The position numbers and the translations under genes are program-made. Of a DNA stretch of 64,000 bases, positions 1-64,000 are shown in pieces (the first letter of the stretch is position 1; every line of letters begins with the position of its first letter). Location of the stretch: assembly GCA_035651955.1 (NCBI GenBank), contig DASRES010000003.1, forward strand, positions 1 through 64,000, read 5' to 3'. The stretch comes from Acidimicrobiia bacterium (lineage in GTDB: Bacteria; Actinomycetota; Acidimicrobiia; IMCC26256; JAMXLJ01). The notes beneath the pieces were generated by a model. That model saw only the letters and a list, made by a program, of their open reading frames with translations, was not told the origin of the DNA and searched no databases.

Positions 1-114
1 CGGGCGCTCCGGCTCGAGCGCGTCGTCGGGGACGCACGACCGCAGTACCGCTACGAGCGCGACGTCGAGCAGTTCTTCCGACACTCCCCCGCCGTCGTAC
101 ACCAGGTGGACTGA
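1..114 (+). CDS. C-terminal end of an unidentified protein (cut by window edge)
   Basis: An open frame runs from base 1 to a TGA at 112-114 and gives the last 37 residues of a protein, ending VVHQVD. The stop directly abuts the ATG of the next gene, so the two are probably translated from one mRNA and coupled. The fragment is Arg/Glu-rich with no recognisable motif, so I assign no function. Its link to a crotonase-like enzyme hints at acyl-CoA metabolism, but that is context only. Confidence 0.6.
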   Translation, partial: RALRLERVVGDARPQYRYERDVEQFFRHSPAVVHQVD

Positions 115-888
115 ATGCCGCTGCGGACCGAACGTCACGACAACGTGCTCGTGCTCGTCCTCGACGATCCGAAACGCCGAAACGCGCTCTCCGACGAGCT
201 GGTGGCCGACATCGTCCGCGCTTGCGAGGAGGCCGAGCACGACGACGCGATCGGCGCGCTCGTCGTCACCGGCGCGCCGCCCGCGTTCTGCTCCGGCGCG
301 GTGCTCGGCAACCTCGCCGCGCTGGGCGACGACGCGCGCGACGACTCGCACGACACGTCGAGCGGGCTGCGCGACATCTACCAGGGGTTCCTGCGCGTGC
401 GCGACTCCCGCCTGCCCACCGTCGCCGCGGTGAACGGTCCCGCGGTCGGCGCGGGCTTCAACCTCGCGCTCGCGTGCGACGTGCGGATCGCCGCGGAATC
501 GGCGCGGTTCGACACGCGGTTCCTGCGCCTGGGGCTGCACCCGGGCGGTGGCCACACGTGGCTGCTCGAGCGCGCTGTCGGCCCGCAGACCGCGGCCGCG
601 ATGGTCCTGTTCGGCGAGGCGCTCGACGGGCGCGCCGCGGAGCGGGCCGGTCTCGCGTGGCGCTGCGTCCCCGACCGCGAGCTGCTCGACACCGCGATCG
701 CGCTCGCCGCGCGCGCGTCGGAGGTCCCGCGGGACCTGGCCGCGGAGGCGAAGGCGTCGCTGCGCGAAGCGCCGTTCCTCGGCTCGTTCGACGACGCGAT
801 CCGCATGGAGCTCGAGCGCCAGGTGCGTTCCGCACGGGCGCCGGAGTTCGCCGCACGGGTCGCCGCGTCCCGCCGGCGCGACCGCTGA
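115..888 (+). CDS. Enoyl-CoA hydratase/isomerase (crotonase) family protein lacking both catalytic glutamates
   Basis: This 257-residue protein has the crotonase fold signatures: an N-terminal DDPKRRNAL strand, the first oxyanion-hole segment APPAFCSGA (about 54-62) and the second, VNGPAVGAGFNLALACD (about 106-122). In true enoyl-CoA hydratases a Glu follows the second glycine loop and another lies 20 residues later. Here these positions are Asn116 and Phe136. Hydration by the classical two-Glu mechanism is therefore unlikely, and an isomerase, hydrolase or other crotonase activity on an acyl-CoA is more plausible. The ATG abuts the stop of the preceding gene, indicating an operon. The family call is firm; the substrate is unknown. 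Confidence 0.88.
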   Translation: MPLRTERHDNVLVLVLDDPKRRNALSDELVADIVRACEEAEHDDAIGALVVTGAPPAFCSGAVLGNLAALGDDARDDSHDTSSGLRDIYQGFLRVRDSRLPTVAAVNGPAVGAGFNLALACDVRIAAESARFDTRFLRLGLHPGGGHTWLLERAVGPQTAAAMVLFGEALDGRAAERAGLAWRCVPDRELLDTAIALAARASEVPRDLAAEAKASLREAPFLGSFDDAIRMELERQVRSARAPEFAARVAASRRRDR

Positions 889-896
889 CCCTCCCG

Positions 897-943
897 TTCT
901 CTGAAGCCTCAGACACACATGTTGTGGTTGACGCTTCACAGAA
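897..943 (+). repeat. 47-bp imperfect palindromic repeat, copy A
   Basis: The arms read TTCTCTGAAGCCTCA and TGACGCTTCACAGAA and pair as TTCT/AGAA, TGAAGC/GCTTCA and TCA/TGA with single C-C mismatches. The centre contains GACACACATG. It sits in the short gap after the crotonase gene. Two more copies of exactly the same length occur at 42007-42053 and, split by an IS, at 43020-43039 plus 44269-44295. Each of those differs from this copy at about 7 of 47 positions. It could act as a transcription terminator or be a REP/MITE-like mobile repeat. Confidence 0.8.
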
Positions 944-980
944 CCTTTTCTCAAACCGGACATAACGGTACGATGCCGCG

Positions 981-1607
981 GTGGCGACACGGGTCCCGCG
1001 GCTCGAGTGGACGGATCCCGGCGTGCATCCCGCCCGCCGCGTCGCCACGCGCGTCGCCTCGGCCGTGATCGCGGTCGTGGCCGCGATCGTCTTGCTCGTC
1101 CCGCTCGTGGAGGCGCTCCGACCGACCTCGTCGAGCGCCGCGATCGACCACTACGAGCACGGCGCCCGTCCGGCGCCGACCCGCGTGGTCGACGGCGGCT
1201 TCGCCGCCGCGTTCCCGACGTCGCCCGACCGCTCGGCGCACACCGGCGCGTTCGACGGGACGCCCATGACCGGCGCGACCTACGAGAGCGACCCGGACAG
1301 CGGGTTCCGTTTCCTCGTGACGTACCTCGATCTGCCCGCCGCCGCGCTGGGCCACGAGCGGGACGTCGTCCTCGCCGCGATCGGGTCGACCGCGCGCAGC
1401 TTCGGCGGGACGCTCCGGTCGAGCAGCGACACGGTCGTCGACGGCCACCCGCGCGGGGACTTCGTCGTCGCGCTGCACGACGCGTCGTTCCACGGACGCG
1501 TGGTGGTCGTCGGGACGCGGCTCTACGTCTACGGCGTGCAGACGCCGCCGGGACACGACCTCTCGTTCACACGCTTCGTCGACTCGTTCAGCGTGTCGGC
1601 GGACTAA
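981..1607 (+). CDS. Membrane-anchored hypothetical protein with an exported domain
   Basis: The 208-residue product has a basic N-terminus followed by one hydrophobic segment (about 25-45) and then a soluble domain with several beta-rich stretches. It ends in FTRFVDSFSV, a pattern seen in small PsbP-like or lipoprotein-type exported domains, but I do not recognise a family with confidence. The start is GTG. A TACGAT box at 969-974 lies 6 bases before it, which fits a leaderless transcript. The stop overlaps the stop of the convergent YdcF-like gene by 4 bases, so the two share their 3' ends. Function unknown. Confidence 0.65.
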   Translation: MATRVPRLEWTDPGVHPARRVATRVASAVIAVVAAIVLLVPLVEALRPTSSSAAIDHYEHGARPAPTRVVDGGFAAAFPTSPDRSAHTGAFDGTPMTGATYESDPDSGFRFLVTYLDLPAAALGHERDVVLAAIGSTARSFGGTLRSSSDTVVDGHPRGDFVVALHDASFHGRVVVVGTRLYVYGVQTPPGHDLSFTRFVDSFSVSAD

Positions 1608-2119
1608 CAGAGCGGGCTGCGGACGCGGTCGTGCACGGCGATGGCACACTCGGAGACCGTCACGGGCACGAGCAGCCACCACCGGGTGAGCGGCGTCCGG
1701 TCGCGGGCGACATCGACCCGGTCGACGTCCTCGGGGAACTGCGCGTGCCAGTAGCGGCGCGCCCGTCTCGCGTGCATCGGGTCCGAGACGAGGAGCACGG
1801 CGTCGCAGTCACGGACGAACCGGGCCGATTCACGGACGTTCTGCCACGTGTTCATCGACGTGCGCTCGGCGCGCAGCCGCGCGTCGTCGACACCCAACTG
1901 CCGGGCGAGCACCACCATGACGTCGGCCTCGACGATGTCGCCGCGCGTCGGGCCGCCCGACATGACGACGACGTCCGCGTCGTGGCGGCGCGCCAGGTCG
2001 ACGGCCGTCTGCACACGCCAACGGACGATCGCGTGCGGCGTCCCGTCGCGCCGTGCGGGATAGCCGAGGACGACGATGCCGACGCGGTTTCCGCGCGGCG
2101 CGTTGCGCGAGGCGCGCAC
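1604..2119 (-). CDS. YdcF/SanA-like DUF218 family protein
   Basis: The 171-residue protein shows the DUF218 pattern: an N-terminal GIVVLGYPA strand, VVMSGGPTRGD (about 52-62), then ADVMVVLARQLGV, and RLRAERTSMNTWQNVRES with the conserved Glu, Thr and Asn residues, followed by LLVSDPMHARRA. DUF218 proteins (YdcF, SanA, ElyC) are Rossmann-like and linked to envelope functions, but their chemistry is poorly known. There is no membrane anchor, unlike SanA. The gene starts with GTG 4 bases after the stop of the acetyltransferase gene, so the two form an operon. Confidence 0.8.
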   Translation of the reverse strand: MRASRNAPRGNRVGIVVLGYPARRDGTPHAIVRWRVQTAVDLARRHDADVVVMSGGPTRGDIVEADVMVVLARQLGVDDARLRAERTSMNTWQNVRESARFVRDCDAVLLVSDPMHARRARRYWHAQFPEDVDRVDVARDRTPLTRWWLLVPVTVSECAIAVHDRVRSPLC

Positions 2120-2123
2120 GTCC

Positions 2124-2732
2124 CTACCGGACGAATCGCTCGAGCAGCTCGTGACGGCGGTCCGACCACTCCTCCGACGTCATCGCGTACCGCACGTGGT
2201 CCTCGTAGACGCCACGGATCTGGAGGAAGCGCAGCGCGGTGCCCTCGTCGCGCAGGCCGAGCTTCTGCGCGACACGCCGGCTCGCGGTGTTGCGGGGGAC
2301 GATCGACGCCTCGAGCCGGTGGAGGCCGAGGTGCTCGAAGCCGTACCGCATGACGAGCACGACGCCCTCCGGCACGAGGCCCTGTCCCGCGTGGTCGCGA
2401 TCGACCCAGTACCCGATGAACGCGCCTTGGAACGGCCCGCGTTGCACACTGCCGAGGCTCACCTCGCCGACGAACTCGCCTTCGCGCAGGAACAGCCCGA
2501 AGCCGTACGCGGTGTCGAAGTGCCGCTGGCGCTCCCACGCGCCGCAGCGGGCCCGGAACGCCTCGACGTCGGTGACCGGGTCCGGGCTGCCGGGTTCGGG
2601 CAGCGGCTCCCACGGCTCCAGCCAGTCGCGGCTGCGCGTCCGGACGCGGTGCCACGCCTCCCAGTCCGAGCCCTTGAGAGGTCGCAGCATCACCCGGCGG
2701 CCGACGAGCAGTGGTGCTTCGTGCAGCTTCAC
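2124..2732 (-). CDS. GNAT-family N-acetyltransferase, RimJ/RimL type
   Basis: The 202-residue product matches the RimJ/RimL branch of GNAT enzymes: an N-terminal RRVMLRPLKGSDWEAW segment, FVGEVSLGSVQRGPFQGAFIGYWVD in the central sheet, the acetyl-CoA-binding stretch DHAGQGLVPEGV (about 119-130) and the C-terminal HRLEASIVPRNTASRRV motif. Such enzymes acetylate protein N-termini, classically ribosomal proteins S5, L12 and S18, although some act on small molecules. It starts with GTG and heads a two-gene unit with the DUF218 gene downstream. Its start region is divergent from orn. Confidence 0.85.
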   Translation of the reverse strand: MKLHEAPLLVGRRVMLRPLKGSDWEAWHRVRTRSRDWLEPWEPLPEPGSPDPVTDVEAFRARCGAWERQRHFDTAYGFGLFLREGEFVGEVSLGSVQRGPFQGAFIGYWVDRDHAGQGLVPEGVVLVMRYGFEHLGLHRLEASIVPRNTASRRVAQKLGLRDEGTALRFLQIRGVYEDHVRYAMTSEEWSDRRHELLERFVR

Positions 2733-2823
2733 GCGTCACCCCTCGAGCCGGTCGACCCCGTGTCGCGGGCGCAGTCTACGGGCGGGGCTCGGGCGACGAG
2801 ACCGGCGGATTAGCGTGAGCCGG

Positions 2824-3462
2824 ATGGCCGACTCGCCCGCCGGATCGTCTGCCGGATCGCCCGCTGGATCACCTGAGAGCTCGTCCGCGACCGACCGCCT
2901 GGTGTGGCTCGACCTCGAGATGACGGGCCTCGACGTCGACCGCGACGTCATCGTCGAGATCGCCGCGCTCGTCACGAACGCGGCGCTGGAGCCCCTCGAC
3001 GACGGCATCGACGTCGTCGTGCACCAACCGCCCGAGGTGCTCGCCCGCATGAGCGACTTCGTGCGTGCGATGCACACCAAGTCGGACCTGCTGCCCGCGA
3101 TCGAGGCGTCGACGACGTCGCTCGCGGACGCGGGCGCCGCGGTGCTCGGGTACGTCCGCGCGCACGTACCGGACGCGTCGACCTCGCCGTTGTGCGGGAA
3201 CACGATCGGGATGGACCGCCGGTTCCTCGCTCGCTACCTGCCCGAGCTCGAGGCGCACCTCCACTACCGCAGCATCGACGTGTCCACGCTGAAGGAGCTG
3301 TGCCGGCGCTGGTACCCGGACGTGTACCGGCGTCGGCCGGGCAAGAGCGAGCGACACCGCGCGCTCGACGACGTGCGCGACTCGATTGCCGAGTTGCGGT
3401 ACTACCGCGACGCGATGCTGCGGGCTCCCGACGGTGACCCGGCCGGGACGGCACCGTCGTAG
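2824..3462 (+). CDS. orn: Oligoribonuclease (DEDDh 3'-5' exoribonuclease)
   Basis: The 212-residue protein degrades 2-5 nt RNA fragments, including pGpG, to mononucleotides in the cytoplasm. The DEDDh signature is complete: WLDLEMTGLD near residues 28-37 gives the first Asp and Glu, GNTIGMDRRFL gives the second Asp region, and SERHRALDDVRDSI gives His and the last Asp. I chose the ATG at 2824 because a TAGCGT box lies 7 bases before it. The first 22 residues form a Ser/Pro/Ala/Gly-rich run with repeated SPAG units and are not part of the usual Orn fold. The gene ends 4 bases from the convergent ABC permease. Confidence 0.93.
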   Translation: MADSPAGSSAGSPAGSPESSSATDRLVWLDLEMTGLDVDRDVIVEIAALVTNAALEPLDDGIDVVVHQPPEVLARMSDFVRAMHTKSDLLPAIEASTTSLADAGAAVLGYVRAHVPDASTSPLCGNTIGMDRRFLARYLPELEAHLHYRSIDVSTLKELCRRWYPDVYRRRPGKSERHRALDDVRDSIAELRYYRDAMLRAPDGDPAGTAPS

Positions 3463-3466
3463 GCGG

Positions 3467-4243
3467 TCACGCCCAGCCGACCTTCTTGTCGTCGAAGCGC
3501 AGACGGCGCAGGGCGACACCGGCGAACAGCGCCGCCATCCCGACGAGCACGAGGGTGGGCGTGACGACCGCCGCGAGCCCGCGGCCGTCCAGGATCACGG
3601 CCCGCAGACCGCGCATCACCCAGTACGTCGGCGTCACGGGCGCGACCGTCCGGGCCCACGCGGGAAGCAGCGCGAACGGCACGAACGCCCCGCCGATCGC
3701 GCCGAAGACGACCATGCCGGAGTAGCCGAACGCGTTCGCCTGCTGCGCGGTCCTGCACAGCGCGGTCACCGCGACACCGAGCACCACCAACGACGCGACG
3801 AACGCCGTCAGCAACGGCACGAGCGCGACGACGTCGCCGCGGACATCGAGTCCGAAGAACGCGACGCCGGTACCGAGCACGACCGCGAACTGGACCAGGC
3901 CGACCCCGAGGAACGGGAGCGACTTGCCGAGCACGATCTCGCGTGGCGTCGCCGCGCTCGCCCGCAACCGGTCCCACGTCGCCCAACCGTGCTCGGCGAA
4001 GAACGCGAACGTCACCATCGAGACGAGGAAGAACGCAGCCATCGCGGCCTGCCCGGGCACGACCTGCTCGGCCCCGTTCGCGTGCGCGTGACCGGTCTCG
4101 ACGAGCGCGGGACGGAACACGGGCTTGAGGAACGCCATCATGATGACGGGGAACACGACGAGCACGAGGATCGCGGTCGGGTCGCGCCGGGCGAGCCGCA
4201 GCTCGTGGGCGACGAGCACGCCGACGCGACGCGCGGCGTTCAC
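3467..4243 (-). CDS. ABC-2 type transporter permease
   Basis: The 258-residue protein has about six hydrophobic spans typical of ABC-2 export permeases. Examples are ILVLVVFPVIMMAFL, AMAAFFLVSMVTFAFF and the C-terminal TPTLVLVGMAALFAGVAL. Its GTG start overlaps the TGA of the ATPase gene (GTGA), so the two are translationally coupled subunits of one exporter. The sequence does not show the substrate. The divergent TetR gene suggests drug, lipid or other hydrophobic-compound efflux under TetR control. Confidence 0.88.
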   Translation of the reverse strand: MNAARRVGVLVAHELRLARRDPTAILVLVVFPVIMMAFLKPVFRPALVETGHAHANGAEQVVPGQAAMAAFFLVSMVTFAFFAEHGWATWDRLRASAATPREIVLGKSLPFLGVGLVQFAVVLGTGVAFFGLDVRGDVVALVPLLTAFVASLVVLGVAVTALCRTAQQANAFGYSGMVVFGAIGGAFVPFALLPAWARTVAPVTPTYWVMRGLRAVILDGRGLAAVVTPTLVLVGMAALFAGVALRRLRFDDKKVGWA

Positions 4244-5169
4244 GCGGCGTGCTCCGCGCTCTCGTACCGGCGGCCGGTGATGCTCAGGAAGACCGACTCC
4301 AGGCTCGGGCGGATCACCTCGATGCCGCGTAGCGAACCTGCCGCCGAACCGAGCTCGCGCAGCATGTGTGCCGCGGTCGCCGCGGGGTCGTCGGTCGGGA
4401 TGCGCGCGACCGACCCGTCCACGAGCGCGCCGTCCGCGCGAAGGATGTGAGGGACGTCGCCGTCGAACGTCAGCTCCAATGCGGTCGTGCCGTGGTGCGC
4501 AACGAGCCGCGCGACGTCTCCCTGCGCAACGACTCGGCCGCGGTCGATGAACGCGACGCTCGCGCCGAGCTCCTCGATCTCGTGAAGGTAGTGAGTCGAG
4601 TAGACGACGGCCGAGCCGTCGTCGGCGAGCGCGCGCACGAGGGTGAGGATCTCGGCGCGGGTGCGGACGTCGGCACCGGTCGTCGGCTCGTCGAGCAGGA
4701 CGAGTCGCGGACGGTGCACGAGCGCGATCGCGGTGTGGAGGCGGCGACGCTCACCACCCGACAGCTGCGACGCGCGTCGCTCGCTCAACTCATCGAGCCC
4801 GAGCGCGTGGAGGATGGCATCCACTCGCGCGCGCAGCTCGCCGCGCCGCAGGCCCGCGAGCGCGGCGAAGAACCGGACGTTCTCCCGGACGCCGAGCGAC
4901 GAGTAGACGCCGGTGTCCTGGGGCGCGTACCCGATGATCGACCGGGCGCGCGGCGCCTCGCGAGTGACGTCGATGCCGGCGACGCGGACCGTGCCCGCGT
5001 CCGGTCGGCGCAGACCGGCCACGATCGAGACCAGCGACGTCTTGCCCGCGCCGTTCGGGCCGAGCAGCCCGAGGATCGTGCCCTCGCCGACGGTCAGGTC
5101 GACGCCGTCGAGCGCGACCGTCCGGCCGTAGGACTTCCGGACGCCGCGGACGTCGAGCAGCGGGATCAC
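4240..5169 (-). CDS. ABC transporter ATP-binding protein
   Basis: The 309-residue ATPase drives the adjacent ABC-2 permease. It has Walker A GLLGPNGAGKTS (about 35-46), a Q-loop region YAPQDTG, the signature LSGGERRRL, Walker B VLLDEPTTGADV and the H-loop YSTHYL. A C-terminal extension of about 90 residues ending in SLESVFLSITGRR is typical of DrrA/CcmA-like exporters. A longer upstream frame exists, but the GTG at 5169 begins directly at the conserved LLDVRGVRKSYG strand and overlaps the TGA of a 50-codon upstream ORF. I therefore use it as the start. Confidence 0.92.
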   Translation of the reverse strand: MIPLLDVRGVRKSYGRTVALDGVDLTVGEGTILGLLGPNGAGKTSLVSIVAGLRRPDAGTVRVAGIDVTREAPRARSIIGYAPQDTGVYSSLGVRENVRFFAALAGLRRGELRARVDAILHALGLDELSERRASQLSGGERRRLHTAIALVHRPRLVLLDEPTTGADVRTRAEILTLVRALADDGSAVVYSTHYLHEIEELGASVAFIDRGRVVAQGDVARLVAHHGTTALELTFDGDVPHILRADGALVDGSVARIPTDDPAATAAHMLRELGSAAGSLRGIEVIRPSLESVFLSITGRRYESAEHAA

Positions 5170-5318
5170 GCCGCCGCCCCACCGTGACGCCGGGTACCCC
5201 GTTCGAGCTCGTCGAGCCGGTCCTCCCACGCCCGCCGGGCGGCGACCCAGGCGCGCGCCTCCCGCCTCGCCCCTTCGGATACCGTGAGGACTGACAGATT
5301 CCGACGAGTTGTTTGCAT
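5166..5318 (-). CDS. Small hypothetical ORF coupled to the ABC ATPase
   Basis: A 50-codon ATG frame occupies the gap between the TetR gene and the ATPase on the ATPase strand, and its TGA overlaps the ATPase GTG in a GTGA junction. The product is charged and probably helical in the middle (EARAWVAARRAWEDRLDELE). I know no family for it. The precise coupling, and the fact that otherwise the ATPase would have a roughly 150-base leader, favour a real small gene. Low codon count keeps confidence moderate. Confidence 0.4.
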   Translation of the reverse strand: MQTTRRNLSVLTVSEGARREARAWVAARRAWEDRLDELERGTRRHGGAAA

Positions 5319-5328
5319 ACCGACGAGT
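5301..5328. promoter_or_regulatory. Direct repeat in the TetR/ABC divergent region, possible operator
   Basis: CCGACGAGT occurs at 5301-5309 and again at 5320-5328, 19 bases apart centre to centre, with GCATA between. The second copy lies in ATACCGACGAGTAT, which also has ATAC/GTAT half-symmetry. The position between a TetR gene and the transporter it would be expected to control makes this a candidate operator. This is inference from position and symmetry only. Confidence 0.35.
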
Positions 5329-5364
5329 ATCGAACACGAAGACCGGTACGGCAAGGAGGAATCG

Positions 5365-6006
5365 GTGGCGTTCGAGCCGTTGACCCCGGACCGGCGGCGG
5401 GCCATGACCCGCCGGCACCTGCTCGACGCGGCGGCGATCGTCTTCGCCCGTGACGGGTTCCACGGCGCGACGCTCGACGAGGTGGCGAAGACGGCCGGGT
5501 TCACGAAAGGCGCCGTCTACTCGAACTTCAAGAACAAGGACGACCTCTTCCTCGCGCTCGTCGACGACCGTGCAGAGCGCGCGTTCGCGGTCATCGAGGA
5601 GATCCTCGACACGGAGCCGCAGCACTCGTCCGACGAGCAGCTCCCGCGTGTCCGACAGCTGATGAAGAGCGACGCCGCGATGTGGGACGACACGTGGCAG
5701 GCGCTCTATCTGGAGTTCCTGCTCTACGCGCGTCGTACGCCGGAGGGGCGAGCGAAGCTCGCGGCGCGTGACCGGTACGAGCACGCGGCGGCCGAGCACT
5801 TCATCGAGAGCGAGTACGCGGCTCGCGGCCGGAAATTCCCGTATCCGATCCGCGAGTTCGCGCAAGTGATGCGCGCGGTGTGGCTCGGGCTGCAGATCGA
5901 ACGGCTCGCCGACCCCGAAGCCGTCACGGACGCGACGATCGACACCGCGCTCGACCTGCTCTACGAGTTCGACCGCATCGCGGAGAAGCTCGCGTCAGGC
6001 GAGTAG
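5365..6006 (+). CDS. TetR/AcrR family transcriptional regulator
   Basis: The 213-residue protein begins with a helix-turn-helix domain: RRHLLDAAAIVFARDGFHGATLDEVA followed by AGFTKGAVYSNFKNKDDLF, the TetR hallmark (about 17-65). The C-terminal ligand-binding region is all helical and contains many Trp, Tyr and Phe residues. I use the GTG at 5365 because AAGGAGG at 5353-5359 is an excellent ribosome binding site for it, although the frame is open further upstream. It is divergent from the ABC exporter operon and is its likely repressor. Its 3' end overlaps the convergent aminotransferase by 12 bases. Confidence 0.9.
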   Translation: MAFEPLTPDRRRAMTRRHLLDAAAIVFARDGFHGATLDEVAKTAGFTKGAVYSNFKNKDDLFLALVDDRAERAFAVIEEILDTEPQHSSDEQLPRVRQLMKSDAAMWDDTWQALYLEFLLYARRTPEGRAKLAARDRYEHAAAEHFIESEYAARGRKFPYPIREFAQVMRAVWLGLQIERLADPEAVTDATIDTALDLLYEFDRIAEKLASGE

Positions 6007-7095
6007 GTCGTCGATCGCGGCGAGCAGGGTGAGCACGTTGCGCTCGCGCGCGTTGTGGCCCATCAGCCCGATGCGCCACGCCTTGCCGGCGAACTCACCG
6101 AGCCCGCCGCCGACCTCGATCTGGTACTGCTCGAGCAGTCCCTTGCGGAGCGCGGCGTCGTCCGCACCGTCGGGCAGCCACGCGGTCGTCAGCTCGGGCA
6201 GGCGGTGACCCTCCTGCGCGCACAGCCGGAACCCGCGCTCGGGAAGGCGCTCGTGCAGCATCGCGCCGACCTGCGCGTGACGGTCCCACGCGGCCTCGAG
6301 GCCCTCGTCGAGCAGCGCGCCGAGCCCGGCGTGCAACCCGAACACCGCGGTGACCGGCGCGGTGTGGTGGTAGCGACGTTGCGCGCCGACGTACGCGCCG
6401 ATCAGGCCGAGGTCGAGGTACCACGACGCGACGGGCGTCGCGCGCGCCTCGAGCCGCGCGACCGCACGGGCCGAGAACGTCAACGGCGCGAGCCCGGGCG
6501 GCACACCGAGGCACTTCTGGGTCCCCGAGTAGCACGCGTCGATCCCCCACTCGTCCGCCTCGACCGGGATCCCGCCGAGCGACGTGACCGTGTCGACGAG
6601 CAGGAGCGTGCCGGTGTCCTGCAGGACCCGTAGCGGCGCGACGTCGTTGCGCACCCCGGTCGACGTCTCCGCGTGGACGACGGCGAGCACCCGTGCCTCG
6701 GGATGCGTGCGCTGCGCGTCGATCAGCCGCTCCGGATCGATCGCCCGCCCCCACGGCTCGTCGACGCGCACGACCTCGGCTCCACAGCGGCGCGCGACCT
6801 CGCACATGCGCTCGCCGAACACGCCGTTCACACCGACGATCGCGGTGTCACCGGGCTCCAGCAGGTTGACGAAGCACGCCTCCATGCCGGCCGATCCCGT
6901 ACCGCTGATGGGCAGCGTCAGCGCGTTCCGCGTGCGGAACACGGCGCGCAGCCGCGCCGCAGTGTCGTCGAGCAGCGCGAGGAACTCGGGATCGAGATGA
7001 CCGAGCAGCGGGCGCGTCGACGCGCACACCACTTCGGGATAGACGTTGCTCGGTCCGGGACCGAGGAGCAGACGTTCCGACAGGGGAAGGGGCAC
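5995..7095 (-). CDS. PLP-dependent class V aminotransferase (alanine-glyoxylate / serine-pyruvate type)
   Basis: The 366-residue enzyme shows the class V features: LLLGPGPSNVYPEV at the N-terminus, the glycine-rich ISGTGSAGMEA (about 63-73), VHAETSTGV, the cofactor-binding Asp in LLVDTVTSLGG and the Schiff-base lysine in YSGTQKCLGVPPG (near 193). The C-terminal GLGEFAGKAWRIGLMG is typical of the AGXT/SPT group that transfers amino groups between alanine or serine and glyoxylate or pyruvate. The exact substrates cannot be read from sequence. It starts with GTG, and a TACGAT box lies 6 bases upstream, suggesting a leaderless mRNA. Confidence 0.9.
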   Translation of the reverse strand: MPLPLSERLLLGPGPSNVYPEVVCASTRPLLGHLDPEFLALLDDTAARLRAVFRTRNALTLPISGTGSAGMEACFVNLLEPGDTAIVGVNGVFGERMCEVARRCGAEVVRVDEPWGRAIDPERLIDAQRTHPEARVLAVVHAETSTGVRNDVAPLRVLQDTGTLLLVDTVTSLGGIPVEADEWGIDACYSGTQKCLGVPPGLAPLTFSARAVARLEARATPVASWYLDLGLIGAYVGAQRRYHHTAPVTAVFGLHAGLGALLDEGLEAAWDRHAQVGAMLHERLPERGFRLCAQEGHRLPELTTAWLPDGADDAALRKGLLEQYQIEVGGGLGEFAGKAWRIGLMGHNARERNVLTLLAAIDDLLA

Positions 7096-7125
7096 CGCGG
7101 CATCGTACGCGCGGCGTCGCGAGCG

Positions 7126-7512
7126 TCAGGCTGCGTCGGAGACCGCGGCGTCGCGCACGACGGGCGACCAGTCGTCCAGGAGACGACGGACGTCACCGGC
7201 CGCGTCCTCACCGGCGACCATCCCGCGGGCGACCATCGCCGCGGCACGGGCGACGCGCGTCGCCTCGTGGTCGGGGACGGCCTCGACGCCCTGCGCGACC
7301 GCGAGCACAGCGCGGGTCGCGTTGTGCGCCGCGAGCGCCGCCTGCCGGGCCTTGCCCGTCCTGCGGAGCACGTCATCGATGTGGAGCACCGCCCGCCAGG
7401 CGTCGACCTCGTCGCCCGCCGACTGGTGGTTGGCCTCGATCGAGGCGGCCACCGCCCGCAGGTCGTCGCCCGACAGCCTGCTCAGGGCCCGGGTGAAGTC
7501 GCTGATCTCCAT
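7126..7512 (-). CDS. Small helical hypothetical protein
   Basis: The 128-residue product is predicted mostly helical and Ala-rich, with a DFTRALSRLSGDDLRAVAASIE start, a central DEVDAWRAVLHIDDVLRR and a C-terminal WSPVVRDAAVSD. It has no catalytic motif or membrane span. I chose the ATG at 7512 because the conserved-looking helical domain begins there and GAAAGAG precedes it, although the frame stays open upstream. Similar short proteins of unknown role exist in actinobacteria as far as I recall. I assign no function. Confidence 0.6.
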   Translation of the reverse strand: MEISDFTRALSRLSGDDLRAVAASIEANHQSAGDEVDAWRAVLHIDDVLRRTGKARQAALAAHNATRAVLAVAQGVEAVPDHEATRVARAAAMVARGMVAGEDAAGDVRRLLDDWSPVVRDAAVSDAA

Positions 7513-7795
7513 AGCCACTCTTTCGGCAGGAGTTGAGCTTCCGTGAGCAGTTTTTCGCGGCGCTCCCGCCGGATGGTGGACCCTCCCGACCCTCCGGCCC
7601 TCGTGGCCCCACTTGACGATGTCGTTCATGTTGGCGGCGATTGATCGACCCGTTCTCGATGATCGCCTGCGCGAACTCGCCGAAGTTCACGGTGTTCGTG
7701 CCGTTGGGCCGGTCCTCGAGAGATGGGCGATGTTCGCGGACTACGCGAGCGTAAAGACGGCAGACGCGCTTCTCGGCATGGCCGCCGGGACGGGG
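7513..7795 (-). other. 283-base gap with coding-like but frame-broken sequence, or a long leader
   Basis: No intact gene is visible. On the minus strand a GTG at 7690 opens a stretch reading VNFGEFAQAIIENGSI with almost all codons ending in G or C. One base later the coding-like signal moves to another frame (NMNDIVKWGHEG). A TACGCT box lies near 7755 on the same strand. The stretch could be a decayed small gene carrying one extra base, or the 5' leader of the small helical gene. I cannot decide between these. Confidence 0.3.
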
Positions 7796-8725
7796 TCAGG
7801 CGAGGCTGCGGACGAGGCCGTCGAGGATGTCGGCTTCCGAGACCACGAGCTCGGCGACGTCGAACGTCCGCATGATCGTCACGAGGATCGCCGCGCCGGC
7901 CACGATCACGTCGACCCGTCCCGGTTCAAGGCCCGGGTTGTGCCGGCGCTGCTCGATCGTCTCGGTCGCGAGCGTGCGGAAGACGTCCTCGGCCGCGCGG
8001 CGGTCGAGCCTGAAGTGGTGGATCTTCTCGGCGTCGTACTCGGGGAGGCCCATCTCGATCGCCGCGATCGTCGTCACCGTCCCGGCGAGCCCGATGACGG
8101 TCCGCGCGTCACGCACGCCGGGAACGTCACGAGCGACGTCGGCGAGGTGGTCGCGCACGGCCGACACGAGTGCCGACAGCTCGTCGGGCGCGGGCGGGTC
8201 GGAGTGGACGAACTGCTCCGTGAGGCGCACGCACCCCATGTCCACCGACACGAGCGCGTCGGGACCGTCAGTACCGACGATGAACTCGGTCGAGCCGCCG
8301 CCGATGTCGACGACCAGGTACGGCGGCGGGTCGGTGACGCCCGACGTCGCGCCCAGGAACGACAGGCGGGCCTCCTCCTCGCCCGGCAAGAGCTCCAGCG
8401 GGACCCCGCCCAGCGCGTCGCGTCCGGCCGCGAAGAACTGCTCACGGTTGGTCGCGTCGCGTGCCGCGCTCGTCGCCGTCGCACGCGCGCGTGTCACGCC
8501 GAGGTCGTCCATCACGGCGCGGTACTCGCGCAAGACGGTCACCGTGCGGTCGATCGCGTCGTCGGCAAGTCGGTGCGTCGCGTCGACGTCCTGGCCGAGC
8601 CGCGTGATGCGCATGAGTCGCTCGACGGGTACGAGCCGGCCGGCGTGCGCCAAGCCGGCGGCGTCCGCGACGAGCAGGCGCACCGAGTTGGTGCCGATGT
8701 CGACGGCCGCGTACCGCTCGGTCAC
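7796..8725 (-). CDS. ppx: Exopolyphosphatase / guanosine pentaphosphatase (Ppx/GppA)
   Basis: The 309-residue enzyme belongs to the ASKHA phosphotransferase fold. Visible signatures are AAVDIGTNSVRLLV at the N-terminus (phosphate 1), ATSAARDATNREQF, YLVVDIGGGSTEFIVG (phosphate 2) and VIGLAGTVTTIAA. It would hydrolyse terminal phosphate from polyphosphate or pppGpp. Its length matches the short mycobacterial Ppx2 type, and it follows DUF501 as in that lineage. The start is uncertain: GTG at 8725 gives the family-typical N-terminus, while an in-frame GTG at 8752 overlaps the DUF501 stop and would couple translation. Confidence 0.93.
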   Translation of the reverse strand: MTERYAAVDIGTNSVRLLVADAAGLAHAGRLVPVERLMRITRLGQDVDATHRLADDAIDRTVTVLREYRAVMDDLGVTRARATATSAARDATNREQFFAAGRDALGGVPLELLPGEEEARLSFLGATSGVTDPPPYLVVDIGGGSTEFIVGTDGPDALVSVDMGCVRLTEQFVHSDPPAPDELSALVSAVRDHLADVARDVPGVRDARTVIGLAGTVTTIAAIEMGLPEYDAEKIHHFRLDRRAAEDVFRTLATETIEQRRHNPGLEPGRVDVIVAGAAILVTIMRTFDVAELVVSEADILDGLVRSLA

Positions 8726-8748
8726 GGTTGTGCCGGCCTCCCCGCGGC

Positions 8749-9195
8749 TCACAGGCGGTCTGCGACCCAACGACCGACGGGGTCGTCGCCGCCGGCGAGC
8801 AGGTAGGCGTAGTGCGCGTGCAGGCACTTGACGCCGGTCCGCGTCCCGCCGACGCCGCCGTGTGGACGGGGCCCGCGGTGCGACGGTGGGATGTCCGCGT
8901 CGCGCTCGCGCGCGTACGTCTCGTGGACCCGCGCGAGCTCGTCGGCATCGACATCGGACTCGGCGGCGCGCACCCCACCCGCCGACTCGAGACGCGACAC
9001 CACGGTGACGAGATCGCGGTCGACGAGCCAGTACCGCGTCGGCATCGGCGTGCCGTCGTCGAGCAGCGGCGCGTTGCGGATCACCACCGGCCGCCCGTCG
9101 TCGCGTCGCACGACGACGTCGAACGCCGCGCGCGGCGGGCGGCCGAGGAGCTCGGTCAGCACGGCGGCGTCGTCGACGACATCGGGAGGAGTCAC
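8749..9195 (-). CDS. DUF501 domain-containing protein
   Basis: The 148-residue product matches DUF501: an N-terminal VLTELLGRPPRAAFDVVVR, then GTPMPTRYWLVDRDLVTVVSRLE (middle) and the His/Cys-containing GVKCLHAHYAYLLAGGDDPVG at the C-terminus. The invariant Cys and His residues in KCLHAH suggest a metal or catalytic site, but the family has no known function. Its position just before ppx matches the actinobacterial eno-ftsB-DUF501-ppx cluster. Here, however, it is separated from ftsB by about 4 kb of inserted genes. Confidence 0.88.
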   Translation of the reverse strand: MTPPDVVDDAAVLTELLGRPPRAAFDVVVRRDDGRPVVIRNAPLLDDGTPMPTRYWLVDRDLVTVVSRLESAGGVRAAESDVDADELARVHETYARERDADIPPSHRGPRPHGGVGGTRTGVKCLHAHYAYLLAGGDDPVGRWVADRL

Positions 9196-9260
9196 GTCGA
9201 ACGAGTGTAGGAGCCGAAGTAGTCGGGATCGGTCGGGACGCGACGTCGGTCACCGCGGTG

Positions 9261-10337
9261 TCATGGCGGTTCGATCCAGGTGGTGCCGTCAGGTCGTCGG
9301 TGGATCGTCCAGCCGTGGTGGATCTTGCCGTGGTGGTAGCGGCAGTACGCGCGGAGGTTGCCCAGGTCGGTCGGCCCGCCGTCGGCCCAGTGCTCGTCGT
9401 GGTGCAGGTCGCACCAATCGGGCGGACGATCACAACCCGGCCAGGTGCAGCCGCCGTCGCGCAGCATGACGGCCTTGCGTTGCGCCGCGCTCACCACCCG
9501 GGTACGGCGACCGAGATCGAGGATCTCACCGTGACGGTCGCACACGACGCGGCGGATGACCGCGTCGCATGCGAGGCGCCGGATCGTGCTCGGCGCGACC
9601 GGCCCGACGTGCGTGAGGTCGCAGCGGGCGGTGCGCGGATCGGCAGGCATGTTCCCGGCGAGCGTGTCGGCGTCGACGACGACGTTCAGCTCGACGGGGA
9701 CCGCGCGTCCCAGCGCGCGCCGGGCCATCTCGTGCAGCGCATCCGCGCGGCGCTGCGCCGGTGAGCGGTCCGGGTCGACGGTCCGATCCGTGAACGTGTC
9801 GAGCGCGGTGAGGAACGCCTCGCCGGCGACCGGGTCCAACCGGCCCTCGAGGTGCACGCTGCCGTCGTCCAGCTTCGACGCGTGCAGGCGCCGCTTTCGC
9901 CACGGAGCATCCGGCTCCTTGCCCCCGCCGTCGACGTCGTCGGCGATCGCCCGCCACCGGCGCATGACGATCCGGAAGTCCTCGGGCGGCAGATCGCGCG
10001 CGATGTCGAGCAGCGTCTCCTCGTGCTCGTCGAACAGGTCTTCGTGGCCGCGCGCCGCTCGGGCGAGCGCGTCGACCTGCGCGCACGTCACGTCACCATC
10101 GTGCAGACGCTTCGCCGTTCGATCGTGCCGGTGCACCAACCGCCCACCCCGCACCAGGCGGGACGCTTCCGGGCTCGTCACCGAACCGTGATGCACCAAC
10201 CAGGCGTGCGTGCTCGCCGTCCCGTCCACGGACCACTCGCCGGACGCGTCGAGCGCCCCCGCTGCATCGAGCAGCTCGGCGTCCAGCCGCTCCCGCTCCG
10301 CCAGCAGTCTGAGCACCCGCTCCGCCACACCGAACAT
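9261..10337 (-). CDS. DUF222-HNH endonuclease-domain protein (13E12-repeat-like)
   Basis: The 358-residue protein has an N-terminal helical DUF222 domain and a C-terminal HNH motif: CTWPGCDRPPDWCDLHHDEHW followed by GGPTDLGNLRAYCRYHHGKIHHG. The zinc-binding CxxC pairs and the catalytic His pair are intact. Family members are widespread, multi-copy actinobacterial genes resembling the mycobacterial 13E12 repeat proteins, several of which are LexA-controlled. I prefer the ATG at 10337 over 10349 because a TATGAT box lies 7 bases before it, giving a leaderless mRNA. A LexA-like box covers the same site. Confidence 0.88.
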   Translation of the reverse strand: MFGVAERVLRLLAERERLDAELLDAAGALDASGEWSVDGTASTHAWLVHHGSVTSPEASRLVRGGRLVHRHDRTAKRLHDGDVTCAQVDALARAARGHEDLFDEHEETLLDIARDLPPEDFRIVMRRWRAIADDVDGGGKEPDAPWRKRRLHASKLDDGSVHLEGRLDPVAGEAFLTALDTFTDRTVDPDRSPAQRRADALHEMARRALGRAVPVELNVVVDADTLAGNMPADPRTARCDLTHVGPVAPSTIRRLACDAVIRRVVCDRHGEILDLGRRTRVVSAAQRKAVMLRDGGCTWPGCDRPPDWCDLHHDEHWADGGPTDLGNLRAYCRYHHGKIHHGWTIHRRPDGTTWIEPP

Positions 10338-10350
10338 CAGTTCGATCATA
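10330..10350 (-). promoter_or_regulatory. LexA (SOS) box overlapping -10 box and start of the HNH gene
   Basis: On the minus strand TATGAT (10350-10345) is followed by TCGAACTGATGTTCGG (10345-10330). This matches the mycobacterial SOS consensus TCGAAC-N4-GTTCGA at 11 of 12 defined positions. The box covers the predicted transcription start and the start codon, so bound LexA would block initiation. Mycobacterial 13E12-family genes are known to carry such boxes. Confidence 0.6.
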
Positions 10351-10418
10351 CGAGAGGGGTGTGACAGAAACCGGGGGCGAGGTGACCAGCCGGTGCGGGT
10401 CGGGGACCTGCACGTGAC

Positions 10419-11384
10419 CTACCGCGCGGCGATGCGGTCGACCATCGCGTCGGCGGCTGCGAGACCCGCCGCGATCTGGTCGCGGCCGGGCTGGCCCAAC
10501 ACGACGCCGGTGATCGTCGTCCGCCGGCCGCCAATCCAGCGAACGGCCTGGAACGCGAAGCAGCCGCCGGCCGCGTCGTCCGAGCCGGTCTTCACGCCGA
10601 CGAACCCGCCGTGTCCGAGCAACGTGTCGGTGTTGTGGACGGTGCCGGCGACCGGCAGCGTGGCGGACGGCGTCCCGACGATGCTCGCGAACGTCGGCAC
10701 GCGCATCGCCCGATCGACGATGCGCACCTGGTCGGCCGCGGTCGACACCGTCGCGTCGTCGTACCCACTCGGGTCGGTGTAGACGGTGTCGCGCATCCCG
10801 AGCGACTGCGCGGTGGCGTTCATCCGGGCGACGAACCGGTCCGTCGAGCCGGCATCCCAGCGCGCCAGGACCGCAGCGATGTTGTTGGCGGACGGCAGCA
10901 GCAGTGCCTGCAGCGCCTGCCGTTCGGTCAGCCGTTCTCCAGCGGCGATCCGCACGACCGACTCCTGCTGTCGGCGCCGGCGGATCGTGTCCGCGACGTC
11001 GGCCTCGGTGAGCGTGATCGTCGGGCCGTCCTGACCGGGCCCCAGCGGGTGGTCGCGCAGCACGAGATAGGCGGTCATCACCTTCGCCACGCTGGCGATC
11101 GCCGCCGGGTGCTGGTTCGGGCCGGCGTGGACCTGCGACGCTGCCGATTCGACGAACGCGGCCTGACCGTCTGTCGGCCACACCGTGCTGGGCAGCGCGT
11201 CGCCGGGCAGACCGCGGTCGGCACGGCGATGGACGTCGACGGTCGATGCGGTCGTCGACGACGACGACGCCCGCGACGCGTAACCGAGCGCTCCGACGAT
11301 CGCGGCCGCGACGGCGAGCAGGCCGGCGACGAGGACCCTGGGTACCCGCGGGGTCGTCGTCCGGGCCGGCGCGCTCGAGGTCAC
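10419..11384 (-). CDS. D-alanyl-D-alanine carboxypeptidase (peptidase S11, DacA-like)
   Basis: This 321-residue penicillin-binding protein trims the terminal D-Ala of peptidoglycan stem peptides outside the membrane. It has an N-terminal signal-anchor (about 16-36), the active-site tetrad SVAK (Ser98-Lys101), SAN at about 165-167 and KTG within GVKTGSDDAAGG. The usual C-terminal beta domain of PBP5 is absent, which is common in actinobacteria. The start is uncertain. GTG at 11384 gives a good signal sequence, while the open frame goes much further upstream without one. It is divergent from a two-component system that may regulate it. Confidence 0.87.
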   Translation of the reverse strand: MTSSAPARTTTPRVPRVLVAGLLAVAAAIVGALGYASRASSSSTTASTVDVHRRADRGLPGDALPSTVWPTDGQAAFVESAASQVHAGPNQHPAAIASVAKVMTAYLVLRDHPLGPGQDGPTITLTEADVADTIRRRRQQESVVRIAAGERLTERQALQALLLPSANNIAAVLARWDAGSTDRFVARMNATAQSLGMRDTVYTDPSGYDDATVSTAADQVRIVDRAMRVPTFASIVGTPSATLPVAGTVHNTDTLLGHGGFVGVKTGSDDAAGGCFAFQAVRWIGGRRTTITGVVLGQPGRDQIAAGLAAADAMVDRIAAR

Positions 11385-11477
11385 GCGTGCAGTCAAGGGA
11401 GCGTCGTGTTGCCGGCCCGTATGCAGTTTTCGATACGCCGGCGATATGCACCCGGTCGTTAGCATCCGGCCACGCGT
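11385..11477. promoter_or_regulatory. Divergent promoter region between carboxypeptidase and response regulator
   Basis: The 93-base gap contains the 8-base palindrome CGCCGGCG in GATACGCCGGCGATATG, flanked by GTATGC and ATATGC half-repeats on either side (about 11419-11449). TAGCAT at 11460-11465 lies 12 bases before the regulator GTG and could be its -10 box. Repeated TATGC elements near a response-regulator gene are candidate autoregulatory sites. This is inference only. Confidence 0.35.
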
Positions 11478-12167
11478 GTGTTGATCGTCGAGGACGAGCC
11501 CTATCTGGCAGACGCCATCCGCGACGGCCTGCGCCTGGAGGCGATCGCGTCCGACGTCGCGGGTGACGGCGACACCGCGCTGAAGCTGCTGGGCGTCAAC
11601 GGCTACGACATCGCCGTCCTCGACCGCGACATCCCGGGTCCGTCGGGCGACGAGATCGCCGAGCGCATCGTCGCGTCCGGCACCGGCATGCCCATCCTCA
11701 TGCTGACGGCGGCCGACGGGCTCGACGACAAGGCCTCGGGGTTCGAGCTCGGCGCCGACGACTACCTCACGAAGCCGTTCGAGCTCCGCGAGCTGGTGCT
11801 CCGTCTGCGAGCACTCGACCGCAGGCGCGCGCGCAACCGGCCACCGGTACGAGAGATCGCCGGTCTGCGCCTGGACCCGTTCCGCCGGGAGGTCCACCGC
11901 GACAGCCGGTACGTCGCGCTGACCCGCAAGCAGTTCGCGGTGCTGGAGGTGCTCGTCGACGCCGAGGGAGGCGTCGTCAGCGCCGAGGAGCTGCTCGAGC
12001 GCGCATGGGACGAGCACGCGGACCCGTTCACCAACGCCGTGCGCATCACGGTCTCGGCGCTGCGCAAACGACTCGGCGAACCCGGGATCATCGCAACCGT
12101 GGCGGGCGTCGGCTACCGCATCGACACCGGACCGAACGACGGACGCGAAGGAGCGGATCGTGGATAG
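11478..12167 (+). CDS. OmpR/PhoB-family response regulator
   Basis: The 229-residue protein has a receiver domain with acidic residues in VEDEP, phospho-acceptor Asp49 in VLDRDIPG, Thr77 in LMLTAADG and Lys99 in LTKPFELREL. This is followed by an OmpR-type winged helix (DPFRREVHRDSRYVALTRK, VSALRKRLGEPGIIATVAGVGYR). It would bind DNA after phosphorylation by the kinase encoded just downstream, with which it overlaps by 8 bases. The start codon is GTG. The divergent carboxypeptidase gene makes cell-envelope stress a reasonable but unproven theme. Confidence 0.93.
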   Translation: MLIVEDEPYLADAIRDGLRLEAIASDVAGDGDTALKLLGVNGYDIAVLDRDIPGPSGDEIAERIVASGTGMPILMLTAADGLDDKASGFELGADDYLTKPFELRELVLRLRALDRRRARNRPPVREIAGLRLDPFRREVHRDSRYVALTRKQFAVLEVLVDAEGGVVSAEELLERAWDEHADPFTNAVRITVSALRKRLGEPGIIATVAGVGYRIDTGPNDGREGADRG

Positions 12168-13290
12168 GGCGCCCGGTTTGAGCGTTCGGCTCAAGCTCAC
12201 CCTCAGCTACGCCGGCTTCCTCATGCTCGCCGGCGCGTTGCTGCTCGCCGCCGTGTGGCTGTTCCTCCTGCGCTACGTCCCCGACCGTGCGTTCCTGAAG
12301 TCGGCCGACCCCCACTTCCACGGCGTCTTTCCCGTCCGGTCCAACCTCTTGCACGTCTTCGCGCCGCGGGCCGCCGCTGTGCTGGCGTTCCTGCTGGTGT
12401 TCGGTCTCCTGGGTGGGTGGATCCTCGCGGGTCGGATGCTCGCACCTCTCTCCCGGATCACCGACGCGACGCGCACGGCCGCGACCGGATCTCTCGCCCA
12501 CCGGATCGAGCTGGACGGCCGTCAGGACGAGTTCCGTGAGCTCGCCGACGCGTTCGACGCCATGCTGGCGCGGCTGGAGGCGCACGTCGCCGAGCAGCGG
12601 CGGTTCGCGGCCAATGCGTCCCACGAGCTGCGCACGCCGCTGGCGATCACGCAGAGCCTGCTCGACGTGGCGCGCAACGATCCCGACCGCGACACCGACG
12701 AGCTCGTCGATCGCCTCCGCGCCGTGAACGGGCGCGCGATCGATCTCACCGAGGCGTTGCTCGTACTGAGCCGGGCCGACCAACGGTCGTTCACGCGAGA
12801 GCGCGTCGACCTGTCCCTCGTCGTGGAAGAGGCCACGGAGGCGCTCCTCCCGCTCGCGGAACGACACGGGGTCACTATCGAGATCTCGGGCGACGTCACA
12901 CCGACGATCGGCTCCCACGCGCTGCTGCTGCAGATGGCCACGAACCTCGTGCACAACGCGATCGTCCACAACCTGCCGCAACGAGGCACCGTACGGATCA
13001 CGACCAGTAGCCAGCCGAAGCGCGCGGTGCTCACCGTCGAGAACACCGGCGAGGAGCTCGCCCCACCCGTGGTCGCCACGCTCGTCGAGCCGTTCCAGCG
13101 CGGCACCACGCGCGTGCACCGCGACCACGCGGGCGTCGGCCTCGGCCTGGCGATCGTGCAGAGCATCGCCGGCGCGCACGACGGGACCGTCACCCTCACA
13201 CCCGGGACCGCCGGGGGCCTGCGCGTGACCGTGCAGCTCCCGACCGCGCCCGCCGGTCTCGCGGTGGCGCGACCGGTCTCAGCGCCCTGA
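12160..13290 (+). CDS. Sensor histidine kinase with HAMP domain
   Basis: The 376-residue membrane kinase has two transmembrane spans (about 13-38 and 70-92) bracketing a short extracytoplasmic loop, a HAMP linker (about 92-145), the H-box NASHELRTPL with His155, the N-box NLVHNAIVHN and the G-box HAGVGLGLAIV. It would autophosphorylate His155 and transfer to the response regulator encoded immediately upstream. GAAGGAG is well placed before the GTG at 12160. The 31-residue loop is too short for a large ligand domain. The last 12 bases overlap the convergent ftsB-like gene. Confidence 0.92.
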   Translation: MDRAPGLSVRLKLTLSYAGFLMLAGALLLAAVWLFLLRYVPDRAFLKSADPHFHGVFPVRSNLLHVFAPRAAAVLAFLLVFGLLGGWILAGRMLAPLSRITDATRTAATGSLAHRIELDGRQDEFRELADAFDAMLARLEAHVAEQRRFAANASHELRTPLAITQSLLDVARNDPDRDTDELVDRLRAVNGRAIDLTEALLVLSRADQRSFTRERVDLSLVVEEATEALLPLAERHGVTIEISGDVTPTIGSHALLLQMATNLVHNAIVHNLPQRGTVRITTSSQPKRAVLTVENTGEELAPPVVATLVEPFQRGTTRVHRDHAGVGLGLAIVQSIAGAHDGTVTLTPGTAGGLRVTVQLPTAPAGLAVARPVSAP

Positions 13291-13668
13291 TCTCGCGGTC
13301 GTCGGCGGGGCCGTCGTCGCTGTCGTCGCGGTCGTCGCGGTGGTCGCGGGCGGCGCGGTCGTCGTCGTGGTCGTGGTCGGCGGCGCCGGGATCGCCGTGT
13401 AGGCATGCTCGCCCGGCATCACGTAGCCGAACTCCTCGCGCGCCCGCCGCTTGATCTCGGCGTCGCTGCGGAGCTGCTTGGCCTGGCGGGCGAGCGCGTC
13501 GTTCTGCTGCTGCAGCAGCGCGAGCTGTGAGCGCGCGTCGTTCACCTGCTGGCGCTGCGACCACCACGTGCGGGTCGGGAACACGAACACGAACATGCCG
13601 GCGACGAGCGCGAACGACGCGAGCACGACGCGCAGCGTCGCGGCGCGCGACCGGATCGCGTCGAGCAT
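13279..13668 (-). CDS. FtsB/DivIC-like septum formation initiator
   Basis: The 129-residue bitopic protein has a short cytoplasmic start, one membrane span (about 12-30) and a periplasmic coiled coil (RQQVNDARSQLALLQQQND, then RQAKQLRSDAEIKRRAREEF), ending in the FtsB-type FGYVMPGE motif. It is expected at the division site with FtsL and FtsQ. The last 35 residues are an unusual Thr/Pro/Ala tail made of repeated ATT units, encoded by a triplet-repeat-like stretch. It lies 4 bases after the eno stop, in the standard eno-ftsB order, and it overlaps the convergent kinase gene by 12 bases. Confidence 0.85.
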   Translation of the reverse strand: MLDAIRSRAATLRVVLASFALVAGMFVFVFPTRTWWSQRQQVNDARSQLALLQQQNDALARQAKQLRSDAEIKRRAREEFGYVMPGEHAYTAIPAPPTTTTTTTAPPATTATTATTATTAPPTTARSGR

Positions 13669-13672
13669 GCCG

Positions 13673-15004
<1,332 letters not shown>

Positions 15005-15053
15005 TTAGTCCTCTGATGCCGACGGGGCACGTCATGCAGCCGCGCGAGCACGC

Positions 15054-16529
15054 TCAGGCGCCGTCACCCGCCTCGTCCCAGAGCTCGCGGACGGTGGCCG
15101 CCTCCGCGTCCGCGAGGTCGGTGCCCCGCGCCGCGGCGAGTCGCTCCATCGCCTCGAAGCGGGCCCGGAAGCGAGCGGCCCAGCCGCGCAGCGCGGACTC
15201 GCCGTCGACGCCGCGTGCCCGCGCCATGCGGACCGCGCCGGCGAGGAGATCGCCGAGCGCGCGCTCGGTCGCGTCCACGTCGTCGTCACGTGCGCGCACG
15301 TACGCGTCCGCCGCGTCACGCACCCGCACCGCGGCCGCGTCGGCGCGCTCGTCGGCGAGACCGACCGCGGCGGCCTTGCGCAGCACCTTGTGCGCGTACA
15401 GCAGCGACGGCAGGCCCGCATCGACGCCCGCCATCAGCGACGTGCGTCCCTTCTCGGCGCGCTTGATGTGCTCCCAGTTGCGCAGGACCTCGTCGGTCGT
15501 GTCGGCCTCGACGGTGCCGAACACATGCGGATGACGGCGAACGAGCTTGTCGTGCACACCGCGGATGACGTCGTCGACGGTGAACGCGCCGGCTTCCGTC
15601 GCGAGCTTGGCCTGGAACACGACCTGGTACAGGAGGTCGCCGAGCTCCTCTTCGAGCGGGGCGTACGCGCGCGTGTCGACCTCGCCGGCGGGCGCGTCGC
15701 CGGGGAGCGTCTCGATCGCCTCGACCGTCTCGTACGCCTCCTCCAGCACGTAGCGGGCGAGCGAGTGGTGCGTCTGCTCCGCGTCCCACGGGCAGCCCCC
15801 CGGATCGCGCAGGCGCGCGGTGAGCGCGACGAACCGGGCGAACTGCGCACCGGTGCGGCGGTCGCCGAGCTCGACGGCGAGCGCGGTGAGATGGTCGGGC
15901 TCGACGTCGCGGTCGAGGTCGGCGAGCGCGACGTCGCGCACCGACTGCTCGGCCAGGCCGAGCCGTTGCAGCACGGTCACGCGCGCGTCGGGCGGGAGGA
16001 CCTCGAGCAGCTCGAGCTTGACGTCGGACAGCACGAAGCGCGAGTCCACCTGCGCGACGAGGAGATGCGAACCCGTCGTCGCGTCGAGTGAGAAGTCGTG
16101 CCCGTCGACGACCTCACCGCCGCGACCCGCCGGGTCGACGCCGAGCGTCGCCCACGCGAGGTCTGCGAACGACAACCCGGGCACGACCCGCACGTCGACG
16201 TCGTCCCGGGCGCGCAACAGCTCGACGCTGCGTTCCGCGACCGCGGGACTGCCCGGCACCGCGTACAGCACCTCGCCCTCGCGCGTCGCGACGCCGGCGA
16301 GGGTCGACGCGATCGTCACGTACACGTCCTCGATGCTCGCGGCGCGCTCGTAGACGTCGTCGAACGACCGGAACGTGACGCCGTCGCGCGCGAGGTCGTC
16401 GACGGCCGGATGGCGCGCGGTGCGTGTGAAGCGGGTCGTGGCCCGGACGATCTCGGCGCGTGCCGCGGGGAGGAGCAGATCGGCCCCGGCGGGGCCGAGG
16501 CCGACGACGACGACGCCGGCCGTCGTCAC
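15054..16529 (-). CDS. mazG: Tetrapyrrole methylase-domain / MazG fusion, nucleotide pyrophosphohydrolase
   Basis: The 491-residue protein has an N-terminal SAM-dependent tetrapyrrole-methylase-like domain (VVVVGLGPAGADLLLP; YAVPGSPAVAERS; VVPGLSFADLAW) and a C-terminal MazG domain (RDPGGCPWDAEQTHHSL; LEEELGDLLYQVVFQA with the acidic metal ligands; RRHPHVFG). This is the YabN-type arrangement. The MazG part hydrolyses NTPs to NMP and PPi and is thought to clean damaged nucleotides. The GTG at 16529 overlaps the stop of the lipoprotein gene (GTGA). It belongs to the mfd-lipoprotein-mazG unit. Confidence 0.93.
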   Translation of the reverse strand: MTTAGVVVVGLGPAGADLLLPAARAEIVRATTRFTRTARHPAVDDLARDGVTFRSFDDVYERAASIEDVYVTIASTLAGVATREGEVLYAVPGSPAVAERSVELLRARDDVDVRVVPGLSFADLAWATLGVDPAGRGGEVVDGHDFSLDATTGSHLLVAQVDSRFVLSDVKLELLEVLPPDARVTVLQRLGLAEQSVRDVALADLDRDVEPDHLTALAVELGDRRTGAQFARFVALTARLRDPGGCPWDAEQTHHSLARYVLEEAYETVEAIETLPGDAPAGEVDTRAYAPLEEELGDLLYQVVFQAKLATEAGAFTVDDVIRGVHDKLVRRHPHVFGTVEADTTDEVLRNWEHIKRAEKGRTSLMAGVDAGLPSLLYAHKVLRKAAAVGLADERADAAAVRVRDAADAYVRARDDDVDATERALGDLLAGAVRMARARGVDGESALRGWAARFRARFEAMERLAAARGTDLADAEAATVRELWDEAGDGA

Positions 16530-17199
16530 CCGCCCGGCGTCGTGCCGAGCAGCGGCGTCCCGGTCGTCGTGGTGGTGCCGCGTTGCTCCTGGACGTTCGG
16601 CGCCTTCGGCGGGCTGATCTGGAATCCCTGCGAGGTGAGGTCGACGGTGCCGAAGCGCGGGTTCACCCGCACGTTCGCCTTCCGCAGCGCCCCGAGGAGC
16701 TCCGTCGACAGCCGGTTCTGCGCGGTGGTCTGGTCGGGCGCCGTCTGCGTGATGTCGCGCGCCAGCGCCTGGAACCGGGCGAGCTTGTCGATGAACTCGT
16801 TGCGGAAGGACGCGGGGAACGCGTTGAAGACCGCGGCCGAGCCGAAGAACTGGTCGGCCTGCTGCTGCGCGCCCTGACGGTCCGTCGCCGACGTCGTGAG
16901 GTGACGCTGCGCGAACAGGTTGTCGGTGAGCTGGAGCTCGACGAGCTGCGTGAGCCAGATCGCGCTCCACCGCGAGTCGACCGTGCCGTCCGTGTGCGTC
17001 AGCGGTGAGCCGATCTGCTGCTGGTAGACGTTGCGGAACTGCTTGTTGTCGCGGAAGTGCGAGAGGTCGTCCTGGAACGACGTCAGCGAGATGTCGTGCC
17101 CGCCGACGGTCGCGGCGGGATGGCTGGCGACACCACAGCCGGACAGCACGACGGCGATCGCGAGCGCGGGCGCGGCAAGAGCGAGGAAGCGGAACCGGG

Positions 17200-17203
<4 letters not shown>
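16526..17203 (-). CDS. SurA-N-like lipoprotein
   Basis: The 225-residue protein starts with a signal peptide ending in the lipobox VVLSGC, so it is probably lipid-modified and held at the outer face of the membrane. The segment after it (ATVGGHDISLTSFQDDL and the following helices) resembles the SurA/PrsA chaperone N-domain, but no parvulin PPIase domain follows. The C-terminal tail is Thr-rich. A role in helping exported proteins fold is inferred from family resemblance. The ATG overlaps the mfd stop and the TGA overlaps the mazG GTG, so the three genes are tightly coupled. Confidence 0.8.
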
Positions 17204-20670
<3,467 letters not shown>

Positions 20671-20801
20671 TCCGAAGGGCGTGGGCGCGCGAAACGCCGG
20701 AGCCGGGAGGCTCCGGGGCGGTCGGCATCGAGCGTACCGGAGGCGCTCCGGCCGCCCGCCGGCGCCCCGGGGCGGCCGCGGGAGCGCGCGACGATCGAGG
20801 C

Positions 20802-21371
20802 GTGTTGCCGCGGTCGCTCAAGGGTCGGCTCCTCGTCGCCAGCCCCGTGCTGACGGATCCCAACTTCGACCGGACGGTGGTGCTCGTCCTCGAGCACAAC
20901 GACGAGGGCGCGATCGGGGTGGTGCTCAACCGGCCCAGCGACACGATGCTCGTCGAGACGCTGCCGGGCTGGCACTCGGTCGCGGCCGCGCCGGGAGTCG
21001 TGTTCGTCGGCGGGCCGGTCGCGCCGACCGCGGCGATCGGTCTCGGAGTGGCCGCCAGCGCACCGGACAGCGACGGCGAGGGTGACGGCTGGACGCGCGT
21101 CCTCGGCCCGCTCGGAACCGTCGACCTCGGCCGCGATCCGGACGAGCTGCAGCCCGTCGTGCGGGAGGTGCGCGTCTTCGCGGGATACGCGGGGTGGGCA
21201 GCCGGTCAGCTCGAGGGCGAGCTGCAGGTCGGCGGCTGGTTCGTCGTCGACGCGGACGTGGGTGACGCGCTCGCGAGCAACCCGGGCTCGTTGTGGCGCG
21301 CGGTGCTGAAGCGCCAGCGCGGCACGCTGTCCTGGCTCGCCAACTACCCGGACGACATCTCGACCAACTGA
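20802..21371 (+). CDS. YqgE/AlgH family protein (UPF0301)
   Basis: The 189-residue protein fits UPF0301: it starts LKGRLLVASPVLTDPNFDRTV, continues VLVLEHNDEGAIGVVLNRPS (about 30-49) and FVGGPVAP, and has RVFAGYAGWAAGQLEGEL plus NPGSLWRAVL near the C-terminus. The fold is known from structures but the biochemical role is not; AlgH was named for an effect on alginate in Pseudomonas. I use GTG at 20802 because the family begins there, although the frame is open upstream. It is divergent from mfd and convergent with pth. Confidence 0.9.
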   Translation: MLPRSLKGRLLVASPVLTDPNFDRTVVLVLEHNDEGAIGVVLNRPSDTMLVETLPGWHSVAAAPGVVFVGGPVAPTAAIGLGVAASAPDSDGEGDGWTRVLGPLGTVDLGRDPDELQPVVREVRVFAGYAGWAAGQLEGELQVGGWFVVDADVGDALASNPGSLWRAVLKRQRGTLSWLANYPDDISTN

Positions 21372-21381
21372 GGAGCGTTTG

Positions 21382-21420
21382 TGCGTCGCTCGTTGTCGTA
21401 GAGCGACGTTCGGCGACGCA
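21382..21420. terminator. Bidirectional hairpin between yqgE and pth
   Basis: CGTCGCTC (21384-21391) pairs perfectly with GAGCGACG (21401-21408) across a 9-base loop. An alternative 8-bp pairing joins TGCGTCGC (21382-21389) with GCGACGCA (21413-21420). The site lies between two convergent stops and has no U-tract, as is common for actinobacterial terminators. Confidence 0.5.
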
Positions 21421-21426
21421 TGAACA

Positions 21427-22032
21427 TCAGTTGAAGCGGTTCATCGCCGCGTCGACGCCTTCGCGCAGGATCGTCTCGACGGCGTCGGCGGCCTGCTCGA
21501 TCGTCACGTCGACCTCGGCGCGCTCGCGCTTCGAGAACTTGTTGAGCACGTGGTCCGCGCCGCGCTCCTTGGTGACCGGCTTGTCGACACCGATCCGCAC
21601 GCGCAGGAACGCGTCGGTGTGCAGGTGCGACTTGATCGACCGCAGGCCGTTGTGCCCGGCGAGACCGCCACCCGCCTTGATGCGCAGCGCGGCAACGGGC
21701 AGATCGAGCTCGTCGTGGACGACGACGAGGTGCTCGGGGCCGACGCCGAAGCGGCGCACCAACGGCGCGACCGCCTGACCGGAGTCGTTCATGTACGTGA
21801 GCGGGACGGCGAGCGCGAGCCGTCGGCCGTCGACGCGCACCTCGTCCACGAGCGCGCGCTCCTTGCTCTTGCGGAGACGACCGCCGTGGCGCGCGGCGAG
21901 CAGCTCGACGACCTCGGCACCCACGTTGTGGCGTGTGCGCGCGTACTCGGCGCCGGGATTGCCCAGCCCGACGACGAGCAGGTCGGCCGGCGTACCCGTG
22001 CGCGGCTCGCGCGGCGCGCCGCGCCGCAACAC
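21427..22032 (-). CDS. pth: Peptidyl-tRNA hydrolase
   Basis: The 201-residue enzyme releases tRNA from peptidyl-tRNA that has fallen off ribosomes. Signatures are VVGLGNPGAEYARTRHNVG with the catalytic His, PLTYMNDSGQAV, VVHDELDLPVAALRIKAGGG with the catalytic Asp, and GHNGLRSI. It starts with GTG 6 bases after the rplY stop, so rplY and pth are co-transcribed, as in mycobacteria. The first 17 residues are an Arg/Pro-rich extension before the conserved strand. Confidence 0.95.
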   Translation of the reverse strand: MLRRGAPREPRTGTPADLLVVGLGNPGAEYARTRHNVGAEVVELLAARHGGRLRKSKERALVDEVRVDGRRLALAVPLTYMNDSGQAVAPLVRRFGVGPEHLVVVHDELDLPVAALRIKAGGGLAGHNGLRSIKSHLHTDAFLRVRIGVDKPVTKERGADHVLNKFSKRERAEVDVTIEQAADAVETILREGVDAAMNRFN

Positions 22033-22038
22033 CGGGCC

Positions 22039-22722
22039 CTAGCTCTCGGACGACTCGCCGCCGCTCGATGCCGCGGCCTCGCCCCCCGCGCCGCCCTCGC
22101 CCGCTTCGGCCGCGGCCGCGGCCTCGGCCGCGGCGGCCTCCTCCTCGGGCAGCGGCGCGGCCGCGGCGCCCCGGGGCACCGCGACGACGACCACGACCTC
22201 GTCCGGGTCCTGGTGCGTCGTGACGCCGGGCGGCAGCGGGATGTCACGGACGTGGAGCTGGTCGCTCATCTCGAGACCGGACACGTCGAGCGTGATGCCG
22301 GTCGGGATGTCGGCCGGCTTGGCCTCGACGGTCAGCGTGAACACTTGCTGCTCGAGCAGCCCGCCATCGCGCACGCCCGGCGAGTCGCCCTCGAGCGAGA
22401 TCGGGACCTCCGCGCTCACCGCGGTGTCCCGGCGGATGCGGACGAAGTCGACGTGTTCGAGGTCGCCGCGCACCGGGTGACGGTGGATCTGGCGGGCGAG
22501 CGTGAGGACCTGCTCGCTCCCGAGGTCGAGCGTGATCATCGTGTTCGCACCCGACTCGCCGGCCAGGATGTGGTTCAGCTCACGGACGGGGACGCTCACC
22601 GCGAGGTTGTCGGCGTCGAGCCCGTAGACCACGGCGGGGATGCGCCCCGTGCGGCGGAGCCGTCCCGCGGGGCCGGAGCCCCGCTCGGTGCGCAACTCCG
22701 CGCTGAGAATCGTGTCGGCCAT
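22039..22722 (-). CDS. rplY: 50S ribosomal protein bL25, long CTC form
   Basis: The 227-residue protein has the 5S-rRNA-binding L25 domain (LRTERGSGPAGRLRRTGRIPAVVYG, then IHRHPVRGDLEHVDFVRI) and the TL5/CTC C-terminal beta domain (EVPISLEGDSPGVRDGG, LEMSDQLHVRDIPLPPG). It ends in an Ala/Glu/Gly-rich acidic tail that is low complexity and probably disordered. A GGAGGA ribosome binding site precedes the ATG. It is followed by pth and preceded by prs on the same strand, with a strong hairpin between prs and rplY. Confidence 0.96.
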   Translation of the reverse strand: MADTILSAELRTERGSGPAGRLRRTGRIPAVVYGLDADNLAVSVPVRELNHILAGESGANTMITLDLGSEQVLTLARQIHRHPVRGDLEHVDFVRIRRDTAVSAEVPISLEGDSPGVRDGGLLEQQVFTLTVEAKPADIPTGITLDVSGLEMSDQLHVRDIPLPPGVTTHQDPDEVVVVVAVPRGAAAAPLPEEEAAAAEAAAAAEAGEGGAGGEAAASSGGESSES

Positions 22723-22772
22723 GGCGCGCGCGTCCTCCGCGACGAGGGTGACCAGGAAGAACGCTCAGTCTA

Positions 22773-22821
22773 GAAGATGCGGCACTCACAGACGCTATGC
22801 GTACGTGAGTGCCGCATCTTC
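22773..22821 (-). terminator. Perfect 17-bp inverted repeat after prs
   Basis: GAAGATGCGGCACTCAC (22773-22789) and GTGAGTGCCGCATCTTC (22805-22821) form a flawless 17-bp stem around a 15-base loop. It begins 7 bases after the prs stop on the minus strand and ends about 50 bases before the rplY start. It has no U-tract. It probably terminates or attenuates transcription, or protects the 3' end of the prs mRNA. Confidence 0.65.
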
Positions 22822-22827
22822 AGCCCG

Positions 22828-23820
22828 TCAGACGTTGTCACCCCGGAAGATCTCGCTGACGCTCGTGTCCTCGAAGACGGCGTCGAGGGCCTCGGCGACG
22901 ATCGGCGCGATCGACAGCACCTGGAGCGAGTCGAAGTGCTTGTCGTCGGCGATCGGCAGCGTGTTCGTGACGATCACCTCGCGCACCGGCGCGTTCTTCA
23001 GCCGGTCGACGGCCGGACCGGACAGGACGCCGTGCGTCGCCGCGATGTAGACGTCCTTCGCGCCGCGGTCGACGAGCAGGTTCGCGGCGCTCGTGACCGT
23101 CCCCGCGGTGTCGATGATGTCGTCGACGATCACGCACGTCCGGCCGTCGACCTCACCGACGACCTCCGTCGCGACCGCGACGTTGTGCGTGCCCTTCGGG
23201 CGGCGCTTGTCGATGAACGCGAGCTCGGTGCGCTTCCCCGCGCCGTCGTCGGCGAGATAGTCGCCGAAGCGCCGCGCCAGCTTGCCGCCGCCGGCGTCGG
23301 GCGCGACGAGCACGACCTCGTCGTCCGCGATCACGTCCGCGAGGTACGCGGCGAGGATCGGCACCGCGGTCAGGTGGTCGACGGGCATGTCGAAGAAGCC
23401 CTGCACCTGCCCGGTGTGCAGGTCGACGGTAACGACGCGGTTCGCACCAGCCGCGGTGAGCAGGTCGGCGACGAGTCGCGCGGTGATCGGCTCGCGGCCC
23501 TCGGCCTTCCGGTCCTGGCGCGCGTAGCCGTAGAACGGGCAGACCGCGGTGATGCGCTTCGCCGACGCGCGCTTCGCGGCGTCGATCATGATCAGCTGCT
23601 CGAACAGCCGGTCGTTGATGGGGTCGCAGTGGCTCTGGAGGATGAAGACGTCGGCACCGCGGATGCTCTCGCCGTAGCGGCAGTAGAGCTCGCCGTTGGC
23701 GAAGGTCGACAGGACGACGTCGCCCAGCGGGACCTGCAGGTCGGCGGCGATCTCCTCCGCCAGCTCACGGTTGCCGCGGCCGGAGAAGAGCATGAGCTTC
23801 TTGCGCGGGACGACCTCCAT
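22828..23820 (-). CDS. prs: Ribose-phosphate pyrophosphokinase
   Basis: The 330-residue enzyme makes PRPP from ribose-5-phosphate and ATP for nucleotide, His and Trp synthesis. Signatures: MLFSGRGNRELAEEIA, STFANGELYCRYGESIRG, the ATP-binding FYGYARQDRKAEGREPITA, the metal-binding DLHTGQVQGFF, and the PRPP loop CVIVDDIIDTAGTVTSA. Two ATGs compete: 23820 (used here; GAGG nearby) and 23829, which adds three residues. It lies just downstream of glmU, with a 17-bp hairpin after its stop. Confidence 0.95.
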   Translation of the reverse strand: MEVVPRKKLMLFSGRGNRELAEEIAADLQVPLGDVVLSTFANGELYCRYGESIRGADVFILQSHCDPINDRLFEQLIMIDAAKRASAKRITAVCPFYGYARQDRKAEGREPITARLVADLLTAAGANRVVTVDLHTGQVQGFFDMPVDHLTAVPILAAYLADVIADDEVVLVAPDAGGGKLARRFGDYLADDGAGKRTELAFIDKRRPKGTHNVAVATEVVGEVDGRTCVIVDDIIDTAGTVTSAANLLVDRGAKDVYIAATHGVLSGPAVDRLKNAPVREVIVTNTLPIADDKHFDSLQVLSIAPIVAEALDAVFEDTSVSEIFRGDNV

Positions 23821-23860
23821 CCCCGCCATCCTCGCGCACCCGCCGGAGCGCCGTCGCTCG

Positions 23861-25282
23861 TTACTCGTCGCGCGGCTGGTCGCGTCCCCGCCGTCGCTCG
23901 GCCCATCCCTCCTCGACCCGGGCGGGGACACCCTTGGCCAGCGCGCCCGGCGGGACGTCCTTGGTGACGATCGCGCCCGCGCCCGTGTACGCGCCGTCGC
24001 CGACCTCGACCGGCGCGACGAGCACCGTGTTCGACGCGATCCGCGCGTCGCGCCCGACCTTCGTGCGGTGCTTCTCGCGGCCGTCGTAGTTCGCGGTGAT
24101 CGTCCCCGCACCGATGTTGGCGCGGTCGCCGATCTCGGCGTCACCGACGTACGAGAGGTGCGGCACCTTCGCGCCCTCGCCGATCTCCGCGTTCTTCGTC
24201 TCGACGAACGTGCCGACGTGCGCGTCCGCCGCGATGCGCGTCCCGGCCCGCAACGACACGTACGGACCGACCGTCGCGCGGTCGCCGATCTCGGACTCGC
24301 GCGCGACGGTGTTCTGCACGACGGCGTCCGCGCCGACGATCGTGTCGACGAGCCGGCAGTCGGGCCCGACGACCGCGCCCGACGCGACCACGGTCCGCCC
24401 TTCGAGGATCGTGCCCGGCAGCAGCCGCACGTCCGGCTCGAGCTCGACCGTCGCGTCGACGTAGGTGCGCGCGGGGTCGACCATGGTCACGCCTTCGCGC
24501 ATCCACCGGGCGTTGATCCGCGCGCGCAGGACGGCCTCGGCCTCCGCGAGCTGCGCGCGGTCGTTCACACCCATCGTCTCGAGCGGGTCGTCGGCCGGGA
24601 TGCCGATGACCTGGTGGCCGGCCTGGCGCAGCACGCCGATCACGTCGGTCAGGTAGTACTCGCCTTGCGCGTTCTCGGGGCTCAGGCGCCGCAACGCGGG
24701 TGCGAGCAGACCGCGGCGGAAGCAGTAGATCGACGGGTTCACCTCGGCGATCGCGAGCTCGTCGGGGGTCGCGTCGGTCTGCTCGACGATCCGCTCGACG
24801 CGACCCTGCTCGTCGCGCACGACGCGGCCGTACCCGGTCGGGTCGGGCAGGACCGCGGTCAGCAGGGTCGCGGTGGCGTCGGACGAGCGGTGCTCGCGCG
24901 CGAGGGCGGCGACCGTCTCCGGGCGCAGCAGCGGGATGTCACCCGGGATGATGACGATGTCGTACTCCCCGTCGACGTCGTCGGGGAACCCCGTGAGGCC
25001 GACGCTCGCGGCGTCGCCCGTCCCGCGCTGCACACGCTGCTCGACGAACTCGATCGGCGTCTCCGTCGCGAGCTGCTCCTGCAACGTCTTCGTGACGCGC
25101 TCCGCGCCGTGACCCACCACCACGACGACGCGCTCGAGCGGCAGCGCGACCAACGTGTCGAGGAGGTGCAGCAGGATCGGCCGCCCGCACAACGAGTGCA
25201 GGACCTTCGGCGTCGACGAACGCATGCGCGTCCCCTCGCCCGCTGCGAGCACCACCGCTGCCAACGGTCGGTACTGGCTCAT
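23861..25282 (-). CDS. glmU: Bifunctional UDP-N-acetylglucosamine pyrophosphorylase / glucosamine-1-phosphate N-acetyltransferase
   Basis: The 473-residue enzyme makes UDP-GlcNAc for peptidoglycan. The N-terminal uridylyltransferase has LAAGEGTRMRSSTPKVLH (residues 12-29) and the metal-binding region IVIIPGDIPLL. The C-terminal half is a left-handed beta-helix of hexapeptide repeats (TILEGRTVVASGAVVGPDC; EIGEGAKVPHLSYVGDAEIG) with the acetyltransferase residues in NYDGREKHRTKVG. It is preceded by tRNA-Gln and followed by prs, the same order as in mycobacteria. Confidence 0.97.
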   Translation of the reverse strand: MSQYRPLAAVVLAAGEGTRMRSSTPKVLHSLCGRPILLHLLDTLVALPLERVVVVVGHGAERVTKTLQEQLATETPIEFVEQRVQRGTGDAASVGLTGFPDDVDGEYDIVIIPGDIPLLRPETVAALAREHRSSDATATLLTAVLPDPTGYGRVVRDEQGRVERIVEQTDATPDELAIAEVNPSIYCFRRGLLAPALRRLSPENAQGEYYLTDVIGVLRQAGHQVIGIPADDPLETMGVNDRAQLAEAEAVLRARINARWMREGVTMVDPARTYVDATVELEPDVRLLPGTILEGRTVVASGAVVGPDCRLVDTIVGADAVVQNTVARESEIGDRATVGPYVSLRAGTRIAADAHVGTFVETKNAEIGEGAKVPHLSYVGDAEIGDRANIGAGTITANYDGREKHRTKVGRDARIASNTVLVAPVEVGDGAYTGAGAIVTKDVPPGALAKGVPARVEEGWAERRRGRDQPRDE

Positions 25283-25339
25283 CGTCCACCTCGCTCCGCG
25301 TCGTTGCGGGATCGGCAGGCCACTTCCTCGCCCCTACCG

Positions 25340-25410
25340 CTCGGGGGCGAGGTCTCGAACCTCGACTTGGGACTCCAAAGGACCCCGTGCTGCCGTTACA
25401 CCACCCCCGA
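25340..25410 (-). tRNA. tRNA-Gln (anticodon TTG)
   Basis: The minus strand folds as a cloverleaf. The acceptor arm TCGGGGG pairs with CCCCCGA, the D stem GTGT with GCAC, the anticodon loop is CTTTGGA with anticodon TTG (complement of 25376-25378), and the T arm is CGAGG-TTCGAGA-CCTCG. The anticodon stem has one T-T mismatch. The 3' CCA is not encoded. It lies upstream of glmU, as in other actinobacteria. Confidence 0.93.
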
Positions 25411-25506
25411 CCGGTCGACGATAGCGCCGCACGCCGGACGTCCAGACCGCCGCGAGCCACGCGAATGTGACTGCTCGCGACGGCGACGGGTATCTTCGTC
25501 GCCGCC

Positions 25507-25608
25507 ATGGGCTCCCTGATCAAGAAGCGGCGCAAGCGGATGCGCAAGAAGAAGCACAAGAAGCTGCTCAAGCGGACGCGCTGGCAGCGCCGCCAACAGG
25601 GTCGCTAG
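25507..25608 (+). CDS. Small 30S ribosomal protein bS22 (AURKAIP1/COX24-domain protein)
   Basis: A 33-residue, extremely basic protein starts MGSLIKKRRKRMRKKKHKK and ends in an Arg/Gln-rich tail. It matches the AURKAIP1/COX24 family, shown in mycobacterial ribosome structures to be subunit bS22 near the decoding centre and related to mitochondrial mS38. TATCTT at 25491-25496 sits 10 bases before the ATG, suggesting an almost leaderless mRNA. A perfect 11-bp hairpin follows at 25634. The gene is easily missed because of its size. Confidence 0.85.
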   Translation: MGSLIKKRRKRMRKKKHKKLLKRTRWQRRQQGR

Positions 25609-25633
25609 ACCTCGTCGGCCCATCCAGCACTCG

Positions 25634-25659
25634 GACGGCCGCCCTCTGGGGCGGCCGTC
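25634..25659. terminator. Strong bidirectional hairpin between bS22 and ispE
   Basis: GACGGCCGCCC (25634-25644) pairs perfectly with GGGCGGCCGTC (25649-25659) around a TCTG tetraloop. The right arm runs into the ispE stop codon at 25658-25660. Both genes converge here, so the hairpin can stop transcription from either side. No U-tract is present. Confidence 0.7.
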
Positions 25660-26512
25660 ACGCGCTCGGCGCCATCGTCAGCCCCGCGTGCACGGTCACC
25701 CCGAGCGCACGCTCGACGCGACCGACGACGTCGCGCCACCCGTCACCGGGGCCGTACACGAGCGCGTACGCGGAGCCGCTGCCCGCGAGGAGCGCCGGGA
25801 GCTCCGCCGCGTCCTCCAGCGCGGTGCGGAAGCGCGCGAGGCGGGGCTCGACGTGCTCCGCCGCGGGCTCCAGGTCGTTGACGAGCTCCTTGCACACGTG
25901 TCGGACGGCGTCGGGCGCGGTGACCGCGCGCGTGCTCGACGGCCCGCCGAGCTCGTCCCACGCCCGGTACACCGCGGGCGTCGACAGCCCGAACGGCGGG
26001 ACGACGACGAGGACGCGCAACGCGGGCAGGGAGACGGGCTCCACGACGTCGCCGCGGCCGCGCATGCGCGCGCTGCCACCGCGGAGGCAGACGGGCACGT
26101 CGGAGCCGAGCTGGGCCGCGAGCTCGTGCACGCGAGCGGGGTCGACGTCGGCGCGCGCCGTCATCGCGCGCAGGAACGCCGCCGCGTCGGAGGAGCCGCC
26201 ACCGAGCCCCGCGCCGGGCGGGATCGCCTTGTCGAGGACGATCTCGACGTCCGTCGCGTCGGGCACGAGCGCGGCGAGCAGACGCGCCGCGCGCGCGACG
26301 AGATTGTCGTCGCCGGTGGGAACGCCGTCGGACGCAGGACCGCGGACGCGGAGGCGGACGCCCGAACCACCGGGCGTGATGCGGAGCACGTCGTGGGGCT
26401 CGTCCACGGTCACGACCAGCGCGTCGAGGTCGTGGAAGCCGTCGGGGCGCGTGCCGAGCACGCGCAAGGAGAGCGTGAGCTTCGCGGGCGCGACCGCTTC
26501 GAGCACGTTCAC
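25658..26512 (-). CDS. ispE: 4-diphosphocytidyl-2-C-methyl-D-erythritol kinase
   Basis: The 284-residue GHMP kinase phosphorylates CDP-ME in the MEP isoprenoid pathway. It has the N-terminal VAPAKLTLSLRVLGTRPDGFHDL (about 7-29), the ATP-binding glycine loop PPGAGLGGGSSDAAAFLR and the C-terminal ALLAGSGSAYALVYG motif. Its GTG start overlaps the rsmA stop (GTGA), reproducing the actinobacterial rsmA-ispE pair. The last codons form part of the terminator hairpin. Confidence 0.95.
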   Translation of the reverse strand: MNVLEAVAPAKLTLSLRVLGTRPDGFHDLDALVVTVDEPHDVLRITPGGSGVRLRVRGPASDGVPTGDDNLVARAARLLAALVPDATDVEIVLDKAIPPGAGLGGGSSDAAAFLRAMTARADVDPARVHELAAQLGSDVPVCLRGGSARMRGRGDVVEPVSLPALRVLVVVPPFGLSTPAVYRAWDELGGPSSTRAVTAPDAVRHVCKELVNDLEPAAEHVEPRLARFRTALEDAAELPALLAGSGSAYALVYGPGDGWRDVVGRVERALGVTVHAGLTMAPSA

Positions 26513-27351
26513 ACGTCCCGGGTCGCGGCACCGACGAGCGCGGCCCAGTCGTCGAGCGTCAGCGTCTCGGCCCGGGCGCCGGGATCGATCCCCGCCTCCT
26601 GCAACACCGCGACGGTGTCGCGGCCGAGCGCGCCGCGGAGCGCGCCGCGCAGCATCTTCCGGCGCTGCCCGAAGCCGGCCCGCACGAGCTCGAACATGCG
26701 GCGCGGATCCGCGACGTCGACGGCCGGGTGCGCGCGTCTCGTGATCTCGACGAGCGCGGAGTCGACGTGGGGTCGCGGGACGAACACCGTCGGCGGGACG
26801 GTCGCGACGACCCTCGCGGTGGCGTAGTACGCGACCTTCACGGAGACCGCGCCGTAGGCGTCGTCGCCGACGCGCGCGGCGAGCCGCTCCCCGACCTCGC
26901 GCTGGACCATCACGAGCAAGTGCGTGACGCGCGGGACGTCGTCGAGGACGCGCATGATGAGCGGCGTCGCGAGGTTGTACGGCAGGTTCGAGACGAGGTG
27001 CCAGGGTCCGTCGTCGAGCAACGCATCGAGATCGGTCGACATCGCGTCTCCCGACACGATCCGCACGTCACCCGCGTCGCGCACGACGTCCTCGAGGACG
27101 GGCAGCAGGTAGCGGTCCAGCTCGAGCGCGACGACACGCGCGCCAGCGCGCGCGAGCTCGACGGTCAGCGAGCCGACGCCCGGGCCGATCTCGAGCACGC
27201 GCCCACCGGGCCCGACGTCTGCGAGGCGCACGATGCGACGCGCGGTGTTGGCGTCGGCGAGGAAGTTCTGACCGAGCGCGCGGCTCGGGTGCACGTCGTG
27301 ACGTTCGAGCAGCGCGCGCACGCCCGCGGGCGAGAGGGACACGATCGTCAT
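26509..27351 (-). CDS. rsmA: 16S rRNA (adenine1518/1519-N6)-dimethyltransferase
   Basis: The 280-residue KsgA enzyme dimethylates two adjacent adenines in the 3' helix of 16S rRNA. Signatures: SRALGQNFLADANTARRIV, the SAM motif VLEIGPGVGSLTVELA (about 52-67), ALELDRYLLP, the catalytic-type LVSNLPYNLATPLIMR and VMVQREVGERL. Length is normal. It begins with ATG 42 bases after the stop of the rpfB-position gene, and is coupled to ispE. Confidence 0.96.
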   Translation of the reverse strand: MTIVSLSPAGVRALLERHDVHPSRALGQNFLADANTARRIVRLADVGPGGRVLEIGPGVGSLTVELARAGARVVALELDRYLLPVLEDVVRDAGDVRIVSGDAMSTDLDALLDDGPWHLVSNLPYNLATPLIMRVLDDVPRVTHLLVMVQREVGERLAARVGDDAYGAVSVKVAYYATARVVATVPPTVFVPRPHVDSALVEITRRAHPAVDVADPRRMFELVRAGFGQRRKMLRGALRGALGRDTVAVLQEAGIDPGARAETLTLDDWAALVGAATRDV

Positions 27352-27393
27352 GGTCGCACGCGCGCCGTGCGAGACGGCTCCCTCAGCGTGTGG

Positions 27394-28635
27394 TCACCAG
27401 GAGATCGACACCGGGATGACGCCGAGGCCGAGCGGCGAGAGCTGCCGGAAGACGTTGTCGTCGAGGTCGAGCACCCACGCGCGGTTCACCGGCCCGCGGT
27501 CGGCGACCCGACACGTCGTGCTCGAACCGGTGTCGCGGTTCACGATGCGGACGATCGTCCCGAACGGCAGCGTCCGGCTCGCGCACGAATCCGATCCCCA
27601 CGGGCTCCGGTACCAGCTCGCGCCGCCGCTCGCGCGCCCACGCGTCGTGCGGATGGTGACCGTGCGCGAGGCGGCGGTCGTCGACGACGTCGCGCTCGTG
27701 GACGACGTCGCGGCCGGCGCGGCGGTCGTCGTCGTGGACAGCGCGGGCGTGCTCGTGGTCGTCGGTGCGGCAGTCGCGGGTGGGACCGCGAGCGCGGCCG
27801 CCGCGGGAGCCGGCGTGACGGGCGCGGGTGGCGCAGCCGCGGCCGCGGCGTCGCTCGATCCTTCGATCGTGACGGTCATGCCGTCGCGGAGCGCGGCGCC
27901 GAGCCCCGGTTCGACGCGTTCGCCGCGTCGGAGGCGGATGTGCTCGTCATGCAGCAGCGCGCGGACGGTCGCCGCGCCCGAGGCGCGCACGAACGTGCCG
28001 CCGTGCATCCGCACGGTCACCTGCCGGCGGGCCGGTCCGAGCAGCAGGAGCGACCCGACGGCGACGGCCGCGACGGTCGCGCCCAGGACCGCGGCCTCGA
28101 CGAGGCGGGGCCGCGGTGGCGTGACCGGACGGGTGCCGCTGCGGTGGCGGACGGGCGCCCGCGACGGTCGCGGCGCGACGACGGGATCCGGCGCGACGGC
28201 CGGCGCGCGCTCCGGCGTGACGGCCGGGGCGCGCTCGGGAGCGACGAGCGCTCGCGGCGGGGGCGCGACGTCGGGGGCGGGCGCGACCGGGTCGGCGTGC
28301 GCGGGGGCGGGCACGAGCGGGTCGGCGACCGCGGGCGCGACCGCCGACGCGGCGACCACGTTGACGTTCCCCGACGCGGCGGCTGGGTCCGCGACGTCGT
28401 CGGAGAGCTCGGAGGCCCACACCGCGACCTCGAGCTCGAGGATCTCGCCCAGGTCGGCGATCGGCAGCCAGACCTCGGGCTCGGGCGCCGCCTCCCGGGC
28501 GGGCGACGGGCGCACGGCGCGCAACGCGTAGCGCCGCGCGCGGGCGTCGTGACGGACCTGACGCGTGGCATGGCGCGTCGACTGACGGGTCAGGTGCTCG
28601 GTGATCGGGTCCGCCCTCCCGGTCGGGTGCGCCAT
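27394..28635 (-). CDS. Membrane-anchored protein with DUF348-like and RlpA-type double-psi beta-barrel domains, in the rpfB position
   Basis: The 413-residue protein has a long Pro/Ala-rich cytoplasmic N-region (about 45-175), one membrane span near 179-199, a DUF348 (YabB-like) domain at about 204-258 (VTVRMHGGTFVRASGAATVR), a Thr/Ala-rich linker and a C-terminal RlpA-type barrel (SGGASWYRSPWGSDSCASR, LPFGTIVRIVNRDTG, CRVADRGPVNRAWVLDLDD). RlpA domains cleave naked glycan strands in some bacteria. Gene order (tatD, this gene, rsmA, ispE) is that of mycobacterial rpfB, so it probably fills the RpfB slot in wall remodelling, with a different catalytic module. Confidence 0.85.
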   Translation of the reverse strand: MAHPTGRADPITEHLTRQSTRHATRQVRHDARARRYALRAVRPSPAREAAPEPEVWLPIADLGEILELEVAVWASELSDDVADPAAASGNVNVVAASAVAPAVADPLVPAPAHADPVAPAPDVAPPPRALVAPERAPAVTPERAPAVAPDPVVAPRPSRAPVRHRSGTRPVTPPRPRLVEAAVLGATVAAVAVGSLLLLGPARRQVTVRMHGGTFVRASGAATVRALLHDEHIRLRRGERVEPGLGAALRDGMTVTIEGSSDAAAAAAPPAPVTPAPAAAALAVPPATAAPTTTSTPALSTTTTAAPAATSSTSATSSTTAASRTVTIRTTRGRASGGASWYRSPWGSDSCASRTLPFGTIVRIVNRDTGSSTTCRVADRGPVNRAWVLDLDDNVFRQLSPLGLGVIPVSISW

Positions 28636-28651
28636 GGCACTCGAACGACGT

Positions 28652-28674
28652 CCCGTCGTACCCGATACGACGGG
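28652..28674 (-). repeat. 9-bp perfect hairpin in the leader of the rpfB-position gene
   Basis: CCCGTCGTA (28652-28660) and TACGACGGG (28666-28674) pair perfectly across a 5-base loop, 17 bases upstream of the ATG at 28635. It lies within a 124-base gap after tatD. It could be an mRNA leader structure affecting translation, or a protein-binding palindrome. I see no known riboswitch core around it. Confidence 0.4.
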
Positions 28675-28759
28675 AGGCAACCGCGGGAACGTATCGACGC
28701 CACCCGAGCCGGGCAATGCGAGAGGAAGGATCTGCCAGTCTCCGCGGAGAACCCGCAGG

Positions 28760-29560
28760 TCAGCGACTCGGCGGCGGATCCGGGACGAACGCGGCCCGTG
28801 CGTTGGCGACCGTCGCCGCCGCGACCTCCGCGACCGGCCGCTGCACGGCGTCGGCGAGCGCGGCCCCGACGAAGCCGACGAGCGCGGGCTCGTTCGGCCG
28901 GCCGCGGTGCGGCGCGGGCGCGAGGTACGGGGAGTCGGTCTCGACGAGGACGCGTGCGAGCGGCGCGAACGCGGCGGCCGCGCGCACGTCGGACGCGTTG
29001 CGGAACGACACGATCCCGCTGAAGGAGAGGAACGCACCCGTGTCGAGCGCCCGCCGGGCCTCGTCGGGTCCGCCCGTGAAGCAGTGGAACACGATGCGCG
29101 GCGGCAGCTCCTCGTCGGCCAGGACCCGGAACGTCTCGTCCCACGCCTCGCGCGTGTGGATCACGAGCGTCGTGTCGAGCGTGCGCGCGAGCGCGACCTG
29201 GGCGCGGAACGCGCGCTCCTGCTCCTCCTCGGACGAGTGGCGGTAGTGGAGGTCGAAGCCGCACTCCCCGACCGCGACGACGCGCGCGGACGCGGCGAGC
29301 GCGACGAGCGCGTCCCATTCGTCGTCGAAGCGCGACGCGTCGTGCGGGTGCAGGCCGACGGTCGCGTACACGTCCTCGTCGTGGCGTCCTGCGAGCGCGA
29401 CCGCGTCGCGCGACGTCACGAGGTCCGTTCCGACGGTGACCATCCACGCGACGTCCGCGTCGCGCGCACGCGCGACGACCGCGTCGGGGGCGGCGCCGTC
29501 GTCGATGAACGGGACGTGACAGTGACTGTCGACCCAGGGCCCGGGCGGTGCGCCGATCAC
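28760..29560 (-). CDS. tatD: TatD-family metal-dependent hydrolase / DNase
   Basis: The 266-residue TIM-barrel enzyme has metal ligands in WVDSHCHVPF, ATVGLHPHDA, VAVGECGFDLHY, LVIHTREAWDE, IVFHCFTGG and LVETDSPYLAP, all typical of TatD. Family members remove nucleotides 3'-5' from DNA and may act in oxidative DNA damage. The GTG at 29560 overlaps the metG stop (GTGA), so metG and tatD are coupled. The order metG-tatD-rpfB position is conserved in actinobacteria. Confidence 0.94.
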   Translation of the reverse strand: MIGAPPGPWVDSHCHVPFIDDGAAPDAVVARARDADVAWMVTVGTDLVTSRDAVALAGRHDEDVYATVGLHPHDASRFDDEWDALVALAASARVVAVGECGFDLHYRHSSEEEQERAFRAQVALARTLDTTLVIHTREAWDETFRVLADEELPPRIVFHCFTGGPDEARRALDTGAFLSFSGIVSFRNASDVRAAAAFAPLARVLVETDSPYLAPAPHRGRPNEPALVGFVGAALADAVQRPVAEVAAATVANARAAFVPDPPPSR

Positions 29561-31074
29561 GCCTCGACTCGGGGGAACAGCGGTGCGCCCTTCTCGAGGC
29601 GGTTCCCGGCCGGCAGGCCGCCCCACTCCGCCGCGCCCGGCAACCGCTGGTCCTCCGGACGGCCCGCCTGCCCGAGCCGCTGCCAGAGCACCCCGCACGC
29701 GTTCGGGATGACGGGCGACGCGAGCACCGTCACGATGCGCAGCGCCTCGAGGCAGTCCCCGAGGACCGCGGCGGTCTTGGTCGCGTCGCCGGCCTTGTTG
29801 AGCGCCCACGGCTGGCGGTCCTCGATGTACGCGTTGGTCGCGCGGATCAGCTCCCACACCGCGGAGAACCCGCCGGAGAAGTCGAGCCGCCCGAGGCCGT
29901 CCTGGAACCCGTCGAACGCGCGCGCCGCGGCGTCAACGAGCGGCCCGTCCTCGCGCGCGTCGGGGACCACGCCGTCGCAGTAGTTGACGGCCATGTTGAG
30001 GACGCGGTTCGCGAGGTTGCCGAAGTTGTTCGCGAGGTCCGCGTTGTAGCGCGCGGCCATCGCCTCGTAGCTGAAGTCGCCGTCGGGGCCGAACCGCTGG
30101 TCGACCATGAAGTGGTAGCGGAACCCGTCGACGCCGAATTCCGCGACGAGCTCGCCCGGCGCGATCTGGTTCGCGCCGGTCTTCGACATCTTCTCCCCAC
30201 CGACCAGCAGGAACCCGTGGGCGAACACGCACTTCGGCGGCTCGAGGCCGGCCGACATGAGCATCGCGGGCCAGTAGACGGCGTGGAACCGCAGGATGTC
30301 CTTCCCGATGAGGTGGTAGTCGGCCGGCCAGTAGCGGTCGAAGCGGGCCGGGTCCTCGCCGTACCCGACGCCGGTGCAGTAGTTGAAGAGCGCGTCGAAC
30401 CAGACGTACGCGACGTGCCGCTCGTCCCACGGCAGCGGGACGCCCCACGAGATCGACGTCCGGCTCATCGAGAAGTCGCGCAGGCCCTGCTTGATGAAGC
30501 CGAGCACCTCGTTGCGGCGCACGTCGGGCTGGACCGCCTCGGGGTGCGCGTCGTAGTGCGCCAGCAACCGGTCCTCGAAGCGCGACAGCTTGAAGAAGTA
30601 GTTCTCCTCGGTGACGCGCTCGACCGGGCGGCCGTGGATCGGGCACATCCCGTCCACGAGCTCGTCCTCGGTGTAGTACGCCTCGCACGCGACGCAGTAG
30701 AGCCCCTCGTAGGTACCGAGCTCGATGTCACCCGCGTCGTAGACGGCCTGCAGGAACTGCTGCACCGCGCGGTAGTGGCGCGGCTCGGTCGTGCGGATGA
30801 ACACGTCGTTCGCGATGTCGAGGCTGCGCCACGTCTCGCGGAAGCGCTCGCTGTTGCGGTCGGCAAGCTCCTTCGGCGTGATCCCCGCGGCGTCGGCGGC
30901 CTGCTGGATCTTCAGGCCGTGCTCGTCGGTGCCGGTCAGGTACACGACGTCGTCGCCGCAGAGCCGGCGCCACCGGGTGAGGACGTCGCCCGCGACCGTC
31001 GTGTACGCGTGTCCGATATGGGGCACGTCATTCACGTAGTAGATCGGCGTCGTCACGTAGAAGGGGCGCGACAT
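29557..31074 (-). CDS. metG: Methionyl-tRNA synthetase
   Basis: The 505-residue class I enzyme charges tRNA-Met. It has the HIGH motif in PHIGHAYTTVAGDVL, a zinc knuckle (CVACEAYYTEDELVDG, then CPIHGRPVE), the KMSKS motif as EKMSKTGANQIAPG and an anticodon-binding helical domain. There is no C-terminal EMAP-like dimerisation domain, which fits the short actinobacterial form. A TATCGT box (31088-31083 on the minus strand) ends 8 bases before the ATG, so the mRNA is probably leaderless. It is divergent from the AbrB-like gene. Confidence 0.96.
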   Translation of the reverse strand: MSRPFYVTTPIYYVNDVPHIGHAYTTVAGDVLTRWRRLCGDDVVYLTGTDEHGLKIQQAADAAGITPKELADRNSERFRETWRSLDIANDVFIRTTEPRHYRAVQQFLQAVYDAGDIELGTYEGLYCVACEAYYTEDELVDGMCPIHGRPVERVTEENYFFKLSRFEDRLLAHYDAHPEAVQPDVRRNEVLGFIKQGLRDFSMSRTSISWGVPLPWDERHVAYVWFDALFNYCTGVGYGEDPARFDRYWPADYHLIGKDILRFHAVYWPAMLMSAGLEPPKCVFAHGFLLVGGEKMSKTGANQIAPGELVAEFGVDGFRYHFMVDQRFGPDGDFSYEAMAARYNADLANNFGNLANRVLNMAVNYCDGVVPDAREDGPLVDAAARAFDGFQDGLGRLDFSGGFSAVWELIRATNAYIEDRQPWALNKAGDATKTAAVLGDCLEALRIVTVLASPVIPNACGVLWQRLGQAGRPEDQRLPGAAEWGGLPAGNRLEKGAPLFPRVEA

Positions 31075-31140
31075 GCGGACCTACGATACCGACCGTCCCC
31101 GGCGATCCGACGCCGAATTCACCCCCGGAGGGTGCCGCCT

Positions 31141-31383
31141 GTGAAGGCGATCGGCATGGCCCGCAAGGTCGACCAGCTCGGCCGGATCGTCCTCCCTGCC
31201 GAGCTGCGCCGCCTCTTCGGGATCCGCGAGGGCGACCTCGTCGAGATCTACGTCGAGGACAACCGGATCGTGCTCGCGAAGGTCGAGGCGCACTGCATCT
31301 TCTGCGGCGCGACGACCGATCTGCACGAGTTCTCCGGCAAGCTCGTGTGCCGCTCGTGCACCGAGCAGTTGCGCGCGACCTGA
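31141..31383 (+). CDS. AbrB/SpoVT-like DNA-binding protein with zinc ribbon
   Basis: The 80-residue protein starts with a swapped-hairpin AbrB domain (ARKVDQLGRIVLPAELRRLF, GIREGDLVEIYVED) and ends with a four-Cys zinc ribbon (CIFCGA and CRSC). AbrB domains dimerise to bind DNA as transition-state-type regulators. The AbrB plus zinc-ribbon layout is common in actinobacteria next to metG. I use GTG at 31141 because GGAGGG (31127-31132) is well placed for it; an internal ATG at 31156 is the alternative. Confidence 0.87.
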   Translation: MKAIGMARKVDQLGRIVLPAELRRLFGIREGDLVEIYVEDNRIVLAKVEAHCIFCGATTDLHEFSGKLVCRSCTEQLRAT

Positions 31384-31412
31384 CCGGACGCGCGCGCGAG
31401 AGCGCGGTTCGC

Positions 31413-32267
31413 CTATCGACCATCGCGCCGTCGCAACGCGGTCGCGCGTTCGTACGCCCTTCGCTTCGGCACCGCGAGCGCGGCCGCGACACGGGCAGCG
31501 GCGTCGCGTGCCGAGAGCCCGTCGTCGAGCGCATCGCGGAGCGCGGTGTCGAGCGTGTCCTCGTCGACGGCCGGACCGTCGTCACCCTCCCGCCCGCCGA
31601 CGACGACGACGTGCTCGCCGCGCGGCTCGTCGCGGGCGGCCCGCTCGGCCGCCTCGCCCACCGGTCCGCGCCAGACCTCCTCGTGGAGCTTCGTCAGCTC
31701 GCGCGCGACCGCGACCGGGCGCTCGGCACCGCATGCATCCGCGACGTCGCGCAGCGTCGCCGCGACCCGGCCGGGCGCCTCGAACAGGACGACGGGCCGC
31801 GTCTCGCCCGCGATCGCGGCCAGGCGCCGGGCACGTTCGCGCCCCTTGCGGGGGAGGAATCCCTCGAACACGAACCGGTCGGCGCCGAGACCCGACACGA
31901 CGAGCGCCGCGAGCACCGCGCTCGGGCCGGGCACGGTCGACACGTCGAGGTCGGCGTCGACGCACGCGCGGACGAGGGCTTGGCCGGGGTCGGAGACGCC
32001 CGGCGTGCCCGCGTCCGTGACGTATGCGACGACGTCGCCCGCCGCGATGCGCTCGACGACCCGGGCGAGCGCCTGCCGTTCGTTGTGGGCGTGGAGCGCG
32101 ACGAGCCGCCCGCGCGCCGGTACGCCTGCATGCGTGAGCAGCGCGCGCGTGCGACGGGTGTCCTCCGCCGCGATCAGGTCGGCGTCACGCAGCGTCTCGA
32201 CGGCACGTGGCGACAGGTCACCGAGGTTGCCGATCGGCGTCGCGACCACGACGAGCCGCCCGGCCAC
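31413..32267 (-). CDS. rsmI: 16S rRNA (cytidine1402-2'-O)-methyltransferase
   Basis: The 284-residue enzyme methylates the ribose of C1402 in the ribosomal P site. It has the tetrapyrrole-methylase fold with VVVATPIGNLGDLSPRAVETL, IAAEDTRRTRALLTH, VAYVTDAGTPGVSDPGQ, VSTVPGPSAVLAALVVSGL and FVFEGFLPRKGRER, which together define RsmI. Length is normal. It is 15 bases downstream of the DUF192 gene and in one run with the YchF-like gene. Confidence 0.95.
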   Translation of the reverse strand: MAGRLVVVATPIGNLGDLSPRAVETLRDADLIAAEDTRRTRALLTHAGVPARGRLVALHAHNERQALARVVERIAAGDVVAYVTDAGTPGVSDPGQALVRACVDADLDVSTVPGPSAVLAALVVSGLGADRFVFEGFLPRKGRERARRLAAIAGETRPVVLFEAPGRVAATLRDVADACGAERPVAVARELTKLHEEVWRGPVGEAAERAARDEPRGEHVVVVGGREGDDGPAVDEDTLDTALRDALDDGLSARDAAARVAAALAVPKRRAYERATALRRRDGR

Positions 32268-32282
32268 GCGCGCGCGTCCTCC

Positions 32283-32642
32283 CTACTCTTTGATCTCGAG
32301 GACGTCGAGCGGGCGCAGAGACCAGCGTTCGAACGCGCCGGCCGGCGCCTCCACGACGAAGCGCGCGCGGCGCACGACGCGCGACATCCGCCACGGCCGC
32401 AGCGACGTCATGTGCAGCACGACGCCGTCACCGGTGCAGAACGCGACGTCGATCGGGAAGCGCATGCCGAACGTGTGCACCTGCTTGCACGGGCGGAGGA
32501 GCAGCGCGCCGTCGAACGAGTCGCGACCGAGCAGCCCGCGCGTCCGCGCGCGCCAGGACGTCGCGAGCTCCGCGGTCGCGAGCACGTCACCGTCGCGCAC
32601 GAGCCAGGCGGTCCCGCCGGCGTGTCGACTCCCAGCACCCAT
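32283..32642 (-). CDS. DUF192 family protein
   Basis: The 119-residue protein matches DUF192 across its length: LATAELATSWRARTRGLLGR, LLLRPCKQVHTFGMRFPIDVAF and VVEAPAGAFERW. The family has a small beta-barrel fold and no established biochemical role; many members are exported, but this one lacks a clear signal sequence. The ATG lies 1 base after the YchF-like stop, so it is translated in the same operon, ahead of rsmI. Confidence 0.85.
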   Translation of the reverse strand: MGAGSRHAGGTAWLVRDGDVLATAELATSWRARTRGLLGRDSFDGALLLRPCKQVHTFGMRFPIDVAFCTGDGVVLHMTSLRPWRMSRVVRRARFVVEAPAGAFERWSLRPLDVLEIKE

Positions 32643-32643
32643 C

Positions 32644-33669
32644 TCAGACGTTGAAGCGGATCTCGAGCACGTCGCCGTCCTCGACCTCGTACTCCTTGCC
32701 CTCGACGCGGAGCTTGCCGAGCTCCTTCGCCTTCGTCCACGACCCGATGTCGAGCAGGTCGTCCCAGTGGATCACCTCGGCGCGGATGAAACCACGCTGC
32801 AGGTCCGAATGGATGACACCCGCGCACTCGGGTGCCTTGGCCCCGGCGCGGAACGTCCACGCGCGCGTCTCCTTGTCACCCGTGGTGAAGAAGGTGCGCC
32901 GGCCGAGCAGCTGGTACGCGGCGCGGGCGGCGCGCGGCAGGACGCTCTCGGTGATGCCGAAGCTCTCGAGCAGCTCCGGACGGTCGGCCGGGTCGCACGC
33001 CGCGACCTCGGCCTCGATCTCGACGCAGACGGCGAGCGCGTCGTCGACACCCACACGCGCGGCGACCGCGTCCGCATCGCCGAGCTGGTCCAGCCCGATG
33101 TTCACGACGACGAGCACCGGCTTGTTCGTGAGCAGGAACACCGGCGCGAGGAGCGCACGCTCGGACCGCTCGAGCTGCGACCGGTAGACGGGCACGCCCT
33201 CGGACAGCTGCGCGTGCGCGTGCTCGAGCGCGGCGATCTCGGGGCCGAGCGACTTGTCACCCTTCGCCGCGCGGCGCTGCCGGTCGAGGCGGTTCTCGAC
33301 GGATCCGATGTCGGCGAGGACGAGCTCGTACTCGAGCGTCGCGAGGTCGTCGGCGGGGTCTGTGTCGTCGAACCCCCGCAGCACGTAGAGGATCGCGTCC
33401 GCGTCACGCAGCGAGCCGAGCAGCTTCGCGCCGAGTCCCTCGCCAGGGCGCGCGCCGGGCGCGAGCCCCGGGATGTAGTCGATCTCGAACGTCGCGTAGA
33501 CGGTCTTCCGCGACTCCGACATCTCCCCGAGACGGTCGACGCGCGCGTCCGGCAGCTGCGCGACGCCCTTCGTCGTCTCGAAGCCGCCCGGTGCCGGGAG
33601 GCCCGTCAGGGCGCTGAACAGGCGGCCGTGGTCGGAGTCGGGGAGACCGACGAGCCCGAGATGCTCCAT
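32644..33669 (-). CDS. YchF/Obg-like protein with a degenerate nucleotide-binding loop
   Basis: The 341-residue protein aligns with YchF over its length, including the C-terminal TGS/DUF933 domain (FFTTGDKETRAWTFRAGAKAPECAGVIH, then LQRGFIRAEVIHWDDLL). The P-loop, GLPNVGKSTLF in normal YchF, is GLPDSDHGRLF here (about 8-18), so the Lys and Ser needed for ATP binding are gone. The G3 region is also altered (IDYIPGLAPG). It is probably not an active ATPase and may bind ribosomes or RNA through TGS. A TAGCCT box (33683-33678) lies 8 bases before the ATG. It heads the DUF192-rsmI run. Confidence 0.88.
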   Translation of the reverse strand: MEHLGLVGLPDSDHGRLFSALTGLPAPGGFETTKGVAQLPDARVDRLGEMSESRKTVYATFEIDYIPGLAPGARPGEGLGAKLLGSLRDADAILYVLRGFDDTDPADDLATLEYELVLADIGSVENRLDRQRRAAKGDKSLGPEIAALEHAHAQLSEGVPVYRSQLERSERALLAPVFLLTNKPVLVVVNIGLDQLGDADAVAARVGVDDALAVCVEIEAEVAACDPADRPELLESFGITESVLPRAARAAYQLLGRRTFFTTGDKETRAWTFRAGAKAPECAGVIHSDLQRGFIRAEVIHWDDLLDIGSWTKAKELGKLRVEGKEYEVEDGDVLEIRFNV

Positions 33670-33748
33670 CGAGGCTCAGGCTACCGGCGCCCTCGCCGCC
33701 GACTAACGTGCGACCTCCCCCGTCGATCGCCGGACCCGAGGGCGCGTG

Positions 33749-33835
33749 ATGAGCAAGAAGACGAAGAAGCGGAAGCTGCGGGCCCGCCGCAACAAGGCCA
33801 ACCACGGCAAGCGTCCGCTGTCCGGCCGTCGCTGA
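33749..33835 (+). CDS. Small 50S ribosomal protein bL37
   Basis: A 28-residue basic protein begins MSKKTKKRKLRARR and contains NKANHGKRP, which I recall as the hallmark of the tiny mycobacterial 50S subunit protein bL37 found in ribosome structures. The end (LSGRR) is longer than in mycobacteria. GAGGG (33738-33742) is a suitable ribosome binding site 6 bases before the ATG. It is divergent from the YchF-like gene. Assignment rests on the short motif, so it is less certain than bS22. Confidence 0.7.
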   Translation: MSKKTKKRKLRARRNKANHGKRPLSGRR

Positions 33836-33838
33836 GCG

Positions 33839-34273
33839 TCATCGCGCCCGGCGGGGCGCGCGACCGATGTCGCGGAACGTGCTCGCCAGCAACGCGACCG
33901 CGACGAGGGGCCCGAGCGCGAGCGCCGAGATGCTCGCCACACGCGCGTCGGGTGCGAGCGGGTCGAGGTGGCGCAGGTGGTACACGAGGTGCGGGACGCC
34001 GTCGACGAGCGACGCCGCCGCGGCGACCCGAACCAGCACAGGCGTGGTCCAAACGACGGCGACCAGCGCGACGAGCGCGAGGGCGAGCGTGAGCTCGCCG
34101 ACGTCGCGGACCAGGTGCTCGTTGAACACGCCGTCCGGCGCGACCCACTGCTGACCGAGTCCCGGGAAGTCGTCGAAGAACGACCGCGGGGCGAACGCGG
34201 CCCACGCGCCGACGACGATCCCGGGTACACCGAGCAGCAGCAGGCCCACCCGCTGGAGCGCGCGCTCAGGCAC
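33839..34273 (-). CDS. Four-helix membrane protein, unknown function
   Basis: The 144-residue product is hydrophobic with about four spans: near residues 6-23, LTLALALVALVAVVW, VLVRVAAAASLVDGVPHLVYH, and a C-terminal ISALALGPLVAVALLAS. A conserved-looking loop RSFFDDFPGLGQQW follows the first span. Similar small membrane proteins occur in actinobacteria without known function. GTG at 34273 overlaps the stop of the epimerase gene by 8 bases and places it last in an Rrf2-epimerase-membrane protein operon. Confidence 0.68.
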   Translation of the reverse strand: MPERALQRVGLLLLGVPGIVVGAWAAFAPRSFFDDFPGLGQQWVAPDGVFNEHLVRDVGELTLALALVALVAVVWTTPVLVRVAAAASLVDGVPHLVYHLRHLDPLAPDARVASISALALGPLVAVALLASTFRDIGRAPRRAR

Positions 34274-35195
34274 CGCCCACTCGCTCCTTCCTCGCTGCCG
34301 CGGTCGCCGTCCAGCCCTCGCGCGCGCTGGGGTAGACGGGCGCCCACCCGGTCGCATCCTTGAACTTCGCGTTCGCGATGCGGTGCGAGCGCGCGAGGGC
34401 CGCGCTCGACGACCCACCGACGACCCGCGCCAACCACGAGGGCGCGATCCACAGGTGCTTGCATCCGAAGGCGGCCGCGAACGCGTCGACGTTGTCGCGC
34501 CGCGTCAACGGCTCGTCGTCCGACACGTTGTAGACGCCGGCCGGCGCGTCCAGCGCCGCGGCGACGGCTTCGCCGGCGTCGTCGGTGTGGATGGCCGACT
34601 GGTAGCCGCGTGGTGAGCCGAGCGACATCGCGAGACGCCACTTCGCGTACGCGAGCGCGGCATCCGTCGATTCTGCGGTCGGCCCGTAGAACTGCGAGAA
34701 CCGCAAGACCACGCCGCGACCGCCGCTCTCGCGGAACCGCTCGACCGCGCGCTCGAGGTCCGTGACCGACGGGAACGTGGCGTCGACGGGGACCGTCTCG
34801 TCGATCCAGGCGTCCCCACGGTCCGGGTACGGGAACGTGATCGACTCCGCGACGACCGTGCCCACGCCGTGCTCGAGCGCGAGATCGACGAGCATGGGCG
34901 AGAGCTCGCTCCGCAGGCGGTCGTTGAGCTCCCACGCGCCCGGCCGGCGCATCTCCCGCACCGGTGGGATGTGCGTCGCGAGATGCAGGACGGCGTCGCT
35001 CCCCTTCACCGCGGTCGACATCGCCTCGCGGTCGAACACGTCGACCTCGACGGGCTCGGCACCGAGATCGCGCAGCAGCGTGGCCTTGGCGTCGCTGCGC
35101 GCGACGCCCCGCACGTGGTGCCCGTCCTTCACCATTCGGGCGACGGCAGGACGGCCCAGCTCGCCCGTTGCTCCGACCACGAAGACGTCCATCAC
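34266..35195 (-). CDS. NAD(P)-dependent epimerase/dehydratase (extended SDR)
   Basis: The 309-residue protein has the SDR Rossmann motif VVGATGELGRPAV (about 6-18), NAD-region residues in GVARSDAKATLL, and AVLHLATHIPP. The usual YxxxK is not obvious at its expected place (ESITFPYPDRGDAW), so it may be an atypical or NmrA-like redox sensor rather than a sugar epimerase. GGGGAGG precedes the ATG. It sits directly after the Rrf2 regulator gene and before a membrane protein, so Rrf2 probably controls it. Confidence 0.82.
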   Translation of the reverse strand: MMDVFVVGATGELGRPAVARMVKDGHHVRGVARSDAKATLLRDLGAEPVEVDVFDREAMSTAVKGSDAVLHLATHIPPVREMRRPGAWELNDRLRSELSPMLVDLALEHGVGTVVAESITFPYPDRGDAWIDETVPVDATFPSVTDLERAVERFRESGGRGVVLRFSQFYGPTAESTDAALAYAKWRLAMSLGSPRGYQSAIHTDDAGEAVAAALDAPAGVYNVSDDEPLTRRDNVDAFAAAFGCKHLWIAPSWLARVVGGSSSAALARSHRIANAKFKDATGWAPVYPSAREGWTATAAARKERVGGA

Positions 35196-35206
35196 GGCCT
35201 CCCCTC

Positions 35207-35698
35207 TCAGCGGCTCACCGCGTCGGTCACCCAGGCGATGCCCTTCTGCAGACCGGCGGCCGGCGCGTTCTCGGCGACCATCGCGACCAGATCCGCGATC
35301 GACGTGCGCGCCAGCTCGTCACGCCACGCGGCATCGGCGCGGTCCATCACCTGGTGGATCGAGCACGGCAACCGGTACGCGCGCGCGCCGACCGCGGCCG
35401 GACCGCGCCGGCGGATCTCGGTGCAACGGAACGCGGGCTGCGGCCCGTCGATCGCCTCCACGACGTCGCGCACGGTGATGGCCGCGGGCGGTCGAGCCAG
35501 GCGGTACCCGCCGCGCGCGCCGGGCACGGACTCGAGCAGCCCCGCGCGCGACATCGCCTGCAGGTGCTTCGCCAGGTACGCGGCCGGGACGCCGTGGAAC
35601 TCGGCGAGGCGACCGGTCGGCAACGCCGCGTCGGCCGGGATCGCGGCGAGGAGCACGGCACAGTGCAGCCCCCACTCGACACCTTCCGAGATGCGCAT
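35207..35698 (-). CDS. Rrf2-family transcriptional regulator
   Basis: The 163-residue protein has the Rrf2 winged helix: RISEGVEWGLHCAVLLAAI, LAEFHGVPAAYLAKHLQAMS, GLLESVPGARGGYRLARPP and ITVRDVVEAIDG. Only two cysteines (FRCTEI and LPCSIH) lie in the region where cluster-binding relatives such as NsrR have three, so iron-sulphur sensing is uncertain. I choose ATG 35698 because the family starts there. It is preceded by a duplicated start and a perfect palindrome. It heads the operon with the epimerase and membrane protein. Confidence 0.87.
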   Translation of the reverse strand: MRISEGVEWGLHCAVLLAAIPADAALPTGRLAEFHGVPAAYLAKHLQAMSRAGLLESVPGARGGYRLARPPAAITVRDVVEAIDGPQPAFRCTEIRRRGPAAVGARAYRLPCSIHQVMDRADAAWRDELARTSIADLVAMVAENAPAAGLQKGIAWVTDAVSR

Positions 35699-35724
35699 TA
35701 CGCGCGGCCTTCCGAGATGCGCAT
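35698..35724 (-). CDS. Putative leader peptide made by duplication of the Rrf2 start
   Basis: The 18-base stretch AATGCGCATCTCGGAAGG at the Rrf2 start recurs 26 bases upstream. The upstream copy opens an 8-codon frame, MRISEGRA, whose TAA overlaps the Rrf2 ATG as TAATG. Ribosomes finishing it could restart on the Rrf2 ATG. It may be a functional leader or simply the by-product of a tandem duplication. Confidence 0.4.
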   Translation of the reverse strand: MRISEGRA

Positions 35725-35736
35725 TATCCGGATAAT
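35723..35736. promoter_or_regulatory. Perfect 14-bp palindrome, likely Rrf2 operator
   Basis: ATTATCCGGATAAT is fully self-complementary, unusually AT-rich for this genome, and lies just upstream of the Rrf2 gene, overlapping the leader-peptide start. Rrf2 regulators bind such short dyads and commonly repress themselves. TATTAT within it may also be the -10 box, so binding would block RNA polymerase. Confidence 0.6.
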
Positions 35737-35768
35737 AAATGTCCGTGAACACGCCCGCAACCGCGGCG

Positions 35769-36560
35769 TCAGCGGGCGTCGAGGAGCAGCGTCTGGACCG
35801 ACCGGCCGACGCGACCGCGCTCGTCGTACAGCGCGGTGTCGGCCACCCCGATGCCGTCGGCGTCTGGCCACGTGCGCGACTCGAGGCCGATCCACTCGCC
35901 TGCGGGCGCGCGGTGCAACGCGATCGTGAGGTCGGGGTTCACGAACGTGTAGCGCTCCCAGCCGAGCGGCGAGCTGATCCCGTTGCCGAAGTCCGCGGCG
36001 GCCGCGAGGCGTTGCAGCGGCGTCGGTTCCTCGCCCGCGACGATCGGGACGCGCAGGCGGATCCAGCACGTCCCCGGTCCCGGCTCCCCGCCCGGCCCGC
36101 CGCGCACGGTCCGGAACTCGACGGCGTCGGCGAAGTTGACGGGCCAGTCGCGCTCGAACGCCACGTCACCGGTCGTCCCGTCCTCCGGGCGTGACGGATC
36201 GAGGATGCCCTCGGGCATGGCGAGCGGCTGCTCGCGCAACCTCAACGCAGTCGCGCGGACGACCTCGAGGTCGTCGGCGAACAGCGACGCCTCGACGAGC
36301 TGCACCTTCCGGCCGGGTCGCACCATCCGCGCCGCGACACGCAGCGGCACGAGCGGGACGGGCCGCAGCAGCTCGATCGTGAGTCGCGCGACGCGCGCAC
36401 CGTCGACGCGCTGGAACGTCTCGGCCGCGCGGGCAAGCAGCGCGGCCGGCGGTCCGCCGTGCTGCGCGTCGGGCGACCAGGGGCCCCGGGCGAGCTCGGT
36501 CGGCACGAGCGTGTCGCCCTCGCGGTGGTAGACGGCGTCCGGGATCGACACCGCGGTCAC
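35769..36560 (-). CDS. Acyl-CoA thioesterase family protein (double hot-dog type)
   Basis: The 263-residue protein resembles TesB-type thioesterases: GPWSPDAQHGGPPAALLARAAE (about 26-47, the hot-dog substrate region), VARLTIELLRPVPLVPL, and a second hot-dog half with PLGWERYTFVNPDLTIALHR and EWIGLESRTW. Such enzymes hydrolyse acyl-CoAs. The substrate is unknown. It begins 7 bases after the stop of the aldolase-like gene, so the two are one operon. The neighbouring crotonase adds to an acyl-CoA theme. Confidence 0.82.
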   Translation of the reverse strand: MTAVSIPDAVYHREGDTLVPTELARGPWSPDAQHGGPPAALLARAAETFQRVDGARVARLTIELLRPVPLVPLRVAARMVRPGRKVQLVEASLFADDLEVVRATALRLREQPLAMPEGILDPSRPEDGTTGDVAFERDWPVNFADAVEFRTVRGGPGGEPGPGTCWIRLRVPIVAGEEPTPLQRLAAAADFGNGISSPLGWERYTFVNPDLTIALHRAPAGEWIGLESRTWPDADGIGVADTALYDERGRVGRSVQTLLLDAR

Positions 36561-36567
36561 AACGCGG

Positions 36568-37332
36568 TCACACCGCGCGACACGTCGTCGACGTGCCGAA
36601 GCGCTTGGCGACGCGCTCCTTCAACACGAGCGGGAAGCGCTCGTGGGTCGCGACGTCGGCCTCCGCGAGGGCACGCTGCGCGTCCAGGTCGCCGTCGAAC
36701 GCGGCGGAGCAGTGCTCCGGGTCGACGTTCGCGAGCGAGAGGATCGCGCCCGCGCAGCCGGCCGGACCGCCCAGCGCGAGCAGCGACGCCGCGCCGGTGT
36801 AGAGCGGGCGGTTCCACGTGGTCAGCTCCTGGAGCAGACGCCGCGCGTCGCCCGACGAGTCCTTCAACCCCGCGATCGGCAGCTCCGGGAGCGTGCCGAC
36901 GGGGATGCCGGGCGACGACACACGGGGGAAGTGATAGGCGAGCACGGGGCACCGGCCCGCGACGGATCGCACGGTGTCGTAGTACGCGCGCTGGTCGGCG
37001 TCGCCGGGCGGCGACAGCACGAGCACAGCGTCGGCGCCGTGGTCGCACGCGTCACGCGTGAACCGGGCCGCCTGGTGCGCGGAGGGGGCGCCCGTCCCCG
37101 CGATGACCGGCACGCCGGTGACCGCGGCGCGAACGGCGTCGAGGAGCTCGATGCGCTCGGTGCGGTCGAGCGTGGCGGCCTCGCCCGTGCTCCCCGCGAC
37201 GACGACGGCACGGACACCGAGGTCGACGAGTCGCGCGGCGAGCTCGGCGGTGGCCGGCGTGTCGAGCGCGCCGGTGTCGTCGAACAGCGTGACGAGGGCC
37301 ACGCCGACGCCGGTGAAGGGAGGAGCTGCCAT
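36568..37332 (-). CDS. DapA/NAL-family class I aldolase
   Basis: The 254-residue TIM barrel matches dihydrodipicolinate synthase/N-acetylneuraminate lyase enzymes: GVGVALVTLFDD, VVAGSTGEAATLDRTER, VIAGTGAPSAHQAARF, the catalytic Tyr in LAYHFPRV and the Schiff-base Lys in IAGLKDSSGD. It is about 40 residues shorter than typical DapA. Gene context is catabolic rather than lysine biosynthetic, so it may act on another 2-keto acid. TACCGT lies 6 bases before the ATG at 37332, a leaderless arrangement. Confidence 0.85.
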   Translation of the reverse strand: MAAPPFTGVGVALVTLFDDTGALDTPATAELAARLVDLGVRAVVVAGSTGEAATLDRTERIELLDAVRAAVTGVPVIAGTGAPSAHQAARFTRDACDHGADAVLVLSPPGDADQRAYYDTVRSVAGRCPVLAYHFPRVSSPGIPVGTLPELPIAGLKDSSGDARRLLQELTTWNRPLYTGAASLLALGGPAGCAGAILSLANVDPEHCSAAFDGDLDAQRALAEADVATHERFPLVLKERVAKRFGTSTTCRAV

Positions 37333-37368
37333 CTCGCGACGGTATCGCCGCTGCCTACGATCCCGGCC

Positions 37369-38136
37369 ATGCAGGAGCTGGTCCTCACCGAGACGGTCGG
37401 TCGCGTCCGGATCGTGACGCTGAACCGCCCCGAGGCGCGCAACGCGCTCGACACCGCGCTGCAGCGCGCTTCCGCGACCGCGCTCGTGGACGCGGAGCGC
37501 GACGACCGGGTCGACGTCGTCGTCCTGACCGGTGCCGACCCCGCGTTCTGCGCGGGTCTCGACCTGCGCGAGCTCGGCAGCACGGGTGACAACCTCAAGG
37601 GCGGGGCCGGCGACGCGACCGGCAACCCCTTCGCGGCCTTGTGGCAGATGACGAAGCCCGTCATCGGCGCCGTCAACGGCGCCTGCGTGACCGGCGGGTT
37701 CGAGCTCGCGCTCGCGTGCGACTTCCTCGTCGCCTCGGAGCGGGCCAAGTTCGGCGACACGCACGCACGTGTCGGTGTGACGCCCGGCGGCGGGATGAGC
37801 GTCTTCCTTCCCCAGGCGGTCGGGGTGCGGATGGCGAAGCAGATCAGCCTGACCGGGAACTTCGTCGACGCGCGGCGCGCGTACGAGCTCGGGCTGGTGA
37901 ACGAGGTCGTCGAGCACGATCGTCTGCTCCCTCGAGCGGTCGAGATCGCGAGCGACATCGCGGGCAACGACCCGCGCGCCGTCCGCAACCTCAAGCAGCT
38001 CTACGACGAGAACGCGCGGCTGAGCGCGGGAGACGCGATCGCGAACGAGCAGCGTGTGTTCCGCGCCTGGCGCGTCGATCCCGCCGAGGTCGAGGCGAGG
38101 CGCGCGGCGGTCGTAGCGAGAGGCCGCACACAGTAG
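37369..38136 (+). CDS. Enoyl-CoA hydratase/isomerase family protein
   Basis: The 255-residue crotonase has TLNRPEARNAL, the oxyanion-hole segments DPAFCAGLDL and VNGACVTGGFELALACD, and Glu112 at the first catalytic position. The second catalytic position carries His132 in place of Glu. It probably acts on an enoyl-CoA or an isomerisable acyl-CoA. TACGAT (37356-37361) is 7 bases before the ATG, implying a leaderless mRNA. It is divergent from the aldolase/thioesterase operon with only 36 bases between starts. Confidence 0.9.
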   Translation: MQELVLTETVGRVRIVTLNRPEARNALDTALQRASATALVDAERDDRVDVVVLTGADPAFCAGLDLRELGSTGDNLKGGAGDATGNPFAALWQMTKPVIGAVNGACVTGGFELALACDFLVASERAKFGDTHARVGVTPGGGMSVFLPQAVGVRMAKQISLTGNFVDARRAYELGLVNEVVEHDRLLPRAVEIASDIAGNDPRAVRNLKQLYDENARLSAGDAIANEQRVFRAWRVDPAEVEARRAAVVARGRTQ

Positions 38137-38231
38137 CGACGGCAACGCGCGATCGGCCCGGACGACGGGTCGCGACCCCCTCCGCACGTCCTCCGGCGTC
38201 GAAGACCCCGGCCGTAGGCTAGGCGCCCGAC

Positions 38232-39656
38232 ATGCTCTTCCCGACCGTCACGTTCGCGATCTTCTTCATGATCGTGCTGCCGGTGAGCTGGCTCCTCATG
38301 CCGAAGCCGGCTCGCTGGAAGATCTTCATCATCGCGGCGTCGTATTACTTCTACGGCTACTGGGACTGGCGGTTCGTCTTCCTCCTCGCCGCGTCGACGC
38401 TCGGGAACCAGCTGTTCGGCCGGCTGATCCACCGCAGCGAGGAGGAGCGCCTCCGCCGGTGGTTCCTCGTCGGCGCGGTCGCGATGAACCTCGGCCTGCT
38501 CGGCTACTTCAAGTACTACGACTTCTTCATCAGCTCGGGGGAGAACCTCCTGCGCGACGTCGGCATCGCGGTCTCGCCCCAGATCATCGCGATCACCCTG
38601 CCCGTCGGCATCTCGTTCTTCACCTTCCAGGCGCTGAGCTACGTCGTCGACATCTACCGCGGGAACTTCGAGCCGGTCCCGCTGCCGGAGTTCGCCGTCT
38701 ACCTGTCGTTCTTCCCGCACCTCGTCGCCGGCCCGATCGTCCGCGCGGCGGAGTTCCTCCCCCAGCTCCGCGAGAAGCACGACCCGCGCCGCGTCGACGG
38801 CAGCCGCGCGTTCTTCCTCGTCGCGTCGGGTCTGTTCAAGAAGGTCGTCATCGCGAACTTCCTCGCGACGGAGATCGTGGACAAGGTCTTCGCGTCGCCG
38901 GGGCGGCACTCCGGGTTCGAGGTCCTGATCGCGATCTACGCGTACGCGGTGCAGATCTACGCCGACTTCAGCGGGTACACGGACATCGCGATCGGGCTCG
39001 CGTTGATGCTCGGGTTCCGGTTCCCGCAGAACTTCGACGCGCCGTACAGCGCGCGCTCGCTGCAGGACTTCTGGCGCCGTTGGCACATGACGCTGTCGCG
39101 CTGGCTGCGCGACTACCTCTACATCCCACTGGGCGGCAACCGGCGCGGGCGACTCACGACGTACCGCAACCTCATGCTGACGTTCGTGCTCGGCGGCCTG
39201 TGGCACGGCGCCGCGTGGACGTTCGTCGTGTGGGGCGCGATCCACGGCGGCGTGCTCGCGTTCGAGCACTGGCGTCACGAGGAGCGGATCGCGCGCGGCC
39301 TGCCGGAGGTCGAGGACACGTGGCAGCGCCGCGCGATCGACCGCTTCGTGACGTTCCAGATCGTCTGTCTCGCGTGGGTGTTCTTCCGGGCGGACTCGTT
39401 CTCGAACGCGGCCGCGGTGCTCGGCCGGCTGTTCCACTGGGGCGGCGGCGCGCCGCTCGTCACGCCGTGGGTGCTGCTCGCGATCGCGGTCGGCATCGGG
39501 TCGCAGTACGTCCCGGGACGTGCGTTCGCACGCGTCATGTCGGAGTTCTCGCGGCTGTCCCCGGTGATGCAGGGCGCAATGCTCGGCGTCGGACTGCTGT
39601 TCATCAACGTCCTCGGGCCCCGCGGCGTCGCGCCGTTCATCTACTTCAAGTTCTGA
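38232..39656 (+). CDS. MBOAT-family membrane O-acyltransferase (AlgI-like)
   Basis: The 474-residue integral membrane protein has about ten spans and the AlgI/DltB-type signatures YFKYYDFF, LPVGISFFTFQALSYVVDIYRG, FFPHLVAGPIVRAAEFLPQL, YADFSGYTDIAIGLALMLGF, DFWRRWHMTLSRWLRDYLYIPLGG and the catalytic His in GLWHGAAWTFVVWG. It transfers acyl groups, often acetyl, to extracellular polymers or lipids. The SGNH protein gene begins 5 bases later; such pairs work together in surface O-acylation. A TAGGCT box precedes the ATG by 11 bases. Confidence 0.93.
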   Translation: MLFPTVTFAIFFMIVLPVSWLLMPKPARWKIFIIAASYYFYGYWDWRFVFLLAASTLGNQLFGRLIHRSEEERLRRWFLVGAVAMNLGLLGYFKYYDFFISSGENLLRDVGIAVSPQIIAITLPVGISFFTFQALSYVVDIYRGNFEPVPLPEFAVYLSFFPHLVAGPIVRAAEFLPQLREKHDPRRVDGSRAFFLVASGLFKKVVIANFLATEIVDKVFASPGRHSGFEVLIAIYAYAVQIYADFSGYTDIAIGLALMLGFRFPQNFDAPYSARSLQDFWRRWHMTLSRWLRDYLYIPLGGNRRGRLTTYRNLMLTFVLGGLWHGAAWTFVVWGAIHGGVLAFEHWRHEERIARGLPEVEDTWQRRAIDRFVTFQIVCLAWVFFRADSFSNAAAVLGRLFHWGGGAPLVTPWVLLAIAVGIGSQYVPGRAFARVMSEFSRLSPVMQGAMLGVGLLFINVLGPRGVAPFIYFKF

Positions 39657-39661
39657 GACCC

Positions 39662-40738
39662 ATGGTCGACATCAGCGACGAACCGTCCACCACGCTCACC
39701 GCGCCACCGCCGAAGGTGCGCGAAGGCGAGCCGCCGCGCCGGCCGATGCCTGCGGGGCACGTCATCCTCGTCGCGCTCGTCGCGCTGTTCGTCGGCTCGC
39801 TGCTCAACGCGAGAGGCATGTTGAAGACGGCGCACAGCCTCAACCTGGAGAGCACGCGCCGCGAGATCTCGCTGTTCTTCGCCAAGCCGCTCTATCGCGT
39901 CGCGCACTTCCTCCACACCGACCGGCCCCGCGAGTGGCTCCAGGATCTCGTCGGGCGCAATGGCGACGACGACATCGCGTCGGTCGCGGGACCGTCGCCG
40001 ACGACGCCCTCGACGACGACAACGACCGTGCCTGCGGTCGCGGGGCAGGTGACGACGCCGCCGACCGCGCCGCCGAGACCGATCTTCGACGCCGCGCACC
40101 CGCTGCGCATCTACGTCGCCGGCGATTCGCTCGCCGAGACACCCGGGCAGCAGTTCGTCAACCTCGTCACGGGCGTCGCGGACATCTCGGTGCCGGACGG
40201 CGTGGACTTCAAGATCTCGAGCGGGATCTCGCGTCCGGACTACTTCAACTGGCCGCAGCACATCCTCGACCAGGTCCAGAAGATCAACCCGAACCTCGTC
40301 GTGCTCACGTTCGGCGCGAACGACGACCAAGCCGTGCAGTCGCCCGACGGCAAGGTGCACAGCTTCGGGAGCGACGGGTGGATCACCGAGTACCGGCGTC
40401 GCGTCGGCGGGCTGATGGACGCGCTCGTCGCGCAGAACCGGCAGGTGTTCTGGGTCGGCATCCCGATCGTGCGCGACCCCGCACGCTGGGCCCGGTACCA
40501 GGTGATCGACCAGATCTACGAGTCCGAGGCCGCGGCCCGGCCCGGGAGGGTGTTCTTCATCCCGACCACGCCGTTGCTCGCCGACCCGACCGGGCACTAC
40601 GCCGACTACCTGCCGAACGCGTCGGGCCAGCAGGTGCAGGTGCGCGCGCAGGACGGCATCCACTTCCAGCCCGCGGGCGGCAAGCGCATCGCGGAGGCCG
40701 TCCTCGCGAAGATCCACGAGGTCTACGACCTGAGGTGA
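39662..40738 (+). CDS. Membrane-anchored SGNH-hydrolase-like protein, partner of the MBOAT
   Basis: The 358-residue protein has one membrane span (about 36-55, HVILVALVALFVGSLL), a Thr/Pro-rich linker near 115-140 and an exported SGNH domain: YVAGDSLAETPGQQF (nucleophile Ser), LVVLTFGANDDQAV (Asn block) and the catalytic Asp-His pair in DGIHFQPAGGKR. It resembles DUF459/AlgX-type proteins that complete O-acetyl transfer started by an MBOAT. The substrate polymer is not known. Confidence 0.87.
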   Translation: MVDISDEPSTTLTAPPPKVREGEPPRRPMPAGHVILVALVALFVGSLLNARGMLKTAHSLNLESTRREISLFFAKPLYRVAHFLHTDRPREWLQDLVGRNGDDDIASVAGPSPTTPSTTTTTVPAVAGQVTTPPTAPPRPIFDAAHPLRIYVAGDSLAETPGQQFVNLVTGVADISVPDGVDFKISSGISRPDYFNWPQHILDQVQKINPNLVVLTFGANDDQAVQSPDGKVHSFGSDGWITEYRRRVGGLMDALVAQNRQVFWVGIPIVRDPARWARYQVIDQIYESEAAARPGRVFFIPTTPLLADPTGHYADYLPNASGQQVQVRAQDGIHFQPAGGKRIAEAVLAKIHEVYDLR

Positions 40739-40787
40739 GCGCAGGCTCGTGAGAGTGGCATCGCCGGGGCCGCGTACGCTCTGGCCG

Positions 40788-41990
40788 ATGGACGTCACGC
40801 CGCTCATCCAGGCTGCCGACACGAAGATCCTGCTCGTCGTGATGGACGGGCTCGGCGGGTACGCGGACGCGCAGCACGGCACGGAGCTCGAGGAGGCGAA
40901 CACGCCGAACCTCGACCGGCTCGCGGCCGAGGGCGTGTGCGGTCTGGCGGAGCCGGTCGGGCCCGGCATCACGCCCGGTTCGGGACCCGGCCATCTCGGG
41001 CTGTTCGGCTACGACCCGGAGACGTTCGAGCTCGGACGCGGCGCGCTCAGCGCGGCGGGGCTCGACTTCGCACTGCGGGCGGGCGACGTCGCCGCGCGCG
41101 GGAACCTGTGCACGCTCGCGCCGGACGGCACGATCGCGGACCGGCGCGCCGGGCGCATCCCCGACCCCGAGGCCGCCGCGGTCGTCGAGAAGCTGCAGGC
41201 CGGGGTGCGGCTGGAGGGCGCCGAGGTGTTCTTCCGCCACGAGCGCGAGCACCGGGTGCTCGTCGTGCTGCGCGGCGAGGGGCTCGAGCCGAACGTCGGC
41301 GACACCGACCCGCAGCAGACCGGTGTCGCGCCGCTCGAACCCGCGGTGCACGACCCGGGCTCGAAGCGGACGGCCGAGCTCGTCACCGAGCTGGGCGCGC
41401 AGGTGCGTCGCATCCTCGCCGACGAGCCGAAGGCGAACTACCTGCTGCTGCGCGGGTTCGACACGCACCGCGAGCTGCCGAGCTTCGCGGACCGCTACGG
41501 GCTGCGCGCGGCGGCCGTCGCGATCTACCCGATGTACCGCGGGATCGCGCGTCTGCTCGGGATGGACGTGCTCGGGCGTCCGGCCGATCTCGACGAGCAG
41601 CTCGACATCCTGCGCGACGCGTGGGACGACCACGACTACTTCTTCCTGCACCACAAGTACACGGACTCCGCCGGTGAGGACGGGGACCGCGCGCGCAAGG
41701 TCGCGGCGATCGAACGGCTCGACGCGGTCGTGCCCGCGCTGCGCACCCTGGGCGGCTCCGGGCCCGATGTCGTCGCGGTGACGGGCGACCACGCGACGCC
41801 GAGCCAGATGGCCGCGCACTCGTGGCATCCCGTCCCGACGTTGCTGTGGAGCGAGCGCTGCGGCCGCGACGAGGTCGACCGCTACGGCGAGCGCTGGTGC
41901 CTGCGGGGCGGCCTCGGCATCCGACCGATGAAGACGCTCATGCCGATCATGCTCGCCAACGCGGGCCGTCTCCAGAAGTACGGCGCGTAG
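40788..41990 (+). CDS. apgM: Cofactor-independent phosphoglycerate mutase, archaeal type
   Basis: The 400-residue enzyme interconverts 3- and 2-phosphoglycerate. It belongs to the alkaline-phosphatase superfamily: LLVVMDGLGG with metal Asp, ANTPNLDRLAAEG, the catalytic Ser in PGSGPGHLGLFGYDP, LLLRGFDTHRELP, FLHHKYTDSAGEDGD and VAVTGDHATPSQMAAHSW. Length and motifs match ApgM rather than GpmI or dPGM. TACGCT (40775-40780) is 7 bases before the ATG, again a leaderless layout. It follows the MBOAT/SGNH pair and ends just before the palindromic repeat B. Confidence 0.93.
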   Translation: MDVTPLIQAADTKILLVVMDGLGGYADAQHGTELEEANTPNLDRLAAEGVCGLAEPVGPGITPGSGPGHLGLFGYDPETFELGRGALSAAGLDFALRAGDVAARGNLCTLAPDGTIADRRAGRIPDPEAAAVVEKLQAGVRLEGAEVFFRHEREHRVLVVLRGEGLEPNVGDTDPQQTGVAPLEPAVHDPGSKRTAELVTELGAQVRRILADEPKANYLLLRGFDTHRELPSFADRYGLRAAAVAIYPMYRGIARLLGMDVLGRPADLDEQLDILRDAWDDHDYFFLHHKYTDSAGEDGDRARKVAAIERLDAVVPALRTLGGSGPDVVAVTGDHATPSQMAAHSWHPVPTLLWSERCGRDEVDRYGERWCLRGGLGIRPMKTLMPIMLANAGRLQKYGA

Positions 41991-42006
41991 CCCACTCTTC
42001 TCCCGG

Positions 42007-42053
42007 TTTTGTGAAGCGTCCTCCACATCATGTGTGTCTGACGCTTCCCAGAA
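42007..42053 (-). repeat. 47-bp palindromic repeat, copy B (inverted)
   Basis: Exactly 47 bases long like copy A and in the opposite orientation. Its arms pair as GAAGCGTC/GACGCTTC and its core includes CACATCATGTGTG. It matches copy A at about 40 of 47 positions when reversed. The stop codon of the DUF559 gene (42028-42030) lies at its centre. It forms one border of that gene; the other border is copy C. Confidence 0.8.
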
Positions 42054-42978
42054 GGCGGGCGTGGGTGCGCGCGATGCGGTTCGCGACTACCGGATGCAGA
42101 CGGTCGACATCGCGCCAGACGAACCGGAGGACGGTCCAGCCGGCTTCGACGAGGTCGTTCTGGCGGGCGCGGTCACGCCGGAACGCGTCGAGCGCGACGT
42201 GCGACTCGTAGCCATCCACCTCGACCGCGAGCTTGATCTCCGGGTACGCGAAGTCGACCCGCCCGAGGAATTGCCCGCGCTCGTCGCATACCTCGTACTC
42301 GGAGTCGGCGGGCGGGAGACCGTGGGCTCGCAGTAGCGCAGCCATGCGCGCTTCGAGCACGCCCGCGGGATCGGCGCCGACGCCGCGCTCGTCGAGCAGC
42401 GTTCGCATCGTTCCCACGCCGCGGCGACCCTTGCGCGCGACGGCGCCAAGCGCGCGCCGCACCTCGGCGAGCGTGACGAGCTTCCGGCCGACGGCACGGT
42501 CGAGCGCCCGAGCAACGACCCCGAACGGCGCGACGGCACCGAGATCGACGAGCGTGCGCGCCACGGAGGTGACCGGGATCCCGTCCTGCTCAACGATCCA
42601 CCGGTCGGTGAGGTCCCGCAGCCGGTGGACCACCACATCACGCGGAGCCGGGTTTCGCGCGTAGACGACCGTCAGCTCGACGCCGCAGAACTGGGTCGGG
42701 AGGATGCCCGCGAGCGTGGCCGCCGCTCGATGCGACACCGCGACCTGCCCGCCGACCGCGAGGCATGCTGCGAGCAAGTCCTGCTCCCACGTCCTCGGCG
42801 CTCCGGCGATCCGGTACACGCCTTCGTGTACGGGCTGCCAACGGCAACGCGCGAGGCAGTTGTCGATACTTCGGCGGTGGATGCCCGCGCCGAGCGCTTG
42901 CTCCCACGTCACGAGACCATGCTGATCGGCGGCGATCTTCGCGACCTTGTCCTCCTTGACGCCCAGTTGTTCTTCCAT
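42028..42978 (-). CDS. AbiEi-like N-domain / DUF559 (VSR-like endonuclease fold) protein
   Basis: The 316-residue protein starts with a winged-helix AbiEi-antitoxin-like domain (IAADQHGLVTWEQALGAGIH, RRSIDNCLARCRWQPVHEGVYR) and ends with a DUF559 domain carrying a PD-(D/E)XK-type core: GRVDFAYPEIKLAVEVDGYE followed by RQNDLVEAGWTVLRFVWRD. Proteins with this layout are common and repeated in actinobacterial genomes, with no proven role. The gene is enclosed by inverted 47-bp palindromes, which suggests a mobile cassette. ATG 42978 is chosen because the winged helix begins shortly after it. Confidence 0.85.
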   Translation of the reverse strand: MEEQLGVKEDKVAKIAADQHGLVTWEQALGAGIHRRSIDNCLARCRWQPVHEGVYRIAGAPRTWEQDLLAACLAVGGQVAVSHRAAATLAGILPTQFCGVELTVVYARNPAPRDVVVHRLRDLTDRWIVEQDGIPVTSVARTLVDLGAVAPFGVVARALDRAVGRKLVTLAEVRRALGAVARKGRRGVGTMRTLLDERGVGADPAGVLEARMAALLRAHGLPPADSEYEVCDERGQFLGRVDFAYPEIKLAVEVDGYESHVALDAFRRDRARQNDLVEAGWTVLRFVWRDVDRLHPVVANRIARTHARLLGSVRHT

Positions 42979-43019
42979 GCGTTGAGGAGACCACGGGGGT
43001 GAGACAGCGAACTCGCCCG

Positions 43020-43039
43020 TTCTCTGAAGCGTCAGACAC
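43020..43039 (+). repeat. 47-bp palindromic repeat copy C, left 20 bases
   Basis: TTCTCTGAAGCGTCAGACAC equals the first 20 bases of copy A except for one position. It stops exactly at the left end of the IS30 element. Together with 44269-44295 it restores a 47-bp element. Confidence 0.8.
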
Positions 43040-44265
43040 GGCGGTTTCAACCGGTCGTCGCAAGAAGTTCGGTGAGTTTCTCTGCTGGTGTCTGCCAGCC
43101 GAGAGTCTGTCGCGGCCGGCCGTTGAGTTCGATCGCGATCGCGTCGAGCTGTTGCTGGGTGAGTGGCGAGAGGTCGGTGCCTTTGGGCATGTATTGGCGC
43201 AGCAGGCCGTTGGTGTTCTCGTTGCTGCCGCGCTGCCAGGGGCTGTGCGGGTCGCAGAAGTAGACGGTGATGCCGGTCAGCTGGGTGAACTCGACGTGGC
43301 GGGTCATCTCTCGGCCCTGGTCCCAGGTGAGTGACCGCCACAGGTGTTCGGGCAGTGTCGCGACGCGTGCGATGAGCGCGTCGCGGACGGTCTCGGCCCG
43401 CTGATCGGCGAGGTGTGCGAGCAGCACGTAGCGCGTCGCGCGTTCGACGAGTGTCGCGACCGCGCTTTTGTTGTCCTTGCCGACGAGCAGGTCGCCTTCC
43501 CAGTGCCCGGGGATCGCCCGATCCGCGACCTCGGCGGGCCGTTCGCTGATGTGGATCATCTCGGGGATCCGGCCCCGCCGGTCGTCGCGATGCTGGTGGA
43601 TGCGCTGGGTGCGTCCGGTGCGCAGGCACCGGGCGAGCTCGCGGCGTAGCTCCCCGCGGCCTTGCACGAACAGGCTCTTGTAGATCGTCTCGTGGGAGAT
43701 CCACATCTCCGGCTCGTCCGGGAACTCGTCGCGCAGCCGTGTCGCGATCTGCTGCGGCGACCACAAGCGTCGCAGGTCCTGTTCCACCCGCGCCCGCAAC
43801 CGCGGGCACGCCAACTTCGACGGCTTCGGCCGCCGGGCCCGCACACACGCCCGTGCATGCGCGGCGAACGGCCGGTAACGGTGACGACCGCCGTTGGCGT
43901 GCACCTCCCGCGACACCGTCGAGGTCACCCGCCCGATCCGCCGCCCGATCGCCGCGAACGACTCGCCCAACTCCAAGCCGACACGGATCTCTGTCCGTTC
44001 CTCCAACGACAGCCGCGCCCGCGACGGCTCCCACATGTGCGGCTTCACAACCCCGCCCAAGGGCACCAAAACGTTGCTGACCGTCCCCATCGCGACATCG
44101 ACGCGTTCGAGGATCTGCCCATACGTCAACCCCCGCGCCGCCAGCCTGATGATCTCCCGACGCACCCCCTCATCCAGCCGACGCCGTCCCATCCCGCAAC
44201 CCCCTGATCGAATGACTCACCATGAGCCACTCACCAGCCCGTTGCGCGGACCCCTTGAAGCCGCC
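43040..44265. mobile_element. Complete IS30-family insertion sequence (1226 bp) inside palindrome copy C
   Basis: The ends are imperfect inverted repeats: GGCGGTTTCAACCGGTCG... (43040-43063) and, read inward from the right, GGCGGCTTCAAGGGGTCC... (44265-44242), with 19 of 24 positions matching. A 3-base direct repeat CAC flanks the element (43037-43039 and 44266-44268), as expected for IS30 transposition. It carries one transposase gene. IS30 elements are known to favour palindromic targets, and this one sits in the middle of a palindromic repeat. Confidence 0.88.
43047..44192 (-). CDS. IS30-family transposase
   Basis: The 381-residue protein has an N-terminal helix-turn-helix (RREIIRLAARGLTYGQI) plus the IS30 helix-turn-helix (LSLEERTEIRVGLELGESFAAIGRRIGR, TSTVSREVHANGG) and a DDE catalytic core: Asp in GHWEGDLLVGKDNKSAVATL, Asp in SLTWDQGREMTRH and Glu in SPWQRGSNENTNGLLRQY. 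The length is near the family norm and the frame is intact, so it may be active. It ends just inside the left terminal repeat. Confidence 0.93.
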   Translation of the reverse strand: MGRRRLDEGVRREIIRLAARGLTYGQILERVDVAMGTVSNVLVPLGGVVKPHMWEPSRARLSLEERTEIRVGLELGESFAAIGRRIGRVTSTVSREVHANGGRHRYRPFAAHARACVRARRPKPSKLACPRLRARVEQDLRRLWSPQQIATRLRDEFPDEPEMWISHETIYKSLFVQGRGELRRELARCLRTGRTQRIHQHRDDRRGRIPEMIHISERPAEVADRAIPGHWEGDLLVGKDNKSAVATLVERATRYVLLAHLADQRAETVRDALIARVATLPEHLWRSLTWDQGREMTRHVEFTQLTGITVYFCDPHSPWQRGSNENTNGLLRQYMPKGTDLSPLTQQQLDAIAIELNGRPRQTLGWQTPAEKLTELLATTG

Positions 44266-44268
44266 CAC

Positions 44269-44295
44269 ACATCGTGTGGATGAGGATTCACAAAA
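44269..44295 (+). repeat. 47-bp palindromic repeat copy C, right 27 bases
   Basis: This stretch (ACATCGTGTGGATGAGGATT then CACAAAA) follows the CAC target duplication at the right end of the IS30 element. Joined to 43020-43039 it gives a 47-base element matching copy A at about 40 positions. Confidence 0.78.
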
Positions 44296-44348
44296 CGATA
44301 AGGAGTGGCGCCATCCCTTCGACCGGCCGCGTCCGTATCCTCGGGTGC

Positions 44349-45068
44349 ATGGCCACGCCAGAGGCTGCCCGTGGCACACCGGTCGGACGGCGGGTGTTCC
44401 TCGGCCTCGTGGGCCTCGGCGCGGCGGGGATCGTGTGGGGCGCCAAGGTCGACGACTTCCTCGAGCGCACCGTCGGTCAGCTCGTCTCGAAGGACGGGAC
44501 GGGCATCGCGTCACTCCTGCCGTTCGGCCGGTTCCGCATCTACACGGTGACGGGTGACCTGCCGAGCCGCAGCAAGGCCGCGTGGAACCTGCGCGTGCAC
44601 GGCCTCGTCAACCGGCCGTTCACGATCAACTACGCCGACCTGCGCGCCATGCCGGCCACGCACCTCACGCGCGACTTCCAGTGCGTCACGGGGTGGCGAG
44701 TGCACGACGTCGGGTGGACCGGTGTCCGCCTCGCCGACCTGCTCGACCGGGCCGGCGTGCAACCGAGCGCGAGAGCCCTCCGGCTGACGAGCTTCGACGG
44801 CACCTACACCGAGAGCCTGACGCTCGCGCAGGCGCGCCGCGCGGATGTCGTCGCCGCGTACCAGTTGGACGGGCACGACCTGTCGACCGAGCACGGCGGA
44901 CCCGTGCGCCTCTACGTCGCGCCGATGTACGGCTACAAGTCGCTCAAGTGGTTGGACACGATCGAGGTCGTCGACCGCGTCGAGCCCGGCTACTGGGAGC
45001 AACAGGGCTACGACGTCGACGGCTGGGTCGGGAAGTCGAACGGTCGTGACGACCAGCCGACAAGCTGA
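44349..45068 (+). CDS. Tat-exported molybdopterin oxidoreductase, sulfite-oxidase (MsrP/YedY) family
   Basis: The 239-residue protein has a twin-arginine signal (GRRVFLGLVGLGAAG, Arg14-Arg15) and the sulfite-oxidase fold: WNLRVHGLVNRPFTINYADL, the molybdenum-ligand Cys112 in RDFQCVTGWR, HDVGWTGVRLADLL and RLYVAPMYGYKSLKWLDTIE. It would act outside the membrane with a molybdopterin cofactor, perhaps on sulfoxides or a related substrate. The next gene encodes a b-type cytochrome that overlaps it by 23 bases and probably passes electrons to it. TATCCT (44336-44341) lies 7 bases before the ATG. Confidence 0.9.
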   Translation: MATPEAARGTPVGRRVFLGLVGLGAAGIVWGAKVDDFLERTVGQLVSKDGTGIASLLPFGRFRIYTVTGDLPSRSKAAWNLRVHGLVNRPFTINYADLRAMPATHLTRDFQCVTGWRVHDVGWTGVRLADLLDRAGVQPSARALRLTSFDGTYTESLTLAQARRADVVAAYQLDGHDLSTEHGGPVRLYVAPMYGYKSLKWLDTIEVVDRVEPGYWEQQGYDVDGWVGKSNGRDDQPTS

Positions 45069-45747
45069 CGTCGAACGCGCCCCGACGAGCGCCGACGCGA
45101 CGACGGACGTTCTCGACGCGCCCGTCGTGCGCTTCGACCGCGTCGAGCGCGTCGTGCACTGGTGCAACGCGACGCTGTTCGGCGTCCTCATGCTGACGGG
45201 GGCCGCGTTGTACGCGGGCCCGATCTCGACGCTCGTCGGACGGCGCGAGCTCGTCCGCACGATCCACGTCTACTCAGGTCTCGCGCTGCCCGTCCCGTTG
45301 CTCGTCGGCCTGTGCCTGCGTGCGGGCCGTCAGCTGCGCGCCGATGTGCGCGCGCTGAGCCGCTGGATCCCCGACGACTCGCGCTGGCTGTTCTCGTGGG
45401 GCCGCGACACGCGCGTGCGGCTCGGCAAGTTCAACCCGGGGCAGAAGCTGAACGCGACGTTCGTCGCCGCGGTGATCGTGGTCATGCTCGCGACGGGGTC
45501 GATCATGAACTGGTTCAACCTGTTCCCCACCGACTACCGCACCGGCGCGGAGTTCGTGCACGACTGGTTCGCGCTGGGGCTGTGGCTGGTCGTCATCGGT
45601 CACGTGTGGCTCGCGTTCTCCGACCCCGTCGCCCTCCACGGCATGACCGGCGGGTCCGTGACCGCGTCGTGGGCCCGGCGCCACCGGCCCCGCTGGTACG
45701 AGGAGCTGACCGGCTCGGCGGAAGGGGTCCCGAGGGCCGATCGCTAA
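45046..45747 (+). CDS. Cytochrome b561-like membrane subunit
   Basis: The 233-residue protein has four membrane spans with candidate haem-ligand histidines: RVVHWCNATLFGVLMLTG, TIHVYSGLALPVPLLVG, and VHDWFALGLWLVVIGHVWLAF. It resembles formate-dehydrogenase gamma or Ni/Fe-hydrogenase cytochrome b subunits and is much larger than a pure MsrQ haem protein domain. GTG 45046 overlaps the oxidoreductase gene by 23 bases, so they are a two-component redox unit linking the quinone pool to the exported molybdoenzyme. Confidence 0.85.
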   Translation: MTTSRQADVERAPTSADATTDVLDAPVVRFDRVERVVHWCNATLFGVLMLTGAALYAGPISTLVGRRELVRTIHVYSGLALPVPLLVGLCLRAGRQLRADVRALSRWIPDDSRWLFSWGRDTRVRLGKFNPGQKLNATFVAAVIVVMLATGSIMNWFNLFPTDYRTGAEFVHDWFALGLWLVVIGHVWLAFSDPVALHGMTGGSVTASWARRHRPRWYEELTGSAEGVPRADR

Positions 45748-45757
45748 CCTCGGATCC

Positions 45758-46915
45758 ATGCCCTCCACCTCCCCCGCTGCACGCGATCCGAAGGACGTCC
45801 GCCTCCCCAAGGACCTCCTCCCCTCCGACGGCCGGTTCGGCTCGGGACCGTCGAAGGTCCGGCAGGCCGCCGTCGACGCGCTGGCCGAGGCCGCGCCCGG
45901 CTATCTCGGCACGAGCCATCGCCGCCCGGGCGTGAAGTCGGTGGTCCACCGCGTGCGCGAGGGCCTCGGTGACCTCTTCTCGCTGCCCGACGGCTACGAG
46001 GTGCTCCTCGGGCTCGGCGGCACCACGGTGTTCTGGGACGCGGCGTCGTTCGACCTCGTGGAGCGGCGGAGCCAGCACCTCGTGTTCGGCGAGTTCTCGT
46101 CGAAGTTCACCAAGGTGACGCGCGACGCGCCCCATCTCGACGACCCCGACGTGATCGAATCGCCGACGGGAACGCACCCGAGCCCGCGCGCGACGGGTGA
46201 CGTCGACACGTACGCGCTGACCCACAACGAGACGTCGACCGGCGTGACGATGCCGATCGTCCGCCCCGACGGCGCGCGCGAGGACGCGATCGTCCTCGTC
46301 GACGCGACGTCGGGCGCGGGCGGGCTACGGGTCGACCCGTCGCAGTTCGACGTCTACTACTTCGCGCCGCAGAAGTGCTTCGCGAGCGACGGGGGCCTGT
46401 GGCTGGCGCTGTGCTCGCCGGCGGCGATCGAGCGGATCGAGCGCATCCGCGAGTCGGGACGATGGACGCCGGCGTCGATCGATCTCACGACCGCGATCGA
46501 GAACTCCCGGCTCGACCAGACGTACAACACACCGGCGCTCGCGACGCTGTTCCTCCTCGCGGAGCAGATCGAGTGGATCGTCGGCAACGGTGGGCTCGAA
46601 TGGGCCGCGTCGCGTTGCGACCGCTCGGCGGAGACGCTCTACGGATGGGCCGAGGCGCACCGCTACGCGACGCCGTACGTCGCGAAGCCGGATGAGCGCA
46701 GCCACGTGACGGCGACGATCGACTTCGCCGAGCCCGTCGACGCCGCTGCGGTCGCGACCGCGTTGCGTGCGAACGGGATCGTCGACACCGAGCCGTACCG
46801 CAAGCTCGGTCGCAACCAGTTGCGGATCGCGACGTTCCCGGCCATCGAGCCGGACGACGTCGCGATCCTCACGCGCGCGATCGACTACTTGCTCGACGCG
46901 CTCGGCTGGTCCTGA
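45758..46915 (+). CDS. serC: Phosphoserine aminotransferase
   Basis: The 385-residue PLP enzyme makes phosphoserine from 3-phosphohydroxypyruvate. Signatures: SDGRFGSGPSKVRQAAVDAL, LGTSHRRPGVKSVVHRVREG, LGLGGTTVFWDAASF, THNETSTGVTMPI, LVDATSGAGGL and the cofactor lysine in YYFAPQKCFASDGGLW. This is the actinobacterial-type SerC. TAACCT (45745-45750) ends 7 bases before the ATG, indicating its own leaderless promoter rather than strict operon dependence on the upstream cytochrome gene. Confidence 0.93.
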   Translation: MPSTSPAARDPKDVRLPKDLLPSDGRFGSGPSKVRQAAVDALAEAAPGYLGTSHRRPGVKSVVHRVREGLGDLFSLPDGYEVLLGLGGTTVFWDAASFDLVERRSQHLVFGEFSSKFTKVTRDAPHLDDPDVIESPTGTHPSPRATGDVDTYALTHNETSTGVTMPIVRPDGAREDAIVLVDATSGAGGLRVDPSQFDVYYFAPQKCFASDGGLWLALCSPAAIERIERIRESGRWTPASIDLTTAIENSRLDQTYNTPALATLFLLAEQIEWIVGNGGLEWAASRCDRSAETLYGWAEAHRYATPYVAKPDERSHVTATIDFAEPVDAAAVATALRANGIVDTEPYRKLGRNQLRIATFPAIEPDDVAILTRAIDYLLDALGWS

Positions 46916-46936
46916 GCGAGCTCGCCCTGCGGCGCT

Positions 46937-47707
46937 TCAGGCGTTCGCGACGAGCTTGAACAGCGCGCCCGTCGGGTCCGACGCCTGTGCGAGCCGGCCG
47001 TAAGGCGTGTCCTCCGCGGGGAGGACGGTCGCGCCGCCGAGCTTGCCGATCTTCTCGAGCGTCGCGTCGGTGTCCTCGACCGCGAAGTAGACGTTCCAGT
47101 GCGACGGGACGCCGTCGGGCAGGAAGGCGGACGCGTCCATGATGCCGGCGAGCGCGCCGTCACCCTCGCCGAACGTCGTGTAGCGGAACTCGGGCGTGTC
47201 GCTCGCCGTGAAGGTGTCCCAGCCGAAGACGGCCCGGTAGAACGCGACCGACTTGTCATAGTCACGCGTGTGCAGCTCGAACCAACCGGGCGTGTTCGGC
47301 TCGGCAAGTTCGACGAACCCGGGGTGCGTTCCCGGCTGCCACGTCCCGATCGCGGCCCCGCCGACGTCGGCGAGCACCGCCATACGGCCGAGGTCGCCGA
47401 CGTCCATCGCGGGCGCGTACACCTGCCCGCCGTTCGCGACGGTCGCGTCGACGGTGCGCTGCGCGTCGTCGGTCGCGAGATACACGGACCAACCGTCCGG
47501 CGTCCCCTGCGAGCCGTCGTTGAGCATGCAGCCGGCGATCGGCGCGCCGTCCTTCAGGAAGTTGATGTAGCCGCCGAACTCCCAGCCCGTCTGCTCGGAC
47601 TTCCAGCCGAACAGCTCGCCGTAGAACTCGCGGGCGCGGTCGGTGTCGGACGAGAAGAGGTCGACCCAGCAGGGCGCGCCCAGCGGCGCGCCGTCACGCT
47701 TCGGCAT
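46937..47707 (-). CDS. VOC-superfamily protein with two glyoxalase-like domains
   Basis: The 256-residue protein contains two tandem VOC domains. The first begins GAPCWVDLFSSDTDRAREFYGELFGW, the second GWFELHTRDYDKSVAFYRAVFGW, each followed by the typical beta strands. The layout resembles the mycobacterial CFP30B/glyoxalase-like proteins. Whether it binds metal or has enzyme activity is not clear. GAAGGAG before the ATG shows a normal ribosome binding site. Confidence 0.87.
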   Translation of the reverse strand: MPKRDGAPLGAPCWVDLFSSDTDRAREFYGELFGWKSEQTGWEFGGYINFLKDGAPIAGCMLNDGSQGTPDGWSVYLATDDAQRTVDATVANGGQVYAPAMDVGDLGRMAVLADVGGAAIGTWQPGTHPGFVELAEPNTPGWFELHTRDYDKSVAFYRAVFGWDTFTASDTPEFRYTTFGEGDGALAGIMDASAFLPDGVPSHWNVYFAVEDTDATLEKIGKLGGATVLPAEDTPYGRLAQASDPTGALFKLVANA

Positions 47708-47799
47708 GGCAGTGCTCCTTCGCGATGCTCGTGAGGTGTCGCCCGTTCCGACGACGCCGGGGTCACGAACTCATCGCAGCTCTCGACGAGCGCGTGCCG

Positions 47800-48672
47800 T
47801 CAGGCGGGTGGCCGGAAGACCTGCGTCTCCAGGCCGATGCCGCGCGGCTTGTCGCCCGCGAGCGTCACGCGGTGCATGACGCGGCGCTTGTCGCCGTAGT
47901 CGTAGATGCCGAAGTGCATGGTCGTGCGGTTGTCCCAGAACGCGAGCGTCCCCGGTCGCCAGTGGTAGCGCACGATGAACTCGGGTTGCGTCATGTGGTC
48001 GTACAGCAGTTTCAGCAGGCCCTGACCCTGCGGGCCGTCGAAGCCGGCGAGGCCGACGGTGAACTGCGAGTTGACGAAGAGGCTGCGCCGGCCCGTCTCC
48101 GGGTGGACGCGCACGACGGGATGGAAGACCGGGTACAGGCGCTCGAGCTTCTCGCCCTCCCAGACGTTGCCCTCGCCCGCCGCCACCCGCTCCGCGTAGT
48201 ACGGGTCGTAGTGGATCGCCATCAGCCGGTCGCACATCTCGCGCAGCGGCTCCGCGAGCGTCTCGTACGCGGCGCGGGTGTCGGCCCACATCGTGTCGCC
48301 GCCGACGTCGGGCAGGACGACGGCCCGCAGCATCGACGCCATCGGCGGCCGCGACATGTACGTGACGTCGGTGTGCCAGAAGTTGGTGCGGTCCTTGTTG
48401 CTGTCGATGGGGAGGACCTCGGGGCGCTCCGACACGACCGGCTCGATCGGGTGGCCCTCGGTGGGCGTCCCGAACCGGCGGGCGAACGCGAGGTGGCGGT
48501 CGTCGTCGAGGTGCTGGTCGGGGAAGAACACCACGAGCCGATCGAGCCACACCTGGCGGATCGCGTCGATCACGTCGTCCGGCAAGTCCTGCGACAGGTC
48601 GACGCCGTGGATCTCGGCGCCGATGGTCGAGCTCAGGAGGCGGACGTCGAGGGCCGTGGCAACGTCGGTCAT
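47800..48672 (-). CDS. TauD/TfdA-family Fe(II)/2-oxoglutarate dioxygenase
   Basis: The 290-residue enzyme has the facial triad: His and Asp in NFWHTDVTYMSRPP (about 97-110) and the distal His in KRRVMHRVTLAGD, plus the 2-oxoglutarate-binding Arg after it. The N-terminus IGAEIHGVDLSQDLPDDVID is typical of TauD. It may oxidise a sulfonate, aromatic ether or amino-acid-like substrate. I prefer ATG 48672; ATG 48681 would add three residues. Confidence 0.9.
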   Translation of the reverse strand: MTDVATALDVRLLSSTIGAEIHGVDLSQDLPDDVIDAIRQVWLDRLVVFFPDQHLDDDRHLAFARRFGTPTEGHPIEPVVSERPEVLPIDSNKDRTNFWHTDVTYMSRPPMASMLRAVVLPDVGGDTMWADTRAAYETLAEPLREMCDRLMAIHYDPYYAERVAAGEGNVWEGEKLERLYPVFHPVVRVHPETGRRSLFVNSQFTVGLAGFDGPQGQGLLKLLYDHMTQPEFIVRYHWRPGTLAFWDNRTTMHFGIYDYGDKRRVMHRVTLAGDKPRGIGLETQVFRPPA

Positions 48673-48719
48673 GCGTTGCATCTTGGTGCAGTAGACAGCC
48701 CGCGTCACGCCAGCCAGCC

Positions 48720-49058
48720 TCACGCACACCCGACGGTGGTGGTCGTGAAGCTGAACGTCCGTCCGTCGTCGGCGCGGAAGAGGGAAAGGTCGGGACGCAC
48801 CAACGTCATCGTCCCGTGCAGCGCGAGCGGCGCGGGCGACGCGGCGCCCGACAACGCCCACCAATGGCGGTCGAACCACACGGGTACACGGGGGGTGCCG
48901 ACCTCGACGGTCAACGGTTCGCTCGCGCCGAGCGCGACCGCGTGTCCCGGCAGGCCCCTGCACCGGCCGTTCGTGGCGCTGTGGTCGCCGCTGGAGCATG
49001 CGCCGACCGCGAGGACGAACGCCGCGCAGACCGCGGACAACCCCTGCCTCGAACGCAC
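48720..49058 (-). CDS. Small putative lipoprotein
   Basis: The 112-residue product has a signal peptide (about 8-19) ending in a lipobox-like LAVGAC, followed by SSGDHS and a short domain of about 90 residues with two more Cys (in GRCRGLPG and the final VGCA) that might form a disulphide. No family recognised. It starts with GTG and is 7 bases downstream of the endonuclease V-like gene on the same strand, so probably co-transcribed. Function unknown. Confidence 0.6.
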   Translation of the reverse strand: MRSRQGLSAVCAAFVLAVGACSSGDHSATNGRCRGLPGHAVALGASEPLTVEVGTPRVPVWFDRHWWALSGAASPAPLALHGTMTLVRPDLSLFRADDGRTFSFTTTTVGCA

Positions 49059-49065
49059 GCGCTAG

Positions 49066-49779
49066 TCATACCTGCCCGCGGCGCGCCGCACGTGCGATAC
49101 GGCGGGCGTGCTGGAGCGGGGCGGGTGTGCGGGCATCGCCCGGCGATGCTTCGAGGACGACGCGCGTCGCGGTACTGGGCGTCGTCCGCCACGCGGCGTG
49201 CGCGATCACCGGGCGGGTCCCCGCTCGCGTGCGGATCCAGTGGGCGACGACCTCGCCGTCCAGCGTGAGCGGCGCGCTCGCGCCGCGCTGCTCGCCGGCG
49301 GGCATGTCGCCGTGCGCGACGAGCGCCCGGTGCGTCACACCCACGGTGGGGACGTCGAGGACGGCACCCAGGTGCAGCGCGAGCCCGGCACGGCGGGGAT
49401 GGTCCAGACCGGTGGCGTCGACGAGGAGGACGTCGGGTTGCGTCGCGAGCGCACGCACCGCTGCCTCGAGGATCGGGCCTTCCCGGAGCGCGAGCACTCC
49501 GGGCTCGTACGCCGCGGGAACATGGTCGAAGACGACGGCTTCCGCGACGACCCGTCCGTCGTGCCACGCGACCGCGCCCGCCCACGCATGATCGCCGGGC
49601 GCGCCGGGGCCCTGCTCGCCCCGCGCGAACGCGACGAAGCAACCGCCGACGACGGCTGTGTCGGCCGGTGACCACGGCGGTACGTCGCGTGCGGCGCGCG
49701 CGAGCGCGTGCTGCATCTCGACGAGCGCGCCCGCGGACGTAGGCCATCCCCAACGGGAGTCGTGCACCGCGTGCATCAT
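49066..49779 (-). CDS. nfi: Endonuclease V family protein with an altered metal site
   Basis: The 237-residue protein has clear Endo V motifs: YEPGVLALREGPILEAAVR with catalytic Glu100, LLVDATGLDHPRRAGLALHL with Asp121, and VPTVGVTHRALVAHGD. Endo V nicks DNA or RNA near inosine. The first metal-binding Asp (GVD motif in E. coli and Thermotoga enzymes) is Cys47 here, in VVGGCFVAF. As far as I recall, other actinobacterial homologues share this GGCF variant, so it may be a distinct, altered or inactive subgroup. The gene starts 7 bases from the divergent methyltransferase gene. Confidence 0.85.
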   Translation of the reverse strand: MMHAVHDSRWGWPTSAGALVEMQHALARAARDVPPWSPADTAVVGGCFVAFARGEQGPGAPGDHAWAGAVAWHDGRVVAEAVVFDHVPAAYEPGVLALREGPILEAAVRALATQPDVLLVDATGLDHPRRAGLALHLGAVLDVPTVGVTHRALVAHGDMPAGEQRGASAPLTLDGEVVAHWIRTRAGTRPVIAHAAWRTTPSTATRVVLEASPGDARTPAPLQHARRIARAARRGQV

Positions 49780-49786
49780 CGCGACC

Positions 49787-50779
49787 GTGGACGACGCTGC
49801 CGATGTCTGGGCCGCCGCTGACCTCGTCACCGCGATGGCCGTGCGCGTCGCGGCCACGCTCGGCCTGGCCGACCGCGTCGGACGCGACGGCGGGACCGCG
49901 ACCGAGATCGCTCGTCAGGTCGACGCGGACGCCGACGCGCTCGACCGTCTGCTCCGCCATCTCGTCACGGTCGGGCTGTTCGCATACGAGCCCGACGGCC
50001 GGTACGTGCTGACCGCGCGGGGCGCGTCCCTACGCGATGGTCACCCGTCGGGCCTGCGCGATCGTCTCGACCTCGAGGGAGCGCTCGGCAGGAGCGAGGC
50101 GTCGCTCGTGCACCTGCTCCACTCGGTGCGCACCGGCGAGGCGTGCTTCCCGCTCGAGTTCGGCCACGGGTTCTGGGACGACGTCGCGTCGGACCCGCGG
50201 CGTCGCGCGTGGTTCGACGCGCAGATGGCGAGCGACGTGGCGACGTGGGCACCGGCCGTCCTCGCGTCGTACCCGTGGGGGTCCTTCGATCACGTCGTCG
50301 ACGTGGGCGGCGGCGACGGGACGTTGCTCATCGCGTTGCTGCGCGCGCATCCACGCCTGCGCGGCACGGTCATCGAGCAACCCGCGACCGCGGACACCGC
50401 CCGCCGATCGTTCACGGCTGCCGGGCTCGCGTCGCGCGCGGACGCGGTCGCGGCGAGCTTCTTCGAACCGATGCCCGCGGGCGCGGACGCGTACCTGCTC
50501 TGCGCGATCCTCCACGACTGGGACGACGACTCCGCTCGCACGATCCTGCGCCGGTGCGCACAGGCCGCAGGATCAGCCGGGCGCGTCTTCGTGATCGAGA
50601 AGCCGGTCCGTGAGGGCGCGGGTGACCGCACCGCGATGGACCTGCGCCTCCTCGCCTTCTTCGGTGGACGTGAGCGCACAGTCGAGCAGCTGCGCGCGCT
50701 CGCGGGCGAGGCCGGGCTTCGGGTCGTCGCCGTGCACGGCGACGGTGACGTCGCGGTGGTCGAGATGTCCACGACCTGA
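49787..50779 (+). CDS. SAM-dependent O-methyltransferase (acetylserotonin OMT-like)
   Basis: The 330-residue protein has an N-terminal dimerisation/winged-helix domain (DLVTAMAVRVAATLGLADRVG, LLRHLVTVGLFAYEPDGRYVLT) and a C-terminal Rossmann methyltransferase domain: DHVVDVGGGDGTLLIALL, GTVIEQPATADTARR, YLLCAILHDWDDDSARTILRR with the catalytic-type His, and VFVIEKPV. Such enzymes methylate hydroxyl groups of natural products or carotenoid-like molecules. GTG 49787 is used because the conserved domain begins at once. Confidence 0.88.
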   Translation: MDDAADVWAAADLVTAMAVRVAATLGLADRVGRDGGTATEIARQVDADADALDRLLRHLVTVGLFAYEPDGRYVLTARGASLRDGHPSGLRDRLDLEGALGRSEASLVHLLHSVRTGEACFPLEFGHGFWDDVASDPRRRAWFDAQMASDVATWAPAVLASYPWGSFDHVVDVGGGDGTLLIALLRAHPRLRGTVIEQPATADTARRSFTAAGLASRADAVAASFFEPMPAGADAYLLCAILHDWDDDSARTILRRCAQAAGSAGRVFVIEKPVREGAGDRTAMDLRLLAFFGGRERTVEQLRALAGEAGLRVVAVHGDGDVAVVEMSTT

Positions 50780-50903
50780 CTCGTGCGCGGTTCGAGCGGT
50801 CCCGCGGGACCGGCCATGTGAACGAGTCGTCGACACGAGGGGGATTCCGAGGAGATCGCACCGGCTCGCCGCTCGTTCCGCCGTAGGTGCGCACACTCGG
50901 GTC

Positions 50904-51302
50904 ATGCCCGCGGCACCGCCCGGTTGGTATCCCGATCCGTACGGACCTCGCCCTCGCCTCCGTTGGTGGACGGGGACCCACTGGACCTGGTTGATCGCGT
51001 CGTCGTCCCCCGGCTGGCTCGGGCCCGTCGCGGTCGTGCTCCTCTTCGTGATGATCGAAGCGGCGATCACGATCGCGATGCTGGGCGGTCTCGTGCTCGA
51101 TCACCTCGGATGCGGGTCGGTCGACCCGACGGACCCGGCGAACTACAGCAGCGTCGTCATTCGCAACGACACGCCGCGACCCGTCGTCGTCGGCGACTGT
51201 CGGGGTGCGTACTGCAGCGAGGTCGACGCGCTGCTCCAACCCGGTAGGTCGATCCGCGTCGACGCTGCATGCGGCGTCGCCGGCGGCGACATGACGTCGT
51301 AG
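50904..51302 (+). CDS. DUF2510 membrane protein
   Basis: The 132-residue protein starts with the DUF2510 motif PPGWYPDPYGPRPRLRWWTG followed by HWT. It then has one membrane span (about 40-62, PVAVVLLFVMIEAAITIA) and a short outer domain with four cysteines (LGCGS, GDCRGAYCSE, AACG), perhaps disulphide bonded. DUF2510 is an actinobacterial cytoplasmic module of unknown function at the N-terminus of many membrane proteins. The role here is unknown. Confidence 0.78.
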   Translation: MPAAPPGWYPDPYGPRPRLRWWTGTHWTWLIASSSPGWLGPVAVVLLFVMIEAAITIAMLGGLVLDHLGCGSVDPTDPANYSSVVIRNDTPRPVVVGDCRGAYCSEVDALLQPGRSIRVDAACGVAGGDMTS

Positions 51303-51584
51303 CGCGTCCGCACCCCTCGGCGCCGCACGCTCGGATTCATCGCCGTGCGCACACCTCGCTAGCATGACGGGATCATCTACGACATCTCGCGCGCGTCGCC
51401 GACGCGCGACGACGCGACCTGCGGTCGCCTCGGGCCGCCCGCACCGCCCGGAACGACACGCCGAGGGCGTCACGCCGTCCTCGAGTGTTGACATCGCGTC
51501 CGACGCGACCGCGCCGAGCACTGCGGCAGCCAAGAGCTCAGTGCCCCGTCTTCCCCGGTCCCGCGGGACCGTCCAACACGCAGG

Positions 51585-52478
51585 TCACGCCGGTGCGTCC
51601 GCGAGAACTTCGGCGACGACGCCCAGCGCGCTGACCCGCCATCCCATTCGGCGCCAAGCCTCCGTCTCGCCGTCGAGCTCCGCGGGCACGTCGATCAGTG
51701 CTTTCCAGAGCGCCCATCCTCGGCCGCGCTCCCAGGTCGCGTCGTCGACGCCGATGGCAGCACGAAACGCGCGCCGGCTCTCGCCGTGGAAGAGCGTCCA
51801 CGCGATCGCCACGTCACATGCAGGATCGCCGACCGCACAGCACCCGAAGTCGATGACGGCCGAGAGGTGCCCGTCGACCACGAGCAGGTTCGATCCGGTG
51901 ACGTCACCGTGAACCCAGGTGTCCGGGCCCTCGGTCGTTGCATCGACCGCACCGTCCCAGACGGCGGACACCGCGGTCCGATCGATCGTTCCGTCGAGCG
52001 CCGCGACGACTCGGCGCGTCGGACCGTCCAACGTCGACAGCGGGCCGCCGCGGAACCACGAGTGCAGACCGGGCCGAGGTCCGCCCACAGGATCGACGTC
52101 GCGCAGCGCGGCCAGGAACCTTGCAACGTCCGACGCGAACACGCTCAGATCGCTGATCCGGTCGACCGTCGCGACATCCCCGTCGAGCCACCGGTACACC
52201 GACCACGGCATCGGAAAGTCCGCGCTCGGCACGCCTCGCGCGACCGGTTGCGGGATCGCGAACGGCAACCGCGGCGCGAGCAGGGGCAACCATCGATGCT
52301 CCTTCTCCACCTGCGCCGCGTAGCAGTCCGCGCTCGGCAGTCGCACGGACAGCGAGTCGCCGAGGCGGTACGTCACGTTGTCCCAGCCGTCGGGATCGAC
52401 GCGGCGAAGCGGCAGGTCTGCCCACTGCGGGAACTGAGCCGCGAGCAGCCGGCTCACGACCGGGGGCGTCGCACGCAT
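51585..52478 (-). CDS. APH-family phosphotransferase
   Basis: The 297-residue protein has the aminoglycoside-phosphotransferase kinase fold: a nucleotide-binding N-lobe (GWDNVTYRLGDSLSVRLPS), the Brenner catalytic motif WVHGDVTGSNLLV with Asp, and VIDFGCCAVGDPACDVA. The family includes antibiotic kinases, hydroxyurea kinases, choline kinases and metabolic kinases. Nothing here shows that it confers resistance. ATG 52478 begins shortly before the conserved lobe. It is divergent from the selenoprotein operon. Confidence 0.83.
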   Translation of the reverse strand: MRATPPVVSRLLAAQFPQWADLPLRRVDPDGWDNVTYRLGDSLSVRLPSADCYAAQVEKEHRWLPLLAPRLPFAIPQPVARGVPSADFPMPWSVYRWLDGDVATVDRISDLSVFASDVARFLAALRDVDPVGGPRPGLHSWFRGGPLSTLDGPTRRVVAALDGTIDRTAVSAVWDGAVDATTEGPDTWVHGDVTGSNLLVVDGHLSAVIDFGCCAVGDPACDVAIAWTLFHGESRRAFRAAIGVDDATWERGRGWALWKALIDVPAELDGETEAWRRMGWRVSALGVVAEVLADAPA

Positions 52479-52575
52479 CGAGTCCACGACGAGACTGTGG
52501 CCGCGCGGAGGCGTGCGACGAAACCGAAATCCGACCGCGTTGACGATTGCCCGGCGCGCGGGCGATCCTCCCCGC

Positions 52576-54009
52576 ATGCTTCCCGTGCCGGACGGCCTCG
52601 TCGCCGTCGTCAAGCGGGACTGCCCGACGTGCAACCTCGTGGCGCCCGTCCTCGCCGAGCTCGCCCGCGACGACGAGAAGCTGACCGTCGTCTCCCAGGA
52701 CGACCCCTCGTTCCCCGACGGCATGACCGTCGTCGACGACCGCGATCTCGACGTGTCGTTCGCCCTCGACCTCGACACCGTGCCGACGTTGCTGCGCGTC
52801 GAGAACGGCGACGAGATCGGGCGCGTCGTCGGGTGGAGCCGCGACGCGTGGCAGGAGTTCACGGGTCACGACGCGCTCGGCGACGGGCTGCCGGAGCACC
52901 GGCCCGGGTGCGCGTCGCGCACGCAGGACCCGGCGATCGCCGAGGCCCATGCCGTCGCGCAGATCACGCCGAGGTTGCGATCGCGCACCGTGACGCTCGG
53001 CTCCGACGAGGACGACGCCGAGGCCTGCTTCGCGCGCGGGTGGACGGACGGCCTTCCCGTCGTCCCCCCGACGCCCGAGCGCGTCGCGCGCATGCTGATC
53101 GGGACGACCCGCGCACCTGAGGACGTCGTCGCGGTCGTACCGCCGGACCTCGTCGAGTGCACCGTCGAGAAGGTCGCCGCGAACGCCGTGATGGCGGGCT
53201 GCCGGCCGGAGTACCTCCCGATCGTGCTCGCCACCGTCGAGGCCGCGTGCACCGACGAGTTCAACATGCACGGGCTGCTCGCGACGACGTGGTTCGCGGG
53301 CCCGGTCGTCGTCGTCAACGGGCCGGCCGCACGCTCGGTCGGCATGAACTCCGGCGTCAACGCCATGGGGCAGGGGAACCGCGCGAACGCGTCGATCGGC
53401 CGCGCGCTCCAGCTCGTCGTGCGCAACGTCGGCGGCGGACGGCCGGGCGAGATCGACCGCGCGACGCTCGGCCAGCCGGGCAAGTACACGTTCTGCTTCG
53501 CGGAGGACGAAGCCGGCTCGCCGTGGGAGCCGCTGCACGTCGAGCGCGGCTTCGGACGCGACACGTCGACCGTGACGCTGTTCGCCGGCGAAGGCCCGCG
53601 CGGGATCATCGACCAGCTCTCCCGCGAGCCGGAGTCGCTCGCCCGGAGCTTCGCGTGGTGCCTGCGCACGACGACACACCCGAAGATCGCGATCGCGTTC
53701 GACGCGATGCTCGTCGTCTCGCCCGAGCACGCGCGCGTCTTCCGTGAGGCCGGCTGGACGAAAGCGCGGTTGCACGAGGAGCTGAACGCGCTGCTGCAGC
53801 TCGACGGCAAGGACATGGTCCGCGGCGCGGGTGGGATCGCGGAAGGTCTGCCCGAGGTGCTCGCCGACGCGACGTTGCCGAAGTTCCGCGACGGCGGGCT
53901 GCTGATCGTGCATGCGGGCGGTGGTGCCGGCTTGTTCTCCGCGATCATCGGCGGGTGGGCGAGCGGCGCAGGCGGCAGTCAGGCGGTGACACGGGAGGTC
54001 GGTACGTGA
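52576..54009 (+). CDS. Thioredoxin-fold N-domain fused to a large domain, first gene of the UGSC selenoprotein operon
   Basis: The 477-residue protein begins with a thioredoxin-like domain (VVKRDCPTCNLVAPVLAELA, Cys16 and Cys19; then DTVPTLLRVENGDEIGRVVGW). A large unnamed domain follows, with conserved-looking blocks ARGWTDGLPVVPPTPERVA, ANAVMAGCRPEYLPIVLATV, MNSGVNAMGQGNRANASIGR and VHAGGGAGLFSAIIGGW. The stop overlaps the GTG of the UGSC gene, so the two are tightly coupled and probably form a complex or redox pair in which the CxxC serves the selenocysteine protein. Chemistry unknown. Confidence 0.78.
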   Translation: MLPVPDGLVAVVKRDCPTCNLVAPVLAELARDDEKLTVVSQDDPSFPDGMTVVDDRDLDVSFALDLDTVPTLLRVENGDEIGRVVGWSRDAWQEFTGHDALGDGLPEHRPGCASRTQDPAIAEAHAVAQITPRLRSRTVTLGSDEDDAEACFARGWTDGLPVVPPTPERVARMLIGTTRAPEDVVAVVPPDLVECTVEKVAANAVMAGCRPEYLPIVLATVEAACTDEFNMHGLLATTWFAGPVVVVNGPAARSVGMNSGVNAMGQGNRANASIGRALQLVVRNVGGGRPGEIDRATLGQPGKYTFCFAEDEAGSPWEPLHVERGFGRDTSTVTLFAGEGPRGIIDQLSREPESLARSFAWCLRTTTHPKIAIAFDAMLVVSPEHARVFREAGWTKARLHEELNALLQLDGKDMVRGAGGIAEGLPEVLADATLPKFRDGGLLIVHAGGGAGLFSAIIGGWASGAGGSQAVTREVGT

Positions 54010-54527
54010 GCCAACGCGTGTTGCTCGATCCGACGGGCGAGCTCGCACCCACGACGCGTGCACGCGCGGCGCGGCCGGCGTCGCTCGACGGGAAGGTCGT
54101 CGGCCTGCTGGACATCGCCAAGGCGCGCGGGAACGTGTTCCTGGACCGCGTCGAGGAACAGCTCGCGGGACGGGGGCTGACCGTGAAGCGCTTCGCGAAG
54201 CCGACGTTCACGAAGCCTGCGCCCATCGACCTCCGTCACGAGATCGCGACACAGTGCGACGTCGTGATCGAGGCGCTCGCGGACTGAGGCTCGTGCACGT
54301 CGTGCAGTGTGCACGACATCGTCGATCTCGAGAGTCGGGGCCTGCCGTCCGTGATGATCGCGTCGTCGGCGTTCGTCGACGCCGCGAGCGTGCAGGCGGA
54401 CGCACTGGGTGCCGACCCGGCCCGCGTGTTCGTCCCGCACCCGATCCAGGACCGCACCGACGACGAGGTCCGGGCACTGGCCGACGGCGCGATCGATGAC
54501 ATCGTGCGTAACCTCACGGCCGGCTAG
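54006..54527 (+). CDS. UGSC-family selenoprotein with in-frame TGA read as selenocysteine
   Basis: The frame opens at GTG 54006 (overlapping the previous TGA) and meets TGA at 54285-54287. It continues without a break and with the same high-GC codon use to a TAG at 54525-54527. Read through, it gives 173 residues with Sec94 in the motif U-G-S-C-T-S-C followed by SVHDIVDLESRGLPSVMI. This motif names the known UGSC (seleno)protein family, whose function is unknown. A perfect 8-bp hairpin starts 3 bases after the TGA, as expected for a bacterial SECIS. A simple gene call would end at 54287. It is second in a four-gene operon. Confidence 0.85.
54285..54316 (+). promoter_or_regulatory. Candidate bacterial SECIS element
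   Basis: TGA (54285-54287) and GGC are followed by TCGTGCAC (54291-54298), a 10-base loop GTCGTGCAGT and GTGCACGA (54309-54316), forming a perfect 8-bp stem. The apical loop lies about 14-23 bases from the TGA and contains G and T residues, within the range known for bacterial SECIS hairpins bound by SelB. Confidence 0.75.
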
Positions 54528-54547
54528 CGGGACGACAGGAGCGCCGA

Positions 54548-55258
54548 ATGCTGTTCGTGCACGAGGTCCACCGGGTCGCGGGCGCACGCGAGCACGAGTT
54601 CGAGACCGCGTACCGTGAGGGCTGGATGCCGGCGCTCGCGCGCGACGACGACGCACGGCTGCTCTACTTCCTGCACCACGCGCACGGCAGCGGGCGCGCG
54701 TACGTCGTCGTGACGATCACCGTGGTGCGCGACGGCGCCGCGTATCAGCGTCTCGTCGAGCGCGTGCAGACCGGCGACCTGCGCGAGTGGGCGGCCGCGA
54801 TCGATCGGAACCGGCACGGCGTCGACGGAAAGGTCCTCGTCCAGGTTCCGTGGTCGCCGATGCACGCGCTCGACCTCGCGACGATTCCCGTCGAGGGAGG
54901 CGAGCGCCCGCTGTCCTTGTTCATGGAGGACACCGCGTGGCCGCACGAGGCGATGCTCGACGAGTACTTGACCGCCGCGCACGACCACTACGCGCCGAGC
55001 CTCGCCGAAGGCCGTCACGGGGGGCGCGCGCTGCTCGAGCTGCAGGCCGTGTTCCAGACCGCGTGGGGTTCGGGTCGCCGGCGCGAGGTCGTGCTGTGGC
55101 AGAAGGTGATCGAGCCGTCGCGCATCTCCGGGCTGCTCACGACCGAGATCCCGGCCGAGCATCGTGGGCCGGGCACCTGGATGCACGACGCGCTGCGCGT
55201 GCGCGACGACTGGGAGAGCCGACTGCTCCGCACGTCTTCGTGGTCACCTCTCTGCTGA
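54548..55258 (+). CDS. NIPSNAP/ABM-like protein of the UGSC operon
   Basis: The 236-residue protein appears to hold two alpha+beta barrel-like halves, the first starting LFVHEVHRVAGAREHEFETAY and the second around SLFMEDTAWPHEAMLDEYL, with long aromatic-rich strands. The pattern resembles NIPSNAP proteins, a fold used for small-molecule binding, but the match is loose. AGGAG sits well before the ATG. It follows the selenoprotein gene by 20 bases and is therefore probably in the same operon. Function unknown. Confidence 0.65.
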   Translation: MLFVHEVHRVAGAREHEFETAYREGWMPALARDDDARLLYFLHHAHGSGRAYVVVTITVVRDGAAYQRLVERVQTGDLREWAAAIDRNRHGVDGKVLVQVPWSPMHALDLATIPVEGGERPLSLFMEDTAWPHEAMLDEYLTAAHDHYAPSLAEGRHGGRALLELQAVFQTAWGSGRRREVVLWQKVIEPSRISGLLTTEIPAEHRGPGTWMHDALRVRDDWESRLLRTSSWSPLC

Positions 55259-55262
55259 GCAC

Positions 55263-56033
55263 TTGAGCACCCGCCCGACCGTCGTCATCCTGCACGGGCA
55301 ACCGGGCAGCGCCGTCGACTCCGTGCGGCTGCGGCGCGCGCTCCCGTCGTCGGTCGACGTGCTCGCGCCCGACCGCCCCGGCTACGGCGCGAACCCGTCG
55401 CCGCCGACCGGGTTCTTCGGGAATGCATGCGCAGTGGTCTCGTTGCTCGACGACGCGGGGATCGCCGCTGCGACGCTCGTCGGCCACAGCTGGGGTGGCG
55501 GGGTCGCGCTCGCGGTCGCGCAGCGGTTCCCCGAGCGCGTCGACTCGCTCGTGCTCGCCGCGTCGGTCGGTCCGGACTGTCTCAACTGGGTCGACCGTGT
55601 GCTCGCCATGCCGGGTGTCGGCGAGGTGCTGGTCGCGCCCGCGTTCGTGCTCGGTGGGCAGCTCGCGCGCCGGCGCCTGCGGCGCGCGGTCGGTCTCGAT
55701 GCGATCGACGACGACGCGCGGCGCGCCGCGGAGGCGTCGATCGCCGGCGCGCAACGGCGGCCGACGTGGCGCAGCTTCCTCGTCGAGCAACGCGCGCTCT
55801 ACACCGAGCTGCCTGCGGTGAACGCCTCGTTGCGCGACGTGCGCGCACCGACCGCCGTCGTGACGGGAACTCGAGACCACTTCGTACCGGCCGCGACGGC
55901 CGGCATGCTCGCCGACGCGATCCCCGACGCGCAGCTCGTCGAGGTGGACGGCATCGGTCACCTGCTCCCGGTGCGCGCGCCCGCCGCGCTGGCGCGCGTA
56001 GTGCTGGAGACGATCGAGCGCGCTCGGCGTTGA
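55263..56033 (+). CDS. Alpha/beta-hydrolase fold enzyme
   Basis: The 256-residue protein has VVILHGQPGSAVDS (oxyanion hole), APDRPGYGANP, the nucleophile Ser in VGHSWGGGVALAVA (about 75-88), the acid in VVTGTRDHFVP and the catalytic His in GIGHLLPVRAP. It may be an esterase, haloalkane-type hydrolase or C-C hydrolase. No ATG or GTG is in range, so TTG 55263, 4 bases after the preceding stop, is the likely start. It closes the UGSC gene group. Confidence 0.85.
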   Translation: MSTRPTVVILHGQPGSAVDSVRLRRALPSSVDVLAPDRPGYGANPSPPTGFFGNACAVVSLLDDAGIAAATLVGHSWGGGVALAVAQRFPERVDSLVLAASVGPDCLNWVDRVLAMPGVGEVLVAPAFVLGGQLARRRLRRAVGLDAIDDDARRAAEASIAGAQRRPTWRSFLVEQRALYTELPAVNASLRDVRAPTAVVTGTRDHFVPAATAGMLADAIPDAQLVEVDGIGHLLPVRAPAALARVVLETIERARR

Positions 56034-56045
56034 CGCGGTCAGTGG

Positions 56046-56681
56046 ATGACGGCAGCTGCGCGTTGCGCGTCGGCCTTCGAGTTCACGAAGGCGCGTCGGG
56101 AAGGGCGGCGGGAGGAGCGCGACGCGTACGCGTTCGACGCCTTCGTCCGCGTCTTCCAGGAACACGACCAGCAACCGGATGACGGCACGAACAAGCGCCG
56201 GCATCGCTGCCCGTCGTACCTGTCGATCCTCCGCCTCGACTACGAAGCGCTGCTGCGCGGCTACCTCGCCGGTGACGAGCTGTGCGAGATCGCCGGGCTC
56301 GGCCCCGTCCCCGTCACCACCGCGCGAACGCTCCTTGGCGACAGCATCCTCAAGCTCGTGCTCACCAAGGGTGAGGACGTCGCCAACGTCACCCACCTCG
56401 GGCGCGGCCCGAAGATCGCGCAGAAGATCGCCTTGCTGTGGCAATCACCGTGTTGCAGCGTCGACGGCTGCACCCGCACGCGGATCGAGTTCGACCACCG
56501 CGAACCTCGGGCGAACACGAGGCACACCAGGCTCGACGAGCTCGACGCGCTCTGCGCGTTCCACCACCACCTCAAGCACCGCGACGGCTGGGCCCTCGTC
56601 GACGGCACCGGCAAACGCCCCATGGTGCCGCCCGACCACCGGCACCACCCCAAGAACCGGCCCAAGGCCGACACCGGATGA
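56046..56681 (+). pseudogene. N-terminally truncated HNH endonuclease-domain gene
   Basis: The 211-residue frame aligns with only the C-terminal part of the long actinobacterial DUF222-like HNH proteins: CEIAGLGPVPVTTARTLLGD, a degenerate linker, then SVDGCTRTRIEFDHREPR and LDALCAFHHHLKHRDGWAL. The roughly 200-residue N-terminal domain is missing and the upstream gene leaves no space for it. The HNH core keeps its His residues, so residual nuclease function is possible, but it looks like a gene remnant. Its stop overlaps the start of the methyltransferase gene. Confidence 0.6.
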
Positions 56682-57427
56682 CCGCGATCCCGGAGTTCAC
56701 GGACCCTCGCCTGGTGGCCGTGTACGACGCGCTCAATCAGTACCCGCGCAAGACGCAGCCCGAGTTCTACGCGCAGCTCGCGCGCGACGTCGACGCACGT
56801 CTCATCGTCGACCTCGGGTGCGGCACCGGGCTCATCACGCGCGCCCTCGCCGCTGCGGGCCACGGCGTCATCGGCGTCGATCCCAATCGGCTCATGCTCG
56901 ACGTCGCGCGTCGCGGTCGACACGGCGATCACGTGCGCTGGATCGAGGGCGGCGCACACGACATCGGTGTGACCGGCGCCGACCTCGCGATCATGACGGG
57001 TCACGTGGCGCAGTTCTTCGTGCGCGACGACGAGTGGAGCAGCGCGCTCGACACACTCCGCGCTGCCTTGCGCACCGGTGGGCGGCTGGCGTTCGAGACG
57101 CGCAACCCCGGCGCACGCGAATGGGAGCACTGGACGCGGGAGCGAGCGCGCACGGTCGTCGACCCGACGGCCGGCCCGATCGAGACGTGGACCGACGTCC
57201 ACGACGTCCGCGCCGGAGTCGTCTCGTGCACGACCCACTACGTCTTCGCGGCGAGCGGCGAGGAGTTGGTGTCCCCGGTGCAGCTCCGCTTCCACACCCG
57301 CGACGAGCTCGCCGCATCGCTTGCGGCCGCGGGGTTCGAGCTCGACCACCTGTACGGCGACTGGGACCGGCGACCGGCCGGCCCGACGACACCGGAGCTG
57401 ATCGTCGTTGCGACTACATCTCGGTGA
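56678..57427 (+). CDS. Class I SAM-dependent methyltransferase
   Basis: The 249-residue protein has motif I LIVDLGCGTGLITRALA (about 42-58), GVIGVDPNRLMLDVARR, ADLAIMTGHVAQFF and a C-terminal domain with LRFHTRDELAASLAAAGF, typical of ubiquinone/sarcosine-type small-molecule methyltransferases. The substrate is unknown. The ATG overlaps the TGA of the truncated HNH gene, and the 3' end overlaps the convergent PIG-L gene by 14 bases. Confidence 0.87.
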   Translation: MTAIPEFTDPRLVAVYDALNQYPRKTQPEFYAQLARDVDARLIVDLGCGTGLITRALAAAGHGVIGVDPNRLMLDVARRGRHGDHVRWIEGGAHDIGVTGADLAIMTGHVAQFFVRDDEWSSALDTLRAALRTGGRLAFETRNPGAREWEHWTRERARTVVDPTAGPIETWTDVHDVRAGVVSCTTHYVFAASGEELVSPVQLRFHTRDELAASLAAAGFELDHLYGDWDRRPAGPTTPELIVVATTSR

Positions 57428-58205
57428 GGGACTCCCAGCCGGCGGGCGGGGCGGCGAGGCGCCAGCACTGCTCCGGGACGGGCGCGGCGAGGCGGTCGTG
57501 GACGCACCAGTCGGCCTCGAGCGCGAGGAGCTGCGAGGCGTAGTGGGACATCGCGGCGAGCTTCCGGTCGAGGCCGCGGTCGACGATCGGCGCGACCGGC
57601 GTCGGCCACAGCCGGGCCCGGAACATCTGCGAGACGCGCCACGCGAGCATCCCGGGGATGTGCTTGTAGCCCTGGTCCTCGTAACAGAACCACGACGGCT
57701 CCGGGAACCGCTCGCGGACGATGCGGGCCGCCTGGTGCGTGACGTCGTGGTCCGGGTTGGCCAGACCGAACGGGATGAACACCGCGGTCGGGTTCGCGGC
57801 GCGCATCGCGGCTTCGAGCGTCGCGACGATCGCGCCGGGCTGCACCCACTCGTCGCGAGGCAGGTACTGGTGCTCGACGTGATCGAGCCAGACCGGTGTC
57901 GCGCCGAGCTCCGCGAGCGCCTTGCCGTCCTCGTCACGGCGCGCGGCGATCACGTCGTCGCCCGTGTGGAACCCGGCCAACGTGTCCCAGCGCGTCATCG
58001 GGTCGGGGTACTCGGGCGGCTCGCCCGCGAACACCGTCACGACCGTCGCGCCGGGATGCGCGGCCATGAACTGACCGAGACCGAGCACCGCGTCGTCGAG
58101 GTGCGGCGACACCACGACGACGCGCTCGAGCTCCGCATCGGTCACCATGCCCCACTCCCGCATCGGGGCGTCCTCGGCTCGCACCATGGCCGTGGAGCAT
58201 GTCAC
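57414..58205 (-). CDS. PIG-L family deacetylase
   Basis: The 263-residue protein has the zinc motif VVVVSPHLDDAVLGLGQ (His-x-Asp-Asp) and the second ligand region in ANPDHDVTHQAAR, which mark LmbE/PIG-L N-deacetylases such as MshB and Mca of mycothiol metabolism. The substrate is probably an N-acylated sugar or related conjugate. Several in-frame ATGs (58205, 58187, 58163, 58148) make the start uncertain; the longest is given. It is divergent from a MarR gene, whose product may control it. Confidence 0.85.
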   Translation of the reverse strand: MTCSTAMVRAEDAPMREWGMVTDAELERVVVVSPHLDDAVLGLGQFMAAHPGATVVTVFAGEPPEYPDPMTRWDTLAGFHTGDDVIAARRDEDGKALAELGATPVWLDHVEHQYLPRDEWVQPGAIVATLEAAMRAANPTAVFIPFGLANPDHDVTHQAARIVRERFPEPSWFCYEDQGYKHIPGMLAWRVSQMFRARLWPTPVAPIVDRGLDRKLAAMSHYASQLLALEADWCVHDRLAAPVPEQCWRLAAPPAGWESLTEM

Positions 58206-58254
58206 GCACCGACGGCCGCGTCATCTGAACAAAAGTTCGCTAGACTAAGTACTT
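58206..58254. promoter_or_regulatory. MarR promoter and candidate operator
   Basis: The gap is AT-rich for this genome. TAGACT at 58241-58246 lies 8 bases before the MarR GTG, giving a leaderless transcript. The palindrome AAGTACTT (58247-58254) follows it, and an AAGT copy at 58233-58236 makes a wider dyad around the -10 box. This fits autorepression by MarR and possibly control of the divergent PIG-L gene. Confidence 0.5.
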
Positions 58255-58710
58255 GTGACGACGACCAGGCCGTCGACCCGGACGTCATCGGAGCTCGCGG
58301 CGCGACTGCGCCTCGTCGTGACGCGCTTGTCGCGACAGCTCCGGCAACGGGCCGAGATCGGCATCAGCCCGACGCAGATGTCCGCGCTCGCGGCGATCGA
58401 GCGTCACGGCTCGATGACGCTCGGCGAGCTCGCCGCGCACGAACGCGTGCAGCCGCCGAGCATCACCGCGGTCGTCACCCGGCTCGAGGAGCAGGGACTC
58501 GTCGCGCGACGCCCCGACCCGAACGACCGTCGCGTCGCGCGCGTCGAGGCGACCCGGGACGGCCACAAGCTCGTCGCCCGGAGCCGCAGCCGCAAGGACG
58601 CCGAGCTCGATCGGCGGCTGCGCGCGCTGACCGATGACGAGCGCGCGACGCTCGCCGACGCGACCGAGATCCTCGAACGGTTGGTCGAAGCCGAGCAGGA
58701 ACCGGACTAG
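58255..58710 (+). CDS. MarR-family transcriptional regulator
   Basis: The 151-residue protein has the MarR winged helix: ISPTQMSALAAIERHGSMTL, GELAAHERVQPPSITAVVTRLEEQGLV and the wing ARRPDPNDRRVARVEATRDG, followed by a dimerisation helix (about 115-148). It is divergent from the PIG-L gene. An IS481 element has inserted exactly at its stop codon, but the target duplication keeps the TAG, so the protein is intact. Confidence 0.92.
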   Translation: MTTTRPSTRTSSELAARLRLVVTRLSRQLRQRAEIGISPTQMSALAAIERHGSMTLGELAAHERVQPPSITAVVTRLEEQGLVARRPDPNDRRVARVEATRDGHKLVARSRSRKDAELDRRLRALTDDERATLADATEILERLVEAEQEPD

Positions 58711-59699
58711 GTGTGCTGCCCCGCCACGTTGTTGACACGGCTGATGGGCGGACGGCCGTTGAGGGCGGTGTGGGCGCGGTGGTGATTGTAGAGATGGAGC
58801 CATCGTGCGAGCGCGGCGGTGCGGGCGTGTTCGCTGCGGTAGACGCGCACGTAGGCCCATTCGTCGACGAGTGTGCGGTTGAACCGTTCGACCTTGCCGT
58901 TCCAGGCGGGCCGACGTGGCGGGAGCCGATGGTGGCGGGCGCCAGTGGCGGTGATGGCCGCGCTGAACGCGTGGGCCTTGTAGCAGGAGCCGTTGTCGGT
59001 CTGGACGAGCTCGACCGTGACTCCGTGCTCGGCGAACCATGCGTGCGCGCGGTGCCAGAACGCGATCGCGGTCGCGGCTTTCTCGTCGGCGAGGACTTCG
59101 CTGTAGGCGAGGCGGCTGTAGCTGTCGATCGCGGTGTGGATGAACGCGTACCCGACCATGGTCGTGCGGTGATGCACGACGTTGCCGCGTCCATGCGCCC
59201 GCCAGCCGCCGCCGGGTGGGATCCGACCGAGTTTCTTCACGTCCATCTGCACCTGCTCACCCGGACGGGTATGGGTGATTCGACGCCGGATGACGGTGCC
59301 GGTCGGGCGGTCCATCCAGGCGAGACGGTTCAGCCCGCGCCGGCACAACACGCGATGCACCGTCGAGGTAGGCAGCTCGAGGATCCCGCCGATACGAGCT
59401 GGGCCGAGCTTGCGCGACCGTCGCAACTGCTCGACGCGTCGCTCCACGCGCCGCGGTGTGCGCGTCGGACTGCGACGCGGTCGGCTGGGGCGATCCGCCA
59501 GGCCTGCGTTCCCGAAGCGGCGCCACCGTCCCCACCACTTGTAGGCCGTCTGTCGCGAGATCCCCATCTCATCGGCGACATGCGCAATCGGCCTGCCCTG
59601 CTGGATACGGTCGATCAGCAGCCGGCGACCATGCACCGTGAGTCGAGCGTTAGCGTGCACCAGAGCCTCCCGAGGTTGGGCGTGTGTGTTGGCACCCAC
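58707..59699 (-). CDS. IS481-family transposase
   Basis: The 330-residue protein has an N-terminal helix-turn-helix (HVADEMGISRQTAYKWWGRW) and a DDE core: Asp in EQVQMDVKKLGRI, Asp in VELVQTDNGSCY and Glu in AWNGKVERFNRTLVDEW. The frame is intact. Its TAG stop (58709-58707) lies outside the IS, in the ACTAGG target duplication, so the element itself does not encode a stop codon. Confidence 0.94.
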   Translation of the reverse strand: MGANTHAQPREALVHANARLTVHGRRLLIDRIQQGRPIAHVADEMGISRQTAYKWWGRWRRFGNAGLADRPSRPRRSPTRTPRRVERRVEQLRRSRKLGPARIGGILELPTSTVHRVLCRRGLNRLAWMDRPTGTVIRRRITHTRPGEQVQMDVKKLGRIPPGGGWRAHGRGNVVHHRTTMVGYAFIHTAIDSYSRLAYSEVLADEKAATAIAFWHRAHAWFAEHGVTVELVQTDNGSCYKAHAFSAAITATGARHHRLPPRRPAWNGKVERFNRTLVDEWAYVRVYRSEHARTAALARWLHLYNHHRAHTALNGRPPISRVNNVAGQHT

Positions 59700-59766
59700 A
59701 CCCTCCCTCGGAGGCTCGTTTCATTCGCGGATCTCGGACGTGTCAACAACGTCCGTGGTCAGGACA
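58712..59766. mobile_element. Complete IS481-family insertion sequence (1055 bp)
   Basis: The left end begins TGTGCTGCCCC and the right end, read inward, begins TGTCCTGACCA. Both ends share a perfect 14-base block ACGTTGTTGACACG (58726-58739 and the complement of 59739-59752). The 6-base target duplication ACTAGG flanks it (58706-58711 and 59767-59772). Intact ends, duplication and transposase suggest a recent insertion, between the MarR gene and the secreted hydrolase gene. Confidence 0.92.
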
Positions 59767-59780
59767 ACTAGGGACTCCAG

Positions 59781-62021
59781 CTAGACCGACGACTGCCACG
59801 GCGGGCCGCCGGGCACGCCGATGACCGAGCCGTCGTGCTGCAGGAAGGCGAGCGCCTGTGCGCCGACCCGCGGCTCCTGGCTCCCCTTGCCGTGCGGGTC
59901 CTGCCCGTACTGCGGGCCAGCCGGGGGCAGGTCGGTCGTCGGCGGAGGCGGGTTCCCGTAGTCCCACATCACCAGCGCGGACCCCGGCCACGGCAGACGG
60001 GGCGCTGTCGCGATGCCCCAGAACGGCACGACGTCCGTGCTGCGGCCCGGCGCGAGCCCGGGGACGACGAGTGGGACCCCCGCGGTCCGTGCCTCGGTCT
60101 CGGTCGCGATGTTCGCGACCTGGTGGTCGCCGAACGCCTCGATCATGAGCACGGTGTGGTTCGGCGTGCGCGGGTACGGGTCGCGCACGAGGTGCTGCGC
60201 GTAGCCGTCTCCCTCGCCGCGGTCCCACAGCATCTGGTCGAGCGCCTGGACGAACAGCTGGTCCAGCGCGTCGGGGTACGCGGCCTTCGCGATCACCGAG
60301 TACTGCGTGTAGTCGACGCTGCGGTCGAGCAGCGTGGAGTAGTTCATGCCCGGTACGCCGAGCACGGCGCGCGTCCACTCGGTCGAGATCGCGGTCGCGG
60401 CGCCGCCGATGATCCCGCCCTGGCTGTTGCCGTTGAAGAACACCTCGCCGGTCGCGAGCACCGGCTTCCCGCCCGCCCGGAACGCCGAGTTGCCCGCGAA
60501 GCCGCGCGGGTCCTTCATGAGCCGGGCGAGGAACTGGAAGTCGAGGATGCCCTGCTGCAGGCGGTCGGCGAGGGTCGGGAAGCGCGACGCGTCCTGCAGG
60601 ACCGCGACGACGTTCCCGACGTCGCCGCTCGACATGCCGATCCAGTCGGTCGCGCACTCGACCGCGTCCCCCGCGTTCGCGAGCGCAGCGAAGGCCAACA
60701 CCTCGCTCCTGCTCCCGAGCAGCCCGTGGCCGTAGACGATCCCCCGCCCAGGTCGCGTCGTCGCGGCGCGCGGCACGATGCAGAGGTACGGCGCGTGGTA
60801 CACGCCGTTGCGGACGGGCAGCCCGTCCGGACCGTCGACGAAGCGGGTTCCCGGCTCGCCCGCGTCGCTGAGGTACAGCGGGACGGCGAACGTCCCGGAC
60901 ACGACGCGCAGCAGGTTCGGGTTCGGCGCCTCCTGCACGGAGTCGACGGTGAACGACGGCACGCCGCCGTGCAACGACGCGAACGCGTCGTCACGGATGT
61001 GCAGCAGCCGCTCGCTCAGGCTCCGCTCGCTCGCGATCGTGAAGTCCCACGCCAGGTACAGATCCGAACGCGCGACATCCGCCCGGGCCAGCGTCCGGAA
61101 CACGGACTCCAGGTGCGCACGCCGGCCCTCGACCGTCGGGATGAACGTCGGGATCCGGTCGCGGTAGAGCTGGAAGGCGCGGCTCGCGGCGATCGGCGCG
61201 CCCGACGTGTCGACGAGGTGCCGGAACGCGACGACGTAGCGGTGACCCTCGAGGAAGTTGCGCGCCGGCCGCACGATCAGCGCGCGCTGCGCGTCGTTCG
61301 GCGCGTTGGCGTCGAGCTCCGCGAAGTACGGCCAGTGCGCGCCGGTGTCGGCGTCGACGAGCACGATCGGCGCGTCCGGCGCGAGCGAGTGTCCGATGTC
61401 GGTGACGTTCGCGATCCCAGACCGGGCGGGATCGACGCCCGGGATCTGGACGAGGATCTCGCTGCCGGGGCTGAACCCGTCGTTGCGGTTCCACTCCGTC
61501 GGGTCGACGTGCACCCCCGCGGTGTTCGCGGGGAGCGACGCGGCCGTGAGGTTCACGCGCCGGCCGGTGTCGGTGTGGTGGTCGGGCACCGTGAACCAGT
61601 CGTCGGGGAACGGCAGCATGCAGCGGCTCTGCCCGAGGAACTCGCACCCAGGCGACGCGCTGACCGCGGGCTCCCAGGAGACGACGACGGAGTCGCGCCC
61701 ATGACGGCCGGCGGACGCGTCGATGCGGTCGATCCCGGGGACCAGGTCGGCAGCCTGCAACGTGCCGCGCAGGTGGTCGCCCTGGCGCGCGAGGCGGGCG
61801 GTCACGTCGTGCACGACGCCACCTGCGCCCGTCACGGTGACGCGCACGGAGTCGCGACCGGTCTCGACGTCGACGGGCAGCACGCCGTTCGCAGAGACCT
61901 GCGTGTGCGTGGCCGGGGCGTCGATCTCGACGCGCCCGCGGTGCCGTGCCGACGCGTACGCGGGCACCGCGGTCAGCGGAACGAGCGCGAGCGCGGCCAG
62001 AAACGTTCCGAGTCGTCGCAC
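59781..62021 (-). CDS. Large secreted alpha/beta-hydrolase-like protein
   Basis: The 746-residue protein has a signal peptide (RRLGTFLAALALVPLTAVPAYA) and an N-terminal beta domain. A long C-terminal hydrolase-like domain carries GIVYGHGLLGSRSEVLAFA and the nucleophile elbow VFFNGNSQGGIIGGAA (near residue 555). The final part contains MIEAFGDHQV, a candidate catalytic-His region. It resembles large extracellular esterases or lipases of actinobacteria. It starts with GTG, and TACGCT (62034-62029) is 7 bases upstream. The adjacent IS481 ends 14 bases beyond its stop. Confidence 0.8.
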   Translation of the reverse strand: MRRLGTFLAALALVPLTAVPAYASARHRGRVEIDAPATHTQVSANGVLPVDVETGRDSVRVTVTGAGGVVHDVTARLARQGDHLRGTLQAADLVPGIDRIDASAGRHGRDSVVVSWEPAVSASPGCEFLGQSRCMLPFPDDWFTVPDHHTDTGRRVNLTAASLPANTAGVHVDPTEWNRNDGFSPGSEILVQIPGVDPARSGIANVTDIGHSLAPDAPIVLVDADTGAHWPYFAELDANAPNDAQRALIVRPARNFLEGHRYVVAFRHLVDTSGAPIAASRAFQLYRDRIPTFIPTVEGRRAHLESVFRTLARADVARSDLYLAWDFTIASERSLSERLLHIRDDAFASLHGGVPSFTVDSVQEAPNPNLLRVVSGTFAVPLYLSDAGEPGTRFVDGPDGLPVRNGVYHAPYLCIVPRAATTRPGRGIVYGHGLLGSRSEVLAFAALANAGDAVECATDWIGMSSGDVGNVVAVLQDASRFPTLADRLQQGILDFQFLARLMKDPRGFAGNSAFRAGGKPVLATGEVFFNGNSQGGIIGGAATAISTEWTRAVLGVPGMNYSTLLDRSVDYTQYSVIAKAAYPDALDQLFVQALDQMLWDRGEGDGYAQHLVRDPYPRTPNHTVLMIEAFGDHQVANIATETEARTAGVPLVVPGLAPGRSTDVVPFWGIATAPRLPWPGSALVMWDYGNPPPPTTDLPPAGPQYGQDPHGKGSQEPRVGAQALAFLQHDGSVIGVPGGPPWQSSV

Positions 62022-62054
62022 GAGTCGGAGCGTACGGATGGCCGCGCGCGAGCG

Positions 62055-63185
62055 TCAACGAACGCCGATGCGGAGCGCGTGCACGAGGTCGTCCCACAGG
62101 TCGTCGACGTCCTCGCACCCGACGCTCATGCGCAGGAGCTCGGGTGGTGTGAGGTCCTCGCGCGCCCACCGCCGCCGGCGTTCGAGCGTCGTCTCGACAC
62201 CACCGAGGCTCGTCGCGTGCACGATCAGACGGGTCGAGCGCGCGACCGCCTCGGCCGCATCGGCCCCGCCCCGCACCTCGAACGCGAGCATGAAGCCGGT
62301 CCCCGCCATCTGCGCGCGCGCCCGGTCGTGCCACGGATCGCCGGCAAGGCCGGGGTAGCGAACGCGCGTGACCGCGCCGTGGTCACGCAGGCGGCACGCG
62401 AGCTCGAGCGCGTTCGCCTGCGCACGGTCCATCCGCACCGACAGCGTGCGCAGCCCGCGCAGCGCGAGGAACGTCTCCATCGGGCCGGGGATCGCGCCGT
62501 GGAGGCTCCGCCGCTGGCGCAGCGCGTGCTCGTGCGCGGCGCGCGTGACGACCGAGCCGAGGACCACGTCGGAATGACCGGCGAGGAACTTCGTGACGCT
62601 GTGCACCACGATGTCCGCACCGAGCCGCAACGGGCGCTGCACGAGCGGTGTGCAGTACGTGTTGTCGACCGCGACGAGCGCGCCCCGCTCGTGCGCGCCC
62701 GCGCTCAGCGCGGGCAGGTCGGCGACGTCCATCTTCGGGTTCGTCGGCGACTCCACCCACAGCAGCGCCGCGCCGGTGCACGCGTCGAGCACGGCGTCCG
62801 TGTCGGTGATGTCGACGAGCCGGGGCTCCCACCGTCCCGGCGCGGCCTCCTCGATCAGCGCCCGGGTACCCGTGTACCCGTCGACGGGCAGCACGACCGG
62901 CGCGCCGACCGGCAACGTCTCGAGCACCGCCGCCACCGCTGCCATCCCGGACGCGAACGCGAGCGCGCGCCCGTCCTCGAGCGCGCCGATCGCCTCCTCG
63001 AACGCGTCCCACGTGGGGTTCCCGTCGCGGCCGTACGCGACGGGACCGCCGGCGTGGTACGTGGAGGAGAACACGACGGGCGGGTTCAGCGGCCCGTCGG
63101 GGACGTCGGCCGGTCGCCCCGCGGTGACGGCCAGCGTCGCGGGCGAGAGCGGGCGGCGTGCGTGGGGCAGGCCCAGCGATGTCAT
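62055..63185 (-). CDS. Cys/Met-metabolism PLP enzyme (cystathionine gamma-synthase/lyase family)
   Basis: The 376-residue protein shows the family signatures: PPVVFSSTYHAGGPVAYGRDGNPT, ALAFASGMAAVAAVLETLP, LLWVESPTNPKMDVADLPAL, DNTYCTPLVQRPLRLGAD and the cofactor lysine in HSVTKFLAGHSDVVLGS. It could be MetB, MetC, cystathionine gamma-lyase or methionine gamma-lyase. Sequence alone does not settle which, so no symbol is given. It is divergent from the SGNH lipoprotein gene with 45 bases between. Confidence 0.9.
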   Translation of the reverse strand: MTSLGLPHARRPLSPATLAVTAGRPADVPDGPLNPPVVFSSTYHAGGPVAYGRDGNPTWDAFEEAIGALEDGRALAFASGMAAVAAVLETLPVGAPVVLPVDGYTGTRALIEEAAPGRWEPRLVDITDTDAVLDACTGAALLWVESPTNPKMDVADLPALSAGAHERGALVAVDNTYCTPLVQRPLRLGADIVVHSVTKFLAGHSDVVLGSVVTRAAHEHALRQRRSLHGAIPGPMETFLALRGLRTLSVRMDRAQANALELACRLRDHGAVTRVRYPGLAGDPWHDRARAQMAGTGFMLAFEVRGGADAAEAVARSTRLIVHATSLGGVETTLERRRRWAREDLTPPELLRMSVGCEDVDDLWDDLVHALRIGVR

Positions 63186-63230
63186 GTCCCGCTGATAGCA
63201 GATCCCGGAACGGCCGGTAGGGTCTGGCGC

Positions 63231-63923
63231 TTGATCCCTGCCCGCCGCGTCCTCACGGGCGCGGTCGTCGTCGCGCTGGCCGCGTGCGCCGGCAGCTCAC
63301 ACGCCGCGAAGCGTGCCGACCGCCCGGCCCGCGCGGTCGTGCGGTCCACCACGTCCTCGGTGCCGCCGTCGAGCACGACGACGCCGACGACCCGCCCGCC
63401 GGTCGCGACGACGACGGTCCCACCGCCGCCGTACGCGCCGCTCGCGATCGCGCTGTCGCCACCGCGCGTCGACGGCGTCTTCGCGATCGGCGACTCCGTG
63501 ATGCTCGGCGCGGCCCCGCAGCTGCGCGCCCGCGGGATCACCGTCGACGCCGTCGAGAGCCGCCAGTGGGGAACGGGGACGCAGATCCTCGAACGAATGG
63601 CCGCGGGCGGCGCGCTGCCCTCGGTCGTCGTCGTCCACCTCGGCACGAACGGTCCCTTCAGCGCGGCCCAGTTCGACGCGACGATGCGCGCGATCGGACC
63701 GCGCAAGGTCGTCTTCGTGAACGCGCACGAGCCGCGCTCGTGGGAACAGGCGGTCAACGCGACCTTGCAGGCCGGTGTCGCGCGGTGGCCGAACGCGCGG
63801 CTCGTCGACTGGAACGCCGCGAGCACGCCGCATCCGGAGTGGTTCTGGCAGGACGACATCCACCTGCGACCGCAGGGCGCGCAGGCGTACGCCGCGCTCG
63901 TCGCGTTCGCGGCCGCGCATTGA
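63231..63923 (+). CDS. SGNH-hydrolase-like lipoprotein
   Basis: The 230-residue protein has a signal peptide ending in the lipobox LAAC (VVVALAACAGSS), a Thr/Pro-rich linker and an SGNH domain: FAIGDSVMLGAAPQL (Ser), VVVVHLGTNGPFSAAQ (Gly/Asn) and the catalytic Asp-His in QDDIHLRPQGAQAY. Such domains are found with acyltransferases that O-acetylate surface glycans. The start is TTG 63231, supported by a TAGGGT box (63218-63223) exactly 7 bases before it, implying leaderless transcription. Confidence 0.82.
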   Translation: MIPARRVLTGAVVVALAACAGSSHAAKRADRPARAVVRSTTSSVPPSSTTTPTTRPPVATTTVPPPPYAPLAIALSPPRVDGVFAIGDSVMLGAAPQLRARGITVDAVESRQWGTGTQILERMAAGGALPSVVVVHLGTNGPFSAAQFDATMRAIGPRKVVFVNAHEPRSWEQAVNATLQAGVARWPNARLVDWNAASTPHPEWFWQDDIHLRPQGAQAYAALVAFAAAH

Positions 63924-63925
63924 CG

Positions 63926-64000
63926 TCAGTGCGACTCGTAGAACGCGTCGAGCTCGCGGCCCAGCTCCTGCATGCGCGCCTCGCCCAGCTCGCTCTGGCA
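63926..64000 (-). CDS. C-terminal end of an unidentified protein (cut by window edge)
   Basis: On the minus strand an open frame enters from the window edge and ends at a TGA at 63928-63926. It gives 24 residues, charged and probably helical (LGEARMQELGRELDAFYESH). The stop lies 2 bases from the convergent SGNH gene, as is usual for this compact genome. Too short to identify. Confidence 0.45.
   Translation of the reverse strand, partial: CQSELGEARMQELGRELDAFYESH

Follow-up and report, generated by a model that had tools for sequence, protein, structure and literature searches.

The stretch of DNA analysed here (the window; 64,000 nucleotides from a genome of the class Acidimicrobiia) harbours two overlapping genes on the forward strand, the features of which are collected in Table 1. 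The downstream gene opens with GTG at 54006, reaches an in-frame TGA at 54285-54287 (residue 94) after 93 codons and ends with TAG at 54525-54527; when read through, it encodes 173 residues with the motif U-G-S-C-T-S-C, in which UGSC occupies residues 94-97. According to the original prediction, made from the sequence alone, the frame crosses this TGA with its GC-rich codon use unchanged, and the GC content of the three codon positions agrees with this (0.74/0.47/0.89 before the TGA and 0.72/0.49/0.90 after it). The assignment of the motif to a (seleno)protein family was likewise borne out by the curated models of the UGSC family: NF041046 covers both halves of the read-through product (158.4 bits against a cut-off of 125, profile positions 1-147 of 147), and PF24696 matches the whole product with 158.3 bits (cut-off 25). 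These matches are far beyond chance, and column 94 of the homologue alignment is invariant when U is read as C. Judged from the sequence, it is nearly certain that the apparent stop splits a gene whose full-length product contains selenium and belongs to the UGSC family, which is known but uncharacterised; this selenoprotein adds a new member to an existing family.

Table 1. Features of the UGSC locus in the window
Feature	Position	Strand	Basis
Obligate partner gene, 498 aa, unnamed family	52513..54009	+	Adjoins UGSC in 34/35 phylum, 52/52 Cys-type and 6/6 plasmid loci
Thioredoxin-fold domain, partner N-terminus, CPTC at residues 39-42 (52627-52638)	52594..52863	+	AlphaFold model, Foldseek hits to thioredoxins
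Partner core, about residues 165-497; without a Pfam model or a sequence match in the PDB	53005..54003	+	Sequence searches
Shine-Dalgarno-like GGGAGG, 7 nt 5' of the GTG start	53993..53998	+	Sequence
4-nt stop/start overlap GTGA of partner and UGSC genes; translational coupling likely	54006..54009	+	Sequence
UGSC selenoprotein gene, 173 aa, Sec = residue 94	54006..54527	+	NF041046 158.4 bits, PF24696 158.3 bits
In-frame TGA, predicted to be decoded as selenocysteine	54285..54287	+	Same alignment column: TGA in homologues, TGC/TGT in Cys homologues
Candidate SECIS hairpin GTCGTGCA-GTG-TGCACGAC, 8 bp, 3-nt loop beginning GU, 19 nt after TGA	54299..54317	+	Criteria from PMC13188914

Matches to PF24696 were found in 28 of the 346 genomes of the phylum and exceeded the cut-off in 26. 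An alignment of homologues at residue 94, suggested originally as a check, placed TGA, TGC or TGT in one and the same column: among the loci examined in detail, the window included, TGA is present in 28 of 33 and TGC or TGT in five (L024, L056, L071, L075 and L076). A lack of the downstream half in homologues had been named as possible counter-evidence; the homologues keep this half. In the phylogenetic tree, the clade of 17 sequences that includes the window consists of Sec forms throughout (support 100/98). In other UGSC clades, Trp or Tyr takes the place of the last Cys of UGSCTSC. The UGSC locus of one genome of the same class (G294) is identical to that of a Microthrixaceae MAG (L122). 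Three MAG records titled Bifidobacterium breve (L103, L108, L117) carry UGSC sequences nested among those of lake/aquatic actinobacterial MAGs, and their species label looks wrong. Since the window comes from a MAG and the read-through product is predicted from sequence, it might be argued that translation really ends at the TGA, or that the TGA is a sequencing error, and that the half behind it is a relic. Given that TGA recurs at the same column in many genomes and that the downstream protein is conserved, this is extremely improbable; the hairpin with its compensatory change, the complete Sec machinery and the further Sec genes of the genome, all described below, speak against it as well.

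Published criteria for bacterial SECIS elements comprise a loop of 3-9 nt with G in one of its first two positions, a stem of 4-16 bp, a spacing of 16-37 nt and a minimum free energy of at most -7.5 kcal/mol (PMC13188914). The hairpin downstream of the UGSC TGA lies within all of these ranges (3-nt loop GUG, 8 bp, 19 nt, -18.9 kcal/mol). Among the 28 TGA homologues, all eight pairs are formed in 20, seven in three and six in three, and pairing fails in two; in the divergent TGA homologues L089 and L082 the hairpin is absent in this register. The five Cys homologues form only 1 to 5 of the pairs. In four sequences, where Cys100 is replaced by Trp, a C-G pair of the stem has changed to G-C on both sides, mostly by way of a silent change of a Val codon (GTG to GTC). 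A covariation test of the hairpin showed pairing in 95.5% of cells and a covariation score reached by no shuffle. The same hairpin was found in plasmids of Acidovorax and Paracoccus and in a Myxococcales MAG. Thermodynamic stability alone does not single it out (z -1.4), and a synonymous-codon test restricted to the window gave a modest result (p 0.026). What speaks for a SECIS element is that the hairpin is conserved between genomes, covaries and is missing from the Cys forms, rather than its stability alone. The Acidovorax sp. T1 plasmid, a conjugative IncP plasmid, carries its TGA-type UGSC-partner unit (L176:7425-8945) beside IS elements, and its gene table contains no gene over the TGA-type UGSC match, which shows how gene calling can miss TGA-type UGSC genes.

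The original prediction further implied that the organism makes selenocysteine, and the complete machinery was indeed detected in the same genome (4.1 Mb in 92 contigs, 96% complete). It includes tRNA-Sec (67.9 bits against a gathering score of 47; reported by ARAGORN as SeC with anticodon TCA), selA (468 bits) adjacent to selB (303.7 bits, or 334.3 with its neighbours in frame) on contig C72, and selD (401 bits) on contig C88, the three protein-coding genes all scoring above their curated cut-offs. Across genomes, selA was found in 20 of 21 with a TGA-type UGSC gene against 6 of 18 of the same class or order without UGSC (Fisher p 7e-5); the sole TGA-type genome in which it was not found, G036, is 94% complete. 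The window's genome harbours two further UGSC genes, one with TGA on contig C40 and a paralogue with TGC on contig C5. A formate dehydrogenase gene with TGA at the expected position (NQARI-U-H) was observed on contig C84 (L169:1501-2250; G000:C84:3843 onward), and it is followed, 19 nt after the UGA, by a hairpin with the loop GUU, in the same layout and spacing as that of UGSC. The enzyme is unrelated to UGSC and is used here solely as an internal control for UGA recoding in this organism. Taken from these sequence data, the insertion of selenocysteine at the UGSC TGA appears practically beyond doubt.

The function of the family had been left as unknown in the original prediction. More can now be said, since the gene belongs to a conserved module of two genes. 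The partner family (∼360 aa) is labelled "hypothetical protein" in annotated records, and its core, in which Cys 230 and Cys 328 are nearly invariant, has neither a Pfam nor an NCBIfam model and gave no match when compared by sequence with solved structures. The partner was also considered as a homologue of GrdE/PrdA or a member of a Pfam family, and none was found in the Pfam/NCBIfam searches. In the loci collected by UGSC alone, the partner not being used as a query, it adjoins UGSC in 34 of 35 cases within the phylum and in 52 of 52 Cys-type cases, the latter from Actinomycetota, Alcaligenaceae, sphingomonads, Haloarchaea, Archaeoglobi, Myxococcota and Binatota. The sole exception (L089) has its UGSC gene 0.7 kb from the contig end. 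The three UGSC and three partner genes of the window's genome are all paired, and in six plasmid loci, which were collected by the partner, a UGSC domain is adjacent or fused in every case. The order of the two genes varies between loci, and fusions without an intervening stop occur in G113, G186, G136, Streptomyces hyaluromycini, Nocardia jiangxiensis, Pseudonocardia parietis and others. The gene partnership, as seen at the sequence level, is thus strong, and the two proteins very probably form a physical complex.

Fused UGSC-like/partner proteins were also noted at L179:7281-9005, L181:7659-9344 and L085:6861-8609. Those of Sporomusa termitida and Vibrio europaeus have Met in place of Sec/Cys (DMGTS) and both lie near genes for aconitase X and DUF126; the G136 fusion (L085) is similar to them in layout. 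It may be asked whether the partner is itself the enzyme, with UGSC acting as a factor for its maturation, its regulation or for sensing. Such an arrangement would give the same picture of strict pairing and fusion, and the two nearly invariant Cys residues of the partner core as well as the Met-containing fusions would suit it; yet the costly Sec has been retained in many lineages and the CxxC motif is kept in the Cys forms of UGSC, which argues for catalysis at residue 94 and renders a merely auxiliary UGSC improbable.

The nearly universal location of the family beside its partner suggests that UGSC and partner together form a thioredoxin-driven enzyme. The N-terminal domain of the partner carries CxTC in 15 of the 17 partners of the window's clade and CxTS in two sister members, and TIGR01068 matches 15 of 34 members of the partner family; partners outside this clade are without the thioredoxin domain. 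Genes for thioredoxin-disulfide reductase were found in seven loci of the neighbour clustering, and all five that were tested scored above the TIGR01292 cut-off. In addition, the public records of Roseovarius sp. THAF8 and Variovorax sp. SRS16 annotate a gene beside the pair as trxB. It is probable, then, that thioredoxin is the electron source of the module. Neither the fixed pairing of UGSC and partner nor the coupling to thioredoxin (reductase) was found described in the papers and databases searched.

As for the substrate, CaiB CoA-transferases were found near the UGSC-partner pair in 20 loci, other neighbours being acyl-CoA enzymes, short-chain dehydrogenases, amidohydrolases, LysR regulators and TctC/TRAP uptake systems; the neighbour clusters were named by eye from their sequences, unless the name comes from a family search or from public annotation. 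These neighbours point to the catabolism of organic acids, probably of different acids in different lineages. The gene neighbourhood varies from lineage to lineage and so does not point to one substrate, and no single conserved one emerged from the neighbour clustering. The window's own genes downstream of UGSC gave no clue to the substrate. The nearest of them, a 236-aa gene at 54548-55258, begins 20 nt downstream of UGSC and is possibly part of the same transcript; it matches no Pfam/NCBIfam model, and the other UGSC loci contain no homologue of it.

The structure predicted for UGSC (pLDDT 95.6) is an alpha/beta sandwich of five strands in which Sec94 occupies the N-terminal end of a helix, and its nearest solved folds are FMN reductase-/flavodoxin-like, with a TM-score of only ∼0.45. 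The thioredoxin-like fold proposed in 2008 was not retained, the model being a Rossmann/flavodoxin-like alpha/beta sandwich with no thioredoxin fold around UxxC. At the sequence level, the motif UxxCxxC is that of the selenoprotein B of GrdB and PrdB (PMC13188914), and in comparisons of 32 single UGSC members with the selenoprotein B profiles of glycine, sarcosine and betaine reductase and of D-proline reductase, weak but recurrent matches in the Sec region were obtained by 22 with GrdF, by 21 with GrdB (best E 1.2e-6) and by 3 with PrdB. The window UGSC, with 16.9 bits against a GrdB family cut-off of 602.2, falls outside that family, and PF07355 (GRDB) has no match in the window's genome. 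When UGSC and partner were compared as profiles with GrdB-like proteins of actinobacteria, no support was obtained; such proteins are poor comparators, since they occur as full-length and short C-terminal-only forms without Sec/Cys. Many of them (L143-L154, L156-L167), of either length, have neither Sec nor Cys at the catalytic column and therefore cannot be classical selenoprotein B. What the sequences indicate between UGSC and selenoprotein B is a distant relationship, not membership.

An alternative is that UGSC and partner are a plain thiol/selenol oxidoreductase, reducing peroxides, disulfides or reactive electrophiles, instead of a GrdB-like reductase that cleaves its substrate. Simple redox enzymes are common among UxxC selenoproteins, a thioredoxin-like redox role was assumed for UGSC in the GOS study (PMC2398784), and the thioredoxin domain and thioredoxin reductase fit such an enzyme equally well. 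The predicted fold is, however, Rossmann/flavodoxin-like rather than thioredoxin-like, the family matches go to selenoprotein B, and the neighbours belong to organic-acid/CoA catabolism with LysR regulators and uptake systems, not to stress genes, so that a plain oxidoreductase seems rather unlikely.

The reading favoured here, for which there is good though not overwhelming reason, is that UGSC and the upstream partner form a two-component reductase driven by thioredoxin, in which UGSC is the selenium-bearing catalytic subunit, its Sec94 being inserted by SelB and the SECIS element. In such an enzyme, SelB and the hairpin 19 nt downstream would recode the UGA at 54285 as Sec94, and the core of the partner (gene 52513-54009) would hold the substrate, which is most likely an organic acid or a CoA ester. 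On the analogy of glycine and D-proline reductase, with their selenoprotein B, the selenolate of Sec would attack an electrophilic atom of the substrate, and Cys97 of UxxC would resolve the adduct to a selenenylsulfide. The latter would be re-reduced by the partner's thioredoxin domain (CPTC) in the window's clade, and by thioredoxin and thioredoxin reductase in other lineages. Reductive cleavage of the GrdB type, drawn from that analogy, is put forward only tentatively. With the fixed partner, the fusions and the thioredoxin domain or thioredoxin reductase, an orphan selenoprotein becomes a defined complex open to purification and assay, the partnership and the thioredoxin coupling make the function of the family testable, and the difficulty of expressing Sec proteins is sidestepped by the Cys forms that occur in culturable Alcaligenaceae, Roseovarius and haloarchaea.

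The closest known systems include the "UGSC-containing" selenoprotein named in the 2008 GOS study, where it was fused to a domain termed "Unknown_1" (PMC2398784). The window protein shares with it a full-length match, the UGSC motif and Sec encoded by an in-frame TGA, but its clade is made up of Sec forms only, with a partner that bears a thioredoxin domain; "Unknown_1" may be the partner described here. With selenoprotein B (GrdB, GrdF and GrdH of glycine/sarcosine/betaine reductase; PrdB of D-proline reductase), the window UGSC has UxxCxxC in common, and the module resembles these systems in its multi-subunit organisation. It may further be likened to glycine reductase, which uses a thioredoxin dithiol (PMC10298544). 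In contrast to the GrdB and PrdB systems, no resemblance to the pyruvoyl subunits GrdE and PrdA was seen in the partner, and UGSC occurs in many lineages known as aerobes. It is conceivable, if somewhat doubtful, that UGSC and its partner constitute an undescribed class of thioredoxin-driven (seleno)reductases that cleave a substituent from organic acids or CoA esters in many bacteria and haloarchaea generally regarded as aerobes, a pyruvoyl-free counterpart, with an unrelated substrate subunit, of the clostridial glycine and D-proline reductases.
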